Assembly: GCF_008124785.1 (NCBI RefSeq)
Contig: NZ_VNHU01000002.1
Span: 124,001 to 188,000, forward strand
Length of the DNA: 64,000 nucleotides
Direction of reading: 5' to 3'
Source of the DNA: Aquimarina intermedia
GTDB lineage: Bacteria > Bacteroidota > Bacteroidia > Flavobacteriales > Flavobacteriaceae
Each line of letters starts with the position of its first letter. Positions within the stretch are counted from its first letter, which is position 1. Positions 1 through 64,000 of this stretch are shown here, one piece after another. The notes under the pieces are model-generated. The model did no database searches. It was not told the origin of the DNA and saw nothing but the letters and a program-made list of their open reading frames with translations. A program made the translations under genes and the position numbers.

Positions 1-144
1 TATCAATAAGGTATCTAAAGTTCCAATGACCCGCCAACTAACTGCTTTCGCAATACTACGCACCGGAGATTCTGAAACGCTATCCTTTTGATAGGTAGTT
101 TTTTTTGCAGCTACTTTTTCTAATATCATTTGATCTAAAATCAT
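1..144 (-). CDS. DUF2061 membrane protein (N-terminal part, runs off the window)
   Basis: The reverse strand from 144 opens a frame that stays open to the window edge (48 codons). After a short polar N-terminus it reads RSIAKAVSWRVIGTLDTLLI, the hallmark start of DUF2061 small membrane proteins, with Arg-Ser-Ile before the first membrane helix. In many Bacteroidota such genes sit beside sulfate-assimilation genes; that is known context and cannot be tested here because the neighbour lies outside the window. An alternative ATG lies at 129. The function of DUF2061 is not established. The sulfur-amino-acid genes that follow in this window fit, but do not prove, a sulfur link. Confidence 0.7.
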   Translation of the reverse strand, partial: MILDQMILEKVAAKKTTYQKDSVSESPVRSIAKAVSWRVIGTLDTLLI

Positions 145-307
145 TCTATTTTTTCATTAACCCTATTATCCTATCGGATTAGTAGGATAACAAATGTAGT
201 ATATTTTATTTGAAACTCTTTAGGAAAATAAAAAAAATCGATCCCTACCTCAAAGTATGTAGGAAAAATCGATTTTTCAACTAATTTTGGAGCTTTAAAA
301 ATTATTT

Positions 308-856
308 ATGATGAAAAAATCAACTTATCTTATTACTTTATTCTTAGCATTAACTTTTATTTCCTGTAGTAAAGATGATGGAGATTCTGCATCGGAGCCT
401 GAATCTTCTGCTTCACTAATTGCTGGAGATTGGGATCTTACAAACTTTGAAATTGCTGATGGTAAAAGTACGCTAAGCGTTCAAGGCCAAACATCGGTAA
501 CGGATTATTCCTCTACCGGTAAGAATTTTGCCAGTGTAATCACTTTTTCTGAAAACCCGAACACACTTGTTAGTAGTGGAAGTTTTGATACGGTTATAGA
601 AATGTCAGTAGATGGAGTCACAACATTTACCCAAGTGGTCCCGGGAGAAGACTATCTTGTCACAGGTACCTGGAAATTAGAAGGAGATGAACTCACTATT
701 ACTAATGAAGCTTTGGAGCAAACAGATATTGCAAATGTTTTGACATTGGACACTACTACTTTAATATTTGAAATTAATCTGAACCGAACGTTACAAGTAT
801 CTGGTTTCCCTTTTGAACTTGAGGGAACAGCAGTTTATACTTTAAAAAGAAAATAA
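308..856 (+). CDS. lipocalin-like lipoprotein
   Basis: 182 residues. The N-terminus has a Lys pair, a hydrophobic stretch and the lipobox TFISC (Cys at about 20), followed by an acidic SKDD stretch, so it should be lipidated and exported. The body contains LIAGDWDLTNFEI near the start and TGTWKLEGDELTITN later, two motifs typical of the lipocalin-like lipoproteins common in Flavobacteriia, and it ends in a predicted beta strand, GTAVYTLKRK. No enzyme motif is visible, so the ligand is unknown. It stands alone, convergent with the methionine operon across a shared terminator hairpin. The start MMKK could equally be the second Met. Confidence 0.7.
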   Translation: MMKKSTYLITLFLALTFISCSKDDGDSASEPESSASLIAGDWDLTNFEIADGKSTLSVQGQTSVTDYSSTGKNFASVITFSENPNTLVSSGSFDTVIEMSVDGVTTFTQVVPGEDYLVTGTWKLEGDELTITNEALEQTDIANVLTLDTTTLIFEINLNRTLQVSGFPFELEGTAVYTLKRK

Positions 857-874
857 AATTTACCAATGATATAA

Positions 875-904
875 AAAAGGTTGGGTTATACTCAACCTTT
901 TTTT
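875..904. terminator. bidirectional hairpin terminator
   Basis: Inverted repeat AAAAGGTTGGGT / ACTCAACCTTTT with A-rich and T-rich flanks, so it can act on both strands. It ends the lipoprotein gene on the plus strand and the metZ-like gene on the minus strand, whose stop codon (892-894) lies inside the hairpin. Confidence 0.7.
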
Positions 905-2079
905 ATGCCTTGTAACGCCCGATCAATATCTCCAATAATATCATCAATATGCTCTAAGCCAACAGAGCATCGTACCAAGCCGTCAGTAATACCAACGGCA
1001 TTTTTATCTTCCTGTGCTAATTTACTGTGCGTTGTTGACGCGGGATGCGTGACAATGGTTCGGGTATCTCCTAAATTTGCTGATAACGAACATAGTTGGA
1101 TGGCATCAAAAAAAGTTTTACCGCCATGTACACCTCCTTTTACTTCAAAAGAAATAATATTACCCCCTAAAAGCATTTGCTTCTGAGCGATTTCAAATTT
1201 GAGATGAGACGGTAGAAAAGGGTACTTCACCCAATTAACATTAGGATGTTGTTCTAAAAACTTAGCTAATTCATGCGCGTTCTGACAGTGTTTTTCAACA
1301 CGCACTGCCAGTGTTTCCAAACTTTTTGATAACACCCAAGCATTAAAAGGGGATAATGCCGGACCTGTATTGCGAGAAAATAAATATATCTCCCGAATTA
1401 ATTCTTTACGCCCCACGGTAACCCCTCCTAATACTCGTCCCTGACCATCAATCAGTTTGGTAGCCGAATGGATAACCAAATCTGCTCCAAACTTGATAGG
1501 TTGTTGCAAATACGGCGTTGCAAAACAATTATCAATAATCAGTAGTAGATTATATTTTTTGGCTATTCTCGACAATAACTCCAAATCTACAATATCAACC
1601 CCTGGATTCGTGGGTGTTTCAGCATATAACACCTTGGTGTTCGTCTGAATTAGGGTTTCCATCTCATCTACCTGATCAATAGTATAATAGCTAGTTTCTA
1701 TATTCCATTTTGGAAAATATTTAGTAAACAAGGTATGTGTAGACCCAAAAACAGATCGACAAGAAACAATATGATCCCCACTACTTAGTAATGCTGCGAA
1801 CGTCGAAAAAACGGCTGACATACCCGTAGCAAAAGCAAAACCATCTTCAGCACCTTCTAACTGACACATTTTTGCCACAAACTCTGAAGTATTTGGGTTG
1901 CTAAAACGGCTATATAAATTGCGTTCTTTTTCTTCGGCAAATGCTGCACGCATTTCTTCAGAATCTTCAAAAACGAATCCTGAAGTTAAATATAGCGGTG
2001 TCGAGTGCTCAGCAAATTGTGTTTTTTCATTCTGTATACGCACTGCCTGGGTTTCAAAATTGTCATATTTTAATTTCAT
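892..2079 (-). CDS. metZ: trans-sulfuration PLP enzyme, O-succinylhomoserine sulfhydrylase-like
   Basis: 395 residues, full length for the Cys/Met metabolism PLP family. Visible motifs are YSRFSNPNTSEF near residue 60, the cofactor-contact stretch ATGMSAVFSTFAALL, AETPTNPGVDIVD, the IDNCFATPYLQ segment with the conserved Asp, and the lysine that would form the Schiff base in HSATKLIDGQG. It belongs to the same superfamily as metY upstream but is clearly diverged from it, so the two probably use different homoserine esters or different directions of sulfur transfer. The start ATG overlaps the osmC-like stop (ATGA), making it the last gene of the SAM-I-controlled operon. Cystathionine gamma-synthase or lyase activity cannot be excluded from sequence. 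Confidence 0.8.
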   Translation of the reverse strand: MKLKYDNFETQAVRIQNEKTQFAEHSTPLYLTSGFVFEDSEEMRAAFAEEKERNLYSRFSNPNTSEFVAKMCQLEGAEDGFAFATGMSAVFSTFAALLSSGDHIVSCRSVFGSTHTLFTKYFPKWNIETSYYTIDQVDEMETLIQTNTKVLYAETPTNPGVDIVDLELLSRIAKKYNLLLIIDNCFATPYLQQPIKFGADLVIHSATKLIDGQGRVLGGVTVGRKELIREIYLFSRNTGPALSPFNAWVLSKSLETLAVRVEKHCQNAHELAKFLEQHPNVNWVKYPFLPSHLKFEIAQKQMLLGGNIISFEVKGGVHGGKTFFDAIQLCSLSANLGDTRTIVTHPASTTHSKLAQEDKNAVGITDGLVRCSVGLEHIDDIIGDIDRALQGIKKG

Positions 2080-2501
2080 ACTTCCTTCTTATTGAGCACT
2101 GTTTTATATATTATTTTAGCTGTTGGTTCCAGCGTTTTAGAAACTGAACAATATTTATCAAAAGATAATTGGGCTGCTCGCTTTGCTTTTTCAGGATCAA
2201 TATCTCCTTCAAGAAAAACAGTCACTGTAATTTCTTTGAAGGGAGACGCTCCTCCAATTTTTTCTCTTGCCCCCTCGACCTCGGCACTATAGGATGTGAT
2301 ATCTTGTCGTTGTTTTTTAAGAATAGAAATCACATCAATCGCACTACATCCTGCAACCCCCATTAGCACATATTCCATCGGACTTGGTGCTAGATCATGC
2401 CCTCCTGTTTCTGTCTTGTTATCGATGTAGGTCACATGTCCTCTTTCATTACGCAATTCAAAGTGATAATCCTCATTTAATCGTTTCAGTTGTATTTTCA
2501 T
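2076..2501 (-). CDS. OsmC/Ohr family protein
   Basis: 141 residues, the usual length of OsmC-like proteins. Two conserved cysteines are present, in GVAGCSAIDVISIL (about residue 52) and in FDKYCSVSKTL (about residue 117), as expected for the thiol peroxidase pair of this family; APSPMEYVLMGVAGC is the family signature. It sits inside the methionine operon between thrA (67-bp gap) and the metZ-like gene (4-bp overlap). It should therefore be co-transcribed and SAM-repressed. A role in handling organic peroxides or persulfides during sulfur assimilation is inference. Confidence 0.85.
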   Translation of the reverse strand: MKIQLKRLNEDYHFELRNERGHVTYIDNKTETGGHDLAPSPMEYVLMGVAGCSAIDVISILKKQRQDITSYSAEVEGAREKIGGASPFKEITVTVFLEGDIDPEKAKRAAQLSFDKYCSVSKTLEPTAKIIYKTVLNKKEV

Positions 2502-2568
2502 GTGTTTAAATTTTATAGGGAGTAGTACCCAGATGTATAGTTATTGTGAACATCAAAGTTACTCTTTA

Positions 2569-4983
2569 TTATCCTCTTTCTGCCAATCGTAAGATGTCAC
2601 CAAATACACCTCTGGCAGTGACAGAGGCTCCTGCTCCGGCACCCTGAATTACAATAGGTTGATCCCCATAAGATTCTGTGAATATCTCAAAGATAGAATC
2701 TGAGCCTTTTACTTGCCCCAAAGCACTCTGTATAGGGACTGATACTAGCTTAACTTCTAAGATTCCTTTTTCTCGAGATAAATCTCCATGCAATTCTCCT
2801 AAATACCGCAATACATGCTCCCTCTTTTGAACATTTTTGATTTGCGCAAATTCTGCATCGAGTATCTGTAAGTTAGAGAGGAAATCTTTAACCTCACCGC
2901 CTCGCAACGATTCTGGAATCAAATTTTCAATCAAAACTTCATCAAGTTCATTATGCAAATCCAACTCTCTGGCTAATATTAAAAGTTTACGCCCTACATC
3001 ATTACCAGACAAATCTTCTCTCGGATCGGGTTCTGTAAAACCCTTATCAATTGCCTCTTGTAATACTATACTAAAGGATTTGTCCTGACTTGAATATGTA
3101 TTAAACAGATAGCTAAGGGATCCGGAAAAAACACCTTTAATTCTCGTGATATTCTCACCTGAAAGATGTAATAATTTGATGGTATCTATTAAAGGAAGTC
3201 CGGCGCCTACATTCGTTTCATACTGATATTGTTTTTGATTTTCTTCTAAGATTTGCCTTAACTTTCTATAAGAATCAAAGCTCAAGGTGTTAGCTATTTT
3301 ATTAGAAGATACTAAATCAAACCCATTGCAGACGAGTTGTGCATAATGATTCGTAAAAATTTTGCTTGCTGTATTATCAATCGCAATCAAATTCGCTAAA
3401 TGATGCTTCTTAGCATACTCAATGACATCTGTTACGCTATAGCTCCTCCCATCGTTCTCTATTCGTGTTTTCCAGTTTTCGTCAATTCCATGCTTATCAA
3501 GCACTATTTTCTTTGAATTTGCAATGGCTATAATATTTAGACTAATCCCTTTTCGCTTTTGGATTTTCTTTGTAGAGCCCAATATTTGATTAATTAACGC
3601 TCCTCCCACCAATCCATGCCCGAATATAGCAAGGTTAATTTTTTTAGCAACCCCAAAAACCTCACTATGCATTACATTTAATGCTTTATACAACTCATTA
3701 CTTTTAACAACTAAGCTTACCGTCGAGCCCGCTAGGGTATTACTAAAAAGTAAAGGTGTAATTTGATTTTTGATTAATGCGGTATAGGGTTTATGAAAGG
3801 TACTAAGTTGTTGTCCAATAATCGAAATAACTGAAACATCTTTTTCAACGGTGATTTTATGCACATCACGTTTATAAAAATCATTCTCAAACTCTTTTTC
3901 CAAAACTGTTGCTGCCTGATGGGCTTTATTTGTTTTTACAGCAAACCCAATACTACGCTCTGAAGAGCCCTGAGACACCAAACTCACACTAATATTTTCG
4001 GCTGCCAAGACTTTAAAAATTCTTGCATCAACTCCAACTTTATGCAGTAATCCTCGACCTTCGAGATTTATCAATGTCATATCTTCAATTACTGAAAGTG
4101 TCTTGATACCGGTATTATTTTGAGAAGCGGTTATTAAGGTCCCCTTATTTGAGCGGTCAAAAGTGTTTAATATTCGCAAAGGAATATTCTTATTAAGCAG
4201 CGGTATGATCGTCTTTGCATGAAGAATGTCTGTTCCAAAAGATGCCAGCTCATTAGCCTCTGCAAAGGATAACTGATCGATCTGTTTCGCGTCAGCAACA
4301 AGCTCGGGGTTTGCAGTATAAATTCCGCTAACATGTGTATAATTTTGAAGCTCTTCTGCATCCAGATAATTTGCCAACAAGGAAGCGGTGTAATTACTTC
4401 CATTCCTACCTAAAGTAGTCGTGTCATTATTTACACTAGAAGCAATAAAACCAGTTACAACATTAACCGTTGTCCCATTATACTGCTTAAAATGTTGGAG
4501 GACATTGCTTTTCGAAATTGCATCCAATGGTTGCGCTTCACCAAACCTTGCATCTGTTTTTATTAAGAGTCGGCTATCCGTATAATTTGCATTAATTGCT
4601 CTCTCCTTAAGTAAAAAGGTCACCGTCTTTGCGGAAATCACCTCTCCCAGTGACAATACCTGATCTTTTATACGCTCACTATAATCTCCTAAGAGTTGAA
4701 CTCCATCAAAAATTTTTTGCAGTAACTGAAAATCTTCTTCCAGCAACTCTTCATCTAATATGATATTTTGATAAATTTTAAAACATTCCCAGTCATTTTT
4801 ATAATCATATCCTTTTGCTGCCTTATCAAGAATCTTTTCTAACTCATTAGTTGCATTTCCCCTAGCGGACAAAACCACCGCAATTCGCTTCTTATTAAGA
4901 GCATGTTCGGCAATAATCGAAAGTACTGTATTGATACCCTCACCATTTGCTAAGGATTTTCCTCCAAATTTTAAAATTTTCAT
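2569..4983 (-). CDS. thrA: bifunctional aspartokinase / homoserine dehydrogenase
   Basis: 804 residues in the fused ThrA layout. The aspartokinase domain begins with MKILKFGGKSLANGEG, and GRNGSNYTASLLANYL is further in. ACT regulatory repeats occupy roughly residues 300-450 (VGVDARIFKVLAAENISV and the SLVSQGSSERSI stretch). The homoserine dehydrogenase begins at NLAIFGHGLVGGALINQI (NAD(P)-binding) and contains YETNVGAGLPLIDT and GKLLILARE-like segments. It makes homoserine from aspartate through aspartyl phosphate and the semialdehyde, feeding MetX. The gene starts 3 bp after the metX stop, so translation is probably coupled. Placement behind a SAM riboswitch implies control by methionine supply rather than by threonine alone. 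Confidence 0.95.
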   Translation of the reverse strand: MKILKFGGKSLANGEGINTVLSIIAEHALNKKRIAVVLSARGNATNELEKILDKAAKGYDYKNDWECFKIYQNIILDEELLEEDFQLLQKIFDGVQLLGDYSERIKDQVLSLGEVISAKTVTFLLKERAINANYTDSRLLIKTDARFGEAQPLDAISKSNVLQHFKQYNGTTVNVVTGFIASSVNNDTTTLGRNGSNYTASLLANYLDAEELQNYTHVSGIYTANPELVADAKQIDQLSFAEANELASFGTDILHAKTIIPLLNKNIPLRILNTFDRSNKGTLITASQNNTGIKTLSVIEDMTLINLEGRGLLHKVGVDARIFKVLAAENISVSLVSQGSSERSIGFAVKTNKAHQAATVLEKEFENDFYKRDVHKITVEKDVSVISIIGQQLSTFHKPYTALIKNQITPLLFSNTLAGSTVSLVVKSNELYKALNVMHSEVFGVAKKINLAIFGHGLVGGALINQILGSTKKIQKRKGISLNIIAIANSKKIVLDKHGIDENWKTRIENDGRSYSVTDVIEYAKKHHLANLIAIDNTASKIFTNHYAQLVCNGFDLVSSNKIANTLSFDSYRKLRQILEENQKQYQYETNVGAGLPLIDTIKLLHLSGENITRIKGVFSGSLSYLFNTYSSQDKSFSIVLQEAIDKGFTEPDPREDLSGNDVGRKLLILARELDLHNELDEVLIENLIPESLRGGEVKDFLSNLQILDAEFAQIKNVQKREHVLRYLGELHGDLSREKGILEVKLVSVPIQSALGQVKGSDSIFEIFTESYGDQPIVIQGAGAGASVTARGVFGDILRLAERG

Positions 4984-4986
4984 TTT

Positions 4987-6012
4987 TTAATTTTTAAATA
5001 TTGTATTCAGGCAAATACTCAATTGTTCAAACTCTATAAGAAAAGCATCATGTCCATGAATTGAATCTATAATATGATGTGTAATATTTTTATTCAACGA
5101 TCTCAATCTTTCTACCGTTTCTACATCCTCCCCCAGTGTAAAAAACACATCCGAATTGATGCTTACTATGTGTATATCACTTGTAAGATTGCTAACAGAA
5201 GCTTCAAAATCATCGGTTCCTTTGGTTATATCAATAGATGATAAAATGTAATTTAACATTTTGTAAGAAGCTAAACCGAAACGTGATTTTAATCTTTCTC
5301 CATGATGAAATAACCAGCTATCTACCGTATCCTTTCGTTTACTTTCCGTGTTATTTTTAGAAAATTTAGCTTTCATCGATGCCGGTGTTCTGTAAAGCGT
5401 CATGGCATGTAATCGGGCGTCATGTACGGGATTTGCAGAATTCAGTAAAATCTGTTCTTGTATGGTGCAGTTCGCCCTTAACCAGTTGGTTGCTTTCCAA
5501 TCAGTTGCTATTGGGATCAGGTTCTTAATTAAATCCGGTTGCAACACAGCTAATTCCCACGCAATTCCCCCGCCTACAGAGCCTCCAATAAGTGCAAATA
5601 ACTCAGATACTTCCAAAATTTGTAATCCCTTCGAAAAAATAGAAGCGACATCATATGCTGAAAGGACTTTATAGTCAAGAAAGATATCAGAGTTTTCTTC
5701 TAGATAACCATTTCCCGGTATGTTAAATGACAGAACTGTAAATCGATTGGTGTCAATGCACTTTTTGGACCCTACAAAATCGTTCCACCATCCGTCAAAT
5801 CCGCATACTGTACTATTTCCGGTTAGCGCGTGATTCACCATTACTACCGGAGCGGTATGCAATGGTTTCCCAAATATTTGATACGAAAGATTAAATTCGG
5901 GCAATATGATTCCTTTGGACGTTTTGTAACTTTCAATTGTAACACTGTTCAATTTAACGCTTGTTATTTGATCTACTCCACTCATCCTGATCGCTGAAAC
6001 TTGTTTAAACAC
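4987..6012 (-). CDS. metX: homoserine O-acetyltransferase
   Basis: 341 residues with an alpha/beta-hydrolase fold. The HALTGNST segment follows the oxyanion region, the nucleophile elbow is GGSVGGGIAWELA (Ser), and the catalytic His is near the C-terminus in SIHGHDAFLIE. It transfers an acyl group to homoserine and so activates it for sulfhydrylation by MetY. Whether it uses acetyl- or succinyl-CoA depends on a few active-site residues and cannot be fixed with confidence here. The start overlaps the end of metY by 8 bp, and thrA follows after 3 bp, so the three genes form one tightly packed unit. Confidence 0.9.
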   Translation of the reverse strand: MFKQVSAIRMSGVDQITSVKLNSVTIESYKTSKGIILPEFNLSYQIFGKPLHTAPVVMVNHALTGNSTVCGFDGWWNDFVGSKKCIDTNRFTVLSFNIPGNGYLEENSDIFLDYKVLSAYDVASIFSKGLQILEVSELFALIGGSVGGGIAWELAVLQPDLIKNLIPIATDWKATNWLRANCTIQEQILLNSANPVHDARLHAMTLYRTPASMKAKFSKNNTESKRKDTVDSWLFHHGERLKSRFGLASYKMLNYILSSIDITKGTDDFEASVSNLTSDIHIVSINSDVFFTLGEDVETVERLRSLNKNITHHIIDSIHGHDAFLIEFEQLSICLNTIFKN

Positions 6013-7291
6013 TCACTTTTAATTTTCCAAAAGCGACCTTAAGATCTTGTTTAAGATCCTCTATATCCTCTAAACCTATCGATAGACGAATCAAATCTTT
6101 GGTTACTCCTGTAGTTTTTTGTTGTTCTTCATCCAACTGTTGATGCGTAGTGCTTGCCGGGTGAATGATTAGCGATTTGGAATCTCCAATATTTGCAAGT
6201 AATGAGAAAACCTGTGTTTCATTAGCAATGATCTTGGCCGCTTCAAACCCGCCTTTACTACCAAAAGTGATAATGCCGCTTTGACCCTTTGGCAAATACG
6301 TTTGAGATAGCTTGTAAAACTTGTTAGTTGGCAACCCAGGATAATTAACCCAAGCCACTTCATCTTGCTCTTGTAACCATTGTGCCAGTTCTAGTGCATT
6401 TTGACTATGCTTCTGTATACGAATAGATAAGGTTTCAAGTCCTTGAAGAATTTGAAATGCATTAAACGGACTCAGTGCAGCGCCATGATCCCGCAATCCT
6501 TCTATACGTGCTTTTGCGATAAATGCAGCGTTACTCAAGACTTCGTGATACACCAATCCGTGATATCCTTTTGACGGCTCTGTAAACTCAGGAAATCTAC
6601 CGCTCGCCCAATCAAATGTTCCTGCATCGATAATTGCCCCACCAAGAGAAGTCCCATTGCCACTTATATACTTTGTTAGCGAATGAATTACAATATTTGC
6701 TCCGTGTTCAATGGGATTCAGTAGTGCCGGAGTTGCTACAGTATTATCCACAATAAATGGAATCCTAGCCTGACTGGTCACCTCTCCGATCGGTTTGAGA
6801 TCTAAAACGTCCAGTTTTGGATTCCCCAAGGATTCCACAAATACCACACGTGTATTCTCCTGAATAGCTGCTTCAAAATTTTCTGCTTCTGAAGGATCTA
6901 CAAATGTCGTTATGATTCCGAATCTTGGCAAGGTGACATTTAACAAGTTATAAGTGCCTCCATATAAACTATTTGAAGCAACAATATGGTCTCCGGATTT
7001 TAACAAGGTTAATAATGTTGTACTGATTGCAGCTGTCCCCGATGAAGTAACTACGGCGCCAATGCCTCCCTCGAGTGCAGCTAATCGTTTTTCCAAGATA
7101 TCATTGGTAGGATTATTTAATCTGGTGTAAATAAATCCCGGTTCACTAAGATTGAATAAGTTGGCCGCATGGTCGGAATCCTTAAAAACGTATGAGGTAG
7201 TTTGATAAATAGGAACTGCTCTGGTGCCTCCATTGGATACTACATCATGTCCTGCGTGTAGCGCTTGGGTTGAAAAATTTTGTGTACTCAT
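6005..7291 (-). CDS. metY: O-acetylhomoserine sulfhydrylase
   Basis: 428 residues, longer than the metZ-like paralogue, as is typical of MetY. The start is MSTQNFSTQALHAGHD. The PLP site motifs are YTRLNNPTNDILEKRLAALEG near the N-terminus, SSGTAAISTTLLTL, FVESLGNPKLDVLD, and the Schiff-base Lys in HSLTKYISGNGTSLGG. It makes homocysteine from acetylhomoserine and sulfide in the cytoplasm. It is the first gene of the operon, about 200 bp downstream of a SAM-I riboswitch. The downstream genes metX and thrA make its substrate, so the order is consistent with one pathway from aspartate to homocysteine. Confidence 0.92.
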   Translation of the reverse strand: MSTQNFSTQALHAGHDVVSNGGTRAVPIYQTTSYVFKDSDHAANLFNLSEPGFIYTRLNNPTNDILEKRLAALEGGIGAVVTSSGTAAISTTLLTLLKSGDHIVASNSLYGGTYNLLNVTLPRFGIITTFVDPSEAENFEAAIQENTRVVFVESLGNPKLDVLDLKPIGEVTSQARIPFIVDNTVATPALLNPIEHGANIVIHSLTKYISGNGTSLGGAIIDAGTFDWASGRFPEFTEPSKGYHGLVYHEVLSNAAFIAKARIEGLRDHGAALSPFNAFQILQGLETLSIRIQKHSQNALELAQWLQEQDEVAWVNYPGLPTNKFYKLSQTYLPKGQSGIITFGSKGGFEAAKIIANETQVFSLLANIGDSKSLIIHPASTTHQQLDEEQQKTTGVTKDLIRLSIGLEDIEDLKQDLKVAFGKLKVSV

Positions 7292-7461
7292 GATTTTCTA
7301 ACTTTTAAATTTTTTAGTTTAGGCATATGCCAAAATAACAAGGACAATATTTTCATTTTAAGACTTTGCACAGTCTAACTGAAAAAATGTCAAAAAAAAC
7401 TCAAATACAGTCAACACTCTTAAAAGTGTAAACGCGTAGAAAATTAAAAAGAAAGGAAAAT

Positions 7462-7482
7462 CAATTACCAGAAAAGTAATTG
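7462..7482 (-). terminator. likely expression-platform hairpin of the SAM-I riboswitch
   Basis: On the minus strand, just after the aptamer, CAATTAC and GTAATTG form a 7-bp stem, followed by a T-rich stretch with several interruptions. It is in the right place to be the intrinsic terminator formed when SAM is bound. The T-tract is broken, so confidence is moderate. Confidence 0.5.
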
Positions 7483-7488
7483 TTTCGT

Positions 7489-7600
7489 GTTATCTATTCC
7501 AAAAACGCCTCAACGGTTTGGATAGAATTTAGCACCTTCTTTACGAATAAAGGGTTGCTAAGGTTTCATAGGGTCTATTCCCTCCACCTTTCTTGATAAC
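7489..7600 (-). promoter_or_regulatory. SAM-I (S-box) riboswitch
   Basis: Read on the minus strand the element begins GTTATCAAGAAAGGTGGAGG and closes with GATAAC, which pairs with the start as P1. The conserved core is present: GACCCTATGAAACCTTAGCA, then ACC, and AAGGTGCTAAATTC about 20 nt later. These match the S-box consensus (kink-turn arm, SAM-binding internal loop). It lies upstream of metY, so SAM should switch off the whole met operon. Confidence 0.93.
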
Positions 7601-7628
7601 TTACTAAGTATGTATAAGAAACTTATAG

Positions 7629-7636
7629 CAAAGCTA
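7629..7636 (-). promoter_or_regulatory. probable -7 element of the met operon promoter
   Basis: TAGCTTTG on the minus strand matches the Bacteroidota -7 consensus TAnnTTTG and lies about 30 nt upstream of the SAM-I aptamer. No good TTG -33 element was found at the usual distance. Confidence 0.5.
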
Positions 7637-7721
7637 GTAATTATTTTTATATATGAGATATAAGTGATCATATTTTATTTTTACTATGTACTCATAAAAA
7701 TTAATGATACGTTAAATACTT

Positions 7722-7749
7722 TTGGGTCTAATCATTTTTCATAACTTTG
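7722..7749 (+). promoter_or_regulatory. metK promoter
   Basis: TTG at 7722-7724, a 17-bp spacer, then TAACTTTG at 7742-7749 match the Bacteroidota sigma consensus. The start point would fall a few bases before the SAM-II-like element, giving a leader of about 165 nt that contains the whole riboswitch. Confidence 0.65.
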
Positions 7750-7761
7750 CCCGAATTATTA

Positions 7762-7855
7762 GCAGGGAAAGATTTGACTGATTGCAACCCTAAAAAGCCA
7801 AAATATTTTGGTTACACTGTATTACACAGTATAAAATGCTAAAGCAGTTATCAAC
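7762..7855 (+). promoter_or_regulatory. SAM-II-like riboswitch with long internal hairpins
   Basis: The leader of metK contains AGGGAAAGATTTGACTGATT, then GCAACCC, and about 50 nt later AAATGCTAAAGCAG. These correspond to the SAM-II conserved segments (GATTTnnC..TTGCAA and AAATGnnGCTAAA), with AGGG/CCCT as P1 and ACTG/CAGT able to form the pseudoknot. Between them lie two extra hairpins (CCAAAA/TTTTGG and ACTGT/ACAGT), as described for long-loop SAM-II RNAs of Bacteroidota. The class call rests on motif recall and manual pairing only. Confidence 0.68.
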
Positions 7856-7919
7856 CTAAGGTTTGTTGATATGTGTTTTTGAGCAATCGTTTCAAGATCT
7901 TCCCATTAAACAAATATAA

Positions 7920-9179
7920 ATGGCATATTTATTTACCTCAGAAAGTGTTTCTGAAGGACACCCAGATAAGGTTGCTGATCAAATCAGTGATGCATTATTA
8001 GACAATTTTTTAGCTTTTGATGAAAATTCAAAGGTGGCTTGTGAGACTTTGGTTACTACCGGTCAAGTAGTGTTAGCCGGAGAAGTAAAATCACAAACCT
8101 ATCTGGATGTACAACAAATTGCTAGAGAAGTAATCAATAAAATTGGATATACTAAAGGTGCATATCAATTTAGTGGTGATTCCTGCGGAGTAATATCTTT
8201 AATTCATGAACAATCTCAGGACATAAATCAAGGTGTTGATCGAGAATCTAAAGAGGAGCAAGGAGCTGGTGATCAAGGAATGATGTTTGGATATGCTACC
8301 AAAGAAACTGCTAATTATATGCCTTTGGCACTTGATATTTCACACAAAATACTTATCGAATTAGCACAATTACGAAGAGAAGGCAAAGATATTTCATATT
8401 TACGCCCTGATTCTAAAAGTCAGGTTACTATAGAATATAGCGATGATAATATACCTCAACGTATTGTAGCTATTGTCGTCTCTACGCAACATGATGACTT
8501 TGACAGCAATGATGATGCTATGCTTGCGACTATTAAGGAGGATATTATAAAAATTTTGATTCCGCGTGTTAAAAAACAATTACCGGAATATGTGCAAGCA
8601 TTATTTAATGATGAAATCACTTATCATATCAATCCTACCGGAAAATTCGTTATAGGTGGACCTCACGGAGATACCGGTTTAACAGGACGTAAAATTATAG
8701 TAGATACCTATGGTGGTAAAGGAGCACATGGTGGAGGGGCCTTTTCTGGAAAAGATCCAAGCAAAGTAGATCGATCTGCAGCCTATGCTGCCAGACATAT
8801 TGCCAAAAATCTTGTCGCCGCTGGCGTAGCTAACGAAATTTTGGTGCAAGTTTCTTATGCTATCGGTGTTGTAGAACCAACCTCGATTTTTGTAGATACT
8901 TATGGTACTAGTGCTTTGGACCTTACAGATGGTCAAATCGCAGCACAGGTTAAAGATATTTTTGACATGCGTCCTGCTGCTATTGAAACACGCTTAAAAC
9001 TACGTAATCCAATTTATACGGAGACTGCTGCCTACGGTCATATGGGTAAAGAACCTCAAATTATCACCAAGGTATTTGAAAGCCCGTATTCTGGTAGAAT
9101 TGAAAAAGAGGTTGAACTATTTACGTGGGAAAAACTAGACTATGTAGACCATGTAAAGAAAGCGTTTAAGCTCAACTAG
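7920..9179 (+). CDS. metK: S-adenosylmethionine synthase
   Basis: 419 residues, full length. Motifs in order are [20 protein letters not shown] at the N-terminus (the His and Asp contact ATP and Mg), the [12 protein letters not shown] hexapeptide region, [20 protein letters not shown], and [20 protein letters not shown] with the phosphate-binding glycine loop. It makes SAM from methionine and ATP in the cytoplasm. It is divergent from the met operon, and both units carry a SAM-sensing leader. The chosen ATG gives the standard N-terminus. Confidence 0.97.
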
Positions 9180-9221
9180 CCCTAAGCCAATTCTGATAAA
9201 ATTAAGAAAATCTTAGTTATT

Positions 9222-9274
9222 ACAAAAGCTGTAATATGCTGACAATTTGTAACTTGTCGCGTTTTACAGCTTTT
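9222..9274 (+). terminator. metK terminator hairpin
   Basis: AAAAGCTGTAA and TTTTACAGCTTTT form an imperfect stem about 45 bp downstream of the metK stop, with a run of T within the second arm. Confidence 0.5.
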
Positions 9275-9295
9275 ACATAGTATTAAACCGAAATT

Positions 9296-9649
9296 ATGAA
9301 GAATCTATTATTTTATGCGTTTCTGATCATGTGCTTCTCTTCAAATTTTGCCCAAAATATTCAAAATGAATTCTCTGTCATAAAAACTGTAGATTCCCAA
9401 ATTCAAGCAGAAAATTTTGAAATTTCATCCACCACATCCAATTCTATCCTGCTATGGACTGAAAATAATTCACGTACAGTACAAGCTCCCATTTCTGATG
9501 AAGCTTGGAAAATGACACTTCAAAGAATAAAACAGTCTAAAGAAAGATTTGTGCAGGATAAGAGCAAGAGTATTAGCATACGTATATTAGATACCATTAT
9601 ACTTCCCATTCCTGAAGCTTCCCAAGAATCCAGATTATCCGGATGGTAA
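9296..9649 (+). CDS. small secreted protein of unknown function
   Basis: 117 residues. The N-terminus MKNLLFYAFLIMCFSSNFAQ looks like a signal peptide cleaved after Ala-Gln, as is common in Flavobacteriia. The remainder is polar and contains one Trp-rich segment (ILLWTENN) and a basic-acidic helix around RIKQSKERF; it has no cysteine and no motif I recognise. It follows metK after a terminator and is probably transcribed on its own. The coding call rests on the signal peptide and frame length only. Confidence 0.55.
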   Translation: MKNLLFYAFLIMCFSSNFAQNIQNEFSVIKTVDSQIQAENFEISSTTSNSILLWTENNSRTVQAPISDEAWKMTLQRIKQSKERFVQDKSKSISIRILDTIILPIPEASQESRLSGW

Positions 9650-9857
9650 TCAAACATTACTGATTTACCTATCTGGTAATACCATCGAAATTTAGAACCA
9701 CACCTCAAGTTTCAATAACTTTAACAAGCATTAAGATTAGCGTTAAACTACCGCTAAACTTGAATAACAGATTTTTATCTGCATTCGAATAACCGTAACT
9801 TTAGTGAAAAGAGAATTACGCTCATTTGATTTGTTTGAGCCCAAAAAAACTAGTGTT

Positions 9858-10604
9858 ATGAATATAAAAGACAAAGTAATTATTATTACCGGTGCCTCTA
9901 GCGGTATTGGTGAAGCAACTGCCATCAAATTAGCTAAAGAAGGTGCAAAAGTTGTACTAACCGCTAGACGAGAAGATCGGCTTAAAGAATTAAAAGATAA
10001 GATTGAAGAAAAAGGCTATGAAGCTTTAGTTGTTACCGGAGATGTAACAAATAAAGATGACTATAAAAAAATCGTAGATGAAACGTTGAAACATTATAAC
10101 ACTATTGATGTTATTGTAAACAACGCCGGCTTGATGCCATTATCTTATATTAAAAATTTACATACGGATGAATGGGATAAAATGATAGATGTAAACATTA
10201 AGGGAGTTACTAATGGAGTGGCTGCGGTCTTACCCACGATGATGAAACAAAAAAGCGGCCATATCGTCAACATATCATCAAGTGCCGGTCGTAAGTATTA
10301 TCCCGGTGGAGCTATATATTGTGCTACAAAGGCAGCTGTCAAAATGTTCTCTGAGGGATTGCGACAAGAGCTAGCACCAAAATATGGAATTAATGTGACT
10401 TCAATTGAACCGGGATTTGTAGATACTGAACTTACTGATACTATCACAGATGAAGAGATTAAGGAAAAATTAGCTCCAATGATTAAAAAGGTTACTACCC
10501 TTGAACCCGAAGATATTGCGGAGGCTATCCATTATGCTATCGCACAACCTAAACGTGCCAATATCAACGATGTGTATATCATGCCGACAGAACAAGAGAG
10601 TTAA
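9858..10604 (+). CDS. short-chain dehydrogenase/reductase
   Basis: 248 residues from the ATG at 9858. An upstream in-frame ATG at 9804 would add 18 residues unlike the family, so the later start is preferred. Classical SDR motifs are present: the nucleotide-binding TGASSGIGEATA, the NNAGLMP (NNAG) motif, the catalytic Ser in NISSSAGRKYYPGG, and YCATKAAVKM (YxxxK). PGFVDTEL follows. The Arg in TARRED after strand two points to NADP(H). It is similar to YdfG/serine-dehydrogenase-like SDRs, but the substrate cannot be inferred. It is convergent with the TVP38 gene. Confidence 0.9.
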   Translation: MNIKDKVIIITGASSGIGEATAIKLAKEGAKVVLTARREDRLKELKDKIEEKGYEALVVTGDVTNKDDYKKIVDETLKHYNTIDVIVNNAGLMPLSYIKNLHTDEWDKMIDVNIKGVTNGVAAVLPTMMKQKSGHIVNISSSAGRKYYPGGAIYCATKAAVKMFSEGLRQELAPKYGINVTSIEPGFVDTELTDTITDEEIKEKLAPMIKKVTTLEPEDIAEAIHYAIAQPKRANINDVYIMPTEQES

Positions 10605-10626
10605 TATAGCATAAACCAAATGTTTC

Positions 10627-10665
10627 AAATCCGTAGCTTAATTGTTAACCTACGGATTTTTCATT
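10627..10665. terminator. bidirectional terminator
   Basis: AAATCCGTAG pairs with CTACGGATTT across a 13-nt loop and is followed by a T-tract. It lies between the convergent SDR and TVP38-family genes and overlaps the end of the latter. Confidence 0.7.
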
Positions 10666-11331
10666 TTTTATCTTGCTGTAAATTAAATATCCTACAAACA
10701 AAAGAACACTAATTATAGAGATCCATAACAAAACTATTTTGAGCTGATCCATATACCCCCCGGTAATAGCAATTAGAATAACAAGTGGGGTTATCCCTAT
10801 CAAAGTTGCTCCTATAAATTTTGGGTAACTGATATCTACGATACCCGCCACAAAACTAATGGCATCATTAGACAAAAAAGGGTTCAATCGTGTAACAATT
10901 ACAGCCCAAAACCCATAGTTGGCAATAAACTTTTCAATATTCTCTTCAGTAGCAGATCCCAATACGGCTGAAGTAATAAATTTTGCGAAATATTTTCCAA
11001 TATAAAAACCAACCGTGGATGCTATGCTAACTGACACATATATAAGCACGCTACCCCATAACGGTCCGTAAGCGATTACTGAAACTATCATCAACGCAAG
11101 TGAAGGTATTACAATCAAGAACATTTGCAAAATCATTGCTACAATTAAGATAATAGGTCCCCACCAACCAAACGTAGCTATCCAAGAATTTATGTCATCA
11201 CTGTTACCACTGGACAAAACGCTCCAAGCCTCATCAAAGAATTTAGTAACCTGAGGTATAAAAATATAAGAACCTACCACAATGCATGCAACAATAAATG
11301 TTACCAACTTGGTCAAATGTTTTTCAAGCAT
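10645..11331 (-). CDS. TVP38/TMEM64 (DedA-like) inner-membrane protein
   Basis: 228 residues with several strongly hydrophobic segments: near residues 10-28, a helix pair around 50-100, and the C-terminal segments ATLIGITPLVILIAITGG and ILLWISIISVLLFVGYLI. The central GSVLIYVSVSIASTVGFYIG and the VTRLNPFLSNDAISFVAG stretch are the SNARE-associated/VTT signature, with the conserved Arg and Pro of the re-entrant loop. VTT proteins are linked to lipid flipping and envelope stability; the specific role here is unknown. The next gene upstream on the same strand lies about 40 bp away. Confidence 0.85.
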   Translation of the reverse strand: MLEKHLTKLVTFIVACIVVGSYIFIPQVTKFFDEAWSVLSSGNSDDINSWIATFGWWGPIILIVAMILQMFLIVIPSLALMIVSVIAYGPLWGSVLIYVSVSIASTVGFYIGKYFAKFITSAVLGSATEENIEKFIANYGFWAVIVTRLNPFLSNDAISFVAGIVDISYPKFIGATLIGITPLVILIAITGGYMDQLKIVLLWISIISVLLFVGYLIYSKIKNEKSVG

Positions 11332-11371
11332 ATTTTAAACTTCGAAGAAAATTCCTGAACAAACATGAACC

Positions 11372-12370
11372 TCAATAAACTTTCACCAGCATTTTGCCTT
11401 TATTCTTACCATCAAACAAATCGAGAAATGCTTGCGGAATTTGGTCAAATCCTTCTACTATGGTTTCAGAAAACGTTATTTTTCCTTCGTTTAACCATGT
11501 TGACAATTGACTGATTGCCGGGCCGAACTCTTTTACAAAATCTCTAACAGTGAATCCTTGCATACGTACACTCTTTTTTATCAGAGTACCCTCGTGCCGA
11601 GGCCCAGTTGGTGTTTCGCTTTCATTATAAAGTGAAATAGCGCCACAGTTGATAACTCTCCCATATTTATTAATATTATTCATTACCGCATCAAGAATTT
11701 CTCCTCCTACATTATCAAAATACACATCTATACCATCAGGACAATGTTTTTTAAGTGCTTTAGACATATCCTGAGTAGTTTTATAATTGATACCCTCATC
11801 AAAACCAAATTTATCCTTTATGGTTTTAATCTTTTCATCACTTCCTGCGATACCAATAACATTACAACCTTTAATTTTACCGATTTGTCCAACGATACTT
11901 CCCACAGCTCCTGATGCGCCGGATACCACCAACGTTTCCCCTTCTTTCAAATTACCTATTTTTTCTAATCCGAGATAGGCTGTTATACCAGTAAGCCCCA
12001 AAACACCCAAATATGCACTTAAGGGCGCAGTTTCTTTATTCACCTTATTCAAACCATTACCAGATGAAGTTTGATATTGTTTCCATTGAAGCATCCCATT
12101 CACAAAGTCACCTTTCTCAAAATTAGAATTGTTAGATTCAATCACTTCAGCAACTATCCCGGATTCTACAGGTTCATCGAGTTTGAAGGGTTCTATATAG
12201 GATTTTGTATCTCGCATGCGCCCTCTTAAATACGGATCTACAGAAACATATTTAGCTTTTAAAAGCAACTCTCCCTCTTTTGGAGCTGGTTTTTCTTCTT
12301 CAATGAAGGCGAAATCAGATGTGGAGGGACGTCCTTTAGGTCGGTTTTTTAATAGTATAGTCTTATTCAT
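11372..12370 (-). CDS. NADP-dependent MDR oxidoreductase (prostaglandin reductase/CurA-like)
   Basis: 332 residues, full length for the zinc-independent leukotriene B4 dehydrogenase-like branch of the medium-chain reductases. KNRPKGRPSTSDF occurs at the N-terminus, VDPYLRGRMRD is the family signature, the NADP-binding site is VVSGASGAVGSIVGQIGK, and YFDNVGGEILDAV follows. No zinc-ligand cysteines are present. It probably reduces alpha,beta-unsaturated ketones or aldehydes. An upstream gap of about 250 bp to the divergent gene shows no clear motif besides AT-rich sequence. Confidence 0.88.
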   Translation of the reverse strand: MNKTILLKNRPKGRPSTSDFAFIEEEKPAPKEGELLLKAKYVSVDPYLRGRMRDTKSYIEPFKLDEPVESGIVAEVIESNNSNFEKGDFVNGMLQWKQYQTSSGNGLNKVNKETAPLSAYLGVLGLTGITAYLGLEKIGNLKEGETLVVSGASGAVGSIVGQIGKIKGCNVIGIAGSDEKIKTIKDKFGFDEGINYKTTQDMSKALKKHCPDGIDVYFDNVGGEILDAVMNNINKYGRVINCGAISLYNESETPTGPRHEGTLIKKSVRMQGFTVRDFVKEFGPAISQLSTWLNEGKITFSETIVEGFDQIPQAFLDLFDGKNKGKMLVKVY

Positions 12371-12617
12371 TTGAACATTTTTTTATAAAGTTAGTGGATT
12401 GTTATTTAAGTAAAAATTAATCCAGTACGCTTTGTTTCGTTTTTCAGAAAACATTAACGGTTGGGGCTTTACAAGGTTCTTCTTATGAAACAACACAAAA
12501 CATACGTTTCATATTTTATTATAGTTTTAACCTTTGACACATAAGAATTTAGAGGTCTTTAACGCCTTATGCGTTCTGCAATAAGTACCTTTAAATTTAT
12601 ATTTAAAACGAAATGTT

Positions 12618-12923
12618 ATGCATCATTTAGATACTTTATCACAGCAAATGAATTCCTTAAAGGAAGAGGGTTATACAATCGAATTCGATTTAAAAAATAA
12701 TAAAATATTGGATCACAAATCTGACAAAAGTTATACTATAGATGAGTTCGATGTAGTACAAACATTTAGATTTGAAGGTGCTAGTAACCCTGCAGATAAT
12801 TCAATTTTATACGCTATAAAAACTACTACCGGTGACAAGGGGGTGCTTTTGGGAGCATATGGAGCAGATGGTGAAGAGGTATCTAAAGAGATGATTGATA
12901 AATTACGCGCAATAAATTCCTAA
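12618..12923 (+). CDS. conserved small protein of the family often labelled phosphoribosylpyrophosphate synthetase
   Basis: 101 residues, cytoplasmic, starting MHHLDTLSQQMNSLKEEGYT. The segments FDVVQTFRFEGASNPADNSILYAI and GVLLGAYGADGE match a small Bacteroidota family that databases often call a PRPP synthetase. The protein is far too short and lacks the PRPP-synthetase fold motifs, so that label is probably wrong and the function is unknown. It stands alone between a divergent reductase and a hairpin terminator. Confidence 0.75.
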   Translation: MHHLDTLSQQMNSLKEEGYTIEFDLKNNKILDHKSDKSYTIDEFDVVQTFRFEGASNPADNSILYAIKTTTGDKGVLLGAYGADGEEVSKEMIDKLRAINS

Positions 12924-12961
12924 AGATTTTCAGTAAAATTAGTCAAAGTGTTAATATCAGT

Positions 12962-12996
12962 AAGGATGCAATGTATTTTTTCATTGTGTCCTTTTT
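12962..12996 (+). terminator. hairpin terminator
   Basis: AAGGATGCAATG can pair with CATTGTGTCCTT using two G-U pairs across a T-rich loop, and a T-run follows. It lies 38 bp after the small conserved gene. Confidence 0.6.
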
Positions 12997-13132
12997 ATTT
13001 ACTCAAAAAGTTTTATGATCTTGTAAATTTTCTTCGAAGTAAAAAAGTAATTTTTTCAAACTAAGGAAATCCATTATATTTACGATTTTACAAAACAAAC
13101 GATCCTTTGCTAAACCCCATAAATAAAAATCT

Positions 13133-13747
13133 ATGCATGTTGCAATAGCCGGAAATATCGGTGCAGGAAAAACGACTCTAACCAAACTTTTGGCCAAACA
13201 TTATAAATGGGAAGCTCAGTTTGAAGATGTTTTAGAAAATCCATATTTAGAAGATTTCTATAATAAAATGGAGCGTTGGTCATTTAATCTTCAAATTTAT
13301 TTTTTAAATAGTAGATTTCGTCAAATATTAGAAATCCGAGAAACTGGTAAAGATATCGTCCAGGATAGAACTATTTATGAAGACGCCTATATATTCGCCC
13401 CCAATTTACACGCTATGGGATTGATGACAAATCGCGACTTTGAAAATTATAAATCACTATTTAATTTAATGGAAAGCGTGGTTGAAGGACCTAATCTTTT
13501 AATATATCTTAGAAGTAGTATTCCTAACTTGGTTTCTCAAATCCATAAGCGAGGCAGAGAATACGAGAACACTATAAGCATTGATTATCTGAGTAGATTA
13601 AACGAGCGTTATGAAGCATGGGCGCACGACTACGATAAAGGGAATTTATTGATTATTGATGTAGACAACTTAAATTTTGTTGATAATCCCGAGGATCTGG
13701 GAACTATTATAAACCGCATAGATGCCGAACTAAACGGGCTATTTTAA
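13133..13747 (+). CDS. deoxynucleoside kinase
   Basis: 204 residues. The P-loop GNIGAGKTT is at residues 7-15, the QDRTIYEDAYIF segment is the conserved DRxxxED catalytic/base-contact motif, and the Arg-rich lid is HKRGREYE. These identify the dCK/dGK-type deoxynucleoside kinase family, which salvages deoxynucleosides by phosphorylation. Specificity (dA, dG, dC or T) cannot be read from the sequence. A second family member is cut by the right window edge. A strong hairpin terminator follows within 10 bp. Confidence 0.9.
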   Translation: MHVAIAGNIGAGKTTLTKLLAKHYKWEAQFEDVLENPYLEDFYNKMERWSFNLQIYFLNSRFRQILEIRETGKDIVQDRTIYEDAYIFAPNLHAMGLMTNRDFENYKSLFNLMESVVEGPNLLIYLRSSIPNLVSQIHKRGREYENTISIDYLSRLNERYEAWAHDYDKGNLLIIDVDNLNFVDNPEDLGTIINRIDAELNGLF

Positions 13748-13751
13748 TGCA

Positions 13752-13779
13752 AAAAACTCATCGCATGCGATGAGTTTTT
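13752..13779. terminator. bidirectional terminator
   Basis: AAAAACTCATCGCATGCGATGAG forms a near-perfect hairpin with A and T tracts on its two sides. It separates the deoxynucleoside kinase from the convergent acidic lipoprotein gene. Confidence 0.8.
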
Positions 13780-13799
13780 CTTTATATTTCTATTGACGA

Positions 13800-14018
13800 T
13801 TAGTTATCGTCTGTACCACCGGTACCTGTATTTTCCTTTACTTCATCCACTCCTTCTTCGACTGCATCACCTACATCGTCTGCAGCATCTTCGATAGCAT
13901 CACCCATATCATCGGCTGCATCTTCAATATCTCCTTTTTCCTTGTTTGTATCTCTACATGAAGTAAATGCCGTACTAAATGCAAATACAAGCATAAACAT
14001 TACTAATACTTTTTTCAT
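13800..14018 (-). CDS. small acidic lipoprotein
   Basis: 72 residues. The N-terminal export signal ends at the lipobox FTSC (Cys about 20). The mature part is very acidic and built from an 11-residue quasi-repeat, DAADDMGDAIE / DAADDVGDAVE, ending in a Gly/Thr tail. Similar short lipoproteins occur just upstream (14051-14272) and at 44375-44689. The heptad-like spacing of Ala and Val suggests an amphipathic helix or coiled coil at the membrane surface; the role is unknown. Confidence 0.7.
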   Translation of the reverse strand: MKKVLVMFMLVFAFSTAFTSCRDTNKEKGDIEDAADDMGDAIEDAADDVGDAVEEGVDEVKENTGTGGTDDN

Positions 14019-14050
14019 CTTAATTTATTAATTAGTTACTATTGCTTTTA

Positions 14051-14272
14051 TTAATTATCGTCTCCGATTCTTTCGATTTCTTCGTTAACCTCTTCATTAA
14101 CTTCCTGGTCTACTTTTTCGGCAGCACGCTCGAGCATACCTTTAGACTCCTCTTCTTTTTCTACTTGAACTTCTTTTTCTTTAACGATAACTTCTTTTTT
14201 AGTTTCTCTACAAGAAGTAAAGGCAGTACTTACGGTTAATAAGATTGCCGCAATAAAAATTACTCTTTTCAT
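14051..14272 (-). CDS. small acidic lipoprotein, paralogue of its neighbour
   Basis: 73 residues from the ATG at 14272, which gives a proper signal sequence (MKRVIFIAAILLTVSTAFTS then Cys). A longer frame upstream has a poor N-terminus and is rejected. The lipobox region TAFTSCRE is nearly identical to that of the downstream gene (TAFTSCRD), which implies duplication of the export module. The mature part is a Glu/Lys/Val-rich helix with VKEKEVQVEKEEESKG. It is followed by the next lipoprotein gene after 32 bp, probably as one transcript. Confidence 0.7.
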   Translation of the reverse strand: MKRVIFIAAILLTVSTAFTSCRETKKEVIVKEKEVQVEKEEESKGMLERAAEKVDQEVNEEVNEEIERIGDDN

Positions 14273-14401
14273 ACAATGGTTGATTATAAATGTTAAAACA
14301 AAGATATAATAGCAAGAACATTCATGATTAAAATAAATATATAATGTTTTCACAAAAAATGCTAAAAATAGCATGTCAACGTAGTATGTGCTGACGAGTA
14401 A

Positions 14402-15673
14402 TTAAACGGTAGGTCTAGGTGCTTCCAACAGCTGTTTTCTCCGTATGTGATCCATAACTATAGCAGTTGCACCGGTGTTACTATTCACAAAGTGACCAGC
14501 AATCATGCCCGTTTTTTCCCGAAATGCTTTATTCATTATAAGATTATTTGCCACCTCTCCAAATTCTTCTTTGGTAGCAACCGAAAATAATCCTGCAAGC
14601 TTTTGAAGTTGTTTGGCTTCTCTGAAGTTATCAAAATTCTTTCCGATGAGGATTGGTACGCCAAAAGTAGCGGGTTCTAAAATATTATGTAGTCCCGAAG
14701 TACCCATAGCCCCACCCACATATGCTATATCTGCGTAGCTATAAAGCTTGGTTAAGTAACCAATTGCATCAACAATACATACTTGAGCAGAGGCTTCTTG
14801 ACCTGAAAAAACATGCTTCTCTGAGAACAACACCTGTTTTTGTTGAATCCTAGATTGTAAATTTTTAATTTTTTCAGTTTTGATTTCGTGAGGTGCGATT
14901 ATAAAGCAAACTGAGGCTGGAGCATTATTTATGAAATCTATAAATATTTCTTCATCCTCGGCCCAGGAGCTACCTATTACAATACACGTTCGTTTTTGTT
15001 TGAACTCTTCAATAAACTCAACTGTATTATCCATTTCTATTTGATGACTCACCCTATCAAACCGTGTATCGCCACTCATAGTCACATTATCAAATCCAAA
15101 AGACATTAAAATGTTTTGTGAAGGCACATCTTGTACAAAAAAGTGCTCGACCAAGGCTAGTTTATCTCTTAAAAATTTACCATATGACTTAAAAACCGCC
15201 TGATTTTGTCTAAAAGTTGCAGATATTAAGAGCAATGGGATCTTTCGTTTATAAAGTCCGGAAATAAAATTTGGCCAAAATTCGTATTTTACAAATATCG
15301 CCAGTTCAGGTTGTACATTAGTTAAAAAATGGCTGACATTTTTTGGCGTATCCAGCGGCATATACACAATGTGATCGGCAAGTGTACTTCTTTTTTTTGC
15401 TTCATAACCGGAAGGAGAAAAAAAGGATATCAAAATTTTATAGTCTGGGTATTCCCGCTTCAATGCCTGAATAACCGGAACACCTTGCTCATACTCACCT
15501 AGCGACGCACAGTGCATCCAGATTACTTTTTGATCATTGAGATGTAAAGCTTCTAAGCGCTCAAAGATTTTGCTTCTACCTTCTGCAAATAATTTTAGCT
15601 TAGGAGACAATAAGCCAACCATTGGCAATACTTTTTGAAACATATTTATTAGGATAGTGTACAAGGTATTCAA
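14402..15673 (-). CDS. waaA: 3-deoxy-D-manno-octulosonic acid (Kdo) transferase
   Basis: 423 residues, full length for the GT30 family. Key segments are WMHCASLGEYEQGVPVI (the Glu of the GEYEQ loop is the catalytic base in the family), KYEFWPNFISGL, and the C-terminal nucleotide-sugar domain with GSSWAEDEE, AYVGGAMGTSGLHNILEPA and FGVPILIG. It adds Kdo from CMP-Kdo to the lipid A precursor at the inner membrane. The N-terminal hydrophobic stretch serves as the usual membrane anchor. It is divergent from the aminotransferase gene, which may also act in envelope sugar synthesis. Confidence 0.93.
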   Translation of the reverse strand: MNTLYTILINMFQKVLPMVGLLSPKLKLFAEGRSKIFERLEALHLNDQKVIWMHCASLGEYEQGVPVIQALKREYPDYKILISFFSPSGYEAKKRSTLADHIVYMPLDTPKNVSHFLTNVQPELAIFVKYEFWPNFISGLYKRKIPLLLISATFRQNQAVFKSYGKFLRDKLALVEHFFVQDVPSQNILMSFGFDNVTMSGDTRFDRVSHQIEMDNTVEFIEEFKQKRTCIVIGSSWAEDEEIFIDFINNAPASVCFIIAPHEIKTEKIKNLQSRIQQKQVLFSEKHVFSGQEASAQVCIVDAIGYLTKLYSYADIAYVGGAMGTSGLHNILEPATFGVPILIGKNFDNFREAKQLQKLAGLFSVATKEEFGEVANNLIMNKAFREKTGMIAGHFVNSNTGATAIVMDHIRRKQLLEAPRPTV

Positions 15674-15776
15674 AACAGCAAAATTAAAGAGATGCTAAAA
15701 TACATTTCTTTTGTAAAAAATAGCGTTGTTGTTGGTTTCATTATTTTGTACTTTCGTGAAGTTTCAATACACACCT

Positions 15777-16943
15777 ATGAAGAAGATACAAATGGTTGAC
15801 CTCAAAGGTCAATATGCTGGAATCAAAGAACAAGTTGATTCCTCAATATTAGAAGTTATAAATACCACAACCTTTATAAATGGCCCTGAAGTACATAGTT
15901 TTCAAAAAGAATTAGAGGATTATCTTGGTATAAAACATGTCATCCCTTGCGCCAATGGAACCGATGCTTTACAAATAGCAATGATGGGACTTGGCCTACA
16001 GCCCGGTGACGAGGTTATTACTGCCGATTTTACCTTTGCAGCTACGGTTGAAGTTATCGCCTTACTACAATTAACACCTGTATTGGTCGATGTGGAAATA
16101 GATTCGTTTAACATCGATCCCGAAGCAATTCGTAAAGCTATAACTCCTAAAACTAAAGCGATCGTTCCTGTACACCTTTTTGGACAAGCTGCCAATATGG
16201 ATGAAATTATGGCTATAGCCAAAGAACATGATTTATATGTTATCGAGGATAATGCGCAGGGTATCGGAGCGAACTATACCGATAAAAATGGTAGAAAAGA
16301 AAAAACAGGAACGATTGGTCATGTCGCATCCACTTCCTTTTTCCCCTCAAAAAATTTAGGTTGTTACGGGGATGGCGGAGCCATTTTTACGAATGATGAC
16401 GCATTAGCTCATACCATCAGAGGCATTGTTAATCATGGTATGTATGAACGCTATCATCATGACGTTGTTGGAGTAAATTCACGATTAGATTCTATTCAGG
16501 CCGCAGTACTACGTGCTAAACTACCAAATCTTGATGCTTATAATAATGCCAGGAGAAATGCTGCCCGTAAATATAATAAAGCATTCAAAGGAATTGATAA
16601 TATCATAACCCCCAAGGTGTCTAGCGGTTGTCAAACTAGTTGCGATGTTATTTGCGACACCTGCGACTGCCATGTTTTTCACCAATATACATTAAGAATA
16701 CTTAATGCAGATCGTGATGCACTGGTTAAACACCTCAATGCAAATAATATACCTTGTGGTGTTTATTACCCGATACCTTTACACAGTCAAAAAGCATATA
16801 CCAGTGATCGATATAAGGAAGCTGATTTTACAGTGACAAATCAATTAATCAAAGAAGTAATTTCTTTACCGATGCATACCGAATTAGACGACGAACAAAT
16901 CGATTTTATTACACAACATATTATCGATTTTATATCTAAATAG
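15777..16943 (+). CDS. DegT/DnrJ/EryC1/StrS sugar aminotransferase
   Basis: 388 residues from the ATG at 15777; the longer frame adds a hydrophobic leader unlike the family. It has the usual signature MVDLKGQYAGIKEQVDSSI, then the PLP-binding NGTDALQIAMM, EDNAQGIGA, and the Schiff-base Lys in TSFFPSKNLGCYGDGGA. It probably transaminates a keto-sugar nucleotide for surface polysaccharide. An unusual cysteine-rich loop, SGCQTSCDVICDTCDCHVF, lies before HQYTLRI. The upstream TACTTTCG is a near-match to the -7 consensus. Confidence 0.9.
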   Translation: MKKIQMVDLKGQYAGIKEQVDSSILEVINTTTFINGPEVHSFQKELEDYLGIKHVIPCANGTDALQIAMMGLGLQPGDEVITADFTFAATVEVIALLQLTPVLVDVEIDSFNIDPEAIRKAITPKTKAIVPVHLFGQAANMDEIMAIAKEHDLYVIEDNAQGIGANYTDKNGRKEKTGTIGHVASTSFFPSKNLGCYGDGGAIFTNDDALAHTIRGIVNHGMYERYHHDVVGVNSRLDSIQAAVLRAKLPNLDAYNNARRNAARKYNKAFKGIDNIITPKVSSGCQTSCDVICDTCDCHVFHQYTLRILNADRDALVKHLNANNIPCGVYYPIPLHSQKAYTSDRYKEADFTVTNQLIKEVISLPMHTELDDEQIDFITQHIIDFISK

Positions 16944-16963
16944 AAACTAACACTCACAAGCTC

Positions 16964-18247
16964 ATGACTCGTTTTAAACTTAGATTAACCACGCTTTTAA
17001 TAGCCTTTTGTAGTTTTACGTACGCTCAGGACTTTTACCTCCATTGTGGTAAAATTCTAGATACAGAAAATGGTAAAATGCTTGCTGACAAAACTATTGT
17101 AGTATCAGGAAACACTATCCAGAGTATTGAGGATGGATATAAAAATGCTGATGGCAACATTGAGGTCATTGATCTCAAAAATAAAGTAGTACTACCCGGT
17201 CTTATTGATATGCACGTACATCTTGAAAGTGAAACAAATCCTAAACAATATTTAGAACGTTACACAAATAATGATGCCGATGTTGCTTTCAACGCAGTTG
17301 GGTTTGCAAAAAGAACTTTACTGGCTGGATTTACAACCGTTAGGGATTTAGGCGGAAGTGGTGTAAATATTGCCCTGAAAAATGCAATAGCCAAAGGTTC
17401 AATCGAAGGGCCTAGAATATTTACTGCAGGAAAATCATTAGCAACTACCGGAGGGCATGCGGACCCAACGAATGGTAGTAGTCGTAAATTGATGGGAAAT
17501 CCAGGTCCTAAAGAAGGAGTGGTTAACTCAGTTGATGATGCCAAAAAAGCAGTAAGACAACGCTATAAAAATGGTGCCGATTTAATTAAGATCACAGCTA
17601 CGGGCGGTGTTTTAAGTGTCGCTAAAAGCAGCTCTAATCCTCAGTTCACAATCGAAGAAATAAAAGCTATTACTGAGACTGCTAAGGACTATGGATTTCA
17701 TGTAGCCGCGCATGCACATGGAGATGAAGGTATGCAACGTGCAATTTTGGGAGGTGTAAAAACCATCGAACATGGAACACTTATGAGTGAAGAAACAATG
17801 GACTTAATGATTAAACATAACGCCTATCTTGTGCCTACACTAACTGCCGGCAAAGAAGTCTCTGAAAAAGCTTTAATTCAAGGATATTATCCGGACATAA
17901 TTGTGCCAAAAGCACTAGAAATTGGACCGAAAATTCAAAATACTTTCGGAAAGGCCTATAAAAAAGGAGTAGGAATTGCATTTGGAACAGATGCGGGTGT
18001 GTACCAACACGGACAAAATGCTAAAGAATTTGGTTTTATGGTTGAAGCCGGAATGCCAGCTATACAAGCGATTCAAAGTGCTACAATAACAAATGCGCTT
18101 ATTCTCAACATGGCTAATAAGTTGGGTCAGATTAAGACCGGTTTTTTTGCAGATATTATCGCAGTGGATCAAAATCCTGTTGAAAATATTAAGATATTAG
18201 AAAAAATTTCTTTCGTTATGAAAAATGGAAAGATAGTTAAGCAGTAG
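16964..18247 (+). CDS. exported amidohydrolase (imidazolonepropionase/prolidase-like)
   Basis: 427 residues with a signal peptide (TLLIAFCSFTYAQ), so periplasmic or outer-membrane associated. The metal-site motifs of the amidohydrolase superfamily are visible: LPGLIDMHVHLES (HxH), DLIKITATGGV, HAHGDEGMQRAI, KTIEHGT and FGTDAGVYQHGQ (catalytic Asp). Close families cleave Xaa-Pro dipeptides or cyclic imides; the substrate cannot be chosen here. It lies 20 bp after the aminotransferase gene and may be co-transcribed with it. A strong terminator follows. Confidence 0.88.
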   Translation: MTRFKLRLTTLLIAFCSFTYAQDFYLHCGKILDTENGKMLADKTIVVSGNTIQSIEDGYKNADGNIEVIDLKNKVVLPGLIDMHVHLESETNPKQYLERYTNNDADVAFNAVGFAKRTLLAGFTTVRDLGGSGVNIALKNAIAKGSIEGPRIFTAGKSLATTGGHADPTNGSSRKLMGNPGPKEGVVNSVDDAKKAVRQRYKNGADLIKITATGGVLSVAKSSSNPQFTIEEIKAITETAKDYGFHVAAHAHGDEGMQRAILGGVKTIEHGTLMSEETMDLMIKHNAYLVPTLTAGKEVSEKALIQGYYPDIIVPKALEIGPKIQNTFGKAYKKGVGIAFGTDAGVYQHGQNAKEFGFMVEAGMPAIQAIQSATITNALILNMANKLGQIKTGFFADIIAVDQNPVENIKILEKISFVMKNGKIVKQ

Positions 18248-18272
18248 TCTTTTTTCTTTACTCTAATCGTTT

Positions 18273-18317
18273 AAAAAGCCATCATTTAAATTCTGAATTT
18301 AAATGATGGCTTTTTTA
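18273..18317 (+). terminator. strong hairpin terminator, followed by a gene-free stretch
   Basis: AAAAAGCCATCATTTAAATT pairs with the mirrored AATTTAAATGATGGCTTTTT, a 20-bp stem with T-run. The following stretch up to 18555 is AT-rich and holds no ORF, repeat or RNA motif that I can recognise. Confidence 0.85.
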
Positions 18318-18554
18318 ATCTAAAGTTAACTTCAACGACATAAGTACCTCGAGAAATCTTTAAATCTTCATAGAATTAAAAGACAGAAAAGAATAAAAAA
18401 TTTTGAATAATTCTTGATTAAATCTGTCTGATTTTAGTTTTTTCTGCAAAAATAATAAGCTATCCTGTAAGCATTTCTCTCCTAACATGACAAACCAGGT
18501 ATTCTTATTAGATTACTAATAAGCTCACCGATCAAAACTAAATCTTTTTAACTC

Positions 18555-19220
18555 ATGAAAATAATTCGTTTTTTCTACGCTTTTATTCTTCTTTTGGGCC
18601 TTGCATCCTGTATAAAAGAAGATGTTATAAGTGACGAAGTAAAACCAGCAATTAGGTTTACTAATCCTTTGCAATCACTCGCCTTAGACGACTCCTATTT
18701 GTTAAAAGCAACCTTTACAAATACAATTGGTCAGGAAGAATCTAAGATGTTCACATGGTCCAGTTCTAATGACTCTATTGTTACTATAGATATGGAAGGT
18801 AAAGTATCCGGCAAGAAAAAGGGAGAATCAATCATTACCGTTTCTACAACTCTCGACACCGAGATTATCGAAGCCAGTACAACGGTTAAAGTCAGTGATC
18901 AAACAATAGAGGCCAACGAACCTAAAAAGGGCACTATTGTCTCTACTAGCAGTTATGAACTGCAAGGTGACTTTACGCTAAAAAAAATTCAAGATCAAGA
19001 GTTTTTAGAACTATCAATCGCAAACAACTATGTTGCTTCTACAGCTTTACCAGGTTTATATCTATACCTTACCAATAACCCTAATAGTATAAATGGTGCA
19101 TTAGAAATTGGCCCTGTTACAGTATTTAGCGGTGAACATTCATACAGTATAAGTACGCAGGATGCTACACTTAATCAGTATCAGTTTTTATTATACTGGT
19201 GTAAACCATTTTCTGTATAA
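18555..19220 (+). CDS. lipoprotein with Ig-like (Big2) and DM13 domains
   Basis: 221 residues. The signal peptide ends in the lipobox LASC (Cys about 19). Residues about 30-115 form a bacterial Ig-like repeat (FTWSSSNDSIVTIDMEGKVS, then GESIITVSTT). Residues about 125-221 match a DM13 domain: KGTIVSTSSYELQGDFTL, PGLYLYLTNNP and the final LLYWCKPFSV carrying the single conserved Cys. DM13 domains are proposed to be redox or cytochrome-like modules; that is a family-level hypothesis. The neighbour immediately downstream is a broken outer-membrane protein gene, probably once a partner. Confidence 0.8.
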   Translation: MKIIRFFYAFILLLGLASCIKEDVISDEVKPAIRFTNPLQSLALDDSYLLKATFTNTIGQEESKMFTWSSSNDSIVTIDMEGKVSGKKKGESIITVSTTLDTEIIEASTTVKVSDQTIEANEPKKGTIVSTSSYELQGDFTLKKIQDQEFLELSIANNYVASTALPGLYLYLTNNPNSINGALEIGPVTVFSGEHSYSISTQDATLNQYQFLLYWCKPFSV

Positions 19221-19256
19221 GTTGGAGAGGGAGAAATAAAATAAGAATATAAAACT

Positions 19257-20117
19257 ATGAAGAAATTTTACCTAACTATTGTAATATTAATACTAGCTAT
19301 TCAATTTTCTACTGCTTAATGGACAAAGGGAAAAAACAAAGGATACTATAAACTTTCAGCATGGTCTCTGGTTGCTGATCAACATTATACGGATACCGGT
19401 GATACAGATCCAAATGCTACACGAGGTCAATTTAACGTTAATTTTTACGGTGAATACGGCGTCTCAGATAAACTTGATATCATCGCTTACATACCCTTTT
19501 TTGCCCGGGCTTACCAAAATGATCAGGTATCGGGTACTACAGGGGAAATAATTCAGAAAGGGGAAGCTATTAATAGTATTGGGGATAGTGATATTGGTAT
19601 ACGCTATGCTATTTTAAAAAAGGATCATCTGGCGTTATCGACTACTTTAAAACTGGGTATTCCAATTGGAGAAAGTGCCGGTGGTTCTGACAAAAGCTTC
19701 CAGACGGGGGATGGAGAATTTAATCAGTTACTTCAGGTTGATTTAGGAATCCCATTCACCATAAACAGTTTTCCTCTCTATGCAAAGACCTTTGTAGGAT
19801 TTAATATCAGAACTCAGGATTTTTCAGATTAGCTGCATGCTGGTGGAGAGATCGGGTTTTCTTTTCTAAAAAATAAATTTTGGCTTATTGGCAGGCTAAG
19901 CACTGTGCAGTCATTACAAAATGGTAGTAAGTCAGCGCAAAATTCTCAAGGTAGTATCTTCGCAAATAATGTTGAATACACCAGCGTCGGTGGTGAAATA
20001 GCTTATTATATTACCAAGAAGCTTGGCATCTCCCTATCGTATGCTTCTGCGATTAGTGACAGAATTATTTATGCTAGTCCTTCCCTATCCGGTGGGATAT
20101 TTATAGATATTAAATAA
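19257..20117 (+). pseudogene. outer-membrane beta-barrel protein gene with two in-frame stop codons
   Basis: Reading one frame from the ATG at 19257 to the stop at 20117 gives a coherent 286-codon protein: signal peptide, then WTKGKNKGYYKLSAWSLVAD, many short amphipathic strands (DKLDIIAYIPFF, LALSTTLKLGIPIGES) and a terminal barrel strand GGIFIDIK. The frame is interrupted by TAA at 19317-19319 (codon 21, right after the signal peptide) and TAG at 19830-19832 (codon 192). Each is one substitution from a sense codon. No frameshift is needed. It resembles transporter-like or porin-like barrels with no clear family. It lies 36 bp after the DM13 lipoprotein, consistent with a former two-gene operon. 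Confidence 0.8.
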
Positions 20118-20136
20118 AACTTAGGAGACTTAGAAT

Positions 20137-20172
20137 TAAAAAGTGTCAAGAAGTAATGCTCTCGACACTTTA
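20137..20172. terminator. bidirectional terminator
   Basis: AAAGTGTC and GACACTTT arms flank a 16-nt loop between the broken outer-membrane protein gene and the convergent fabD. Confidence 0.6.
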
Positions 20173-20191
20173 TAACTTTATTTAAACCTAC

Positions 20192-21073
20192 CTAAAGCGT
20201 TGCAGAAGAAGTTTCCATCGCACGATCTACTTTTTTAACTAATCCAGATAACACTTTACCCGGTCCTACTTCGACAAAAGAAGTAGCGCCATCGTTAATC
20301 ATGTTTTGAACGCTTTGCGTCCATTTTACAGGCGCAGTTAATTGCGCAATAAGGTTATTCTTTATTGACTCAGGACTGGTAACTGCAGTTGTGCTTACGT
20401 TCTGATAAATCGGACAAATTGGATTGCTAAATAATGTCTCTTCAATGGCAGCAGCCAATTCTTCTCTAGCCGGCTGCATCAATGGCGAATGAAATGCTCC
20501 CCCGACAGGTAATAACAATGCTCGTCTGGCTCCTTTTTCTTTCATAATTTCACATGCTTTCTCAACAGCCTCATTTTCACCGGAGATCACAAGTTGTCCC
20601 GGACAATTATAATTTGCAGCAACCACCACACCATCAACCGATGCGCACACATCTTCGACAATTGCATCATCCAAACCAAGTACTGCAGCCATCGTTGAAG
20701 GATTCATTTCGCATGCTTTTTGCATAGCCAACGCTCGTTTTGAGACAAGTCGTAAAGCATCTTCAAATGTCAGCGTTTGGTTAGCCACGAGCGCAGAAAA
20801 CTCTCCCAACGAATGACCTGCAACCATATCCGGTTTGAAATCAGCACCAAGAACTTTAGTCAAAATAGTCGAATGTAAAAAGATAGCGGGCTGTGTAACT
20901 TTAGTCTCTTTAAGTTCATCAGCTGTTCCCTCGAACATAATTTTAGTAATTTCGAACCCTAAAATTTCATTAGCATTTTCAAATAGTTCATTTGCAACTT
21001 TAGAGTTTTCATAGAGATCCAATCCCATTCCACTAAACTGAGCACCTTGTCCAGGATATATATATGCTTTCAT
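20192..21073 (-). CDS. fabD: malonyl-CoA:ACP transacylase
   Basis: 293 residues. YPGQGAQFSGMGLDLYE is at the N-terminus, the nucleophile elbow is VAGHSLGEFSALVA (Ser about 90), the Arg/His part is in GGAFHSPLMQPAREEL, and VEVGPGKVLSGLVKK is near the end. It loads malonate onto acyl carrier protein at the start of fatty-acid elongation. It stands alone here rather than in a fab cluster. The frame is intact, unlike the next gene upstream on the same strand. Confidence 0.95.
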   Translation of the reverse strand: MKAYIYPGQGAQFSGMGLDLYENSKVANELFENANEILGFEITKIMFEGTADELKETKVTQPAIFLHSTILTKVLGADFKPDMVAGHSLGEFSALVANQTLTFEDALRLVSKRALAMQKACEMNPSTMAAVLGLDDAIVEDVCASVDGVVVAANYNCPGQLVISGENEAVEKACEIMKEKGARRALLLPVGGAFHSPLMQPAREELAAAIEETLFSNPICPIYQNVSTTAVTSPESIKNNLIAQLTAPVKWTQSVQNMINDGATSFVEVGPGKVLSGLVKKVDRAMETSSATL

Positions 21074-21120
21074 TATTATTGTTATTAAATTTTGACAAAA
21101 ATATAAATTCTAAAATGAAA

Positions 21121-21145
21121 GACCTCATACTTTAAGCATGAGGTC
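21121..21145 (-). terminator. hairpin terminator
   Basis: GACCTCAT and ATGAGGTC form an 8-bp stem with a 9-nt loop. On the minus strand it is followed by TTTCATTTT and lies directly after the original end (21176) of the frameshifted flavin-binding protein gene. Confidence 0.65.
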
Positions 21146-21175
21146 TGATAATATGACATTTCAATAATTACCAAA

Positions 21176-21677
21176 TTACATCTTAAGAGCGCCATCGACG
21201 CCAATATCCGCCTCATCTTTAGTAATAGTGGCTATTCCGATTTTAAATAAAGCGACGTATTTATTGTTTTTCGTATTCCCAATAATAAGCTTCCCGAGGG
21301 TAAAATTGAATAGCTGTAAGTCGTGGATCCTCTAAACCATCAAACCACACATCAGATTTTTTATCATAGAGCTCTGCTAAAATTTTACGATTTTTAGTAA
21401 TTACTGCCTCACCATATACACTCAGGTATCTCATATCAGATGGATCACTGTAAATAAGCTGTACCCGTTCGTCATTTTCAATATGCTTATTGTGATCACT
21501 ATCGGCTGCACTTAGAAACCAAATATTTCCTTGTTCATCCACTTTTTTGGTTGTCATTGGGATAGCATTCAATGGCTTTAGATCCAAAGCAGTTACCATC
21601 ATGGTAAATTTTATATCTTCAGCTAAATCTCTAAGTTTGGCTTTTGCTTCATTATCACATAGATCTTTTGTACTCAT
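21176..21677 (-). pseudogene. PNPOx-like general stress protein with C-terminal frameshift
   Basis: The intact 5' part (21261-21677) encodes 138 residues of the pyridoxamine-phosphate-oxidase-like general stress protein 26 family: FTMMVTALDLKPLNAIPMTT, GNIWFLSAADSDHNKHIEND and YLSVYGEAVI. It stops early after YYWEYEKQ. In another frame, translation continues without break as NNKYVALFKIGIATITKD and on to GALKM at 21176, which is how family members normally end (YYW..NNK..LFK). One extra base near 21276 explains the shift. The truncated form may still bind flavin. It could also be an assembly error. Confidence 0.75.
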
Positions 21678-21762
21678 TACTTCCTTTTTAGGAAAGATAC
21701 GTTTACGTTATACAAATTTGACGTAAAGAAATATTAAAGAATACCTTTTTTGTTGTTAAGAA

Positions 21763-22620
21763 TTAGCTCTGAGTATAGTAATCTATAATTTCAATCACCT
21801 GATTATAGTATGCGTCACCAAAAATATTGAGATGCACCAATACATAATAAAATTGATACAGAGGTATTCTGCGCTCCCAACCTATAGCTAGTGGATAAAT
21901 TTCCTCATAACTATCCATTGCTGAAAAATCAAAACCTCCAAATAATTTCATCATTGCTATATCCATTTCACGAGAAGCAAAACAAACCGCAGGATCTATA
22001 AGACAAGGAGAAGCATCGGAGGTTACTAAGAGATTACCTGACCACAAATCACCGTGAATCAAACTAGGTTTTTCTGGTGCAGTATTATTCTCTATCCACT
22101 GAAACAGTTTCTCCTTATCACTAAATATATACCCTTTAGATTCGGCCCATGTAAATTGAGGTTGCAACCGTTGCGTTATGTAAAAGGTCCCCCAATCTGA
22201 TATGGGCTTGTTATATTGTGGTAAGGAACCTATAGAATTATCCTGATGATATCCGAAATTAGGTTGAGAAGTTATATGCAATTTTGCTAGATTTTGCCAA
22301 AACCTAATCCAAAAAGAATGGCTTTTGCTTCCGCTTTCCACATATTCAAGTATCAAATATGAAATCTTATTATAAACACCGGTGGTAAGTATAGAAGGAG
22401 TAATAAAGGTGCGAGTTTTTCTTATGGTGGAAAGTCCATCTACTTCACTTTGGAACACGTTTTTAATAGCATGGGATAGGTTTATTTTTAAGACATAAGT
22501 ATTCTTGACACATGTTACCTTGTATACACTATTGGTGTCACCCCCAGAGAGTTGTACTATTTGCACAACTTTGTCAGTTACAGTTTTCTGAATTATCTTT
22601 ATAATATTATCATCAATCAC
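21763..22620 (-). CDS. fructosamine/ketosamine-3-kinase family protein
   Basis: 285 residues, cytoplasmic. Kinase-fold signatures are the N-terminal VQLSGGDTNSVYKVTC glycine-rich loop, the catalytic loop IHGDLWSGNLLV, and LIDPAVCFASREMDIAMMKLF, the equivalent of the DFG region. The family phosphorylates the sugar part of early glycation products so that they decompose, thus repairing proteins. It lies 3 bp downstream of folA on the same strand, so the two are probably co-transcribed; why is not obvious. Confidence 0.88.
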   Translation of the reverse strand: MIDDNIIKIIQKTVTDKVVQIVQLSGGDTNSVYKVTCVKNTYVLKINLSHAIKNVFQSEVDGLSTIRKTRTFITPSILTTGVYNKISYLILEYVESGSKSHSFWIRFWQNLAKLHITSQPNFGYHQDNSIGSLPQYNKPISDWGTFYITQRLQPQFTWAESKGYIFSDKEKLFQWIENNTAPEKPSLIHGDLWSGNLLVTSDASPCLIDPAVCFASREMDIAMMKLFGGFDFSAMDSYEEIYPLAIGWERRIPLYQFYYVLVHLNIFGDAYYNQVIEIIDYYTQS

Positions 22621-22623
22621 ATA

Positions 22624-23112
22624 TTATTTTTTATTCCTAAAGTAGGTATAATATGTGAATGCATAACTGTGTCTTTCATCCATCGGGTGAAACTCCTCTT
22701 CCTGTTTATCCCAAATATCACTAGCTATACTAGGAAAAAAGGTGTCCGCCTCAAAGGTCGCGTGCACACGCGTCAATTCAATTTTTTCAGCATAATCCAT
22801 TCCCATTGCATAAACCTCACCCCCACCTATGATAAAAGGTTGATTATCATTTTTCGCTATTTGTAGAGCGTCTTCCATACTGTGAACCACAATAGCGCCC
22901 TCAGCCTGATACTCTTTGTTTCTCGTTATAACGATATGTATGCGATTAGGAAGCGGATTGGGAAATGACTCAAATGTTTTGCGTCCCATAATGATATGAT
23001 GACCCGTCGTAAGTTTTTTAAACCTTTTGAAATCATCCGGCAAATGCCAAACCAAGTCATTATTTTTTCCAAGTGCATTGTTCTCTGCAGCCGCAGCAAT
23101 CATTGTAATCAT
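22624..23112 (-). CDS. folA: dihydrofolate reductase
   Basis: 162 residues. MITMIAAAAENNALGKNNDL and VWHLPDDFKRFK at the N-terminus carry the catalytic acidic residue and the folate site. GHHIIMGRKTFESFPNPLPN is the NADPH-binding signature, and FIIGGGEVYAMGM completes the Rossmann-like site. It reduces dihydrofolate produced by ThyA, whose gene lies 4.6 kb away on the same strand. It is preceded by a small 2TM protein gene 24 bp upstream and followed by the ketosamine kinase. Confidence 0.95.
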   Translation of the reverse strand: MITMIAAAAENNALGKNNDLVWHLPDDFKRFKKLTTGHHIIMGRKTFESFPNPLPNRIHIVITRNKEYQAEGAIVVHSMEDALQIAKNDNQPFIIGGGEVYAMGMDYAEKIELTRVHATFEADTFFPSIASDIWDKQEEEFHPMDERHSYAFTYYTYFRNKK

Positions 23113-23136
23113 ATAATCATTTATTTCTAAGAATAT

Positions 23137-23562
23137 TTATTTTCTTCCATATTGAGAATCTAACGCCTGATCGTCAGAAACATTTGGTATAGATTGATTA
23201 AAACCCATTTCACGTTCCATCTTCTCTATTTGAGCCTTTTGTTTCGCTACCAATTTCAACATTTGCCTATCTGTCCATTCCTTTCCCATAAACTTACTAA
23301 ACAGCACTACCTTACCCGCGTGAATAAGCAAAATAAATACCCAAATCAAAATAACATACACAAACCAGTCAACATCAAACAACCTAATATCTTTTCCAAA
23401 TCCAAACACTAGATTTAAAACAATAAAAAAAATTGCTCCAGCCAGAAAAAAAATAAAATGGTGAAGCAGCCTCTTTTTCTCTAAAATGCGAATACGAGCG
23501 TTCTCGAACAATTCTCGTTGCTCTGCATCAATATGGGGCATTTCTTTCTTTTTTGAAAACAT
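23137..23562 (-). CDS. 2TM-domain membrane protein
   Basis: 141 residues. Two transmembrane helices lie near residues 33-50 (HHFIFFLAGAIFFIVLNLVF) and 65-83 (WFVYVILIWVFILLIHAG), each ending in the basic and aromatic residues typical of the Bacteroidota 2TM domain, followed by a soluble tail with KEWTDRQMLKLVAKQ. Such domains also occur fused to LytTR regulators; here there is no DNA-binding domain. It is the first gene of the probable 2TM-folA-ketosamine kinase transcript. Confidence 0.8.
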   Translation of the reverse strand: MFSKKKEMPHIDAEQRELFENARIRILEKKRLLHHFIFFLAGAIFFIVLNLVFGFGKDIRLFDVDWFVYVILIWVFILLIHAGKVVLFSKFMGKEWTDRQMLKLVAKQKAQIEKMEREMGFNQSIPNVSDDQALDSQYGRK

Positions 23563-23626
23563 ATAATAGTATCTTAGTAATCTATAGTAAAGATACCGGA
23601 TTTGTAAAAAATCAGCCTTAATACTT

Positions 23627-24709
23627 ATGAAGAATTTAAGAAAAGAGTTTCCTGTGGTGAATCAATATACCTATTTGAACACCGCCTATTCTGGCCCCTT
23701 GTCCACTCAACTAATAAATCATCGACGCACTCAAGATCAACTACAATTAGAACGTGCAAGTTTATATCGGATTGAAAATGACTCGATTTTTTCTACGGTC
23801 AAAAGGACAATTGGCTCCTGTTTTGGGGCACAAAATTCAACGATTGTATTAACTCAAAATTTTTCCGTAGGAATTAATACTATTTTTAATGGTTTATCTA
23901 CAAAGAGCAAGGTTCTACTCTTAGAGAATGATTATCCTGCTATGCAAACCGCAGTGGCTAGTAAGGGTTTTGATACGAAGTATGTAAGATGGGACAAAAA
24001 TATTCGCGAAAATATTAAAAGTGTAATTGATTCGTATACGCCTGATATTTTTGCGTTTAGCATAGTGCATTATATCAGTGGGGCAAAAATGGATCTTGCT
24101 TTTATAAAAGATCTAAAAGAAACATATCCCAATATTTTATTCATCGCGGACGCCACGCAGTTTTGTGGCACAAGTGCTTTTGACTTTGAGAATTCTGGCA
24201 TTGATATTTTGGGCAGTAGTGGATATAAGTGGTTGTTAGGTGGCTACGGCAACGCTTTTTTTGCCTTTCAGAAAGACACCCTTGAAGCAGTAACACCAAC
24301 ACCTTATAAAAAAAACATATCAATCTCATCGGCACCGGACGATTATAAAAGCTTAGAGGCACGTTTTCAACCTGGACATTTAGATACTTTTAATTTTTCC
24401 AGTTTAAACTATTCTCTAAAATTTCTACAAGGTATTGGATTTGATCGGATCGAAAAAGAATTAGAAAAACTAAAGCGTAAGCTCTGGTTCGAATTAGCAG
24501 ATCTTAATTTAATTGACACTACTAATTTTTGCGTACAGGAACACAGCAGTATCCTTAACATATCAGGCGATAAAAAACTTTTTCAAAGTTTAAATAAAGA
24601 AAGAATAGTTTGCTCCCAGCGCGGCACCGGTATTCGTTTCAGTCTACATTTCTTTAATTCTGAGGACGATATTGAGCATGTGATAGCTGTGTTGAAAAAA
24701 GTACTATAA
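23627..24709 (+). CDS. class V aminotransferase family protein (cysteine desulfurase-like fold)
   Basis: 360 residues. The N-terminus LRKEFPVVNQYTYLNTAYSG matches SufS/CsdA-like class V enzymes. IADATQFCGTSAFDFENSG has the cofactor-contact Asp, and GYKWLLGGYGNAFF holds the Schiff-base Lys; PGHLDTFNFSSLN follows. I see no active-site loop Cys of the RSGxHC type, so a desulfurase role is doubtful; an isopenicillin-epimerase-like or other PLP role is as likely. It is divergent from the 2TM gene. Confidence 0.82.
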   Translation: MKNLRKEFPVVNQYTYLNTAYSGPLSTQLINHRRTQDQLQLERASLYRIENDSIFSTVKRTIGSCFGAQNSTIVLTQNFSVGINTIFNGLSTKSKVLLLENDYPAMQTAVASKGFDTKYVRWDKNIRENIKSVIDSYTPDIFAFSIVHYISGAKMDLAFIKDLKETYPNILFIADATQFCGTSAFDFENSGIDILGSSGYKWLLGGYGNAFFAFQKDTLEAVTPTPYKKNISISSAPDDYKSLEARFQPGHLDTFNFSSLNYSLKFLQGIGFDRIEKELEKLKRKLWFELADLNLIDTTNFCVQEHSSILNISGDKKLFQSLNKERIVCSQRGTGIRFSLHFFNSEDDIEHVIAVLKKVL

Positions 24710-24716
24710 GCCTACC

Positions 24717-24998
24717 TTATTCTACTATTTCAACCCCTCGCCAAAATGCTACGTAGTTCTCGATTTGCTTAGCAAGATCACTTGTTTCGGGGTAAAACCA
24801 TGCCGCATCTAAATTTTTTTCTCCGTCTACCTCTAGTGTATAATAAGATGCTGTTCCTTTCCATGGGCATTTAGTATGTGTATCACTAGGCTTAAAATAT
24901 TCTGTGTGTATAGATGATGGAGGAAAATAATGATTATTTTCTATTACTTTGGTTTCATTGCTTTCTGCCACTATCTTATTATTCCAAATAGCTTTCAT
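24717..24998 (-). CDS. DUF427 domain protein
   Basis: 93 residues from the ATG at 24998, which begins MKAIWNNKIVAESNET. A longer frame overlaps egtD and is rejected. Signature stretches are VIENNHYFPPSSIHTEYF, CPWKGTASYYTLEVDG and DAAWFYPETSDLAKQI, matching DUF427. It starts 4 bp after the egtD stop and is therefore part of the ergothioneine-type operon. DUF427 proteins are frequent neighbours of EgtB/EgtD in Bacteroidota, but no activity is established. Confidence 0.85.
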   Translation of the reverse strand: MKAIWNNKIVAESNETKVIENNHYFPPSSIHTEYFKPSDTHTKCPWKGTASYYTLEVDGEKNLDAAWFYPETSDLAKQIENYVAFWRGVEIVE

Positions 24999-25002
24999 AA
25001 GT

Positions 25003-25974
25003 TTATTTTTTACTGAAAATATAATTTTTGTATAACATTTGTTCGTCAGAAAAAGATTCACTGATTTGCAGACCAGATTCTGACGCTAACCATGCTACTA
25101 TTTCGTCATCATATTTCTGTGAGATTTCCGTATGAATACTTTCCCAAGCTTTAAAATGCACTTCTAATTCCAGTTCATTAATTGATACTGTTTGTTTTTT
25201 AGTACTAACCAAATAACTTTTTGCGGTACCGCTCTCAGGATCGTATGTTTCCCAATGGTTGAAGGCATCCAGATTGAAATTACCGTTTAATTCTTTGTTA
25301 ATTCTGGTTAATATATTTTTGTTAAAGGCTGCCGTAACACCGGTTTTATCATTATAAGCATCCAAGACCATTTGAGGATTTTTTTTCTGATCAAATCCCA
25401 TAAACAACAAATCGTCATCATTCATGCAATTGTTAAGTCTTTTTAAAAACTCAATAGCTCGAGGATGTTTCAAATTCCCAATATTTGAACCTAGTACCAT
25501 GATTATTTTTTTACGTGAACTCAAACTTTGCAATCGATCTAAAACCTCAAAATACTCCCCTATCTGACCCTGAACCTGAAGGTTAGGTAATTCTTCGTGC
25601 AGACTATTTACCAACCCCTCAACAGCGTTTTCACTTATATCGATAGGGTGGTACGCAAATTCTTTATTTGATTTAAGTAGTTCTTTGAGCAATACCTTGG
25701 TTTTCTTACCATCACCTGCACCTAGTTCAATAAGATCAAAACCATCCGGATTTTTGCTAAAGCTATTAATTATATCCGTGCTGTGTGTAGTTAAAATAGT
25801 ATGTTCAGCATTGGTCAAATAATACTCTGGCAGCGCCATGATTTTTTGAAATAAAGCATCACCTTTTTTGTCATAAAAAAATTTTGATGATAAATATTTA
25901 GGAAACGCTGTTAAGCCTTCGTGTACTTCTTTGGCTAACGAAGACACGATAATATTCTGTTGGTTAGAATTCAT
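25003..25974 (-). CDS. egtD: L-histidine N-alpha-methyltransferase
   Basis: 323 residues, full length. The SAM site is DLIELGAGDGKKTKVLL, the dimethylhistidine-pocket region contains YHPIDISENAVEGLV, VLGSNIGNLKHP is the family glycine motif, and the tail includes EISQKYDDEIVAWLASESG. It trimethylates histidine to hercynine with three SAM, linking it to metK upstream in the window. It lies 16 bp after egtB and just before DUF427. The combination with EgtB makes an ergothioneine (or related thiohistidine) pathway likely. Confidence 0.92.
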   Translation of the reverse strand: MNSNQQNIIVSSLAKEVHEGLTAFPKYLSSKFFYDKKGDALFQKIMALPEYYLTNAEHTILTTHSTDIINSFSKNPDGFDLIELGAGDGKKTKVLLKELLKSNKEFAYHPIDISENAVEGLVNSLHEELPNLQVQGQIGEYFEVLDRLQSLSSRKKIIMVLGSNIGNLKHPRAIEFLKRLNNCMNDDDLLFMGFDQKKNPQMVLDAYNDKTGVTAAFNKNILTRINKELNGNFNLDAFNHWETYDPESGTAKSYLVSTKKQTVSINELELEVHFKAWESIHTEISQKYDDEIVAWLASESGLQISESFSDEQMLYKNYIFSKK

Positions 25975-25990
25975 TTTTGATGATTTGATC

Positions 25991-27157
25991 TTATTTATCT
26001 TTAACTAATCGGAAGCCATTAAATTGCCACCGTAATGTTGGATGAAAAAAATTACGATATGTCGAACGTGTGTGATGCTTTGATGTAGCTACTGAGCCAC
26101 CGCGTAGCACCTTTTGATTTACCATAAATTTGCCGTTATATTCACCCAAAGCACCTGGGGCTTTACTGTATCCGGGATAAGGTAAGTAAGCACTCTCCGT
26201 CCATTCCCATCGAGAACCCCATTCAAAAAGGTGTTGTGCAGATTCCCATTCGAACTCCGTTGGTAATCTTTGCCCTTTCCATTGAGCAAAAGCAAAGGCT
26301 TCATAGTAAGAAATGTGAGATAGAGGAGCATCTAAAACAAGTTCTTTAAGACCTTGCATAGTATACTGTTTATATTCTGAATCAACCTTGAACCAATATA
26401 ATGGTAAAGCAATATTATTTTGACCTATCCAATCCCATGCCTCAGCATGCCAAAGTAAAGGCTTGTTGTAACCACCCGCATTGATAAATTCTAAATACTC
26501 TCTATTAGTAACTAATGAATCAGCAATGTGAAAGGAATGCAAAAATACTTTATGATTATTTTGTTCGTTATCATAACAAAATCCTTCCCCAGAATATCCT
26601 ATATCATAAATTCCCTCTTCTATCTTTAGATATTTTGTCTTACCATAGGTTACAGGATTCTCATTAAACGTGTCGTTATATTTGGGCAGGAGTGGATTAT
26701 TCCCCAGAATATACTTGATATCGGTAAGCAATAATTCTTGATGTTGCTTCTCGTGATGGATCCCTATTTCTATCAAATCATACACTTCCGGATTATCCGT
26801 TTCTTCCATAAAACTTTGGAGATGACCGGTTACATAATCTCTATATTCGTAAACTTCTTCGACTGTTGGCCTGGACAAATTACCTCTATCGGTTCTCACT
26901 ACGCGCTCACCAAAGCTTTCATAATAGCTATTGAAAACAAAATCATATTCCGAATGAAAACGTTTATAATTATCGTTAAATTTAGCTAAGATAAACTCTT
27001 CAAAAAACCAAGTAGTATGACCCAAATGCCATTTAGGCGGCGATACATCCACTATCGGCTGAACAACATAATCTTCTGTTTGTAAGGGAGCACAAATCTC
27101 TTCTGAGTGCGAGCGCGTTTCTAGAAAATCGGCTAATAAATTCTTGGTAATACTCAT
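25991..27157 (-). CDS. egtB: ergothioneine biosynthesis iron-dependent sulfoxide synthase
   Basis: 388 residues from the ATG at 27157 (MSITKNLLADFLETRSHSEE); 11 extra upstream residues seem spurious. The DinB-like domain carries the iron ligands: HLGHTTWFFEEF and HHEKQHQELLLTD (HxxxHxE). The FGE-sulfatase-like C-terminal half has GFCYDNEQ, VTNREYLEFINAGGY, RLPTEFEWESA and NGFRLVK. It joins a sulfur donor to hercynine. The first gene of egtB-egtD-DUF427. The donor (gamma-glutamylcysteine or cysteine) cannot be read from sequence with certainty, and no egtE-type lyase is adjacent, although the class V enzyme at 23627 is a candidate by proximity only. Confidence 0.9.
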   Translation of the reverse strand: MSITKNLLADFLETRSHSEEICAPLQTEDYVVQPIVDVSPPKWHLGHTTWFFEEFILAKFNDNYKRFHSEYDFVFNSYYESFGERVVRTDRGNLSRPTVEEVYEYRDYVTGHLQSFMEETDNPEVYDLIEIGIHHEKQHQELLLTDIKYILGNNPLLPKYNDTFNENPVTYGKTKYLKIEEGIYDIGYSGEGFCYDNEQNNHKVFLHSFHIADSLVTNREYLEFINAGGYNKPLLWHAEAWDWIGQNNIALPLYWFKVDSEYKQYTMQGLKELVLDAPLSHISYYEAFAFAQWKGQRLPTEFEWESAQHLFEWGSRWEWTESAYLPYPGYSKAPGALGEYNGKFMVNQKVLRGGSVATSKHHTRSTYRNFFHPTLRWQFNGFRLVKDK

Positions 27158-27257
27158 AAAAAAAGTGCACAAGCTTTTCGACATGCACACTCAAATTTAA
27201 GTATTTTTAAAATGGATCGAGTTCAATCCAGCGTTAATCAGTTGTTAAAAGATGCTT

Positions 27258-27683
27258 CTATTGAGGCTTAAGAAAAGTAATAGGTACTTTATACACAATA
27301 GCTATAGGCTTATTCCCCCATTTGGCAGGTTCCATCTTTGGTATTCTACGTATTATACGAATCCCCTCCTGTTGCAAATATCTATGTGCTCCGGTAACCT
27401 CTAAAATCTCCACTTTTCCTTTCTTATCAATCATAAACTCAACGTTCACAGTTCCTTCCAGAGCCTCTTTTCTGGCTACTTCAGGGTATTCAAAATTTTT
27501 AATAATATGAGTTCGTAATTGATTATTAAAACATTGAATTGGTGTTTGCCTAGAGCGATCACATTTGGGCCACATAGGTGTTATTCCCTTTTCATTTGCA
27601 TTTTCTTGGGACAACATAATGCCATCTTGTGAAAAAGCATTCGTTGTTAAAAGTAGGGTTAAGATGAGGAAAAGTTCTTTCAT
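27258..27683 (-). CDS. TonB C-terminal domain protein (periplasmic)
   Basis: 141 residues. A signal peptide (LFLILTLLLTTNAFSQ) replaces the usual N-terminal membrane anchor of TonB. The C-terminal domain has NFEYPEVARKEALEGTVNVE, FMIDKKGKVEILEV and MEPAKWGNKPIAIVYKVPI, the standard TonB_C pattern. Without an anchor it cannot transduce energy alone, so it may act as a periplasmic accessory protein. It lies just downstream of thyA on the same strand with 22 bp between. Confidence 0.82.
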   Translation of the reverse strand: MKELFLILTLLLTTNAFSQDGIMLSQENANEKGITPMWPKCDRSRQTPIQCFNNQLRTHIIKNFEYPEVARKEALEGTVNVEFMIDKKGKVEILEVTGAHRYLQQEGIRIIRRIPKMEPAKWGNKPIAIVYKVPITFLKPQ

Positions 27684-27705
27684 AATTCTTCAGTTTTAAT
27701 TGGGG

Positions 27706-28530
27706 TCAAACTGCAACCGCTCCTTTAATATGTGGATGCGATTCATAGTCTTTTAATTCAAAGTCATCAAAAACGAAGCCAAAAATATCTTTCACCTTAG
27801 GATTGAGCTTTATAGTAGGTAACTTATAAGGTGTTCTAGACAGCTGTAATTGTAGTTGTTCTATGTGATTATCGTATATATGAGCATCTCCAAAAGTATG
27901 GATAAATTCACCCACTTGTAAATCGCAAACCTGCGCGATCATCATGGTAAATAAAGCGTACGAAGCGATATTAAAAGGAACCCCTAAAAAAACATCTGCA
28001 CTGCGCTGGTAAAGCTGGCAAGATAATTTATTGTCAGCAACGTAAAATTGAAAAAAAGCGTGGCATGGAGGTAATGCAGCTTTTCCTTGTGCCACATTCT
28101 CGGAAAAGGATTTTGAAGTATCCGGCAAGACACTTGGATTCCATGCGGAAACTAGCATCCTTCTGCTATTTGGATTAGTTTTCAAAGTATGTACCAGCTC
28201 TTTAATCTGATCTACCTCATCTCCATTCCAATTTCGCCATTGATGTCCATATATCGGCCCTAAGTTACCATACTCATCTGCCCAGTCATTCCAAATTTTA
28301 ACTCCGTTATCTTTTAGGTATTCTATATTAGTTTCTCCTTTAAGAAACCATAACAATTCATGGATTATTGACTTTAAATGCAATTTTTTGGTAGTCACCA
28401 TTGGGAAACCTTCGCTAAGATCGAAACGCATTTGATACCCAAAAACACTTAGTGTTCCTGTTCCGGTTCTATCTCCCTTTTCATTGCCATTTTCAAGTAC
28501 GTGCTGTACGAGATCAAGATATTGCTTCAT
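27706..28530 (-). CDS. thyA: thymidylate synthase
   Basis: 274 residues. [19 protein letters not shown] is at the N-terminus; the catalytic Cys is in the [13 protein letters not shown] segment; [19 protein letters not shown] and [13 protein letters not shown] bind dUMP and folate. It makes dTMP from dUMP. Its product dihydrofolate is recycled by FolA at 22624. The neighbouring nucleoside transporter and two deoxynucleoside kinases give this window an unusual density of thymidine/deoxynucleoside genes. Confidence 0.97.
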
Positions 28531-28644
28531 ACTAAACGGGGCATTCTTTTTTAGTTATTACCTCTATTTCCAAATATACAAAAATATGAATACCAGACCT
28601 TATTATTTATAAGCTATAGAAAGAAAATTATTTTACTGTCTTGA

Positions 28645-30345
28645 CTAGCCAATAATCATTCCTGCAATGGTTGCTGACAATAGCGACGCAATCGTACCCC
28701 CGAGCAAGGCCTTCATTCCAAATTCGGAAAGCGCTTTTCTTTGACCCGGTGCCAAGGAACCTATTCCTCCAATTTGAATTCCTATAGAAGCAAAATTTGC
28801 GAATCCGCATAACATATAGGTAGCCATGATTACCGATTTATTATAAGTAAGATGAAGAGGGTTTAATGGGTTTTTTAAATCTGCAAGCTGGATGTAACCA
28901 ACAAATTCGCTAGCCGCTAACTTTATCCCTAATAATTGCCCCATTAACATCATATCTTCTTTTGCTATTCCGATCAACCACATCAAAGGTGAAAATATAA
29001 TTCCCAAAATAGATTCAAGTGAAAAAGCACTATAGGGAGTGTTCTCTGCTAATACAGTGTTTAAACCTGTCCAAACCCCTATTTTATTAAAACCATAATT
29101 GATCATTGCAATAAATGCGATAAAAACCAAAAGCATAGCCCCCACATTTGCTGCTAATTTTAAACCTTCAGTCGTCCCATTGGCGATTGCATCCAGAATG
29201 TTTGATCCTATTTTCTCAGAAGAAACCTCAACATTTGTATCAATAGCTTCTTGCTGTGGGTACAATAGCTTAGAAATCACAATTGCCCCGGGTGCAGCCA
29301 TTACAGAAGCAGCCAATAAATGCTTAGCAAACTCTAATCGCAATACAGGATCTTCCCCTCCTAAAAATCCGATATAGGCGGCTAATACTCCACCTGCAAC
29401 AGTTGCCATCCCACCAATCATAACCAATAAAATTTCAGATCGCGTCATGCGTTCCAAATATGCTTTGATCATAAGAGGGGCTTCTGTTTGCCCAAGAAAT
29501 ATATTACCAGCTACACTCAGACTCTCTGCTCCAGAAATCCCCATCAATTTGGTAAGTACCCATGCCATACCCCTTACTACTATTTGAATTACTCCCAAAT
29601 AGAACAACACAGATGTTAAGGCTGAGAAAAAAATTATAGTCGGTAAAACTTGAAATAAGAATATAAAGCCAAAACTATCTACATCCATCATACCACCCAA
29701 TAAAAATTCGCTTCCTGCTCTGGTAAAATCCAGAATAAGGACAAATATCTTACCTACAAATTCGAAGGTATTTTGTACAAATTCAATCTTCAAAACACCA
29801 ATAGCTAATAATAATTGAGCGACCAGTCCAATCCCAACTGTTTTCCAATTAATAGCTTTACGATTGCTGCTAAAAAGGAAAGCTATGAATAGTAAAACGA
29901 ACATGCCTAACACGCCTCTCCAAAAACTTGTAAAAGTAAATCCCTGATTTGGCTGTATAATCGATTCTTCAGTTGAGTTTTCAGACAAAAGCATTACCTC
30001 CTCAGCTATAAAAGAAAATTTATCTCCCGCTTTAGTTAGCACTAATGTCGAATCACTTAATGTTGTGATCTTATATCGTATGATTGAGTCCTGAGCTTTT
30101 TCAGGAAAAAAAAGTAATACCTTGTTTTGTTTTATATAATCACCACTCAACTCTTCGCCGATAGCGCTATAGGTGTATGAAAAAGCACCTTCTTTAAACT
30201 CTAAATGATCTACCGTATCAGTCTTAAATAATTTTTCAACTCCTCTTGAAGCATCTTGTAGTAACCATTTTTTTTCTATTGATTGCGCTGTAGCAATTGC
30301 ACCAATAAGGAATATAAATAGACCCGTGAGTAATCCTTTTTTCAT
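28645..30345 (-). CDS. concentrative nucleoside transporter with an N-terminal extracytoplasmic extension
   Basis: 566 residues from the ATG at 30345 (MKKGLLTGLFIFLIGAIATA, a signal-like start). A soluble segment of about 110 residues precedes the transporter: KKWLLQDASRGVEKLF through KAGDKFSFIAEEV, lipocalin-like in pattern. Then the CNT core starts near the WRGVLGMFVLLFIAFLFSSN helix. Family motifs are FLFQVLPTIIFFSALTSVLF, GQTEAPLMIKAYLERMTRSE, GGMATVAGGVLAAYIGFLG, and the C-terminal CGFANFASIGIQIGGIG. The CNT family imports nucleosides with Na or H ions. A longer start at 30420 would overlap the next gene and is not favoured. Confidence 0.85.
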   Translation of the reverse strand: MKKGLLTGLFIFLIGAIATAQSIEKKWLLQDASRGVEKLFKTDTVDHLEFKEGAFSYTYSAIGEELSGDYIKQNKVLLFFPEKAQDSIIRYKITTLSDSTLVLTKAGDKFSFIAEEVMLLSENSTEESIIQPNQGFTFTSFWRGVLGMFVLLFIAFLFSSNRKAINWKTVGIGLVAQLLLAIGVLKIEFVQNTFEFVGKIFVLILDFTRAGSEFLLGGMMDVDSFGFIFLFQVLPTIIFFSALTSVLFYLGVIQIVVRGMAWVLTKLMGISGAESLSVAGNIFLGQTEAPLMIKAYLERMTRSEILLVMIGGMATVAGGVLAAYIGFLGGEDPVLRLEFAKHLLAASVMAAPGAIVISKLLYPQQEAIDTNVEVSSEKIGSNILDAIANGTTEGLKLAANVGAMLLVFIAFIAMINYGFNKIGVWTGLNTVLAENTPYSAFSLESILGIIFSPLMWLIGIAKEDMMLMGQLLGIKLAASEFVGYIQLADLKNPLNPLHLTYNKSVIMATYMLCGFANFASIGIQIGGIGSLAPGQRKALSEFGMKALLGGTIASLLSATIAGMIIG

Positions 30346-30397
30346 AAAAAGTTTGATCATTTGTAGTAGAATAGATAAAATATCTAAAGTATAACAA

Positions 30398-31018
30398 CTA
30401 TTCTCGTTTTGAAATTTCATCTCTTATTCTAGCAGCAAGCTCATAATCCTCACTATGCACTGCTTGATCCAGCATTTTGTTCAGCTCCTCAATTGAAAGG
30501 TCTTTATAACTAGTTTCTTTAGCCTCAGGTTCAATATCTTCCGCTACTAACTCATCAACTAAAAAATTCTCGACGTCGCTATCCTCATCTTCCTTTTTAG
30601 GATTGACTTTTAGATAAATACCTGCTTGGTCTAAAATATTTTTATACGTAAATATAGGCGCTTGAAAGCGTAAAGCCAAAGCAATTGCGTCGCTAGTTCG
30701 TGCATCGACAATCTCTTCAATTTCATCACGCTCACAAATTATACTAGAGTAAAATACACCATCAACTAATTTGTGAATAATTACCTGTTTTACCTTTATA
30801 GTGAAGCGGTCAGCAAAATTTTTGAAAAGATCGTGCGTTAATGGTCGAGGTGGTTTAATTTCTTTTTCTAAAGCAATAGCTATTGATTGTGCCTCAAAGG
30901 CTCCAATAACTATTGGTAACTTTCGCTCCCCATCTACTTCGCTTAAAATCAGCGCATAAGCGCCATTTTGCGTTTGACTATATGATATTCCCTTTATGTT
31001 CAGACGAACTAAACTCAT
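30398..31018 (-). CDS. bifunctional nuclease (DUF151) with UVR domain
   Basis: 206 residues from the ATG at 31018. The first part, VRLNIKGISYSQTQNGAYAL and LPIVIGAFEAQSIAIALE, with DARTSDAIALALRF, matches the BFN/DUF151 family, implicated in nuclease activity in plants and bacteria. The C-terminus LSIEELNKMLDQAVHSEDYE, then LAARIRDEISKR, is an UVR motif as in UvrB/UvrC/ClpC adapters. An acidic linker (about residues 125-160) joins them. It follows etfA on the same strand, after that gene's terminator. Confidence 0.88.
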   Translation of the reverse strand: MSLVRLNIKGISYSQTQNGAYALILSEVDGERKLPIVIGAFEAQSIAIALEKEIKPPRPLTHDLFKNFADRFTIKVKQVIIHKLVDGVFYSSIICERDEIEEIVDARTSDAIALALRFQAPIFTYKNILDQAGIYLKVNPKKEDEDSDVENFLVDELVAEDIEPEAKETSYKDLSIEELNKMLDQAVHSEDYELAARIRDEISKRE

Positions 31019-31031
31019 AATGTGTTTTAAT

Positions 31032-31081
31032 AGAAAAAGGCTGTTTGAACAATTGGACTTACACAAAGGTTCAAACAGCCC
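31032..31081 (-). terminator. etfBA terminator
   Basis: GGCTGTTTGAAC and GTTCAAACAGCC make a perfect 12-bp stem with an 18-nt loop, followed on the minus strand by TTTTTCT. It ends the etfBA transcript. Confidence 0.8.
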
Positions 31082-31106
31082 TCAATCGGGGCACAATTTA
31101 TGAAAA

Positions 31107-32075
31107 TTATGCGTTATTCGCCTTAAATTCCTTTAATTTTTCAATTAACTGAGGTACGACCTCAAAGGCATCTCCGACAATCCCGTAATCTGCTGCTTTA
31201 AAAAACGGAGCTTCAGGATCATTGTTTATCACTACTTTAACTTTACTCGCGTTGATTCCCGCCAAGTGTTGAATTGCTCCTGAGACACCTACTGCGATAT
31301 ATAAGTTAGAAGCTACCGGCTTACCTGTTTGACCTACGTGTTCGCTGTGAGGCCTCCATCCCATATCACTCACAGGTTTTGAACATGCTGTTGCCGCTCC
31401 TAATACCTGTGCTAAATCTTCAATCATCCCCCAGTTCTCCGGACCTTTCAATCCTCTTCCTCCAGAAACAACAATCTCGGCATCAGCTATAGATACTTTA
31501 TCAGTAGCTTTATCTACCGATGTAACCTCTACAGTAAAATCGTTGTCTGATAAGGCAGGATCAAAACTTTCCACCTTTACATCCACCTTGTCCTCATGAA
31601 GACCGAAAGCATTATTAGACAATCCGATAACCTTTTTATCTGTGTTAATTTCAGTTATATTAAAAGCTTTGTTTGTAAATGCCGTGCGCTTTACTGTGAA
31701 TGGAGAAGCGCTTTCTGGTAAGGCAACAACATTAGAAGCATACCCCGCATCCAAATGGACAGCTAATAAAGGAGCGATAAATTTACTATCTGCACTTGAA
31801 CTGATTACAATAACTTTAGCACCCTCCTTTTCGGCTGCTTGTTTTAGAACATCTGTATATGCCTTGGCGTTAAACGTTCCTAATTTATCATTCTGAACAT
31901 GTAACACTTTATCCACACCATACACGCCCAATTCTTCATTCTGATCGGCACCAATGCTCACCGCGGTAACGGTGGTTCCAAGCATTTTTGCGATAGCTCT
32001 AGCGTAAGAAGCTACTTCAAAGGCTGCCTTCTTAAAATTGCCGCCTTCATTTTCTGTATAAACTAATACTGACAT
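31107..32075 (-). CDS. etfA: electron transfer flavoprotein alpha subunit
   Basis: 322 residues. The N-terminal adenine-nucleotide-type fold is followed by the FAD-binding C-terminal domain with SGGRGLKGPENWGMIEDLAQ, PVSDMGWRPHSEHVGQTGKP, and YIAVGVSGAIQHLAGI, which are the FAD contact motifs. It partners EtfB to carry electrons from acyl-CoA or other dehydrogenases to the quinone pool through ETF-QO. It lies 59 bp after etfB, and the perfect terminator at 31032-31081 closes the two-gene unit. Confidence 0.95.
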   Translation of the reverse strand: MSVLVYTENEGGNFKKAAFEVASYARAIAKMLGTTVTAVSIGADQNEELGVYGVDKVLHVQNDKLGTFNAKAYTDVLKQAAEKEGAKVIVISSSADSKFIAPLLAVHLDAGYASNVVALPESASPFTVKRTAFTNKAFNITEINTDKKVIGLSNNAFGLHEDKVDVKVESFDPALSDNDFTVEVTSVDKATDKVSIADAEIVVSGGRGLKGPENWGMIEDLAQVLGAATACSKPVSDMGWRPHSEHVGQTGKPVASNLYIAVGVSGAIQHLAGINASKVKVVINNDPEAPFFKAADYGIVGDAFEVVPQLIEKLKEFKANNA

Positions 32076-32134
32076 ATTATATATTTTTAAAAAACCCTCT
32101 TTCAGAAAGATTTATTTTTTCAACAATTACTTAT

Positions 32135-32881
32135 TTATATAACTTTTGCTTCGTTGTGTAGCAAATCAACTAGCTCTCCGATATTATCCGGAGCTATTAG
32201 AGTAACCTCTCCCTTAGGTGCCGGCTTCTCAAACTTAACAGCTTTGGTCTCATTCTGCACATCTGCAGGCTCCTTTACCGTAAGTGGCTTCTTTCTAGCC
32301 ATCATAATCCCTCTCATGTTAGGAATACGCAAATCACTTTCTTCAACCAAACCTTTTTGCCCGCCTATAACCAAAGGCAATTTAGCTTTTGATGTTTCTT
32401 TACCCCCATCAATTTCACGTATTGCAGTAGCTGTATCTCCTTCAATTTCAAGACCTATACAGGTATTTATAAAGTTAGCTCCTGTAAGTGCTGCTATCAT
32501 CCCAGGCACCATTCCTCCATTATAATCAATGGATTCTCTCCCGGCAATAACTAAGTCATAACCGCCTTCCTCGACTACTTTTGCAATTTGTTTTGCTACA
32601 TAAAAACCATCCGTCGCTTCGGTATTTACACGAATTGCATTATCTGCACCAATAGCCAGTGCTTTTCTCAACGTTGGCTCTGTCTCAACTCCTCCTACAT
32701 TTACCACATCAACTGAGGCACCTTGTTTCTCTTTGAACCACATTGCACGTGTTAAACCAAACTCGTCATTAGGGTTTATCACAAATTGAACTCCATTCGT
32801 ATCGAATTTTGTATCTCCTTCAGTAAAATTAATTTTTGAAGTAGTATCCGGCACATGGCTAATACAAACTAATATTTTCAT
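32135..32881 (-). CDS. etfB: electron transfer flavoprotein beta subunit
   Basis: 248 residues. MKILVCISHVPDTTSKINFT, FVINPNDEFGLTRAMWFKE, VVEEGGYDLVIAGRESIDYN and GMVPGMIAALTGANFI match the EtfB signature, with VIAGRESID binding AMP. MRGIMMARKKPL carries the conserved Arg-Lys tail motif. First gene of the etfBA operon, divergent from pdhB. The two promoters would share the 166-bp gap. Confidence 0.95.
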   Translation of the reverse strand: MKILVCISHVPDTTSKINFTEGDTKFDTNGVQFVINPNDEFGLTRAMWFKEKQGASVDVVNVGGVETEPTLRKALAIGADNAIRVNTEATDGFYVAKQIAKVVEEGGYDLVIAGRESIDYNGGMVPGMIAALTGANFINTCIGLEIEGDTATAIREIDGGKETSKAKLPLVIGGQKGLVEESDLRIPNMRGIMMARKKPLTVKEPADVQNETKAVKFEKPAPKGEVTLIAPDNIGELVDLLHNEAKVI

Positions 32882-33005
32882 TTTATAACTGGTGTTTTTT
32901 TGAGTAATAATTAATTAAGACGAAGGTACAAATAAAATGTCAAATTTACTATGCGTGCATAATAAATTTTTTAGCATTCAACCTTTCTCAAAGGGTATTA
33001 ATTGC

Positions 33006-33013
33006 TATTTTTG
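33006..33013 (+). promoter_or_regulatory. probable -7 element for pdhB
   Basis: TATTTTTG matches TAnnTTTG and lies 34 bp before the start codon. No clear TTG -33 element was found upstream. Confidence 0.5.
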
Positions 33014-33046
33014 CCTTTCGAACAGGACAAAAATAATTCTTTATAA

Positions 33047-34024
33047 ATGAAAACGATACAATTCAGAGAAGCAATTTGCGAAGCAATGAGCGAAGAGATG
33101 CGCCGAGACGAATCTATTTATCTAATGGGTGAAGAGGTTGCAGAATATAACGGAGCTTATAAAGCGAGTAAAGGAATGCTGGATGAATTTGGTGCTGAAC
33201 GTGTAATTGACACTCCAATTTCGGAGCTTGGTTTCTCTGGCATCGGCGTAGGTAGTGCTATGAATGGGAATCGGCCTATCATAGAGTTTATGACGTTCAA
33301 CTTTTCTTTAGTAGGTATTGACCAAATTATCAATAACGCTGCAAAAATGCGTCAGATGAGTGGAGGTCAATTTAATATTCCAATCGTTTTTAGAGGCCCC
33401 ACAGCATCAGCAGGGCAATTAGGAGCTACGCATTCACAAGCTTTTGAGAATTGGTTTGCCAATACTCCCGGGCTTAAAGTTGTGATTCCATCAAATCCAA
33501 AAGACGCAAAGGGATTACTAAAATCGGCTATTCGTGATAATGATCCTGTTATTTTCATGGAAAGTGAACAAATGTACGGTGATAAAGGAGAGGTTCCTGA
33601 AGGAGAATTTACTATCCCCTTAGGCGTTGCGGAAATAAAAAGAGAAGGTTCTGATGTTACAATCGTATCTTTTGGTAAGATAATTAAGGAAGCTTACAAA
33701 GCTGCAGAAGAATTAGAGAAAGATAATATCTCCTGCGAAATCATTGACTTGAGAACAGTAAGACCCTTGGATCTGGATGCAATCTATAAATCTGTAAAAA
33801 AAACGAACAGATTGATAATTTTGGAAGAAGCATGGCCACTTGCCAATATCGCTTCAGAAATTACGTATCAAGTTCAATCAAACATATTTGACTACTTGGA
33901 TGCTCCTGTAATTAAAATTAATACAGCAGACACTCCAACACCCTATTCTCCGGTTTTATTTGAGCAGTGGCTTCCTAATAAAGAGGATGTAAAAATTGCG
34001 GTAAAAAAAGTAATGTATAAATAA
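33047..34024 (+). CDS. pdhB: pyruvate dehydrogenase E1 component, beta subunit
   Basis: 325 residues. FREAICEAMSEEMRRDESIY and MGEEVAEYNGAYKASKGM at the N-terminus, RVIDTPISELGFSGIGVG, FMTFNFSLVGIDQIINNAAK, and IILEEAWPLANI near the C-terminus are characteristic of PDH E1-beta. It binds thiamine diphosphate at the interface with E1-alpha, whose gene is not in this window. The E2 subunit is also absent here. Standing alone with its own promoter-like element is common in Flavobacteriia. Confidence 0.94.
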   Translation: MKTIQFREAICEAMSEEMRRDESIYLMGEEVAEYNGAYKASKGMLDEFGAERVIDTPISELGFSGIGVGSAMNGNRPIIEFMTFNFSLVGIDQIINNAAKMRQMSGGQFNIPIVFRGPTASAGQLGATHSQAFENWFANTPGLKVVIPSNPKDAKGLLKSAIRDNDPVIFMESEQMYGDKGEVPEGEFTIPLGVAEIKREGSDVTIVSFGKIIKEAYKAAEELEKDNISCEIIDLRTVRPLDLDAIYKSVKKTNRLIILEEAWPLANIASEITYQVQSNIFDYLDAPVIKINTADTPTPYSPVLFEQWLPNKEDVKIAVKKVMYK

Positions 34025-34148
34025 AACTAACGACTACCCCCAAGTTTGCCTTAGTTATTCCTACCCAAATTCTTAACAGAAGCTTCGTAGATCTGAAAAA
34101 GGTGATTTGTAATTAAAGTATAATTTTATCCTTTTTTAAATATAACAG

Positions 34149-36641
34149 ATGAAATATTGGATCTTAGGGGTTTTTGTGATATTTGTAAGCACATATTCTC
34201 TTGCGCAAACCAAAGTAAGTGGTCATGTACGTGACACCAACCAACAACCCATTCCTTTTGCTAACGTAGTTTTTGAAAATTCAACAATCGGAACCATCAC
34301 AAATGAAAACGGTAAGTTTTATATTGAATCAGATGATACGTATGATGCAATAAAAGTGTCGTTTATAGGCTTCCAAACTCAAACCATTACATTAGATCGC
34401 AAAACTAATTATGAAATAGAGATTCTCTTAGAAGAAGAGACGAATTCCCTTGACGAGGTAGTTATATACAAGGGCAAGACTTCAAAAAAGAACAATCCGG
34501 CAATTGATATTCTTAGAAAGATATGGGAGAACAGACGAGATAATGGAGTTAAAAAATTTAAGCAATATTCGTATGACAAATACGAGAAGTTAGAATTTGA
34601 TTTAAACACCATTGACAGCGCCCTTATCAATAGCCGTGTTTTCAACGGAATGGAATTCATATTTGATGATATCGATACGTCAAGAATTTCAGGTAAAACA
34701 TATTTACCCATCTTTCTTAATGAAGCAATCTCCAAAGTTTATGGAGACAACATTCTCAACGAGACTAAGGAAGTTTTAACTGGTAATAAAAACGCAGGAT
34801 TTAGCAACAATCAAACACTTATTGCATTTGTAAAAGACCTTTATTCTGATTACAACATCTACGATAATTATTTAAAGTTTTTTGACAAGAGTTTTACCAG
34901 TCCGCTATCAAGAACAGGTATTGGCGTCTATAATTATGTGCTTTCTGATAGTGCTTATGTAGATAATAAATGGTGTTATAATATTGTATATTATCCGAGG
35001 CGTAAAAACGAACTCACTTTTAAAGGAGATTTCTGGGTTAACGACACCACTTGGGCTGTAAAACAAATCAGTCTTGAGGTGACTAAAAGTGCCAATATCA
35101 ACTGGGTAAAGGATCTTTATATCGAACAAGAATTTGATGTACTTAATGATTCCACCTTTTTAATAACTAAAGATTACTTTCAGTCAGATTTTGCTTTTAG
35201 CAAAAAAGAAAAATCACGAGGTGTATACGGAAAGAGAACAACACTATATGACAACTATAAATTTGACATACCGAAGGATAAAAAATTCTATCAAAGTCAA
35301 ATTGATCCTTATAACGAGGATGTTTACAACCGAGATGATCAATTTTGGTCGGATGCTCGTATGGAAGCTCTCAACAAAGATGAAACAAAGGTCTACACGC
35401 TGCTTGACACTTTACGCACGGTAAAAGCATTTAAGCGTCTTTATAATATAGGTACAATTTTGGCTTCAGGATATGTCGAATTGAATGGATTTGATTTCGG
35501 ACCTTTATTCTCCTCGTTTGGCTACAATACTATTGAAGGCTTTCGTCTGAGGGCTGGAGGTAGAACTTATTTTACAGCTAATGACCAGTGGAGGATCGAA
35601 GGGTATGGTGCCTATGGATTTAAAGATGAAAAATTCAAATATGGAATTTCGGGAAAATATTTATTAGACAGGAAATCGCGACTTATCGTCTCTGCAGGTA
35701 ATCGTAGAGATGTAGAACAACTTGGCGCCAGTCTCACCAATACAAATGATGTTGAAGGTCGCAGTTTAGCATCCTCATCCGTTATAGCCACAGGTGACAA
35801 TAATCGCCTAACATCAATTAATCTGACCGCACTTTCTCTGGAAATTGAACCTCGTAAAAATCTAACAATTGGTATCACAGGATCTTTTAGGAAATTGAAA
35901 CCTGCCGATAGAGATTTATTTAGTTTAGATTTTTATGACCCTGAAACTAATGAACTAAAATCCGAGATTAAGCAAACCGAAATCTCTACCAAGATTACCT
36001 ATTCCCCGGGACGTAAAACTACCGGCTATGGTGTGGATAGAATTATCGTGAATGACGGAGACTACGCTCAGCTCTTTTTAAATTACAGTGCAGGGCTTAA
36101 AGGTATTGCTGAAAGTGATTTTGAATATGAAAAACTACAGTTTTTTTATAGACAACCATGGAATGTTGGTGGGTTTGGGAAGTTAAATAGCTCCTTAGAA
36201 GTGGGTAAAACCTTTGGTAATGTACCATTAGGTTTATTAAGTGTGGTTCCGGGAAATCAGACATATCTCTCGATCTATAATACTTTTCCATTACTTAATT
36301 TTTATGAATTTGTAACAGATACGTATACATCCCTTCATTTAGAACATAACTTCAACGGCCGAATTTTTTCAAGAATTCCGCTATTAAGAGAACTCAATCT
36401 TAGAGAGCTTGTAGGCGTTAGAGGTGTTTGGGGAGAATTATCCGATGAGAACAGATTACTTAGTGAACCCTCTGAGCTACTCCTAATTGCTCCTGACGAG
36501 GAAATTTACTGGGAATATAGTGTTGGTGTTGGAAACATTTTTAAAATTTTCAGAATTGATTTTCATTTTAGGGGTAATTACTTTGATAACCCTGATGCTC
36601 GTAGTTTTGGTGTTACTGGATCCTTTGGCTTTTATTTCTAA
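34149..36641 (+). CDS. DUF5686 outer-membrane protein with carboxypeptidase-like regulatory domain
   Basis: 830 residues. A signal peptide (VFVIFVSTYSLAQ) is followed by a CarboxypepD_reg-like beta-sandwich (TKVSGHVRDTNQQPIPFANV, NGKFYIESDD, VSFIGFQTQTI) and SLDEVVIYKG. The rest, from about residue 120, is DUF5686: KFKQYSYDKYEKLEFDLN, YYPRRKNELTFKGDFWVND, and a C-terminal barrel ending with FGVTGSFGFYF, where the final Phe is the usual outer-membrane insertion signal. Surface transport or adhesion is possible; the family's function is unknown. Confidence 0.88.
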   Translation: MKYWILGVFVIFVSTYSLAQTKVSGHVRDTNQQPIPFANVVFENSTIGTITNENGKFYIESDDTYDAIKVSFIGFQTQTITLDRKTNYEIEILLEEETNSLDEVVIYKGKTSKKNNPAIDILRKIWENRRDNGVKKFKQYSYDKYEKLEFDLNTIDSALINSRVFNGMEFIFDDIDTSRISGKTYLPIFLNEAISKVYGDNILNETKEVLTGNKNAGFSNNQTLIAFVKDLYSDYNIYDNYLKFFDKSFTSPLSRTGIGVYNYVLSDSAYVDNKWCYNIVYYPRRKNELTFKGDFWVNDTTWAVKQISLEVTKSANINWVKDLYIEQEFDVLNDSTFLITKDYFQSDFAFSKKEKSRGVYGKRTTLYDNYKFDIPKDKKFYQSQIDPYNEDVYNRDDQFWSDARMEALNKDETKVYTLLDTLRTVKAFKRLYNIGTILASGYVELNGFDFGPLFSSFGYNTIEGFRLRAGGRTYFTANDQWRIEGYGAYGFKDEKFKYGISGKYLLDRKSRLIVSAGNRRDVEQLGASLTNTNDVEGRSLASSSVIATGDNNRLTSINLTALSLEIEPRKNLTIGITGSFRKLKPADRDLFSLDFYDPETNELKSEIKQTEISTKITYSPGRKTTGYGVDRIIVNDGDYAQLFLNYSAGLKGIAESDFEYEKLQFFYRQPWNVGGFGKLNSSLEVGKTFGNVPLGLLSVVPGNQTYLSIYNTFPLLNFYEFVTDTYTSLHLEHNFNGRIFSRIPLLRELNLRELVGVRGVWGELSDENRLLSEPSELLLIAPDEEIYWEYSVGVGNIFKIFRIDFHFRGNYFDNPDARSFGVTGSFGFYF

Positions 36642-36786
36642 AAAAAAACAATAATTAACTGGTTTCAAATTAGTTAACCTTGCACTCAAACACCTCATAG
36701 GTCTGAATATTGCTTATCGTACTTTAAAAAATTAATAATTTTGGATAAAATTTAAGTTTAACCTTTATCCAACCCCCTGTAATTGT

Positions 36787-36794
36787 TATATTTG
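36787..36794 (+). promoter_or_regulatory. probable -7 element for ppa
   Basis: TATATTTG matches TAnnTTTG and lies 25 bp before the ATG at 36819. Confidence 0.5.
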
Positions 36795-36818
36795 CCGCCC
36801 ATTAAAAGTAGAATAAAT

Positions 36819-37349
36819 ATGAGCGCAGCAACACGCGAGAGTTTTGACGTTTTGATCGAAATTCCAAAAGGAAGTAGAAATAAATACGAATACGATTTTG
36901 ATATAAAGAAAATACGATACGATCGTATGATATTTTCTTCTATGATGTACCCGGCAGATTATGGTTTCATTCCTGAAACTTTAGCCCTAGACGGAGATCC
37001 TTTGGATGTTTTGGTATTAGTTACAGAACCTACTTTTCCAGGTTGTGTGATGGAAGTTAAACCAATCGGAGTATTTCACATGGCAGATGAAAAAGGTCCG
37101 GATGAAAAAATCATTTGTGTTCCTATCTCTGATCCGATAGCAAATAGCATTTCTGATCTTAGTGAACTAAACCCTCATTTAATCAAAGAAATTGAACATT
37201 TTTTCCAGGTTTACAAAGATCTTGAAAAGAAAAAAGTTGATGTTGGGGATTGGGGTAATCAAAGTGCCGCCAAAGATATTATCAAAGCTTGTGTAAAACG
37301 CTTTGAAGATTTGGCAGACAAACCTAAAGGACTTTTTAGCATCAGCTAA
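36819..37349 (+). CDS. ppa: inorganic pyrophosphatase (soluble, family I)
   Basis: 176 residues from the ATG at 36819. A 12-residue upstream extension falls across the promoter element and is rejected. VLIEIPKGSRNKYEYD, PADYGFIPETLALDGDPLDV (metal-binding Asp cluster) and IICVPISDP match family I pyrophosphatases. It hydrolyses PPi in the cytoplasm. It is directly followed by the membrane pyrophosphatase gene, so the cell has a wasteful and an energy-conserving route encoded side by side but separated by a terminator. Confidence 0.95.
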   Translation: MSAATRESFDVLIEIPKGSRNKYEYDFDIKKIRYDRMIFSSMMYPADYGFIPETLALDGDPLDVLVLVTEPTFPGCVMEVKPIGVFHMADEKGPDEKIICVPISDPIANSISDLSELNPHLIKEIEHFFQVYKDLEKKKVDVGDWGNQSAAKDIIKACVKRFEDLADKPKGLFSIS

Positions 37350-37369
37350 AAACAGTATATAATTATCCT

Positions 37370-37406
37370 AAAAGCGCAATATTTTACATAAAATATTGCG
37401 CTTTTT
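37370..37406 (+). terminator. ppa terminator
   Basis: AAAAGCGCAATATTTTA pairs with the mirrored TAAAATATTGCGCTTTT and is followed by T. It separates ppa from hppA. Confidence 0.8.
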
Positions 37407-37459
37407 GTATTTAAATGAATTTTACTACATTTAAACTTCATTAACTAAATACAAACTAT

Positions 37460-39820
37460 ATGCAATCAAACATGATCCTAATCCCCATAGCCTTAGCTAT
37501 ACTGGGATTGCTCTTTATGCTCATAAAAATGTCCTGGGTAAAAAAACAATCTCCGGGAAGCGAAAAAATGCAGCAAATCTCTAAAAGTATCAAAGAGGGC
37601 GCCCTAGCATTTCTCTCTGCAGAATATAAATTACTTCTGATTTTTGTACTTATCGCTTCCATCGCACTTTTTGGGATTTCAATGTTTGTTGAAACTACCA
37701 GCTGGATGATCGTCCCTGCGTTTGTAATAGGAGCTATTTTTTCAGCGCTTGCAGGTAACATTGGTATGCGAATCGCTACCGAAGCAAATGCAAGAACTGC
37801 AGAAGCTGCAAAAACAAGTTTACCGCAAGCTTTGAAAGTTTCTTTCGGTGGCGGAACGGTAATGGGTTTAGGCGTAGCCGGTTTGGCTGTTTTAGGTCTA
37901 AGCCTGTTCTTTCTTTTCTTCACCAACCATTTCATGTCATCAACCGGTGATTTCTATGGAAACATGACTATTGTTCTGGAAGCACTGGCAGGTTTCTCTC
38001 TTGGTGCAGAATCCATTGCGCTATTTGCACGTGTTGGTGGGGGCATCTATACTAAAGCAGCAGATGTTGGCGCTGATTTGGTTGGAAAAGTAGAAGCCGG
38101 AATTCCTGAAGATGATCCTAGGAACCCGGCAACTATAGCTGACAACGTGGGTGACAATGTGGGAGATGTTGCCGGTATGGGCGCAGATTTATTTGGTTCC
38201 TATGTCGCTACAGTTTTAGCCGCAATGGTATTAGGTAATTATGTTATTCGCGATATGTCTGCCACCACTCAGTTTACAGATGACTTTAATAATATGGGAC
38301 CTATTTTGCTTCCTATCGTTATAGCCGGAGTGGGTATCTTAGCATCCATTATTGGAACATTTCTAGTTTCTATTAAGAATAATGATGCTAAAGAAGCTCA
38401 GGTACAACGTGCACTAGATATAGGAAATTGGGGAGCTATATTAATAACCGTTATCGCCAGTTACTTTTTGATTCAGTACATGCTTCCGGAGACGATGCAG
38501 ATGAACTTTTTTGGCGAAGGATCAAAAACAATTCCATCCATGAATGTTTTCTACTCCTGTATTATCGGACTAGCGGTAGGGGCGTTAATTTCTATGGTAA
38601 CGGCTCATTACACCAGTTTAGGTAAAAAGCCGGTTTTAGACATCGTTAAAAACAGTTCTACAGGTGCTGCTACCAATATTATTGCAGGATTAGCCGTTGG
38701 TATGAAATCGACGTTTTTATCTGTTTTGTTATTCGCTGCTGCAATTTATGGATCTTACGAACTTGCCGGATTTTACGGGGTAGCTTTAGCTGCTTCGGCC
38801 ATGATGGCAACGACAGCCATGCAACTAGCAATCGATGCCTTTGGTCCTATCGCGGATAATGCTGGCGGAGTTGCAGAAATGAGCAATTTGGAAGATCATG
38901 TAAGGGAACGAACAGATATTTTAGATTCTGTAGGGAATACCACCGCGGCCGTTGGTAAAGGGTTTGCAATTGCTTCGGCAGCCTTAACTGCTTTAGCTCT
39001 ATTTGCGGCATATGTGACATTTACCGGAATTGATGGTATTAATATTTTTAAAGCTGATGTCTTGGCGGCATTATTTGTCGGAGGAATGATTCCTGTAGTA
39101 TTCTCGGCTCTGGCAATGAAATCTGTAGGAAAAGCTGCCATGGAAATGGTTCAGGAGGTCCGCAGACAGTTTAGAGAAATTCCAGGGATTCTCGAAGGAA
39201 CGGGTACTCCGGAATATGCAAAATGTGTAGATATTTCCACAAAAGCAGCCTTAAAAGAAATGATATTACCAGGATTAATAACCATTATCAGCCCTATTCT
39301 TATAGGGGCATTCTTTGGTGCAGAACCGCTAGGAGGTTATATGGCTGGCGTATGCGTATCTGGTGTGATGTGGGCTATTTTTCAAAATAATGCTGGTGGT
39401 GCTTGGGATAATGCCAAAAAATCATTTGAAGCTGGCGTGGAGATTGATGGAAAAATGACATTTAAGGGATCTGAAGCTCACAAAGCTGCTGTTACAGGTG
39501 ACACCGTAGGAGATCCTTTTAAAGACACTTCTGGTCCATCAATGAATATCCTAATTAAATTGACATGTTTAATAGGATTGGTGATTGCGCCGATACTAGG
39601 TGGTCATCATTCGGATGCTGAGTTATCTCCCAATCAGGTAATTGAATCAATCGAAGCTCTTAATGTTGCCAATTTTGAAGTGGAGATCAGCGTGATAGAA
39701 GATAAAGCTACCGCTACGGTTCTTTATGTAAAAGATGGAAAAAGTTTTAAAGAGACCTATGCAGGTTCAGAAACCTCGGTTAGGGCGGATATTGAAAAAC
39801 TTAAAAACTCCTTAAAATAA
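37460..39820 (+). CDS. hppA: membrane-bound ion-pumping pyrophosphatase
   Basis: 786 residues with about 16 hydrophobic helices. The substrate motifs are [20 protein letters not shown] and [20 protein letters not shown], plus the second acidic cluster [36 protein letters not shown] carries Ala where potassium-independent enzymes have Lys, so this should be a K-dependent type. In Bacteroidota these often pump Na or both Na and H; the ion cannot be read safely here. The gene has a unique C-terminal soluble extension after the last helix (roughly residues 725-786). A strong terminator follows. Confidence 0.93.
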
Positions 39821-39837
39821 ATCAAAAATTGATTGAT

Positions 39838-39863
39838 AACCTCGTCTCTCGACGAGGTTTTTT
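39838..39863 (+). terminator. hppA terminator
   Basis: AACCTCGT and ACGAGGTT arms with a short loop are followed by TTTTTTT. It starts 18 bp after the hppA stop, so the next gene needs a start beyond it. Confidence 0.85.
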
Positions 39864-39889
39864 TATCTTTAGCCCTACAAGATATTTCC

Positions 39890-40885
39890 ATGTTTAGAAG
39901 AAAACCTTTACGCATCAATTCTTATTTAAGTTACGGTACACCTTCTCATTTTAGAGCATTAGGAAGAGCTTTAGAGTTTCGAAATGTTGAATTCATCAAT
40001 GATTTAAATCAGTGGCGTACACTAATTAATATTTATAAGCAATTTGAAAGTGACGAAATTCGTAATACTGAACTCCTTCTAAAACTATCTAATGGTTTAA
40101 AATTCTCTACAAAGACGGATAAAGAAGGATATTATGTTTTTGATCGTGATATTGAAAAATTACATGAACTGGCAGATAATCAAGGTTGGGTCAAGTATGT
40201 GGCATCCTTTGATGATGATTCCTCACCAATCATAAAGAATAATATTTTTGAAGGTGAAATGATTATACCATCGTCAAAAGCCAACTATGGAATTATAAGT
40301 GACATCGATGACACCATTTTACATACAGGAGTTGCATCCTTTATGAAGTGGCGACTCATTAGAAACACATTTTTTAGAAATTTTGATAAGCGTATGCCGC
40401 TGGAAGGGACTTCACAGTTCTACAAAAAACTTCAATTGGGTACACTTAAAGAACCATTGAATCCATTTTTTTATATTAGTAACAGCCCTTGGAATTTATA
40501 TGATTATCTAACAGCCTTCTTAAAACGACATTATTTTCCTAAAGGACCAATATTGCTGCGGGATTTTAGAAATCCATTTGAAAGAAAACCTAAAGTCAAA
40601 CTTCCGCACAAAGAACGAGAGATTATAAATTTGCTCCGGATATACCCTGATTTAAAATTTGTTTTGATTGGTGACAGCGGAGAAAAAGATGCAGACATTT
40701 ACACCAAAATTGCTAAGCAATTTCCTGATAGAATTCTAGCAATTTATGTACGAAGTGTAAATCATGCAAAGCGCTTTCAACGTATTCAAAGTATTGTAGA
40801 CAATTTTAAGACTACGCCAATGCTTCAAGTAAAAACCTCTGAAGAAGCCGAGGAACATGCTCGCAATATAGGACTGATCCTATAA
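39890..40885 (+). CDS. App1-family phosphatidate phosphatase-like protein (DUF2183)
   Basis: 331 residues from the ATG at 39890, chosen because the upstream part of the frame lies inside the hppA terminator. The catalytic HAD-like motif is GIISDIDDTILHTG (DxDxT), then FFYISNSPWNLYDYL, and LIGDSGEKDADIYTKIAKQF with the Lys/Asp motifs. Related yeast App1 hydrolyses phosphatidic acid; bacterial roles are untested. It is convergent with the S24 repressor gene, with only 2 bp between the stops. Confidence 0.85.
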   Translation: MFRRKPLRINSYLSYGTPSHFRALGRALEFRNVEFINDLNQWRTLINIYKQFESDEIRNTELLLKLSNGLKFSTKTDKEGYYVFDRDIEKLHELADNQGWVKYVASFDDDSSPIIKNNIFEGEMIIPSSKANYGIISDIDDTILHTGVASFMKWRLIRNTFFRNFDKRMPLEGTSQFYKKLQLGTLKEPLNPFFYISNSPWNLYDYLTAFLKRHYFPKGPILLRDFRNPFERKPKVKLPHKEREIINLLRIYPDLKFVLIGDSGEKDADIYTKIAKQFPDRILAIYVRSVNHAKRFQRIQSIVDNFKTTPMLQVKTSEEAEEHARNIGLIL

Positions 40886-40887
40886 AT

Positions 40888-41655
40888 TTAATTTTTTAGA
40901 CTTCGAACCTCAGATGTAAGTGTCTTCATTGCTTCTTGCAGTTGCTTCAAGCTAGCACTATCGGTCTGTGAATCTACATTAAAACTCAACTTGCTATTCA
41001 CTTCCCATAACTCCATGATCTGATGAGATTGTATTGGGTAAGGTAAATATTCAGGATTCAAGGAGACCAAGGTAAGCGTACTTGCATCAGGGCTTTTACG
41101 AATCTTTTTTACCAACACACTATCCTCTAAAACAATGACATACATGTTATTATCCGTCACTTCAGATAAATTGGAAATGGCTTTTCCTATGACCCACTCT
41201 TTAGGCTCTAAAACGGGCAGCATACTATCCCCTTCAACCTGAAAACCTCGGTATGTAGCATTGCGATATTCAGACAAGGGTATGTTAAACGCCGGCAATT
41301 GTTGATACCACTCCACATCCTGCACATTTTGTGGATACCCCGCGGCAGCCTTCACATTCACCAATACAATATTCTCATTATCCTCTGCATCAACAGTCAC
41401 CACTTTTGGTGCTACATCCACAGCAGATAATTTGATATTTTTTTGTTCACTCTCACCAAACAACCATAAAGGATTTAAACTAAATTCACGTAATAAATTA
41501 GCCACCACTCTACCAGAAATTTTCGTTTTTCCACGTTCTATATCTGCCGTAGAATTTTTAATTCCCAGCACCTTGGCGAATTCAGACTGCGTATAATGTT
41601 TCTCCTCGCGTATCTGTTTGAAACGCTTAATGGTTTGGTTGGTTGAATGTTCCAT
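40888..41655 (-). CDS. XRE-type repressor with LexA/S24 peptidase domain
   Basis: 255 residues. An N-terminal helix-turn-helix spans roughly residues 20-60 (YTQSEFAKVLGIKNSTADIE, then RGKTKISGRVVA). The S24 domain follows: YRGFQVEGDSMLPVLEP with the Ser nucleophile, and VIVLEDSVLVKKIRK with the catalytic Lys. A C-terminal coiled tail has SLKQLQEAMKTLTSEV. Such proteins self-cleave when RecA is activated. It is divergent from a DNA-repair-like gene set, and the gap holds two palindromes suited to binding it. Confidence 0.88.
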   Translation of the reverse strand: MEHSTNQTIKRFKQIREEKHYTQSEFAKVLGIKNSTADIERGKTKISGRVVANLLREFSLNPLWLFGESEQKNIKLSAVDVAPKVVTVDAEDNENIVLVNVKAAAGYPQNVQDVEWYQQLPAFNIPLSEYRNATYRGFQVEGDSMLPVLEPKEWVIGKAISNLSEVTDNNMYVIVLEDSVLVKKIRKSPDASTLTLVSLNPEYLPYPIQSHQIMELWEVNSKLSFNVDSQTDSASLKQLQEAMKTLTSEVRSLKN

Positions 41656-41702
41656 AATAAAATATATGTTTTTGGAAATGCTCGTAACAAATATATCAAT
41701 TT

Positions 41703-41717
41703 TTGGAATATTTCCAA
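41703..41717. promoter_or_regulatory. palindromic operator, proximal to the repressor gene
   Basis: TTGGAATATTTCCAA has 6-bp arms around a TAT centre. It lies between the divergent repressor and DUF559 genes, 48 bp upstream of the repressor start codon. Confidence 0.7.
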
Positions 41718-41744
41718 TTTTAACAGTTATAAATTTTTATTTTA

Positions 41745-41759
41745 ATGGAATATTTCCAT
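41745..41759. promoter_or_regulatory. palindromic operator, proximal to the repair operon
   Basis: ATGGAATATTTCCAT has the same GGAA-TAT-TTCC core as the first operator. Its centre is 42 bp from the other, close to four helical turns, so two repressor dimers would sit on the same DNA face. A further half-site, TTTGGAA, occurs at 41763-41769. Confidence 0.7.
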
Positions 41760-41789
41760 AAATTTGGAATCTTTACAAAATAGAACAAA

Positions 41790-42167
41790 ATGAACGTAGT
41801 ATCAACTCATATTCCCGTCAAAGAGCAAGTAGTAAAATATTCCTTGAATAATACAATGGGTGCTCTTGATCAACTAGCCCTTGCATTTACTCAAAAAGGG
41901 TTTTCATTTAAAAGAAATTATAAAATAGGCAATTATACTTTTGACTTTTACCATCCGTCGTTGCGTCTGGCTATCGAAATTGATGGGTACGCTCATGAAT
42001 TCCCAGAAATTGTGAATCAAGATCGTCCTAAAAAACTTCTAATTCCTTCTTTAAATCTTCATGTGCTGCGTTTTACTGATCACCAAATCTTGGTAGATAG
42101 TGAAGAAATTTTTAGAGCTATAAAAACGCATAACCCATTGGATAAGGAAATTAATTATGTCGTTTGA
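41790..42167 (+). CDS. DUF559 nuclease-fold protein
   Basis: 125 residues. FSFKRNYKIGNYTFDFYHPS, LRLAIEIDGYAHEF and LLIPSLNLHVLRFTDHQILV match DUF559, which is a restriction-endonuclease-like fold related to very-short-patch repair nucleases; the FDFY and E-x-D-G region supplies the expected acidic residues. The 3' end overlaps the start of the radical-SAM gene by 11 bp, so translation is probably coupled. The role in DNA repair is inferred from its neighbours. Confidence 0.8.
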   Translation: MNVVSTHIPVKEQVVKYSLNNTMGALDQLALAFTQKGFSFKRNYKIGNYTFDFYHPSLRLAIEIDGYAHEFPEIVNQDRPKKLLIPSLNLHVLRFTDHQILVDSEEIFRAIKTHNPLDKEINYVV

Positions 42168-43416
42168 TCGTATTGAAGAAAAGTTGTCTATCCTGGCGGA
42201 CGCAGCAAAATATGACGTTTCCTGTTCCAGTAGTGGTGCAAAACGTACAAACGCTACCAAAGGATTAGGAAATGCTACGAATAGTGGAATATGCCATAGC
42301 TACACAGAGGATGGTCGCTGTGTATCTTTGTTAAAAATTCTGCTTACTAATCACTGTATTTTTGATTGTGCATATTGCGTAACAAGAAAAAGTAATGATA
42401 TTAAACGAGCAGCTTTTAAAATTCAGGAAGTTGTAGATCTCACGATTAATTTTTACCGTCGCAACTATATTGAAGGGCTTTTTCTAAGTTCCGGAATTTT
42501 CAAAAGTGCTGATTACACGATGGAACGGTTGGTTCAAGTGGCTAAAAAATTACGCTTGGAGGAAAACTTTAATGGCTACATTCACCTGAAATCAATTCCG
42601 GGTGCCAGCGATGAGTTAATGAGAGAGGCCGGGTTATACGCGGATCGCCTAAGTGTTAATATAGAAATACCTACGATATCCGGTTTAAAATTATTAGCTC
42701 CTGATAAAGACCATAAGGACTTTATCAAGCCCATGCTGAAAGTAAAAAATGAAATTATTCAATATAATACAGAGAGAAAAATCATAAAAAAAACACCGAG
42801 GTATGCCCCTGCCGGTCAAAGTACTCAAATGATTATTGGCGCAACAGGAGAAAGTGATAGGGATATTATGTACTCAGCTTCACATTATTACAAAAATTAT
42901 AATATGAGACGGGTATATTACTCAGGTTATATTCCTATTAGTACCGATAACAGGCTTCCCTCTATAGGTTCCGAAGTTCCAATTTTGAGAGAAAACAGGT
43001 TATATCAAACCGATTGGTTGCTTCGTTTTTACGGTTTTAACGTGTCTGAGCTACTTAATGAAGACCATAAGAATTTAGAGTTAGATATTGATCCCAAATT
43101 GAGTTGGGCGCTTCGTAATTTACATTTGTTTCCTATCGATATTAATAAGGCCGACAAACGTCTGATTGCTAGAGTTCCAGGAATTGGTATGCAGTCTGTT
43201 AATAAAATAATTCAAGCCAGACGTTTTAGAAATCTGGATTGGTCTCATTTAAAAGCAATTGGTATCGCTTTTAATCGTGCTCAATATTTTATAATCTGTA
43301 ATTCGCGTGAGTTTAATAGAAAAGAATATACTGCTGATCACTTAAAACAATTAATTCTTCTAAACTCTAAAAGCAAGTATCAAAAACACTTTGACCAACA
43401 ATTGAGTTTGTTTTAA
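42157..43416 (+). CDS. putative DNA modification/repair radical-SAM protein
   Basis: 419 residues. The iron-sulfur motif NHCIFDCAYC (CxxxCxxC) is near residue 66, preceded by ICHSYTEDGRCVSLLKILLT. The C-terminus contains a helix-hairpin-helix, DINKADKRLIARVPGIGMQS, followed by VNKIIQARRFRNLDW, a DNA-binding motif. This matches the TIGR03916-type family distantly related to spore photoproduct lyase. It needs SAM. The neighbouring genes and the S24 repressor fit repair of a DNA lesion; the lesion is unknown. Confidence 0.88.
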   Translation: MSFDRIEEKLSILADAAKYDVSCSSSGAKRTNATKGLGNATNSGICHSYTEDGRCVSLLKILLTNHCIFDCAYCVTRKSNDIKRAAFKIQEVVDLTINFYRRNYIEGLFLSSGIFKSADYTMERLVQVAKKLRLEENFNGYIHLKSIPGASDELMREAGLYADRLSVNIEIPTISGLKLLAPDKDHKDFIKPMLKVKNEIIQYNTERKIIKKTPRYAPAGQSTQMIIGATGESDRDIMYSASHYYKNYNMRRVYYSGYIPISTDNRLPSIGSEVPILRENRLYQTDWLLRFYGFNVSELLNEDHKNLELDIDPKLSWALRNLHLFPIDINKADKRLIARVPGIGMQSVNKIIQARRFRNLDWSHLKAIGIAFNRAQYFIICNSREFNRKEYTADHLKQLILLNSKSKYQKHFDQQLSLF

Positions 43417-43434
43417 TGTTCATTTACTATTAAT

Positions 43435-44205
43435 ATGCTAATAAAATTATTATATGACGGAAGTTTTGAAGGTCTCCTAACATGTATATTTATAATCTTT
43501 GAAGAACGATTAAACGATTTCTCTATTGAAAGAAATGGAGAAGCTACTTCTGACCTCTTTGGAAATTCACAGGAGGTTTTTACGGATGCAATAAAAGCTG
43601 ATCGCGTATGGACCGGTTTTAAAAAAAATAGTACAAAGAATCAGCAGCAACAGATTTTAAAAGTATTTCTTAGTGAGATCAAAGGGATGGAAAATACTTT
43701 GGCGACCTACTTTATCCATAGTTTTAAAAGTAAGAAAGGTAAGGGAAATGATTATAGTAATCCAACCATTTTAAAAATTAGTCAAGTAGCCAAAATGGTT
43801 CACAGAGAAAAACACCGAATGGAGGCTTTCGTTCGTTTTCAGCATACTATAGACGATGAATATGTGGCGTATGTAGAACCGGATTTCAATGTACTACCCT
43901 TGATTTCGGCACACTTCAAAGATCGATACGCAGATCAAAAATGGTTAATTTATGATGTCAAAAGACTGTATGGAATTCATTATGATTTAAGAGAAGTCAA
44001 GCTAGTGACCATCGACATGCTTACAAAACCTCAGCCTAAGATTCATACAAATTTATTAAGTTCTAAAGAATTTAAGTATCAAAAATTATGGAATACCTAC
44101 TTTGAAAAGGTAAATATAGCTTCGAGAAAAAACATAAAGTTACATGTGCAACATATTCCTCTAAGGTACTGGAAATACCTTACTGAAAAGACCATGATTC
44201 CTTAA
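43435..44205 (+). CDS. TIGR03915-family probable DNA metabolism protein
   Basis: 256 residues, no membrane segments. It begins LIKLLYDGSFEGLLTCIFII, then has a helix with HREKHRMEAFVRFQHTIDDE, YVAYVEPDFNVLPLISAHFK, and AYFEK-like basic stretches; it closes with HIPLRYWKYLTEKT. These match the family that accompanies the radical-SAM gene in many bacteria. In other lineages this family is fused to a uracil-DNA-glycosylase-like domain; that domain is absent here. It is the last gene of the DUF559/radical-SAM set, 18 bp after it. Confidence 0.85.
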   Translation: MLIKLLYDGSFEGLLTCIFIIFEERLNDFSIERNGEATSDLFGNSQEVFTDAIKADRVWTGFKKNSTKNQQQQILKVFLSEIKGMENTLATYFIHSFKSKKGKGNDYSNPTILKISQVAKMVHREKHRMEAFVRFQHTIDDEYVAYVEPDFNVLPLISAHFKDRYADQKWLIYDVKRLYGIHYDLREVKLVTIDMLTKPQPKIHTNLLSSKEFKYQKLWNTYFEKVNIASRKNIKLHVQHIPLRYWKYLTEKTMIP

Positions 44206-44332
44206 TTCAACAGTCATGCTTCTTATATTCATAGATGCTATTGTATTCCTAAATAAAGTAGCTGAAGCTCAATTTTTTAATTAATTTTATTATGTATGCG
44301 TAATAAAATTTTAAATAAATAAAATAATACAC

Positions 44333-44340
44333 TAGATTTG
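44333..44340 (+). promoter_or_regulatory. probable -7 element
   Basis: TAGATTTG matches TAnnTTTG and lies 34 bp before the acidic lipoprotein start. Confidence 0.45.
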
Positions 44341-44374
44341 GCGTTAAATAACCCATTAACTATATCTATCAATT

Positions 44375-44689
44375 ATGAAAAATTTATTTTTAGGAGCAGT
44401 AGCTGTATTATTATTATCAGTTACTTCATGTAAAGAAACTGCAAACAAAGCCGAAGAAGCTGGTGAAGCAATCGAAAACGCAGCTGATGAGGCAACTCAA
44501 GCAGCTACTGATGCTGTTCAAGAAGCAGATAAAGCTTTAGAAGAAGCTGGTGATGCTTTAGAAGAAGCAGGTGAAAACGCTAGTGATGCTGCAAAAGAAG
44601 CAGTAGAAGAAGCTGACAAAGCTATCGAAGAAGCTGGTGATGCTTTAGAAAAAGCTAAAGAAGACACTAAAGATGCTATGAATCAATAG
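44375..44689 (+). CDS. acidic repeat lipoprotein
   Basis: 104 residues. Signal peptide and lipobox (VTSC, Cys about 19) are followed by an Ala/Glu/Asp-rich helix made of about seven 11-residue repeats of the pattern EAGDALEEAGE / EADKALEEAGD. The 11-residue period gives a right-handed or straight coiled-coil, as in LEA-like stress proteins; that is analogy only. Related in design to the acidic lipoproteins at 13800 and 14051. A terminator follows 27 bp downstream. Confidence 0.75.
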   Translation: MKNLFLGAVAVLLLSVTSCKETANKAEEAGEAIENAADEATQAATDAVQEADKALEEAGDALEEAGENASDAAKEAVEEADKAIEEAGDALEKAKEDTKDAMNQ

Positions 44690-44716
44690 TCATAGTATTT
44701 CAATAGATTACAATGA

Positions 44717-44747
44717 ACCATCCTTGTTACCAAGGATGGTTTTTTTA
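44717..44747 (+). terminator. hairpin terminator
   Basis: ACCATCCTTGTTACCAAGGA with TGGT closes a 10-bp stem and T-run (T7), between the acidic lipoprotein and the convergent nitroreductase. Confidence 0.85.
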
Positions 44748-44754
44748 TTATACA

Positions 44755-45330
44755 TCAAAACTGCACCCATTCTGTTTTATTGAGAATACTTCCTCTTTTA
44801 GATTCTCCTTTTTCATCCTTTTTATAATACCCCATATAGAAAAAGCCTAAACATCGTTCCCCCTCCTCTAAGGTAAGCAGATCTGACAGGTAATCTTTTA
44901 GCGCCGGACTACTCCAATAACAACCTACATCATTCACCTCACAAGTTAACCACATATTCTGCACTGCCATAGCAACTGCTGAGACCTCTTCCCATTCGGG
45001 AACTCTTTCCTTTGGGTCGCGCTGCATACATATCGCAACAATTGTATCTGTTGCTTTACATTTATCTACTATTTTTTTATATTTAAAGGGAGAGAATTTA
45101 TCATCAGGAGTAATATCTAAGTAAGTATTAGCTAAAAATTCTCCTAATCTATCCTTAGCTTCCTCTCTAAAAATTTTAAATCGCCAAGGTTCTGTTTTTT
45201 TATGGGTTGGTGCCCAGTTTGCATTTTCCAATATTTGATCAATCAATGCTTTGTCGATTGGCTTCTCAATATATTGGGCGGGAAAAACAGAACGTCTTTC
45301 CCTAATAATATCGTTAATATCTCGTGTCAT
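44755..45330 (-). CDS. nitroreductase family protein
   Basis: 191 residues. Starts with NDIIRERRSVFPAQYIEKPI (the Arg-Arg-Ser phosphate site of FMN), ANWAPTHKKTEPWRFKIFRE, and AMAVQNMWLTCEVNDVGCYW, then LGFFYMGYYKK. These fit the NfnB/YdjA-type FMN enzymes, using NAD(P)H. The substrate is unknown. It stands alone, with about 185 bp to the next gene. Confidence 0.88.
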   Translation of the reverse strand: MTRDINDIIRERRSVFPAQYIEKPIDKALIDQILENANWAPTHKKTEPWRFKIFREEAKDRLGEFLANTYLDITPDDKFSPFKYKKIVDKCKATDTIVAICMQRDPKERVPEWEEVSAVAMAVQNMWLTCEVNDVGCYWSSPALKDYLSDLLTLEEGERCLGFFYMGYYKKDEKGESKRGSILNKTEWVQF

Positions 45331-45515
45331 CTTTCTGCATTATTTTAATATAGGCAAACTACAGTTTTGAATTATCTTTTGCACTCTTGAAATTAATCTT
45401 ATGAAAAATTTAATATATCTTAAGCTTCTTCCAAATCAAAATAGATTGATCGATCATTAATTCGCATCCAAATAAATTCTTAAAAAAATCTACCAGGTAA
45501 TTGTTAAGCTAAAAC

Positions 45516-46637
45516 TTATTTACGTTGAAGCAAATATTGTTGCTTACCCTGCTTAACCAGTTTATAGGTATCCCTTATGTGCGAAGCACCTCGAACATTT
45601 AAGGAGTCCGAAAGTATGCTGAGCCAGTCGCTTCGGTGTACGATTGCATTATCTAAAATTACATCTTCCAAATTGGCATTGATAATATTTGTACCCCATA
45701 GCTTTGCTTCAGAAAGATCTGCACCTTTTAAATTGGCCTGTGTAAGATTAGTATTGGTTAAGTCTGCACTTAACAATTCAGCCCTTTCTAGATTTGCACG
45801 GCGCATTTTAGCATTTTTAAGGGTTGCATCCGACAAATTTATGCCGCTTAAAATGGCATTATTCAACTCTGCCCGCTCAAGATTTGCTGCCGGCATTTGG
45901 GCGTTGCTGAAATCAGAAAAATCCAATCTAGCATACTTTAATCGCGCATCTCGCCCCAGATTGACCAATTTTAAATCTGTGTAGTGAAAATCAGCGGAAT
46001 TTAGAATATCTTGAGAAGATTCAGCACTCAAATCGCTTTTCAATAAGCTAAACAGCAATTGTCCACGCTCAGGACTAATAGGGTCCTTTATCAGCGCACC
46101 ATCATCAATATAACGATAGGGCTTCATAGCCATACATAAGCTGACTATACGAGCTTCTAAGGTTTTACTAATATTACGGGCACCGGATCCTTTATACTTT
46201 AGCTCTTCATTTAGGTCCCCCAATACATCACCCATCAAAAATACTAAGGATGACCTTCGGTCTGCTTCGATCAAACTGGTTTGATTATTAATGTACTTGT
46301 TCTGATTATACAATAACGAGGTCTGAAAAATCAGGATCAAAGAGGGAACTACCGTCATAAAAAATGCAAAGATACCGATACGTGTAAACCGATAAATGAT
46401 ATTTGATGATACATCTGCTACGGTGTCCACAGACAACGATTTAGAATGTTTATATTCAACTATTGCGTTTTGTATACTTTTTTTTAATCGGATTCCTAAA
46501 AGTGGAATACTTGATTTTTTAAGTAACCAGAAGCCCATCTTTTTTTTGCGCTTTTTTTCAGCTTCAATTTGATTAAGTCTATTCTGGAGAATCTCTTTTT
46601 CATTCTCTAATTGTTTAATATATGTTTCTTGGGACAC
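45516..46637 (-). CDS. pentapeptide-repeat membrane protein
   Basis: 373 residues. N-terminal coiled coil (YIKQLENEKEILQNRLNQIE), a basic cluster, one transmembrane helix (FAFFMTVVPSLILIFQTSLL near residue 95-115), a middle region, and from about residue 230 an A(D/N)LxxA pentapeptide-repeat right-handed beta-helix (ANLERAELNNAILSGINLSD, ANLKGADLSEAKL). The tail after HRSDWL is non-repeating. The helix would sit outside or inside depending on topology; the role is unknown. Confidence 0.85.
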   Translation of the reverse strand: MSQETYIKQLENEKEILQNRLNQIEAEKKRKKKMGFWLLKKSSIPLLGIRLKKSIQNAIVEYKHSKSLSVDTVADVSSNIIYRFTRIGIFAFFMTVVPSLILIFQTSLLYNQNKYINNQTSLIEADRRSSLVFLMGDVLGDLNEELKYKGSGARNISKTLEARIVSLCMAMKPYRYIDDGALIKDPISPERGQLLFSLLKSDLSAESSQDILNSADFHYTDLKLVNLGRDARLKYARLDFSDFSNAQMPAANLERAELNNAILSGINLSDATLKNAKMRRANLERAELLSADLTNTNLTQANLKGADLSEAKLWGTNIINANLEDVILDNAIVHRSDWLSILSDSLNVRGASHIRDTYKLVKQGKQQYLLQRK

Positions 46638-47189
46638 AGATAGTAATTTTGAAGGTTAAGAATAAGGGTTAAAATAGTTCAACGCTTTAAAGATAAACTA
46701 TATTTCAAAACCAATTTATAAACTCAATCCATATCGATATTAAAATCTTGTTTAATACGTATGGAATAGTGTTTCTTTAATTGTCTCTTATTTTACTAAC
46801 TGCTTTATATAGTTTTATATAAAAATCTTCTTTTGATCGGCTCCGTCAAAATTGTTGCTTTCTAAGATAACAAAGGTTATCAAGTCTCGAATTTTTCTTC
46901 GAAGTTCATGAATATCTAAAATTGTATACTGTTCTTTCATTCAGGTTTTATTAGTATCCAAAAAGTACTAACAAAAAACGCTTCCGATTACTTTATAGAA
47001 TAACTATCAGATCGATTTCCGACCAGTGACAGAAACCTTCGTTTCTCCGCATTTTAATTAGTATAAATAGTAAGCTGCCTACTTCAAAATCAATAACCTA
47101 TTTAGTACGAATTTAATCAGACAGGGTTAAACTTTGTTAAAGCAACACTCAGAGCTGAACCCCTTTCTTAATTTTAAAAAAATAGATTA
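46638..47189. other. gene-poor interval with one possible short ORF
   Basis: The 550 bp between the pentapeptide protein and the aldehyde dehydrogenase remnant is AT-rich. Nothing recognisable was found except a 41-codon minus-strand ORF (46815-46940, see its own entry). No repeat, tRNA or riboswitch motif was seen. Confidence 0.5.
46815..46940 (-). CDS. possible small protein
   Basis: 41 residues, MKEQYTILDIHELRRKIRDL then ITFVILESNNFDGADQKKIF. The mix of charged and hydrophobic residues looks protein-like and it may be a small helix, but no family match or promoter supports it. It could be chance. Confidence 0.25.
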   Translation of the reverse strand: MKEQYTILDIHELRRKIRDLITFVILESNNFDGADQKKIFI

Positions 47190-48653
47190 ATGAAAAAGTA
47201 TACAGGATTACACTTGCAATATATCAATGGTTCGTGGGAAGAAAGTAAGAAGTCATCATCCGATATAGAAAACAGAAATCCCTAATCGGGCGATAAAATC
47301 GACACCATAAAAGGAGCCACTCAAGCAGCAGTGGACAAAGCTTACGCAGCCGCAGACCAAGCTGCTAAAACATGGAGTCAAACGCTACCTCAAGAACGAT
47401 CAGAAGTTCTCCATAAGCTTACCCATGTGATGCAAGATCGAAAAGAAGAAATTATCGAATGGTTGATAAAAGAATCAGGTAGTACCTTTACAAAAGCATC
47501 CATAGAGTTCCAAACATGTATTAGCATTTAGAGAAGCTTCCTCTTTTCCGTTACGATCTCACGGATTTATCTTTAATTCGGGAATCCCGGGAAAAGAAAG
47601 TCGTGTATATCGTAAACCTCTAGGTGTTATCGGTATTATTCGTCCGTGGAACTTCCCCTTGCATCTATCCATGCGTTCTGTTGGCTCTGCTATCGCATTG
47701 GGTAATACTATAGTTATTAAGCCGGCATCGCAAACTCCCGTTACAGGAGCAACCCTACTCGCCAAACTTTTTGAAGAAGCAGGACTACCAAAAGATGTGC
47801 TTAATGTAGTTATAGGCAGAGGATCTCATATTGGTGATTACTTTGTCAAACATCCAACGCCAAAATTGATATCTTTTACCGGTTCTACTCCTGTTGGAAA
47901 AAATATTGGTAAGCTTGCCGGGGAAGCATTAAAGCGCGTGTCACTAGAATTAGGTGGAAATAATGTTTTTATTGTTATGAAAGATGCGGGCATTGAAAAA
48001 GCGGTCGATGCAGCGATTTTTGGAAAATTTATACATCAAGGACAAATATGCATGTCCATTAATCGGCTTGTTATCCATGAGGAAGTTGCGGATGAATTTG
48101 TTTCTAAATTTGTCAAAAAAGCCAAAGCTTTAAAATCAGGCAACCCCATGGATCAAGAGGTTATTATTGGACCTTTAATTAATAGGGATCAGGTAGCACG
48201 AATTCAAAAAGATATTGAGGCCAGTAAGAAAGCCGGCGCAAAAATTATTTTGGGTGGAAATGCAAAAGACGCCTTATTAGAAGTTACCGTTTTAGATCCT
48301 GTAACAGATGATATGCCAATTGCAGAAAATGAAATTTTTGGACCGGTTGCACCTATTATTCGCTTCAAAACTGAAGAAGAGGCGCTAAGTATAGCCAACT
48401 CCAAGGATTTTGGCTTAAGCGGAGCCTTGCACACCAAGGACATAGAAAAAGGAACAGCCTTTGCCAGAAGTGTAGAAACCGGTATGATCCACATCAATGA
48501 TCAAACAGTAAATGATGAAGCAAACGCTCCTTTTGGTGGTGAAAAAGGATCAGGATTGGTCGTTTTAGTGGCGACTTTGTGCTAGAAGAGTTTACCAGAT
48601 TACAATGGGTAACAGTACAGCATGAACGAAGAGATTATGCGCCTTTTGCTTAA
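47190..48653 (+). pseudogene. aldehyde dehydrogenase family gene with one stop and two frameshifts
   Basis: The reading from MKKYTGLHLQYINGSWEESK to HERRDYAPFA at the 3' end is a full ALDH (about 485 codons). Retained motifs are PWNFPLHLSMRSVGSAIALG, the GSTPVGKNIGKLAG loop, LELGGNN and the catalytic-Cys segment HQGQICMSINRLV. Three lesions are seen: TAA at 47283-47285 (codon 32), one extra base near 47517 (frame moves to VLAFREASSFPLRSHG), and one missing base near 48559 (frame returns to FSGDFVLEEFTRLQW). The gene is inactive in this sequence. The divergent 5' gap has no promoter that I can recognise. Confidence 0.82.
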
Positions 48654-48752
48654 AATAAATAGCAAAAGAGACATTTAACATTTCGTTATTAATTCTAATG
48701 GAAATTACTTAAAATAAGATCAAGCCTTAAAACGCTTTCGTTCAAAAAAAAG

Positions 48753-48760
48753 TATTTTTG
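48753..48760 (+). promoter_or_regulatory. probable -7 element for the histidine kinase
   Basis: TATTTTTG matches TAnnTTTG, 40 bp upstream of the ATG; a CA dinucleotide run lies between them. Confidence 0.45.
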
Positions 48761-48800
48761 CAACACACACACACATCTTTTAATTTTTTGTACCCCCTGT

Positions 48801-50003
48801 ATGATTTCTCCTTTAAAGTCTGAAAACGAGAACAGCCGTCTTATTGCATTAAAAAATCTTCAAATACTGGATACACTTCCAGAAAATGAATATGATAACA
48901 TTACGGAACTAGCTGCTTTTATTTGTAATACAAATACCTCTTTAGTATCTCTCATAGATGAAGAACGACAATGGTTTAAGTCCAGAAAAAACATGCCTCT
49001 GTCCGAAACCCACAGAGATCATTCATTTTGTGCGCATGCTATCAACAACCCTCGAGAAACTTTTATCATTCCGCATGCAACCAAGGACGAGCGTTTTCAT
49101 GACAATCCCTTAACACTCTCAGACACACCTGTCATATTTTACGCAGGTGTTCCCTTGTTGGATAAAGAAGGTCATGCTTTAGGAACCTTATGTGTCATTG
49201 ACGATAAGCCTAATACCCTTTCGCCTGAGCAAGAAAAAGCGCTCAAGAATTTAGCGTTACAGGTGGAAAAGTTATTTGAATTAAGAAAGGCAAATAATGA
49301 ACTGAAAGAAACCAAAGAAAATCTGGAAAAACACAATAATTTACTGAAGGATTTTGCGGGTGTAGCATCTCATGATATGAAGATGCCATTGTCTAATATG
49401 ATCATTACTTCCGATCTATTACAGCAAAAATATGGAGCTAATCTGGATGAGTCCGGATCTAGATATCTATCATACATTAAGAAGTCCGCGTTATCGTTAA
49501 GTAATTATATTACAAATATATTGGAGCACTATGAGAGCACTGCATATAACAGAAGTAATGTTGAATCTTTTGACGTAAACACCCTTTTAGAAAATATTGT
49601 TGAGCTGTTACATATAAAATATGACTGCGAAGTACACTTACCAGACCTTAATATAGAAGCTACTTGTAATCGAATTGCCCTAGAACAGATTTTTTTAAAC
49701 CTCATTGCTAATAGTCTTAAATACAACGACAAGGACCCTATTCAAATCTTCATCGATGCCTCCGTGTTCCCTGAGTTCTATGAATTCAGCGTTCGTGATA
49801 ATGGTATTGGTATAGAACCTAATCAAATAGATTCTATTTTTGAATTATTTACGACCGTTGGTCACTTAGACAGAGATGGAAACAAAGGGCATGGGATTGG
49901 ACTCTCAACAGTACAGAAACTGGTGGAAACATTAAAAGGAACCATTACTGTTGATTCCCAAATTGGTAGTGGGACGACTTTTACCTTTACAGTAGCAAAA
50001 TAA
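48801..50003 (+). CDS. cytosolic GAF-domain histidine kinase
   Basis: 400 residues with no transmembrane segment. A GAF domain spans about residues 22-165 (LAAFICNTNTSLVSLIDEER, HSFCAHAINNPRETF). A short coiled coil leads to HisKA with the phospho-His in VASHDMKMPLSN (His191), then the HATPase domain with LEQIFLNLIANSLKY (N box), DNGIGIEPNQ (G1) and KGHGIGLSTVQK (G2). GAF-HK of this type can be light- or redox-sensing if a chromophore is bound; the Cys in SFCAH may be worth testing. The response regulator gene follows after 170 bp. Confidence 0.9.
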   Translation: MISPLKSENENSRLIALKNLQILDTLPENEYDNITELAAFICNTNTSLVSLIDEERQWFKSRKNMPLSETHRDHSFCAHAINNPRETFIIPHATKDERFHDNPLTLSDTPVIFYAGVPLLDKEGHALGTLCVIDDKPNTLSPEQEKALKNLALQVEKLFELRKANNELKETKENLEKHNNLLKDFAGVASHDMKMPLSNMIITSDLLQQKYGANLDESGSRYLSYIKKSALSLSNYITNILEHYESTAYNRSNVESFDVNTLLENIVELLHIKYDCEVHLPDLNIEATCNRIALEQIFLNLIANSLKYNDKDPIQIFIDASVFPEFYEFSVRDNGIGIEPNQIDSIFELFTTVGHLDRDGNKGHGIGLSTVQKLVETLKGTITVDSQIGSGTTFTFTVAK

Positions 50004-50173
50004 AAATATTCTTTTGTTCTTTTATTACCTCAGAATTATTGAGCGACTTTCAGGGGCTGATTTTCCTGTTATCGATTATTTGATACGTTAATCCGAATCT
50101 CTTAGTTTTTCTTTCTCTATAATCAGTTCAACTAATTGATTATTATGAGCTTTGAAATAGATAAAAGCACAAA

Positions 50174-50614
50174 ATGAAGACACCGATTGGACATACTTTT
50201 TTAATTGATGATAATAAAACGACCAATTTTTTGAATCATTATTTATTGCTAAAACATGGAACGTTTGGAAAAATCCATAAGTTCAATTGCAGCAAAGAAG
50301 CTATTTCTTATTTCAAAGAGTATTATGATTTTTTTCGTCGAGATATCAACTTAATTTTTCTGGATATTCACATGCCTCATATGGATGGATGGGAGTTATT
50401 GCACTGTTTGCAACAACTTATCAAAGAATATTCACTCAGCCTTAAAGTTGTCATATTAAGCACAGCTAACGAAACTTGGTTTCAGAAAAGACGTCTACAA
50501 TTTGACTTTGTGGTTGCGTGGATCAAAAAGCCTTTGTCCATTGAGAAATTGGATGGTGTTATGGCGCAACATTTCGCTTTGCGGATTTCTAATAAAAACA
50601 TTTCAAGAAGTTAA
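50174..50614 (+). CDS. single-domain response regulator
   Basis: 146 residues. The receiver fold has the acidic pair in LIDDNKTTNF, the phospho-acceptor Asp64 in FLDIHMPHMDGWELL, the conserved Ser/Thr in ILSTANE, and the Lys in WIKKPLSIEKL. No output domain, so it should pass the phosphate on or bind a partner. It follows the GAF kinase and probably is its partner. It lies 366 bp upstream of cas9, but the tracrRNA and the flanking repeat separate it from that locus. Confidence 0.88.
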   Translation: MKTPIGHTFLIDDNKTTNFLNHYLLLKHGTFGKIHKFNCSKEAISYFKEYYDFFRRDINLIFLDIHMPHMDGWELLHCLQQLIKEYSLSLKVVILSTANETWFQKRRLQFDFVVAWIKKPLSIEKLDGVMAQHFALRISNKNISRS

Positions 50615-50755
50615 CCTATATATGAAGAACTGTTTGGGATGGTTTTAGCCTCTCCAAAAAAATCTATCAGATAAGTATATCTCGTTTTAAGCAGGCTTTT
50701 TAGCCAGTCATATTACAATATCACACTAATAAATTTATTTCTTAAACCTTACATA

Positions 50756-50780
50756 GGTGGCATTAGAGAGCCAACGAAGC
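50756..50780. repeat. left copy of a 25-bp direct repeat flanking the CRISPR-Cas locus
   Basis: GGTGGCATTAGAGAGCCAAC and the following GAAGC recur at 58514-58538 with one mismatch (24/25). Read on the minus strand both copies encode LRWLSNAT; here the frame reads IFEHLKLLRWLSNATYVRFK and ends at a stop, with no start. The two copies bracket the whole locus (7.8 kb). Confidence 0.75.
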
Positions 50781-50806
50781 AATTTTAGATGCTCAAAAAT
50801 AATCTT

Positions 50807-50885
50807 AAAAAAGTGATCCGGTAAGAACCGGACCACTTTGAATGTTTTCACAACGGAATAATCCTTATTGTGAATTGCTTTCAGT
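50807..50885 (-). ncRNA. tracrRNA for type II-C Cas9
   Basis: Minus strand. The antirepeat at 50867-50884 reads CTGAAAGCAATTCACAAT, matching the array's plus-strand repeat (17/18), so it can pair with a crRNA copied from the minus strand. The 3' end is a hairpin at 50811-50838 (AAGTGGTCCGGT / ACCGGATCACTT with 4-nt loop) followed by a T-run, a Rho-independent end. Between them is the linker with GTTGTGAAAAC. Length near 79 nt. A promoter lies just upstream. Identification is by complementarity and layout. Confidence 0.88.
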
Positions 50886-50889
50886 ATTT

Positions 50890-50919
50890 CAAAGATAATA
50901 TAATCTCTGATAATAACAA
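50890..50919 (-). promoter_or_regulatory. tracrRNA promoter
   Basis: On the minus strand TTG (50919-50917), a 19-bp spacer and TATCTTTG (50897-50890) match the Bacteroidota TTG-N17..23-TAnnTTTG consensus exactly. The predicted start falls a few bases later, just before the antirepeat. Confidence 0.75.
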
Positions 50920-50979
50920 TATGATTTTCCGTAACATAAGAAAAAAATAAATTCTTAAATTAGGGAAAATTTACTTTTC

Positions 50980-53900
50980 ATGAGAAGAATTCTAGGATTA
51001 GACCTGGGGACAACATCCATTGGCTGGGCATTTGTTCAGGAAGCAGAAAACAATCAAGAAGAATCTAAGATTATCCAGACAGGGGTTAGGGTTGTACCTC
51101 TTAATACAGATGAACAAACTAGCTTTGAAAAAGGACAGAGTATTACCATAAATGCAGATCGAACCCTTAAAAGAGGTGCAAGACGAAACTTGCATCGTTA
51201 TAAAATGCGCCGCGAGGCGGTTATCAACCTCTTTAAAAAAATAAATTTTATAAATGATAGCTCAACTTTCTCTGAAGAAGGAAAGCAAACTCATAGTACC
51301 TACGCCTTGAGAGCTAAAGCTACCGGTGAGAAGCTAGAAAAGGAAGATCTGACAAGAGTTTTTTTAATGCTCAATAAAAAAAGAGGCTATAAAAGTAGCA
51401 GAAAGGCCAATAATCAAGAAGAAGGTCAACTTATTGATGGCATGGCTATTGCAAAACGCTTGCACAAGGAGCATTTAACTCCTGGAGAGCTTTCCTATAA
51501 GTTACTTCTAGAGGGAAAGAAAAACATACCTGATTATTATCGTTCTGATTTACAAACAGAATTTGATAAAATTTGGCAATTACAAAAAACATTTCATCCT
51601 GAGATATTCACGGATGACCATTACGAAGCGATTGAAACACTTAACAAAACTAAAACTGGTCAATATTTTGAAAAATCCATAGGTACTCCTCGAGCAGAAT
51701 GTAAGGGTAAACGGAATGAAAAAAAGTTACAGTTCTACCGGTGGCGAAATGATGCTGTACATAAAGAACTTGAGCTATCAAAAATTGCTTTTGTCCTGAC
51801 CGAGATTAAAGGTGAAATTAACAGCTCTAGCGGGTATTTGGGAGCTATCAGTGATCGAAGCAAAGAACTCTATTTCAACGATGAAACTGTCGGTCAAAAC
51901 CTTTACAAGCAACTTCAAAAAGACCCCAATGCCTCTCTAAAAAACCAAGTCTTTTATCGTCAAGATTATATGGATGAATTTGATGCAATTTGGCAAGAGC
52001 AATCAAAACATTACAAAGAACTTACAGAACAGGTTCGTAAAGAATTACGGGATATTACTATTTTTTATCAGCGTAGACTTAAATCTCAAAAAGGTCTTAT
52101 AAATATATGTGAATTAGAAAGTAGAGAACTCGAAATTCTTGAAAACGGAATCAAAAAAAGGAAGTTAATTGGTCCAAAGGTAGCTCCAAAATCTTCACCT
52201 GTTTTTCAACAAGCAAAAGTATGGCAAAGTATAAACAATATAGTCCTAACAAACGAAATTACTAAAGAGATAAAATATCTAGATGACGAACTAAGACAAC
52301 TCCTCTTTGAAGAACTTAATTGGTTATTTTATTTTAGTAAAGCACAATTACTTAATTTTCTGAAAAAACATTCAGACATAAAGGGCAAGAATTGGAAAGT
52401 GAATCTTGAAAAAATTGAGGGTAATAAAACCAATGCCACGCTGCTTGCAATTTACAATCAAATCTTACAAATTGAGGGATATGAAGCCTTAGACTCCAAA
52501 ATATCCATTTCACAAAATATGGAGCAATTAAAATACTGTTTTGAAACAATTGGCATTAATAGCAAAATCCTCTCAATTGACTATAGTTTAAAAGGAGACG
52601 AGTTCGTACAACAACCTTCCTATAAGCTTTGGCACTTATTGTATTCTTATGAGGATGATTCATCCTCTACAGGTATTGAAAGTCTAATAAAAAGATTGCA
52701 AGAACATTTCAATTTTAAAGAAGAACATGCAAACCTCTTATGCGGCGTGGCCTTTACACAAGATTATGGTAGCTTGAGTGTTCGTGCACTTCGTAAATTA
52801 ATGCCTTATCTAGAAGAAGGAAAGATTTATAATGAAGCTTCTGAACTTGCTGGATATAAGCATTCTAATTATATGACAGCAGAGGAAAACAAAGATCGTC
52901 AGTTACTTGATAAATTGGAAGTTCTGAAGAAGAATTCTTTACGTAATCCCGTAGTAGAGAAAATCTTGAACCAAATGATCAATGTGATAAATGCAATCAT
53001 AGAAAATCCTGAATTAGGAAAACCTGATGAAATACGGATTGAGATGGCAAGAGAGCTAAAAAAAACAGCCAAACAACGAAAAGAAATGACCGCTGCTATA
53101 GTAAAAGCTACAGATCAACATAAAAAATATCGAGAAAGAATTCAAAAAGAGTTTGGACTTTCTTATGTAAGTAGAAAGGATTTAATAAAGTATAAATTAT
53201 ATCTCGAACTCAAAGCAACCGGTTTTAAAACTCTTTATTCTGGAACATATGTTAAGCCGGAAGAACTCTTCACAAATAAGTTTGATGTAGAGCATATCAT
53301 TCCACAATCCATATTATTTGATGACTCTTTTTCTAATAAAACTATAGAGCTGCGAAGTGTAAATCTTGAAAAAGGAAAAGAGACAGCATTTGATTTTTGC
53401 GAGAGAAAAGGATGTTTAAACGATTTCAAAAATCGATTGGAAGAATGTTATAGCGACGGAAAAGGAGAATTAAGATATGGGAAAAGAAGTAAACTCTTAA
53501 TGTCTTTCAAGAACATACCAGAAAACTTTCTTAACCGTGACTTAGGAAATACAGCTTATATAGCTCGTAAAGCAATTCAAATACTACAACCCTTAGTGAG
53601 ACAAAAAATAGTGTCAACTTCTGGTAATATTACAAGTAAGTTAAGAAGCGATTGGGAGTTAATTAATGTACTTCAAGAACTAAATTGGAAAAAATATGAG
53701 GTTCTAGGCTATACATATTATGATTATAATAAAGATGGTAAAGCATTACCAAGAATAAAAGATTGGAGTAAACGGAATGATCATAGGCATCATGCAATGG
53801 ATGCTATCGCTGTGGCATTTACACGTCCTGCTTTTATACAATACCTGAATACCATGCATGCCAAAAGCGGTAAATCGGGAGAAGTAATTGGGATAGAGAA

Positions 53901-55116
53901 AAAATATACATATCGAGACGCAATAGGCGGACGCAAGTTCAAAAAACCTTACGACACTATCAGAGAGGATGCAAAAGAACACATGGATAAAATTTTAATA
54001 TCTCATAAAGCTAAAAACAAGGTAGTAACCTCCAATAAAAACAAGATAAAAATTAGTGGTAAAAATAATTATAAGACTAAAATAGAACTGACTCCCAGAG
54101 GCCAATTACATAAAGAAACTATTTATGGGCAGTCCCTTGTTTACCTTGTCAAAGAAGAAAAGATTAGTGCGTCCTTTGATGAGGAAAAAATAATGACAGT
54201 TACCAAAGCTAAATACAGAGATGCTCTTTTAAAGCGCTTAAACGACAATGAAAATGATCCTAAAAAAGCTTTTACAGGTAAAAATTCAATAACTAGAAAC
54301 CCCGTTTTTATATCAATAAATCAAAATGTCCCCGATAAAGTTAAAACGCAATCTTTGGTACCGAGATTCACTATCAGAAAAAACATAACACCGGATATAA
54401 AATTGGATAAAGTTGTTGATTTAGGTGTTAAGCGTATCTTGGAAACAAGACTGAAACAATATAATGGCAAACCAAAAGTGGCATTTGCTGATCTAGATAA
54501 TAATCCTATTTGGTTAAACAAAGAAAAGGGAATTACTATTAAAAATGTAACCATTACTGGTGTTAGCAATGCAGAACCACTTCATACTGCCAAAGATCAT
54601 AATGGAAAACAAATTATAGATCCCTCTGGCAAACCTATACCCATAGATTATGTAAGCACTGGAAATAATCATCATGTAGCTGTTTATAGAGATAGAAATG
54701 GAAATTTACAAGAGGAAGTGGTCTCGTTCTATGAAGCGGTCATCAGAAAGAATTTAGAGCAATCGATAATTAAAAAGAATCATGAAAAAGGATGGAAATT
54801 TCTCTTCACACTAAAGCAAAATGAGATATTTGTTTTCCCTTCACTAGATTTTGAGCCTTCAGAGGTTGATTTGTTTGATACAAATAATAAGAAAATTATA
54901 AGCGAAAATCTATTTAGAGTTCAAAAAATATCCTCTAAAAACTATGTTTTCAATCATCACTTAGAAACTAAAGCCGCAGGATCTGATACCTTTAAAAATA
55001 AAAAAGAACTTTCAGAATTAACCTATAAATTCTATCAAAGTGAAAAGTATTTAGAAGGAATAATAAAAGTTCGACTAAATCACCTTGGAGATATAGTGCA
55101 TATTGGAGAATATTAA
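50980..55116 (+). CDS. cas9: type II-C CRISPR endonuclease Cas9
   Basis: 1378 residues. RuvC-I is MRRILGLDLGTTSIGWAFV (Asp8). An Arg-rich bridge helix follows near residues 60-85 (RTLKRGARRNLHRYKMRREA). RuvC-II is EIRIEMAREL (Glu688); the HNH site is NKFDVEHIIPQS (Asp769, His772) with Asn795; RuvC-III is HRHHAMDAIAVAF (His938, Asp941). All catalytic residues are therefore present. The C-terminal part should hold the PAM-interacting domain. No csn2 or cas4 is nearby, which gives subtype II-C. The nearest promoter-like signal is not clear. It heads a cas9-cas1-cas2 order. Confidence 0.96.
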   Translation: MRRILGLDLGTTSIGWAFVQEAENNQEESKIIQTGVRVVPLNTDEQTSFEKGQSITINADRTLKRGARRNLHRYKMRREAVINLFKKINFINDSSTFSEEGKQTHSTYALRAKATGEKLEKEDLTRVFLMLNKKRGYKSSRKANNQEEGQLIDGMAIAKRLHKEHLTPGELSYKLLLEGKKNIPDYYRSDLQTEFDKIWQLQKTFHPEIFTDDHYEAIETLNKTKTGQYFEKSIGTPRAECKGKRNEKKLQFYRWRNDAVHKELELSKIAFVLTEIKGEINSSSGYLGAISDRSKELYFNDETVGQNLYKQLQKDPNASLKNQVFYRQDYMDEFDAIWQEQSKHYKELTEQVRKELRDITIFYQRRLKSQKGLINICELESRELEILENGIKKRKLIGPKVAPKSSPVFQQAKVWQSINNIVLTNEITKEIKYLDDELRQLLFEELNWLFYFSKAQLLNFLKKHSDIKGKNWKVNLEKIEGNKTNATLLAIYNQILQIEGYEALDSKISISQNMEQLKYCFETIGINSKILSIDYSLKGDEFVQQPSYKLWHLLYSYEDDSSSTGIESLIKRLQEHFNFKEEHANLLCGVAFTQDYGSLSVRALRKLMPYLEEGKIYNEASELAGYKHSNYMTAEENKDRQLLDKLEVLKKNSLRNPVVEKILNQMINVINAIIENPELGKPDEIRIEMARELKKTAKQRKEMTAAIVKATDQHKKYRERIQKEFGLSYVSRKDLIKYKLYLELKATGFKTLYSGTYVKPEELFTNKFDVEHIIPQSILFDDSFSNKTIELRSVNLEKGKETAFDFCERKGCLNDFKNRLEECYSDGKGELRYGKRSKLLMSFKNIPENFLNRDLGNTAYIARKAIQILQPLVRQKIVSTSGNITSKLRSDWELINVLQELNWKKYEVLGYTYYDYNKDGKALPRIKDWSKRNDHRHHAMDAIAVAFTRPAFIQYLNTMHAKSGKSGEVIGIEKKYTYRDAIGGRKFKKPYDTIREDAKEHMDKILISHKAKNKVVTSNKNKIKISGKNNYKTKIELTPRGQLHKETIYGQSLVYLVKEEKISASFDEEKIMTVTKAKYRDALLKRLNDNENDPKKAFTGKNSITRNPVFISINQNVPDKVKTQSLVPRFTIRKNITPDIKLDKVVDLGVKRILETRLKQYNGKPKVAFADLDNNPIWLNKEKGITIKNVTITGVSNAEPLHTAKDHNGKQIIDPSGKPIPIDYVSTGNNHHVAVYRDRNGNLQEEVVSFYEAVIRKNLEQSIIKKNHEKGWKFLFTLKQNEIFVFPSLDFEPSEVDLFDTNNKKIISENLFRVQKISSKNYVFNHHLETKAAGSDTFKNKKELSELTYKFYQSEKYLEGIIKVRLNHLGDIVHIGEY

Positions 55117-55132
55117 GAATCATACCTATAAA

Positions 55133-56369
<1,237 letters not shown>

Positions 56370-56439
56370 AAAAAGCGCTTATTTTTTTATTCTACATATA
56401 GATTTAAATAACAGAATACCAGTATCTTACAACAGGTAT

Positions 56440-58052
56440 CCTGTGAATTCTCCTCTAAAATAAAGAACTGAAAGCAATTCACAACTTTGATCAAGTTCAA
56501 ATACATCTGTACGGGCCTGTGAATTCTCCTCTAAAATAAAGAACTGAAAGCAATTCACAACCTAGCGTGCTTTACTGCTTCTTCTTTTGTGCCTGTGAAT
56601 TCTCCTCTAAAATAAAGAACTGAAAGCAATTCACAACTGTAAAGAATTATAAGAAGCGTTTCTGTTCCTGTGAATTCTCCTCTAAAATAAAGAACTGAAA
56701 GCAATTCACAACTTCATCAGTTGTAACTACTAATTCCCTTTTCCTGTGAATTCTCCTCTAAAATAAAGAACTGAAAGCAATTCACAACGGAATATGTCGG
56801 TTAATATTGATCAAAGAACCTGTGAATTCTCCTCTAAAATAAAGAACTGAAAGCAATTCACAACAAGCCAAGCTGTATATCCTAATCCCTTTAGCCTGTG
56901 AATTCTCCTCTAAAATAAAGAACTGAAAGCAATTCACAACCCCCCCCTTGCATATAAACCCCAATATAATCCTGTGAATTCTCCTCTAAAATAAAGAACT
57001 GAAAGCAATTCACAACTCCATTACTATTTTAATGATGAGTGTAATACCTGTGAATTCTCCTCTAAAATAAAGAACTGAAAGCAATTCACAACTAAGCAAG
57101 ATCAAAGCATTAAGAGACAATACCTGTGAATTCTCCTCTAAAATAAAGAACTGAAAGCAATTCACAACTAATAAATCCTGCTTCTGTCGGAATATTAGCC
57201 TGTGAATTCTCCTCTAAAATAAAGAACTGAAAGCAATTCACAACTAGGGTAGGTAAAAAAGATGACGATAAATACCTGTGAATTCTCCTCTAAAATAAAG
57301 AACTGAAAGCAATTCACAACTCAGAGATTATACAAAAATCAACCTCACGTCCTGTGAATTCTCCTCTAAAATAAAGAACTGAAAGCAATTCACAACACTT
57401 TCCGCAGCTTCCTCTTCGATGTCTTTCCTGTGAATTCTCCTCTAAAATAAAGAACTGAAATCGACCTTTTGGGAGATTCAGCGACTCCTAAAACAATAAT
57501 AACAGGAGCTAAAGCAATTCACAACATTCCTTCTGCGCCCATTGCCAATGCTATCCCTGTGAATTCTCCTCTAAAATAAAGAACTGAAAGCAATTCACAA
57601 CCAGAAATCATTTTCATGTATTTCTTCATCTCCTGTGAATTCTCCTCTAAAATAAAGAACTGAAAGCAATTCACAACTAATTGGTCACCAAAAATAATTA
57701 ATTCGATCCTGTGAATTCTCCTCTAAAATAAAGAACTGAAATCGACCTTTTGGGAGATTCAGCGACTCCTAAAACAATAATAACAGGAGCTAAAGCAATT
57801 CACAAAATTTACTCAATAGAATTACCTAACTAACAAGAACGTAGATCATCCTCTCATTGCGTTTCATGCCACTCGTAGGTGATCACAAATTCTCCTCTAA
57901 AATAAAGAACTGAAAGCAATTCACAACTCAAATTATGCGTATCACCTCCCGTGTCTGCCTGTGAATTCTCCTCTAAAATAAAGAACTGACATCGACCTTT
58001 TGGGAGATTCAGCGACTCCTAAAACAATAACAACAGGAGCTAAAGCAATTCA
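56440..58052 (-). CRISPR. type II-C CRISPR array, 17 spacers
   Basis: Repeats of 46 bp (CCTGTGAATTCTCCTCTAAA on the plus strand to GCAATTCACAAC) alternate with 17 spacers, 16 of 30 bp and one of 29. Repeats 1-13 are identical, starting at 56440, 56516, 56592 and so on to 57351. Repeat 14 (57427) and 17 (57708) contain a 53-bp insert. Repeats 15 and 16 are normal. Repeat 18 (from 57886) is missing its first bases, and repeat 19 (57958) again carries the insert and degenerates. Pairing with the tracrRNA shows that the crRNA is transcribed from the minus strand, that is, towards cas2. The regular, identical repeats lie next to cas2 and the decayed ones far from it. Confidence 0.95.
57461..57513. 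repeat. 53-bp insert inside CRISPR repeat 14
   Basis: Splits the repeat after ...GAACTGAAA, which resumes with GCAATTCACAAC. It begins TCGACCTTTTGGGAG, contains CTCCT/AGGAG arms and ends AGCTAAA, so the final AAA duplicates the AAA before the insert. Identical or nearly so to inserts at 57742, 57992 and 58166. Confidence 0.85.
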
Positions 58053-58331
58053 CGAAATTTACTCCATAGAATAATCAAACTAACAAGAACGTAGATCATC
58101 CTCTCCTTGCGTTCCACTGCACTCGTCGGTGATCACGAATTCTCCTCTAAAATAAAGAACTGACATCGACCTCTTTTGGGAGATTCAGCGACTCCTAAAA
58201 CAATAACAACAGGAGCTAAAGCAATTCAGAATAAAGTTACTCCATAGAATAACCTAACTAACAAGAACGTAGATCATCCTCTCCTTGCGTTTCACTCCAC
58301 TCGTCGGTGATCACGAATTCTCCTCTAAAAT
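57708..58331. repeat. composite degenerate repeats at the far end of the array
   Basis: Up to three units of about 180 bp follow one after another: broken CRISPR repeat, the 53-55-bp insert (57742-57794, 57992-58044, 58166-58220), the repeat end, then an 80-85-bp tail (57807-57886, about 58053-58136, about 58230-58314) that ends GGTGATCAC before the next GAATTCTCC. Tails share ACAAGAACGTAGATCATCCT. One ordinary 30-bp spacer (57928-57957) lies between units one and two. The last repeat fragment stops near 58331. Confidence 0.82.
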
Positions 58332-58411
58332 AAAGAATTAATATGCAAACACTAAAATTTCAGTCACTTCAAAATTAATACCGTATCAAATACTTTATCA
58401 CCATTGGCTAT

Positions 58412-58609
58412 TTAGAAAAATAGATCTAGAGAATTGCTAAGTAAAGATAGCTTGACAAGTTGAACACTACGATCATTCACAAATACACTCTTAAACTTGC
58501 TTCGAATGGCACTGGTGGCATTAGAAAGCCAACGAAGCTGTTTTTTATTAGAAAAATTATAAGTCAATCGATACTTATAAAACAAAAAACCCTCCTGATC
58601 AATGATCAA
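58412..58609 (-). other. short open frame carrying the right flank peptide
   Basis: 65 codons, MIIDQEGFLFYKYRLTYNFS then KKQLRWLSNATSAIRSKF and a Ser/Leu-rich end. The part KKQLRWLSNAT matches the frame at the left flank repeat (KLLRWLSNAT). It may be a remnant of a longer gene, perhaps of a mobile element, or of an ORF duplicated on both sides. I recognise no family. Confidence 0.4.
58514..58538. repeat. right copy of the 25-bp direct repeat flanking the CRISPR-Cas locus
   Basis: GGTGGCATTAGAAAGCCAAC and GAAGC, 24/25 identical to 50756-50780. It lies 82 bp from the 3' end of tRNA-Leu and about 200 bp beyond the last repeat fragment. Confidence 0.75.
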
Positions 58610-58619
58610 GAGGGTTAAG

Positions 58620-58705
58620 TACTGAAGGCGGGACTTGAACCCGCACGGGCCTTACAGCCCATTGGATTTTAAGTCCAACGTGTCTACCAATTCCACCACT
58701 TCAGC
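58620..58705 (-). tRNA. tRNA-Leu (anticodon TAA)
   Basis: Minus strand, GCTGAAG acceptor pairing with CTTCAGT (one G-T pair), anticodon loop CTTAAAA within the TTGGA/TCCAA stem, a long variable arm as expected for Leu, and the TTCAAGTC T-loop. 86 nt, CCA not encoded. It decodes UUA and is the last gene before the CRISPR flank. Confidence 0.92.
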
Positions 58706-58722
58706 ATGGTATATTTTCTCAG

Positions 58723-58794
58723 AGCGAAAGACGGGATTTGAACCCGCGACCCTCACCTTGGCAAGGTGATGCTCTACCCCTGAGCTACTTTCGC
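58723..58794 (-). tRNA. tRNA-Gly (anticodon GCC)
   Basis: Minus strand, GCGAAAG/CTTTCGC acceptor, GTAGCTCAGGGGTAGAGCA D-arm, anticodon loop TTGCCAA in a CACCT/AGGTG stem, and GGTTTGAACCC T-arm. 72 nt, CCA not encoded. Upstream of and likely co-transcribed with tRNA-Leu, 17 bp apart. Confidence 0.93.
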
Positions 58795-58890
58795 AGTTTA
58801 TTTAAGAACGTTGCAATACCTGATTGCGGATGCAAATTTAAAACATTTCTATAAACGACAAAGCTTTTTGATGAAAAAGAATAAAAAAAA

Positions 58891-61518
58891 TTACACCTGT
58901 GAAGCTTTCTTACTGGTTAACATACGTTTAATTTCATTTAATTTCATCAAAGCTTCTACGGGAGTTAAGGTATCAATGTCAATATGCAGGATTTCTTCTT
59001 TGATTTGTTCTAATAACGGGTCGTCCAGATTGAAAAAACTTAACTGTACTTTTTCTTCTTCCTGTAAATTTTTGATCTTACCGGTTAGCTCCTCACTACT
59101 ATGTGATTTTTCTAGTTTTTTCAACATTTTATTAGCTCGATGTAATACTTGTTGTGGCATACCGGCCATCTTTGCTACATGGATACCAAAACTGTGCTCA
59201 CTGCCGCCGGGAACCAACTTTCGCAAAAACAACACAGTATCTTTCAGCTCTTTTACAGAGACATTATAATTTTTTATTCGCCCAAAGGTTTCGCTCATCT
59301 CATTGAGCTCATGATAATGTGTCGCAAACAGGGTTTTGGGTCGTGCAGGATGCTCGTGTAGAAATTCACTAATTGCCCAAGCAATAGAAATTCCGTCATA
59401 GGTACTTGTTCCTCGTCCGATTTCATCAAGTAACACTAAACTGCGATCAGAGATGTTATTCAAAATACTGGCGGTTTCATTCATTTCAACCATAAACGTT
59501 GACTCGCCCATCGAGATGTTATCACTCGCCCCTACTCTTGTAAATATCTTATCAACTACGCCAAGATGCGCGGCTTCTGCCGGCACAAAGCTTCCCATTT
59601 GTGCGAGCAATACTATAAGTGCTGTTTGTCGCAAAATTGCAGACTTACCACTCATATTCGGTCCTGTAATCATAATCATTTGCTGATTTTGATTATCAAG
59701 CTGAACGTCATTAGCAATATAGGGTTCTCCAACCGGTAATTGTTTTTCTATCACAGGGTGACGACCGTTTTTGATATCCAAAGCATAAGAATCATCCAAA
59801 ACAGGTCGGCAATAGTCGTTTTCTTCAGCTAACTGTGCAAAAGATGCCAAACAATCCAATTCTCCAATCAACGCAGCATTACGCTGTATCGGCTGTATAT
59901 AATCTGCCAACCAAAGTACCAATTCACTAAACAGTTGCTGCTCAAGTATGAGAATTTTTTCTTCTGCACCTAAAATTTTTTCTTCATATTCTTTCAACTC
60001 CTCAGTAATATATCGCTCTGCATTCACCAGGGTCTGTTTGCGAATCCAGGTATCCGGAACTTTATCACGGTGTGTATTACGTACTTCAATATAATATCCA
60101 AACACATTATTAGATGCTATTTTAAGAGAGCTTATCCCCGTAGCTTCCGTTTCACGGGCTAGCATCTTATCCAAATAATCTTTACCGGAGAATGCAATGG
60201 CTCTCAATTCATCTAATTCACCTACCACCCCATTAGCAATGGTATTTCCTTTTAAAATATTTACAGGTGCTTCTTCGTTTAGGGTACTTTTTATTTTTGT
60301 TCGTAAGAGTTCACAGTCATGCAACTGTTCTCCCATTTTTTTGAGTGACTCATTTTTACTCTTTGTTGCCAGTATTTTAATCGGTGCGATGGCTTCCAGA
60401 GAGTTTTTGAGCTGTACCACCTCTCTCGGACATACTTTACCGGTGGCGACCTTTGATATCAATCGTTCGATATCACCAATACGCTTGAGTTGTACAGTTA
60501 ATTTTTGTTTTTCATCGGCTGTTGATTTTAGGTATGCTACCACCTCCTGTCTTCGGTATATTGCATCACTATCCTTTAATGGAAGTGCTAACCAACGTTT
60601 TAAAACACGACCTCCCATAGGAGAAATAGTTTTATCAATTACATCCAGTAAGGTAACTGCATTCACCGCTGTCGAATGATATAATTCCAGGTTACGAATC
60701 GTAAAGCGATCCATCCAGATATAACGCTCTTCGGCAATACGCTGTAGTGAGGTAATATGCTGAATATTGTGATGCTGCGTTTCGCCTAAATAATGTAAAA
60801 TTACGCCGGACGCTATGCTACCTTCGGTTAAATGATCCACTCCAAATCCTTTTAACGAAGTGGTTTTAAAATGTGCATTTAAAGTTTCATAGGTATAATC
60901 TGTCTTAAACACCCAGTCTTCTAAAAAGAATACGTGATGATCTTCTCCAAAATCCTCCACAAAGTTTTTCTTATTAGCTTTAGAAACTAACACTTCGCTA
61001 GGATTAAAGTTCTGTATCAACTTATCAATATACGCTACATCCCCCTGAGCAGTTAGAAATTCTCCCGTAGAGACATCCAAGAACGCAATACCCAACGATT
61101 TTTTACCATAATGCACAGCACACAAAAAATTGTTGGTTTTACTGTTTAAAACCTCATCATTTAAAGCTACACCAGGCGTTACCAATTCCGTAACGCCTCG
61201 CTTAACAATCGTTTTAGTTTGTTTAGGATCTTCTAATTGATCACAAATAGCAACACGCTCTCCCGCCTTAACTAATTTGGGTAAATAGGTATTAAGCGAG
61301 TGATGTGGAAACCCTGCCAAGGCAGTTTCGGTCTCACTTCCATTTCCTCTTTTTGTTAATACTATATTGAGGATTCTTGCAGAGCGTATAGCGTCCTCGC
61401 CAAATGTCTCGTAGAAATCTCCCACTCTAAAAAGCAATAATGCATCAGGATACTTAGCCTTAATGGCATTGTACTGCTTCATTAAAGGTGTCACTTTTTT
61501 ATTCTTACTTGCTGCCAA
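58891..61518 (-). CDS. mutS: DNA mismatch repair protein MutS
   Basis: 875 residues. The mismatch-contact motif is [16 protein letters not shown] (Phe-x-Glu) near the N-terminus; connector, core and clamp follow; the ATPase has [18 protein letters not shown] (P-loop), [30 protein letters not shown] (Walker B) and [10 protein letters not shown]. The tail is the usual helix-turn-helix dimer part, [17 protein letters not shown]. Recognises mismatches and starts repair with MutL. It is divergent from the TrmH gene. Confidence 0.97.
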
Positions 61519-61711
61519 AAGTTGTATCTTTATTTGAATCCTGCTAAAGTAAGTATTCCGTATTCTTTTAAAAAATTCACTCTTGCTGAGTTATACTTTT
61601 TTTATTCACAATAAAAGCAGTTTACCAAAGGGCTTGGAACGTGAGAAATCCATTTTCCTATTCCGACATTTCTATACCCGTATTTTAAATTGCTTCCCTT
61701 ATTTTTGTAGC

Positions 61712-62254
61712 ATGCATGCAAAAAGAAAATTAAAAAATAGCGAGTTAGATCGCAAGACTGTCGAAGAATTTAAATCCGCATCCAAAACACCTATTATTGT
61801 TATTTTGGATAACATTCGAAGTCTAAACAATATTGGATCTGTTTTTAGAACAGGTGACGCTTTTATCATTGAAAAAATATATCTGTGTGGCATTACAGCT
61901 ACTCCGCCGCATAAAGACATTCAGAAAACCGCACTTGGTGCTACTGACACCGTTTCCTGGGAATATAAAGAGGATACCGTAGCCTTGGTAGAAGCATTGA
62001 AAGAAGACAACATCAAAATCCTCGCAATAGAACAGGCAGAACAAGCGATTATGTTGAATGATTTTGCTCCAGAAGTCAATCAGAAATATGCCGTTGTTTT
62101 TGGTAACGAAGTTAAGGGGGTACAACAAACCGTAGTTAACCAGAGTGACGCAGTCATCGAAATTCCGCAATATGGCAGTAAGCATTCCTTAAATATTTCA
62201 GTAAGTGCCGGAGTTGTTTTATGGGATTTGTTTTGTAAGTTTAAAGCGTTGTAA
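61712..62254 (+). CDS. TrmH/SpoU-family RNA methyltransferase
   Basis: 180 residues from the ATG at 61712, which avoids a 43-residue extension unlike the family. The SPOUT knot motifs are VILDNIRSLNNIGSVFRTGD, YAVVFGNEVKGVQQ and EIPQYGSKHSLNISVSAGVV, the last with the conserved Asn and Ser. It methylates ribose 2'-O in tRNA or rRNA; the target is unknown. TATTTTTG at 61700-61707 would place transcription start about at the ATG, so the message may be leaderless. Confidence 0.88.
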   Translation: MHAKRKLKNSELDRKTVEEFKSASKTPIIVILDNIRSLNNIGSVFRTGDAFIIEKIYLCGITATPPHKDIQKTALGATDTVSWEYKEDTVALVEALKEDNIKILAIEQAEQAIMLNDFAPEVNQKYAVVFGNEVKGVQQTVVNQSDAVIEIPQYGSKHSLNISVSAGVVLWDLFCKFKAL

Positions 62255-62276
62255 CAACCACTTAACATCTCTATTT

Positions 62277-63587
62277 ATGAAAAATCTTGTGCTTTTTGCT
62301 ACAATTATCCTGTTCTTTCTTTCGTGTAAACAAGAGAAAAACAACACAGGAGAACAGAAAGATCCCTTGTACTCAAAAGCAAAAGCTATTCATGAAAAAG
62401 TAATCACATTGGATACACACTGTGACATCAATGTGGATAATTTTACAACGCTAAAAAACTATACTCAAAATCTGGATACTCAGGTTACCTTGCCCAAAAT
62501 GAAATCCGGAGGATTAGACGTGGCATGGTTTATCGTGTATACTGGACAAGACAGCTTGACTACCCAAGGCTATGAGAAAGCGTATAAAAATGCAATTTCA
62601 AAATTTGAAGCTATCCATAGACTAGTGGAAGATATTGCTCCTAATGAAATTGAGTTAGCCGTAACCTCTGCTCAGGTTCGTGAGATTCATAGCAAAGGCA
62701 AAAAAGTCGCTATGATAGGAATCGAAAATGGATATCCCGTGGGTACCGAGATCGAAAATGTACAACGGTTTTATGACTTAGGCGGGCGCTATATGTCATT
62801 ATCGCATCAAGGACACAGTCAGTTATCAGATTCGAACACCGGTGAGAATGATAGCATCTGGTTGCACAATGGTTTGAGTGAACTAGGTAAAGAAGTTATT
62901 GTCGAGATGAATCGTGTCGGAATGATGATTGATATCTCTCATCCATCCAAAGAGGCTATGAGACAAATGATTGAACTCACCAAAGCTCCAATCATCGCCT
63001 CACACTCCTCGGCTAGAGCACTTTGTGATCATAGTCGAAATCTTGATGATGAGCAATTGCAATGGATGAAAGAAAATGGTGGCGTGGTTCAAACCGTAGC
63101 ATTTCGCACCTATTTGAATACTGAAAAATCTGATCTGCGAATAGCCAAAGAAAAAGAAATTGCAAAAGAAATCGCTGATTCGATGGGCGGTACTTGGTTA
63201 GAGCGTAAAGAGGTAGCAGCCCTAAAACAGGAAGAAAAAGATGCTTACCTGAAATTCATAGAAAAACTACGCCCTATACATCTGAAAAAGATGAATTCTA
63301 TGAAAAATCTTCCTCCCAAAGTGGATGTTGTCGATTATGTAAATCACATTGACTACCTGATTGAGAAAATGGGGATTGATCATGTAGGTATCAGCTCAGA
63401 TTTTGATGGTGGCGGTGGTATTGAGGGTTGGAGCGACGCATCAGAAACGTTTAATGTTACACTCGAACTTGTCAAAAGAGGCTATACCGAAGCGCAAATT
63501 GAAAAGTTATGGAGTGGCAATTTGTTAAGAGTGCTGGACGAAGTACAACAAGTCGCTAAAGAAATACAATCCAAAAAATCAGTTTAG
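62277..63587 (+). CDS. lipoprotein dipeptidase, peptidase family M19
   Basis: 436 residues from the ATG at 62277, which gives a signal peptide with lipobox FLSC (Cys about 17). The longer frame starts inside the preceding gene. Zinc ligands are in LDTHCDINVDNF (HxD), IGIENGYPVG (Glu), ISHPSKEAM and IASHSSARALCDH (His), and ISSDFDGGGG (Asp). Membrane dipeptidases of this family cleave L-dipeptides or L-D peptides. It lies in the outer membrane or periplasm. Its stop overlaps the end of the convergent kinase gene by 4 bp. Confidence 0.9.
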   Translation: MKNLVLFATIILFFLSCKQEKNNTGEQKDPLYSKAKAIHEKVITLDTHCDINVDNFTTLKNYTQNLDTQVTLPKMKSGGLDVAWFIVYTGQDSLTTQGYEKAYKNAISKFEAIHRLVEDIAPNEIELAVTSAQVREIHSKGKKVAMIGIENGYPVGTEIENVQRFYDLGGRYMSLSHQGHSQLSDSNTGENDSIWLHNGLSELGKEVIVEMNRVGMMIDISHPSKEAMRQMIELTKAPIIASHSSARALCDHSRNLDDEQLQWMKENGGVVQTVAFRTYLNTEKSDLRIAKEKEIAKEIADSMGGTWLERKEVAALKQEEKDAYLKFIEKLRPIHLKKMNSMKNLPPKVDVVDYVNHIDYLIEKMGIDHVGISSDFDGGGGIEGWSDASETFNVTLELVKRGYTEAQIEKLWSGNLLRVLDEVQQVAKEIQSKKSV

Positions 63588-64000
63588 GCTAATATTTTCT
63601 CTAGAATCCAAATATAATCGGATCGGTTGCTCACAAAATCACGATCAGAGATATCGATAATTTTTACATTGCGATCTTTTTGAGATTTTATGAATTCAAA
63701 ATAACCTTTGTTTATCTTTTCAAGGTACTCCGGAGCGATGTCTTTTTCGTAAACACGCCCTCTTTTCTTGATGTTCTCAAGTAATCGCTCAGTGTTTTGA
63801 TATAAGTAAACGTATAAGCCGGGTTTAGGGAGGTTTGAATACATAATATCAAACACCTTTTTATACAGACCATACTCTTCTGGTTGCAGCGTTACTTTGG
63901 CAAAAATCAAGGATTTGTAAATATCATAATCACTCACCACAAAATCTTTAAACAAATCTAATTGCCCAATATCATCCTGAAGTCGTTGGTATCGATCTGC
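63584..64000 (-). CDS. deoxynucleoside kinase, C-terminal part (continues beyond the window)
   Basis: 139 codons open to the right edge; the first is ADRYQRLQDDIGQLDLF. The lid is KKRGRVYEKDIAPEYLEK and the acidic segment LQPEEYGLYKKVFDIMYS precedes the lid. These match the same kinase family as the gene at 13133, but sequences differ enough that they are separate paralogues with probably different substrates. The N-terminal P-loop is outside the window. Confidence 0.85.
   Translation of the reverse strand, partial: ADRYQRLQDDIGQLDLFKDFVVSDYDIYKSLIFAKVTLQPEEYGLYKKVFDIMYSNLPKPGLYVYLYQNTERLLENIKKRGRVYEKDIAPEYLEKINKGYFEFIKSQKDRNVKIIDISDRDFVSNRSDYIWILEKILA

Follow-up and report, generated by a model that had tools for sequence, protein, structure and literature searches.

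Interrupted CRISPR repeats and a probable small mobile palindromic element in Flavobacteriaceae

Why should several repeats of a single CRISPR array be broken at the same point by the same short sequence? The question is raised by a 64,000-nucleotide stretch of the Aquimarina intermedia genome (hereafter the window), in which an initial annotation had noticed interrupted repeats and offered two readings: either a tiny mobile element had inserted and duplicated its target, or the common 46-bp repeat was an internal deletion of a longer ancestral unit. Here we compare the inserts with one another and with related sequences in the same genome, in its congeners and in more distant bacteria.

The host locus and its four interrupted repeats

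The window contains a CRISPR-Cas locus of the type II-C class, with cas9, cas1, cas2, an array and a tracrRNA region:

50811-50897, minus strand: tracrRNA region upstream of cas9 (from reading of the sequence)
50980-55116, plus strand: cas9 (TIGR01865)
55103-56032, plus strand: cas1 (TIGR03639), with an in-frame TAA at 55523-55525
55977-56369, plus strand: cas2 (TIGR01573)
56440-58337, minus strand: type II-C CRISPR array with the 46-bp repeat GTTGTGAATTGCTTTCAGTTCTTTATTTTAGAGGAGAATTCACAGG, crRNA sense on the minus strand

The tracrRNA region comprises a promoter box (TATCTTTG, 50890-50897), an 18-nt anti-repeat (50868-50885), a nexus and a terminator hairpin (50811-50839), and its canonical position and strand identify the minus strand as the crRNA strand (GTTGTGAATTGC...). 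The order cas9-cas1-cas2, the 46-bp repeats, the spacers of about 30 bp and the tracrRNA upstream of cas9 are all as in other type II-C loci of Flavobacteriia, from which this locus differs by four insert-bearing repeats, a premature stop in cas1 and extra tail units at the end of the array. In Riemerella (R. anatipestifer), new spacers enter between cas2 and the array (PMC6008519), and by analogy the AT-rich stretch at this place would be the leader. Transcription of II-C arrays starts from repeat-borne promoters and runs toward the leader (PMC8092290). The two halves of cas1 around the TAA both match TIGR03639 in the same frame, and the congener genes are intact; given this stop, spacer acquisition is probably off in the window locus.

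Two minor features accompany the locus. A 22-bp direct repeat (GGCATTAGANAGCCAACGAAGC) lies on each side of it (50759-50780 and 58517-58538), occurs only these two times in the genome and could mark a past insertion of the CRISPR-Cas cassette. The spacer at 57321-57350 matches 50899-50910, in the tracrRNA/cas9 promoter region, exactly over its 12 repeat-proximal nucleotides, and self-regulation or chance are both possible explanations.

The inserts and the sequences that follow them are located as follows:

57458-57510, minus strand: element copy 1, 53 bp, in repeat 14 (57427-57525), normal spacers on both sides
57739-57791, minus strand: element copy 2, 53 bp, identical to copy 1, in repeat 17, followed by a tail unit
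57806-57886, no strand assigned: tail 1, after repeat 17, with the hairpin GATCATCCTCTC...GGTGATCAC (also GTGATCACCGACGAG...GGATGATC)
57989-58041, minus strand: element copy 3, 53 bp, in repeat 19, left AAA changed to ACA
about 58055-58136: tail homologous to tail 1
58163-58217, minus strand: element copy 4, 55 bp, in repeat 20, left AAA changed to ACA
about 58229-58314: tail homologous to tail 1

These coordinates bear out the initial annotation, which had described 53-55-bp copies of one sequence splitting four repeats at one point: on the plus strand, GAACTG precedes and AAAGCAATTCA follows every insert. Pairwise identity is 98-100%, and the BLAST E values of about 1e-20 to 1e-24 within the window mean that this likeness is not due to chance. 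The junction duplication of AAA that had been reported is likewise there, on both flanks of copies 1 and 2, with ACA on the left of copies 3 and 4. The interrupted repeats are numbers 14, 17, 19 and 20 counted from the cas2 side. Read from the leader-distal end, with I for a repeat that carries the element and N for one that does not, the array runs I I N I N N I, followed by 13 N; the left end of repeat 20 is fused to a tail.

A homologous tail, about 80-90 bp long, lies behind each of the three outer copies, and the resulting units measure 174-250 bp. Two changes are common to copies 3 and 4, both of which lie in such tandem units, and this points to segmental duplication. We rejected the idea that the tail is itself a dispersed element, because it is present at two CRISPR loci only: among 69 congeners it was found again solely at the CRISPR locus of genome G027, in six units 163 bp apart (L032, about 3359-4190). 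The tail hairpins stand in tandem units at the leader-distal end of the array.

A dispersed family with precise empty sites

The element measures about 45-57 nt, folds into two hairpins and has no open reading frame. Both hairpins are kept in the seven copies that we aligned, where both partners of six base pairs have changed; two-sided changes affected nine cells, compared with 3.2 in shuffles, and sliding controls were far lower. This covariation was seen again across the wider family, and the CTCCT/AGGAG arms first noticed in the window inserts are real and covary between species. Conserved hairpins of this kind are what small palindromic mobile elements have. Rfam gave no match for the element, and the CRISPR-type element pattern was not matched in viral contigs.

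A search of the whole window genome found the element at the four array positions only, with no dispersed copy. Elsewhere it is common: at thresholds of E 0.01 and 0.001, where the weakest matches may be due to chance, it was found somewhere in 29 of 69 congeners and in 29 of 398 genomes of the order (14 genera). The left flank of dispersed copies is TTT in nearly all cases and the right flank C in most, a statistic biased by the covariance models, which contain the TTT flank. Since the models include flanks, it is the empty sites, which are unaffected, that carry the argument for the insertion site. Many copies in Aquimarina lie in an intergenic module, GCAGCCTTGATTTTTTTGTTT[AGCTCAC...GTCGATTT]CTTTTTTTATCAAGAC. 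One site of this module is filled in five congeners and precisely empty in G073; a second is empty in G058 and filled in G013 and G052. In G214, tandem copies of the element are joined exactly at TTT.

The element also enters genes. Within one genus (code g129, probably Flavobacterium), an in-frame insert of 48 nt lies near the start of pth in G666, G774, G196 and G817. The empty form reads ATG AAA AAA in G579 and ATG AAG AAA in G601 and G386, and the filled form ATG[48 nt]AAAAAA (G666, G774). As a result, peptidyl-tRNA hydrolase gains an in-frame segment of 16 residues, MKPEVHEHPKNNINSVS-like (L168, L169, L171, L172, L179). Other gene starts also hold copies, which code for MKSKIHE...MSKK-like leaders. 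Dispersal to unrelated loci, together with precise empty counterparts, is the mark of a small mobile element. Thus, a search of relatives for the insert outside CRISPR arrays, which had been proposed as a check, found it in many Flavobacteriaceae after TTT, usually as TTT^C, and the empty sites, that in pth within a single genus included, support the reading as a tiny mobile element.

The element in CRISPR arrays of other species

Among the 69 congeners, a DNA search detected the insert in the G018 and G054 arrays, to which inspection of the sequence itself added G060. Type II cas1 scored over the cut-off in 11 of the 69 genomes, and four of these 11 carry the array insert. With a covariance model, we found the element in three more genera of Flavobacteriaceae, in each case at the same point of the repeat: in Pustulibacterium (two copies, in tandem units), in Croceitalea (three, within duplicated leader units) and in genome G089, where 6 of 38 repeats carry it and each measures about 103 bp. 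When 84,980 genomes were scanned by pattern, ten records emerged, among them new ones from an uncultured Cellulophaga, Moheibacter sediminis and three MAGs. About a dozen species carry the element within type II-C repeats, and it invariably occupies GCTTT^CA.

In arrays that could be read, the inserted repeats lie at the leader-distal, and hence oldest, end (p ~0.005, counting one event per array). The exceptions are Croceitalea and the MAG copy L193, with copies in duplicated leader units. There, a leader and a degenerate element-bearing repeat have been duplicated between the array and cas2 (L068, about 3135-3701; L193, about 649-711), and these units also hold an inserted GC-rich palindrome.

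In a tree of 49 element cores, weakly resolved over its 57 columns, most CRISPR copies fall together, with 3 label changes where shuffling gave 13; those of Cellulophaga and G089 stand apart. This grouping makes it likely that the element entered CRISPR at least twice and that one lineage became CRISPR-resident.

Two copies stand near tracrRNA-like sequences away from any array that we detected. In Aquimarina muelleri (L030, 558-700, at the start of the contig), an element-bearing repeat runs straight into a tracrRNA nexus and tail (TAAGGATTATTCCGTTATGAAAACATTT). It lies outside the CRISPR locus, on a contig end where reading by eye suggests a replication-like and an integrase-like gene; the fused copy looks like a natural single guide or a decoy. 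In Moheibacter sediminis (L187, about 6966-7092), an orphan element precedes a tracrRNA-like tail (GGTGAAAACATTTAGTGCC) by about 100 bp, and no array or cas genes were detected in the surrounding stretch.

Origin and spread of the inserts

To explain these results, we propose that the inserts are, with high probability, a small non-autonomous mobile palindromic element, whose copies in the array were multiplied by recombination or segmental duplication and of which a CRISPR sub-lineage has persisted. In the opposite polarity, the ancestral repeat would have measured about 99 bp and included the insert, and internal deletion would have produced the 46-bp form; this reading could draw on the runs of long repeats in G089 (6 of 38). 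It is contradicted by the majority of short repeats in every long array and by the element's presence at non-CRISPR TTT sites with empty counterparts; moreover, the three duplicated base pairs identify the longer repeat as the derived state. We therefore regard this second reading of the initial annotation as highly improbable. That the arrangement is an assembly artefact, to which repeated sequence in a draft of 29 contigs might be prone, has a negligible probability, since the copies carry point differences and the arrangement recurs in independently assembled genomes of other species. The inserts are not tracrRNA or its duplicates either, which is ruled out by the canonical tracrRNA upstream of cas9: anti-repeat, nexus and terminator lie at 50811-50885 and not in the inserts.

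A functional role deserves more weight. The insert could be a conserved CRISPR RNA module, a cloverleaf acting as array-end regulator, alternative guide scaffold or array promoter and selected at the leader-distal end. Its conserved and covarying structure, its leader-distal place in several species, the extended CTGAA..TTCAG stem of the CRISPR-specific sub-lineage and the orphan Aquimarina muelleri copy with its direct tracrRNA fusion would all suit such a role, which we nevertheless consider unlikely: the same element is dispersed outside CRISPR, also within pth, most II-C loci lack it (of 11 congeners with type II cas1, 4 carry it), its copy number and position vary freely, and guides beside interrupted repeats do not consistently match cas promoters. 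A natural single-guide (tracr-L) function, suggested by the Aquimarina muelleri fusion, was set aside, as the guides of interrupted repeats gave no supporting match to cas promoters. Very improbable, too, is that the element is a reverse-transcribed RNA that returns to DNA, be it the msr-like part of a retron or some other. Its UUUAG followed by a hairpin may resemble the branching-G motif of retron msr RNA, but no reverse transcriptase was recognised, by eye from N- and C-termini, among the ORFs near nine dispersed copies, and the failure to match Rfam argues in the same direction. An interruption in a CRISPR repeat should accordingly not be taken, by itself, as a sign of ancestry or function.

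How would the mobile element have come to occupy the array? We envision that it inserts 3' of TTT, usually at TTT^C and in fixed orientation, leaving an apparent 3-bp TTT/AAA repeat. Each CRISPR repeat offers such a target (GAATTGCTTT^CAG), with GCTTT^CAG on the loop side of its palindrome, so that the array clearly illustrates how a CRISPR repeat can itself serve as the repeated target of a mobile element. An old leader-distal insertion in the window was probably multiplied together with its tail unit, by recombination or segmental duplication, to give repeats 17, 19 and 20, and the copy in repeat 14 was probably gained through exchange between repeats. That copying along the array had spread the insert was proposed at the outset, and this part stands in so far as recombination or segmental duplication fits better; copying during acquisition is unsupported, because new repeats arise at the leader, the inserts are leader-distal and cas1 has its in-frame stop. 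The runs of inserted repeats in G089 carry different spacers, which suggests that acquisition there once copied the insert, with later loss.

The insertion may also have consequences for the repeat. It would part a putative -33 TTG at the repeat start from a -7-like TATTTTAG box, and would thereby silence the promoter of that repeat; some 14-15 bp of tracrRNA pairing should be kept. Across species, most CRISPR copies fall into one sub-lineage, apparently persistent in II-C arrays. Since CRISPR copies mostly cluster, frequent fresh insertion into CRISPR is not established, and long residence with exchange between repeats must be invoked. More tentatively, and with somewhat more doubt than confidence, we suggest that this sub-lineage is specialised: it would persist at the old ends of II-C arrays across genera, ride along when the locus is inherited or transferred, have a hairpin matched to the flanking repeat and alter the crRNAs at interrupted repeats. 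How Cas9 arrays tolerate interrupted repeats, and what mobilises elements of about 50 nt, thus become testable questions.

As to mobilisation, our search for a mobiliser found none; an enzyme could act in trans, possibly a single-strand HUH/Y1 transposase. The fixed TTT target and the tandem TTT junctions in G214 are consistent, at the level of sequence, with single-strand insertion 3' of a short target. This mechanism is only a guess, because Y1 transposases occur in many carriers and not in all (Y1_Tnp is absent from the carrier genomes G246, G089 and G073) and none of the Y1 genes examined is flanked by the element. A Y1/RAYT parent element was likewise rejected, as no element lay beside these genes.

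Elements of the IS200/IS605 group have stem-loops, a short flanking target in fixed orientation and precise empty sites, and lack terminal inverted repeats. Like REP sequences and the miniature elements of that group, the family has small stem-loops in fixed orientation to a short target, precise empty sites and no terminal inverted repeats, but no RAYT or TnpA gene was found adjacent to the element. The tags of REP/RAYT systems are GTAG and CGTC (PMC3733652), and the window copies have neither tetranucleotide at the foot of a hairpin. With DDE MITEs the family shares its non-autonomy, short length and small direct repeat at the junction; it differs in having no terminal inverted repeats (its ends are AGCTC.. 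and ..CGATTT) and in a junction repeat of 3 bp that is nearly always TTT. Rickettsia palindromic elements (RPE) are short palindromic sequences of about 150 bp, dispersed between genes and in frame within unrelated protein genes (PMC10969869). The family resembles them as a dispersed short palindrome with no gene of its own and with in-frame copies in a protein gene (pth), while its window copies lie in CRISPR repeats. It differs from them by its 45-57 nt against about 150 bp, its two short hairpins, its TTT^C target, its flavobacterial hosts and its CRISPR-resident branch. Thus, the family works like known small palindromic mobile elements and fails the tests for REP, IS200/IS605 and DDE MITE membership (sequence tag, partner gene and terminal repeat). 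It appears to be undescribed, the open-access literature searched holding no account of the family or of inserts in CRISPR repeats, and its empty sites are good enough for studying movement. The element can itself be a target: in G017 and G020 (L143, L144), a nested palindrome of about 30 bp extends the second hairpin, a further insertion inside the element.
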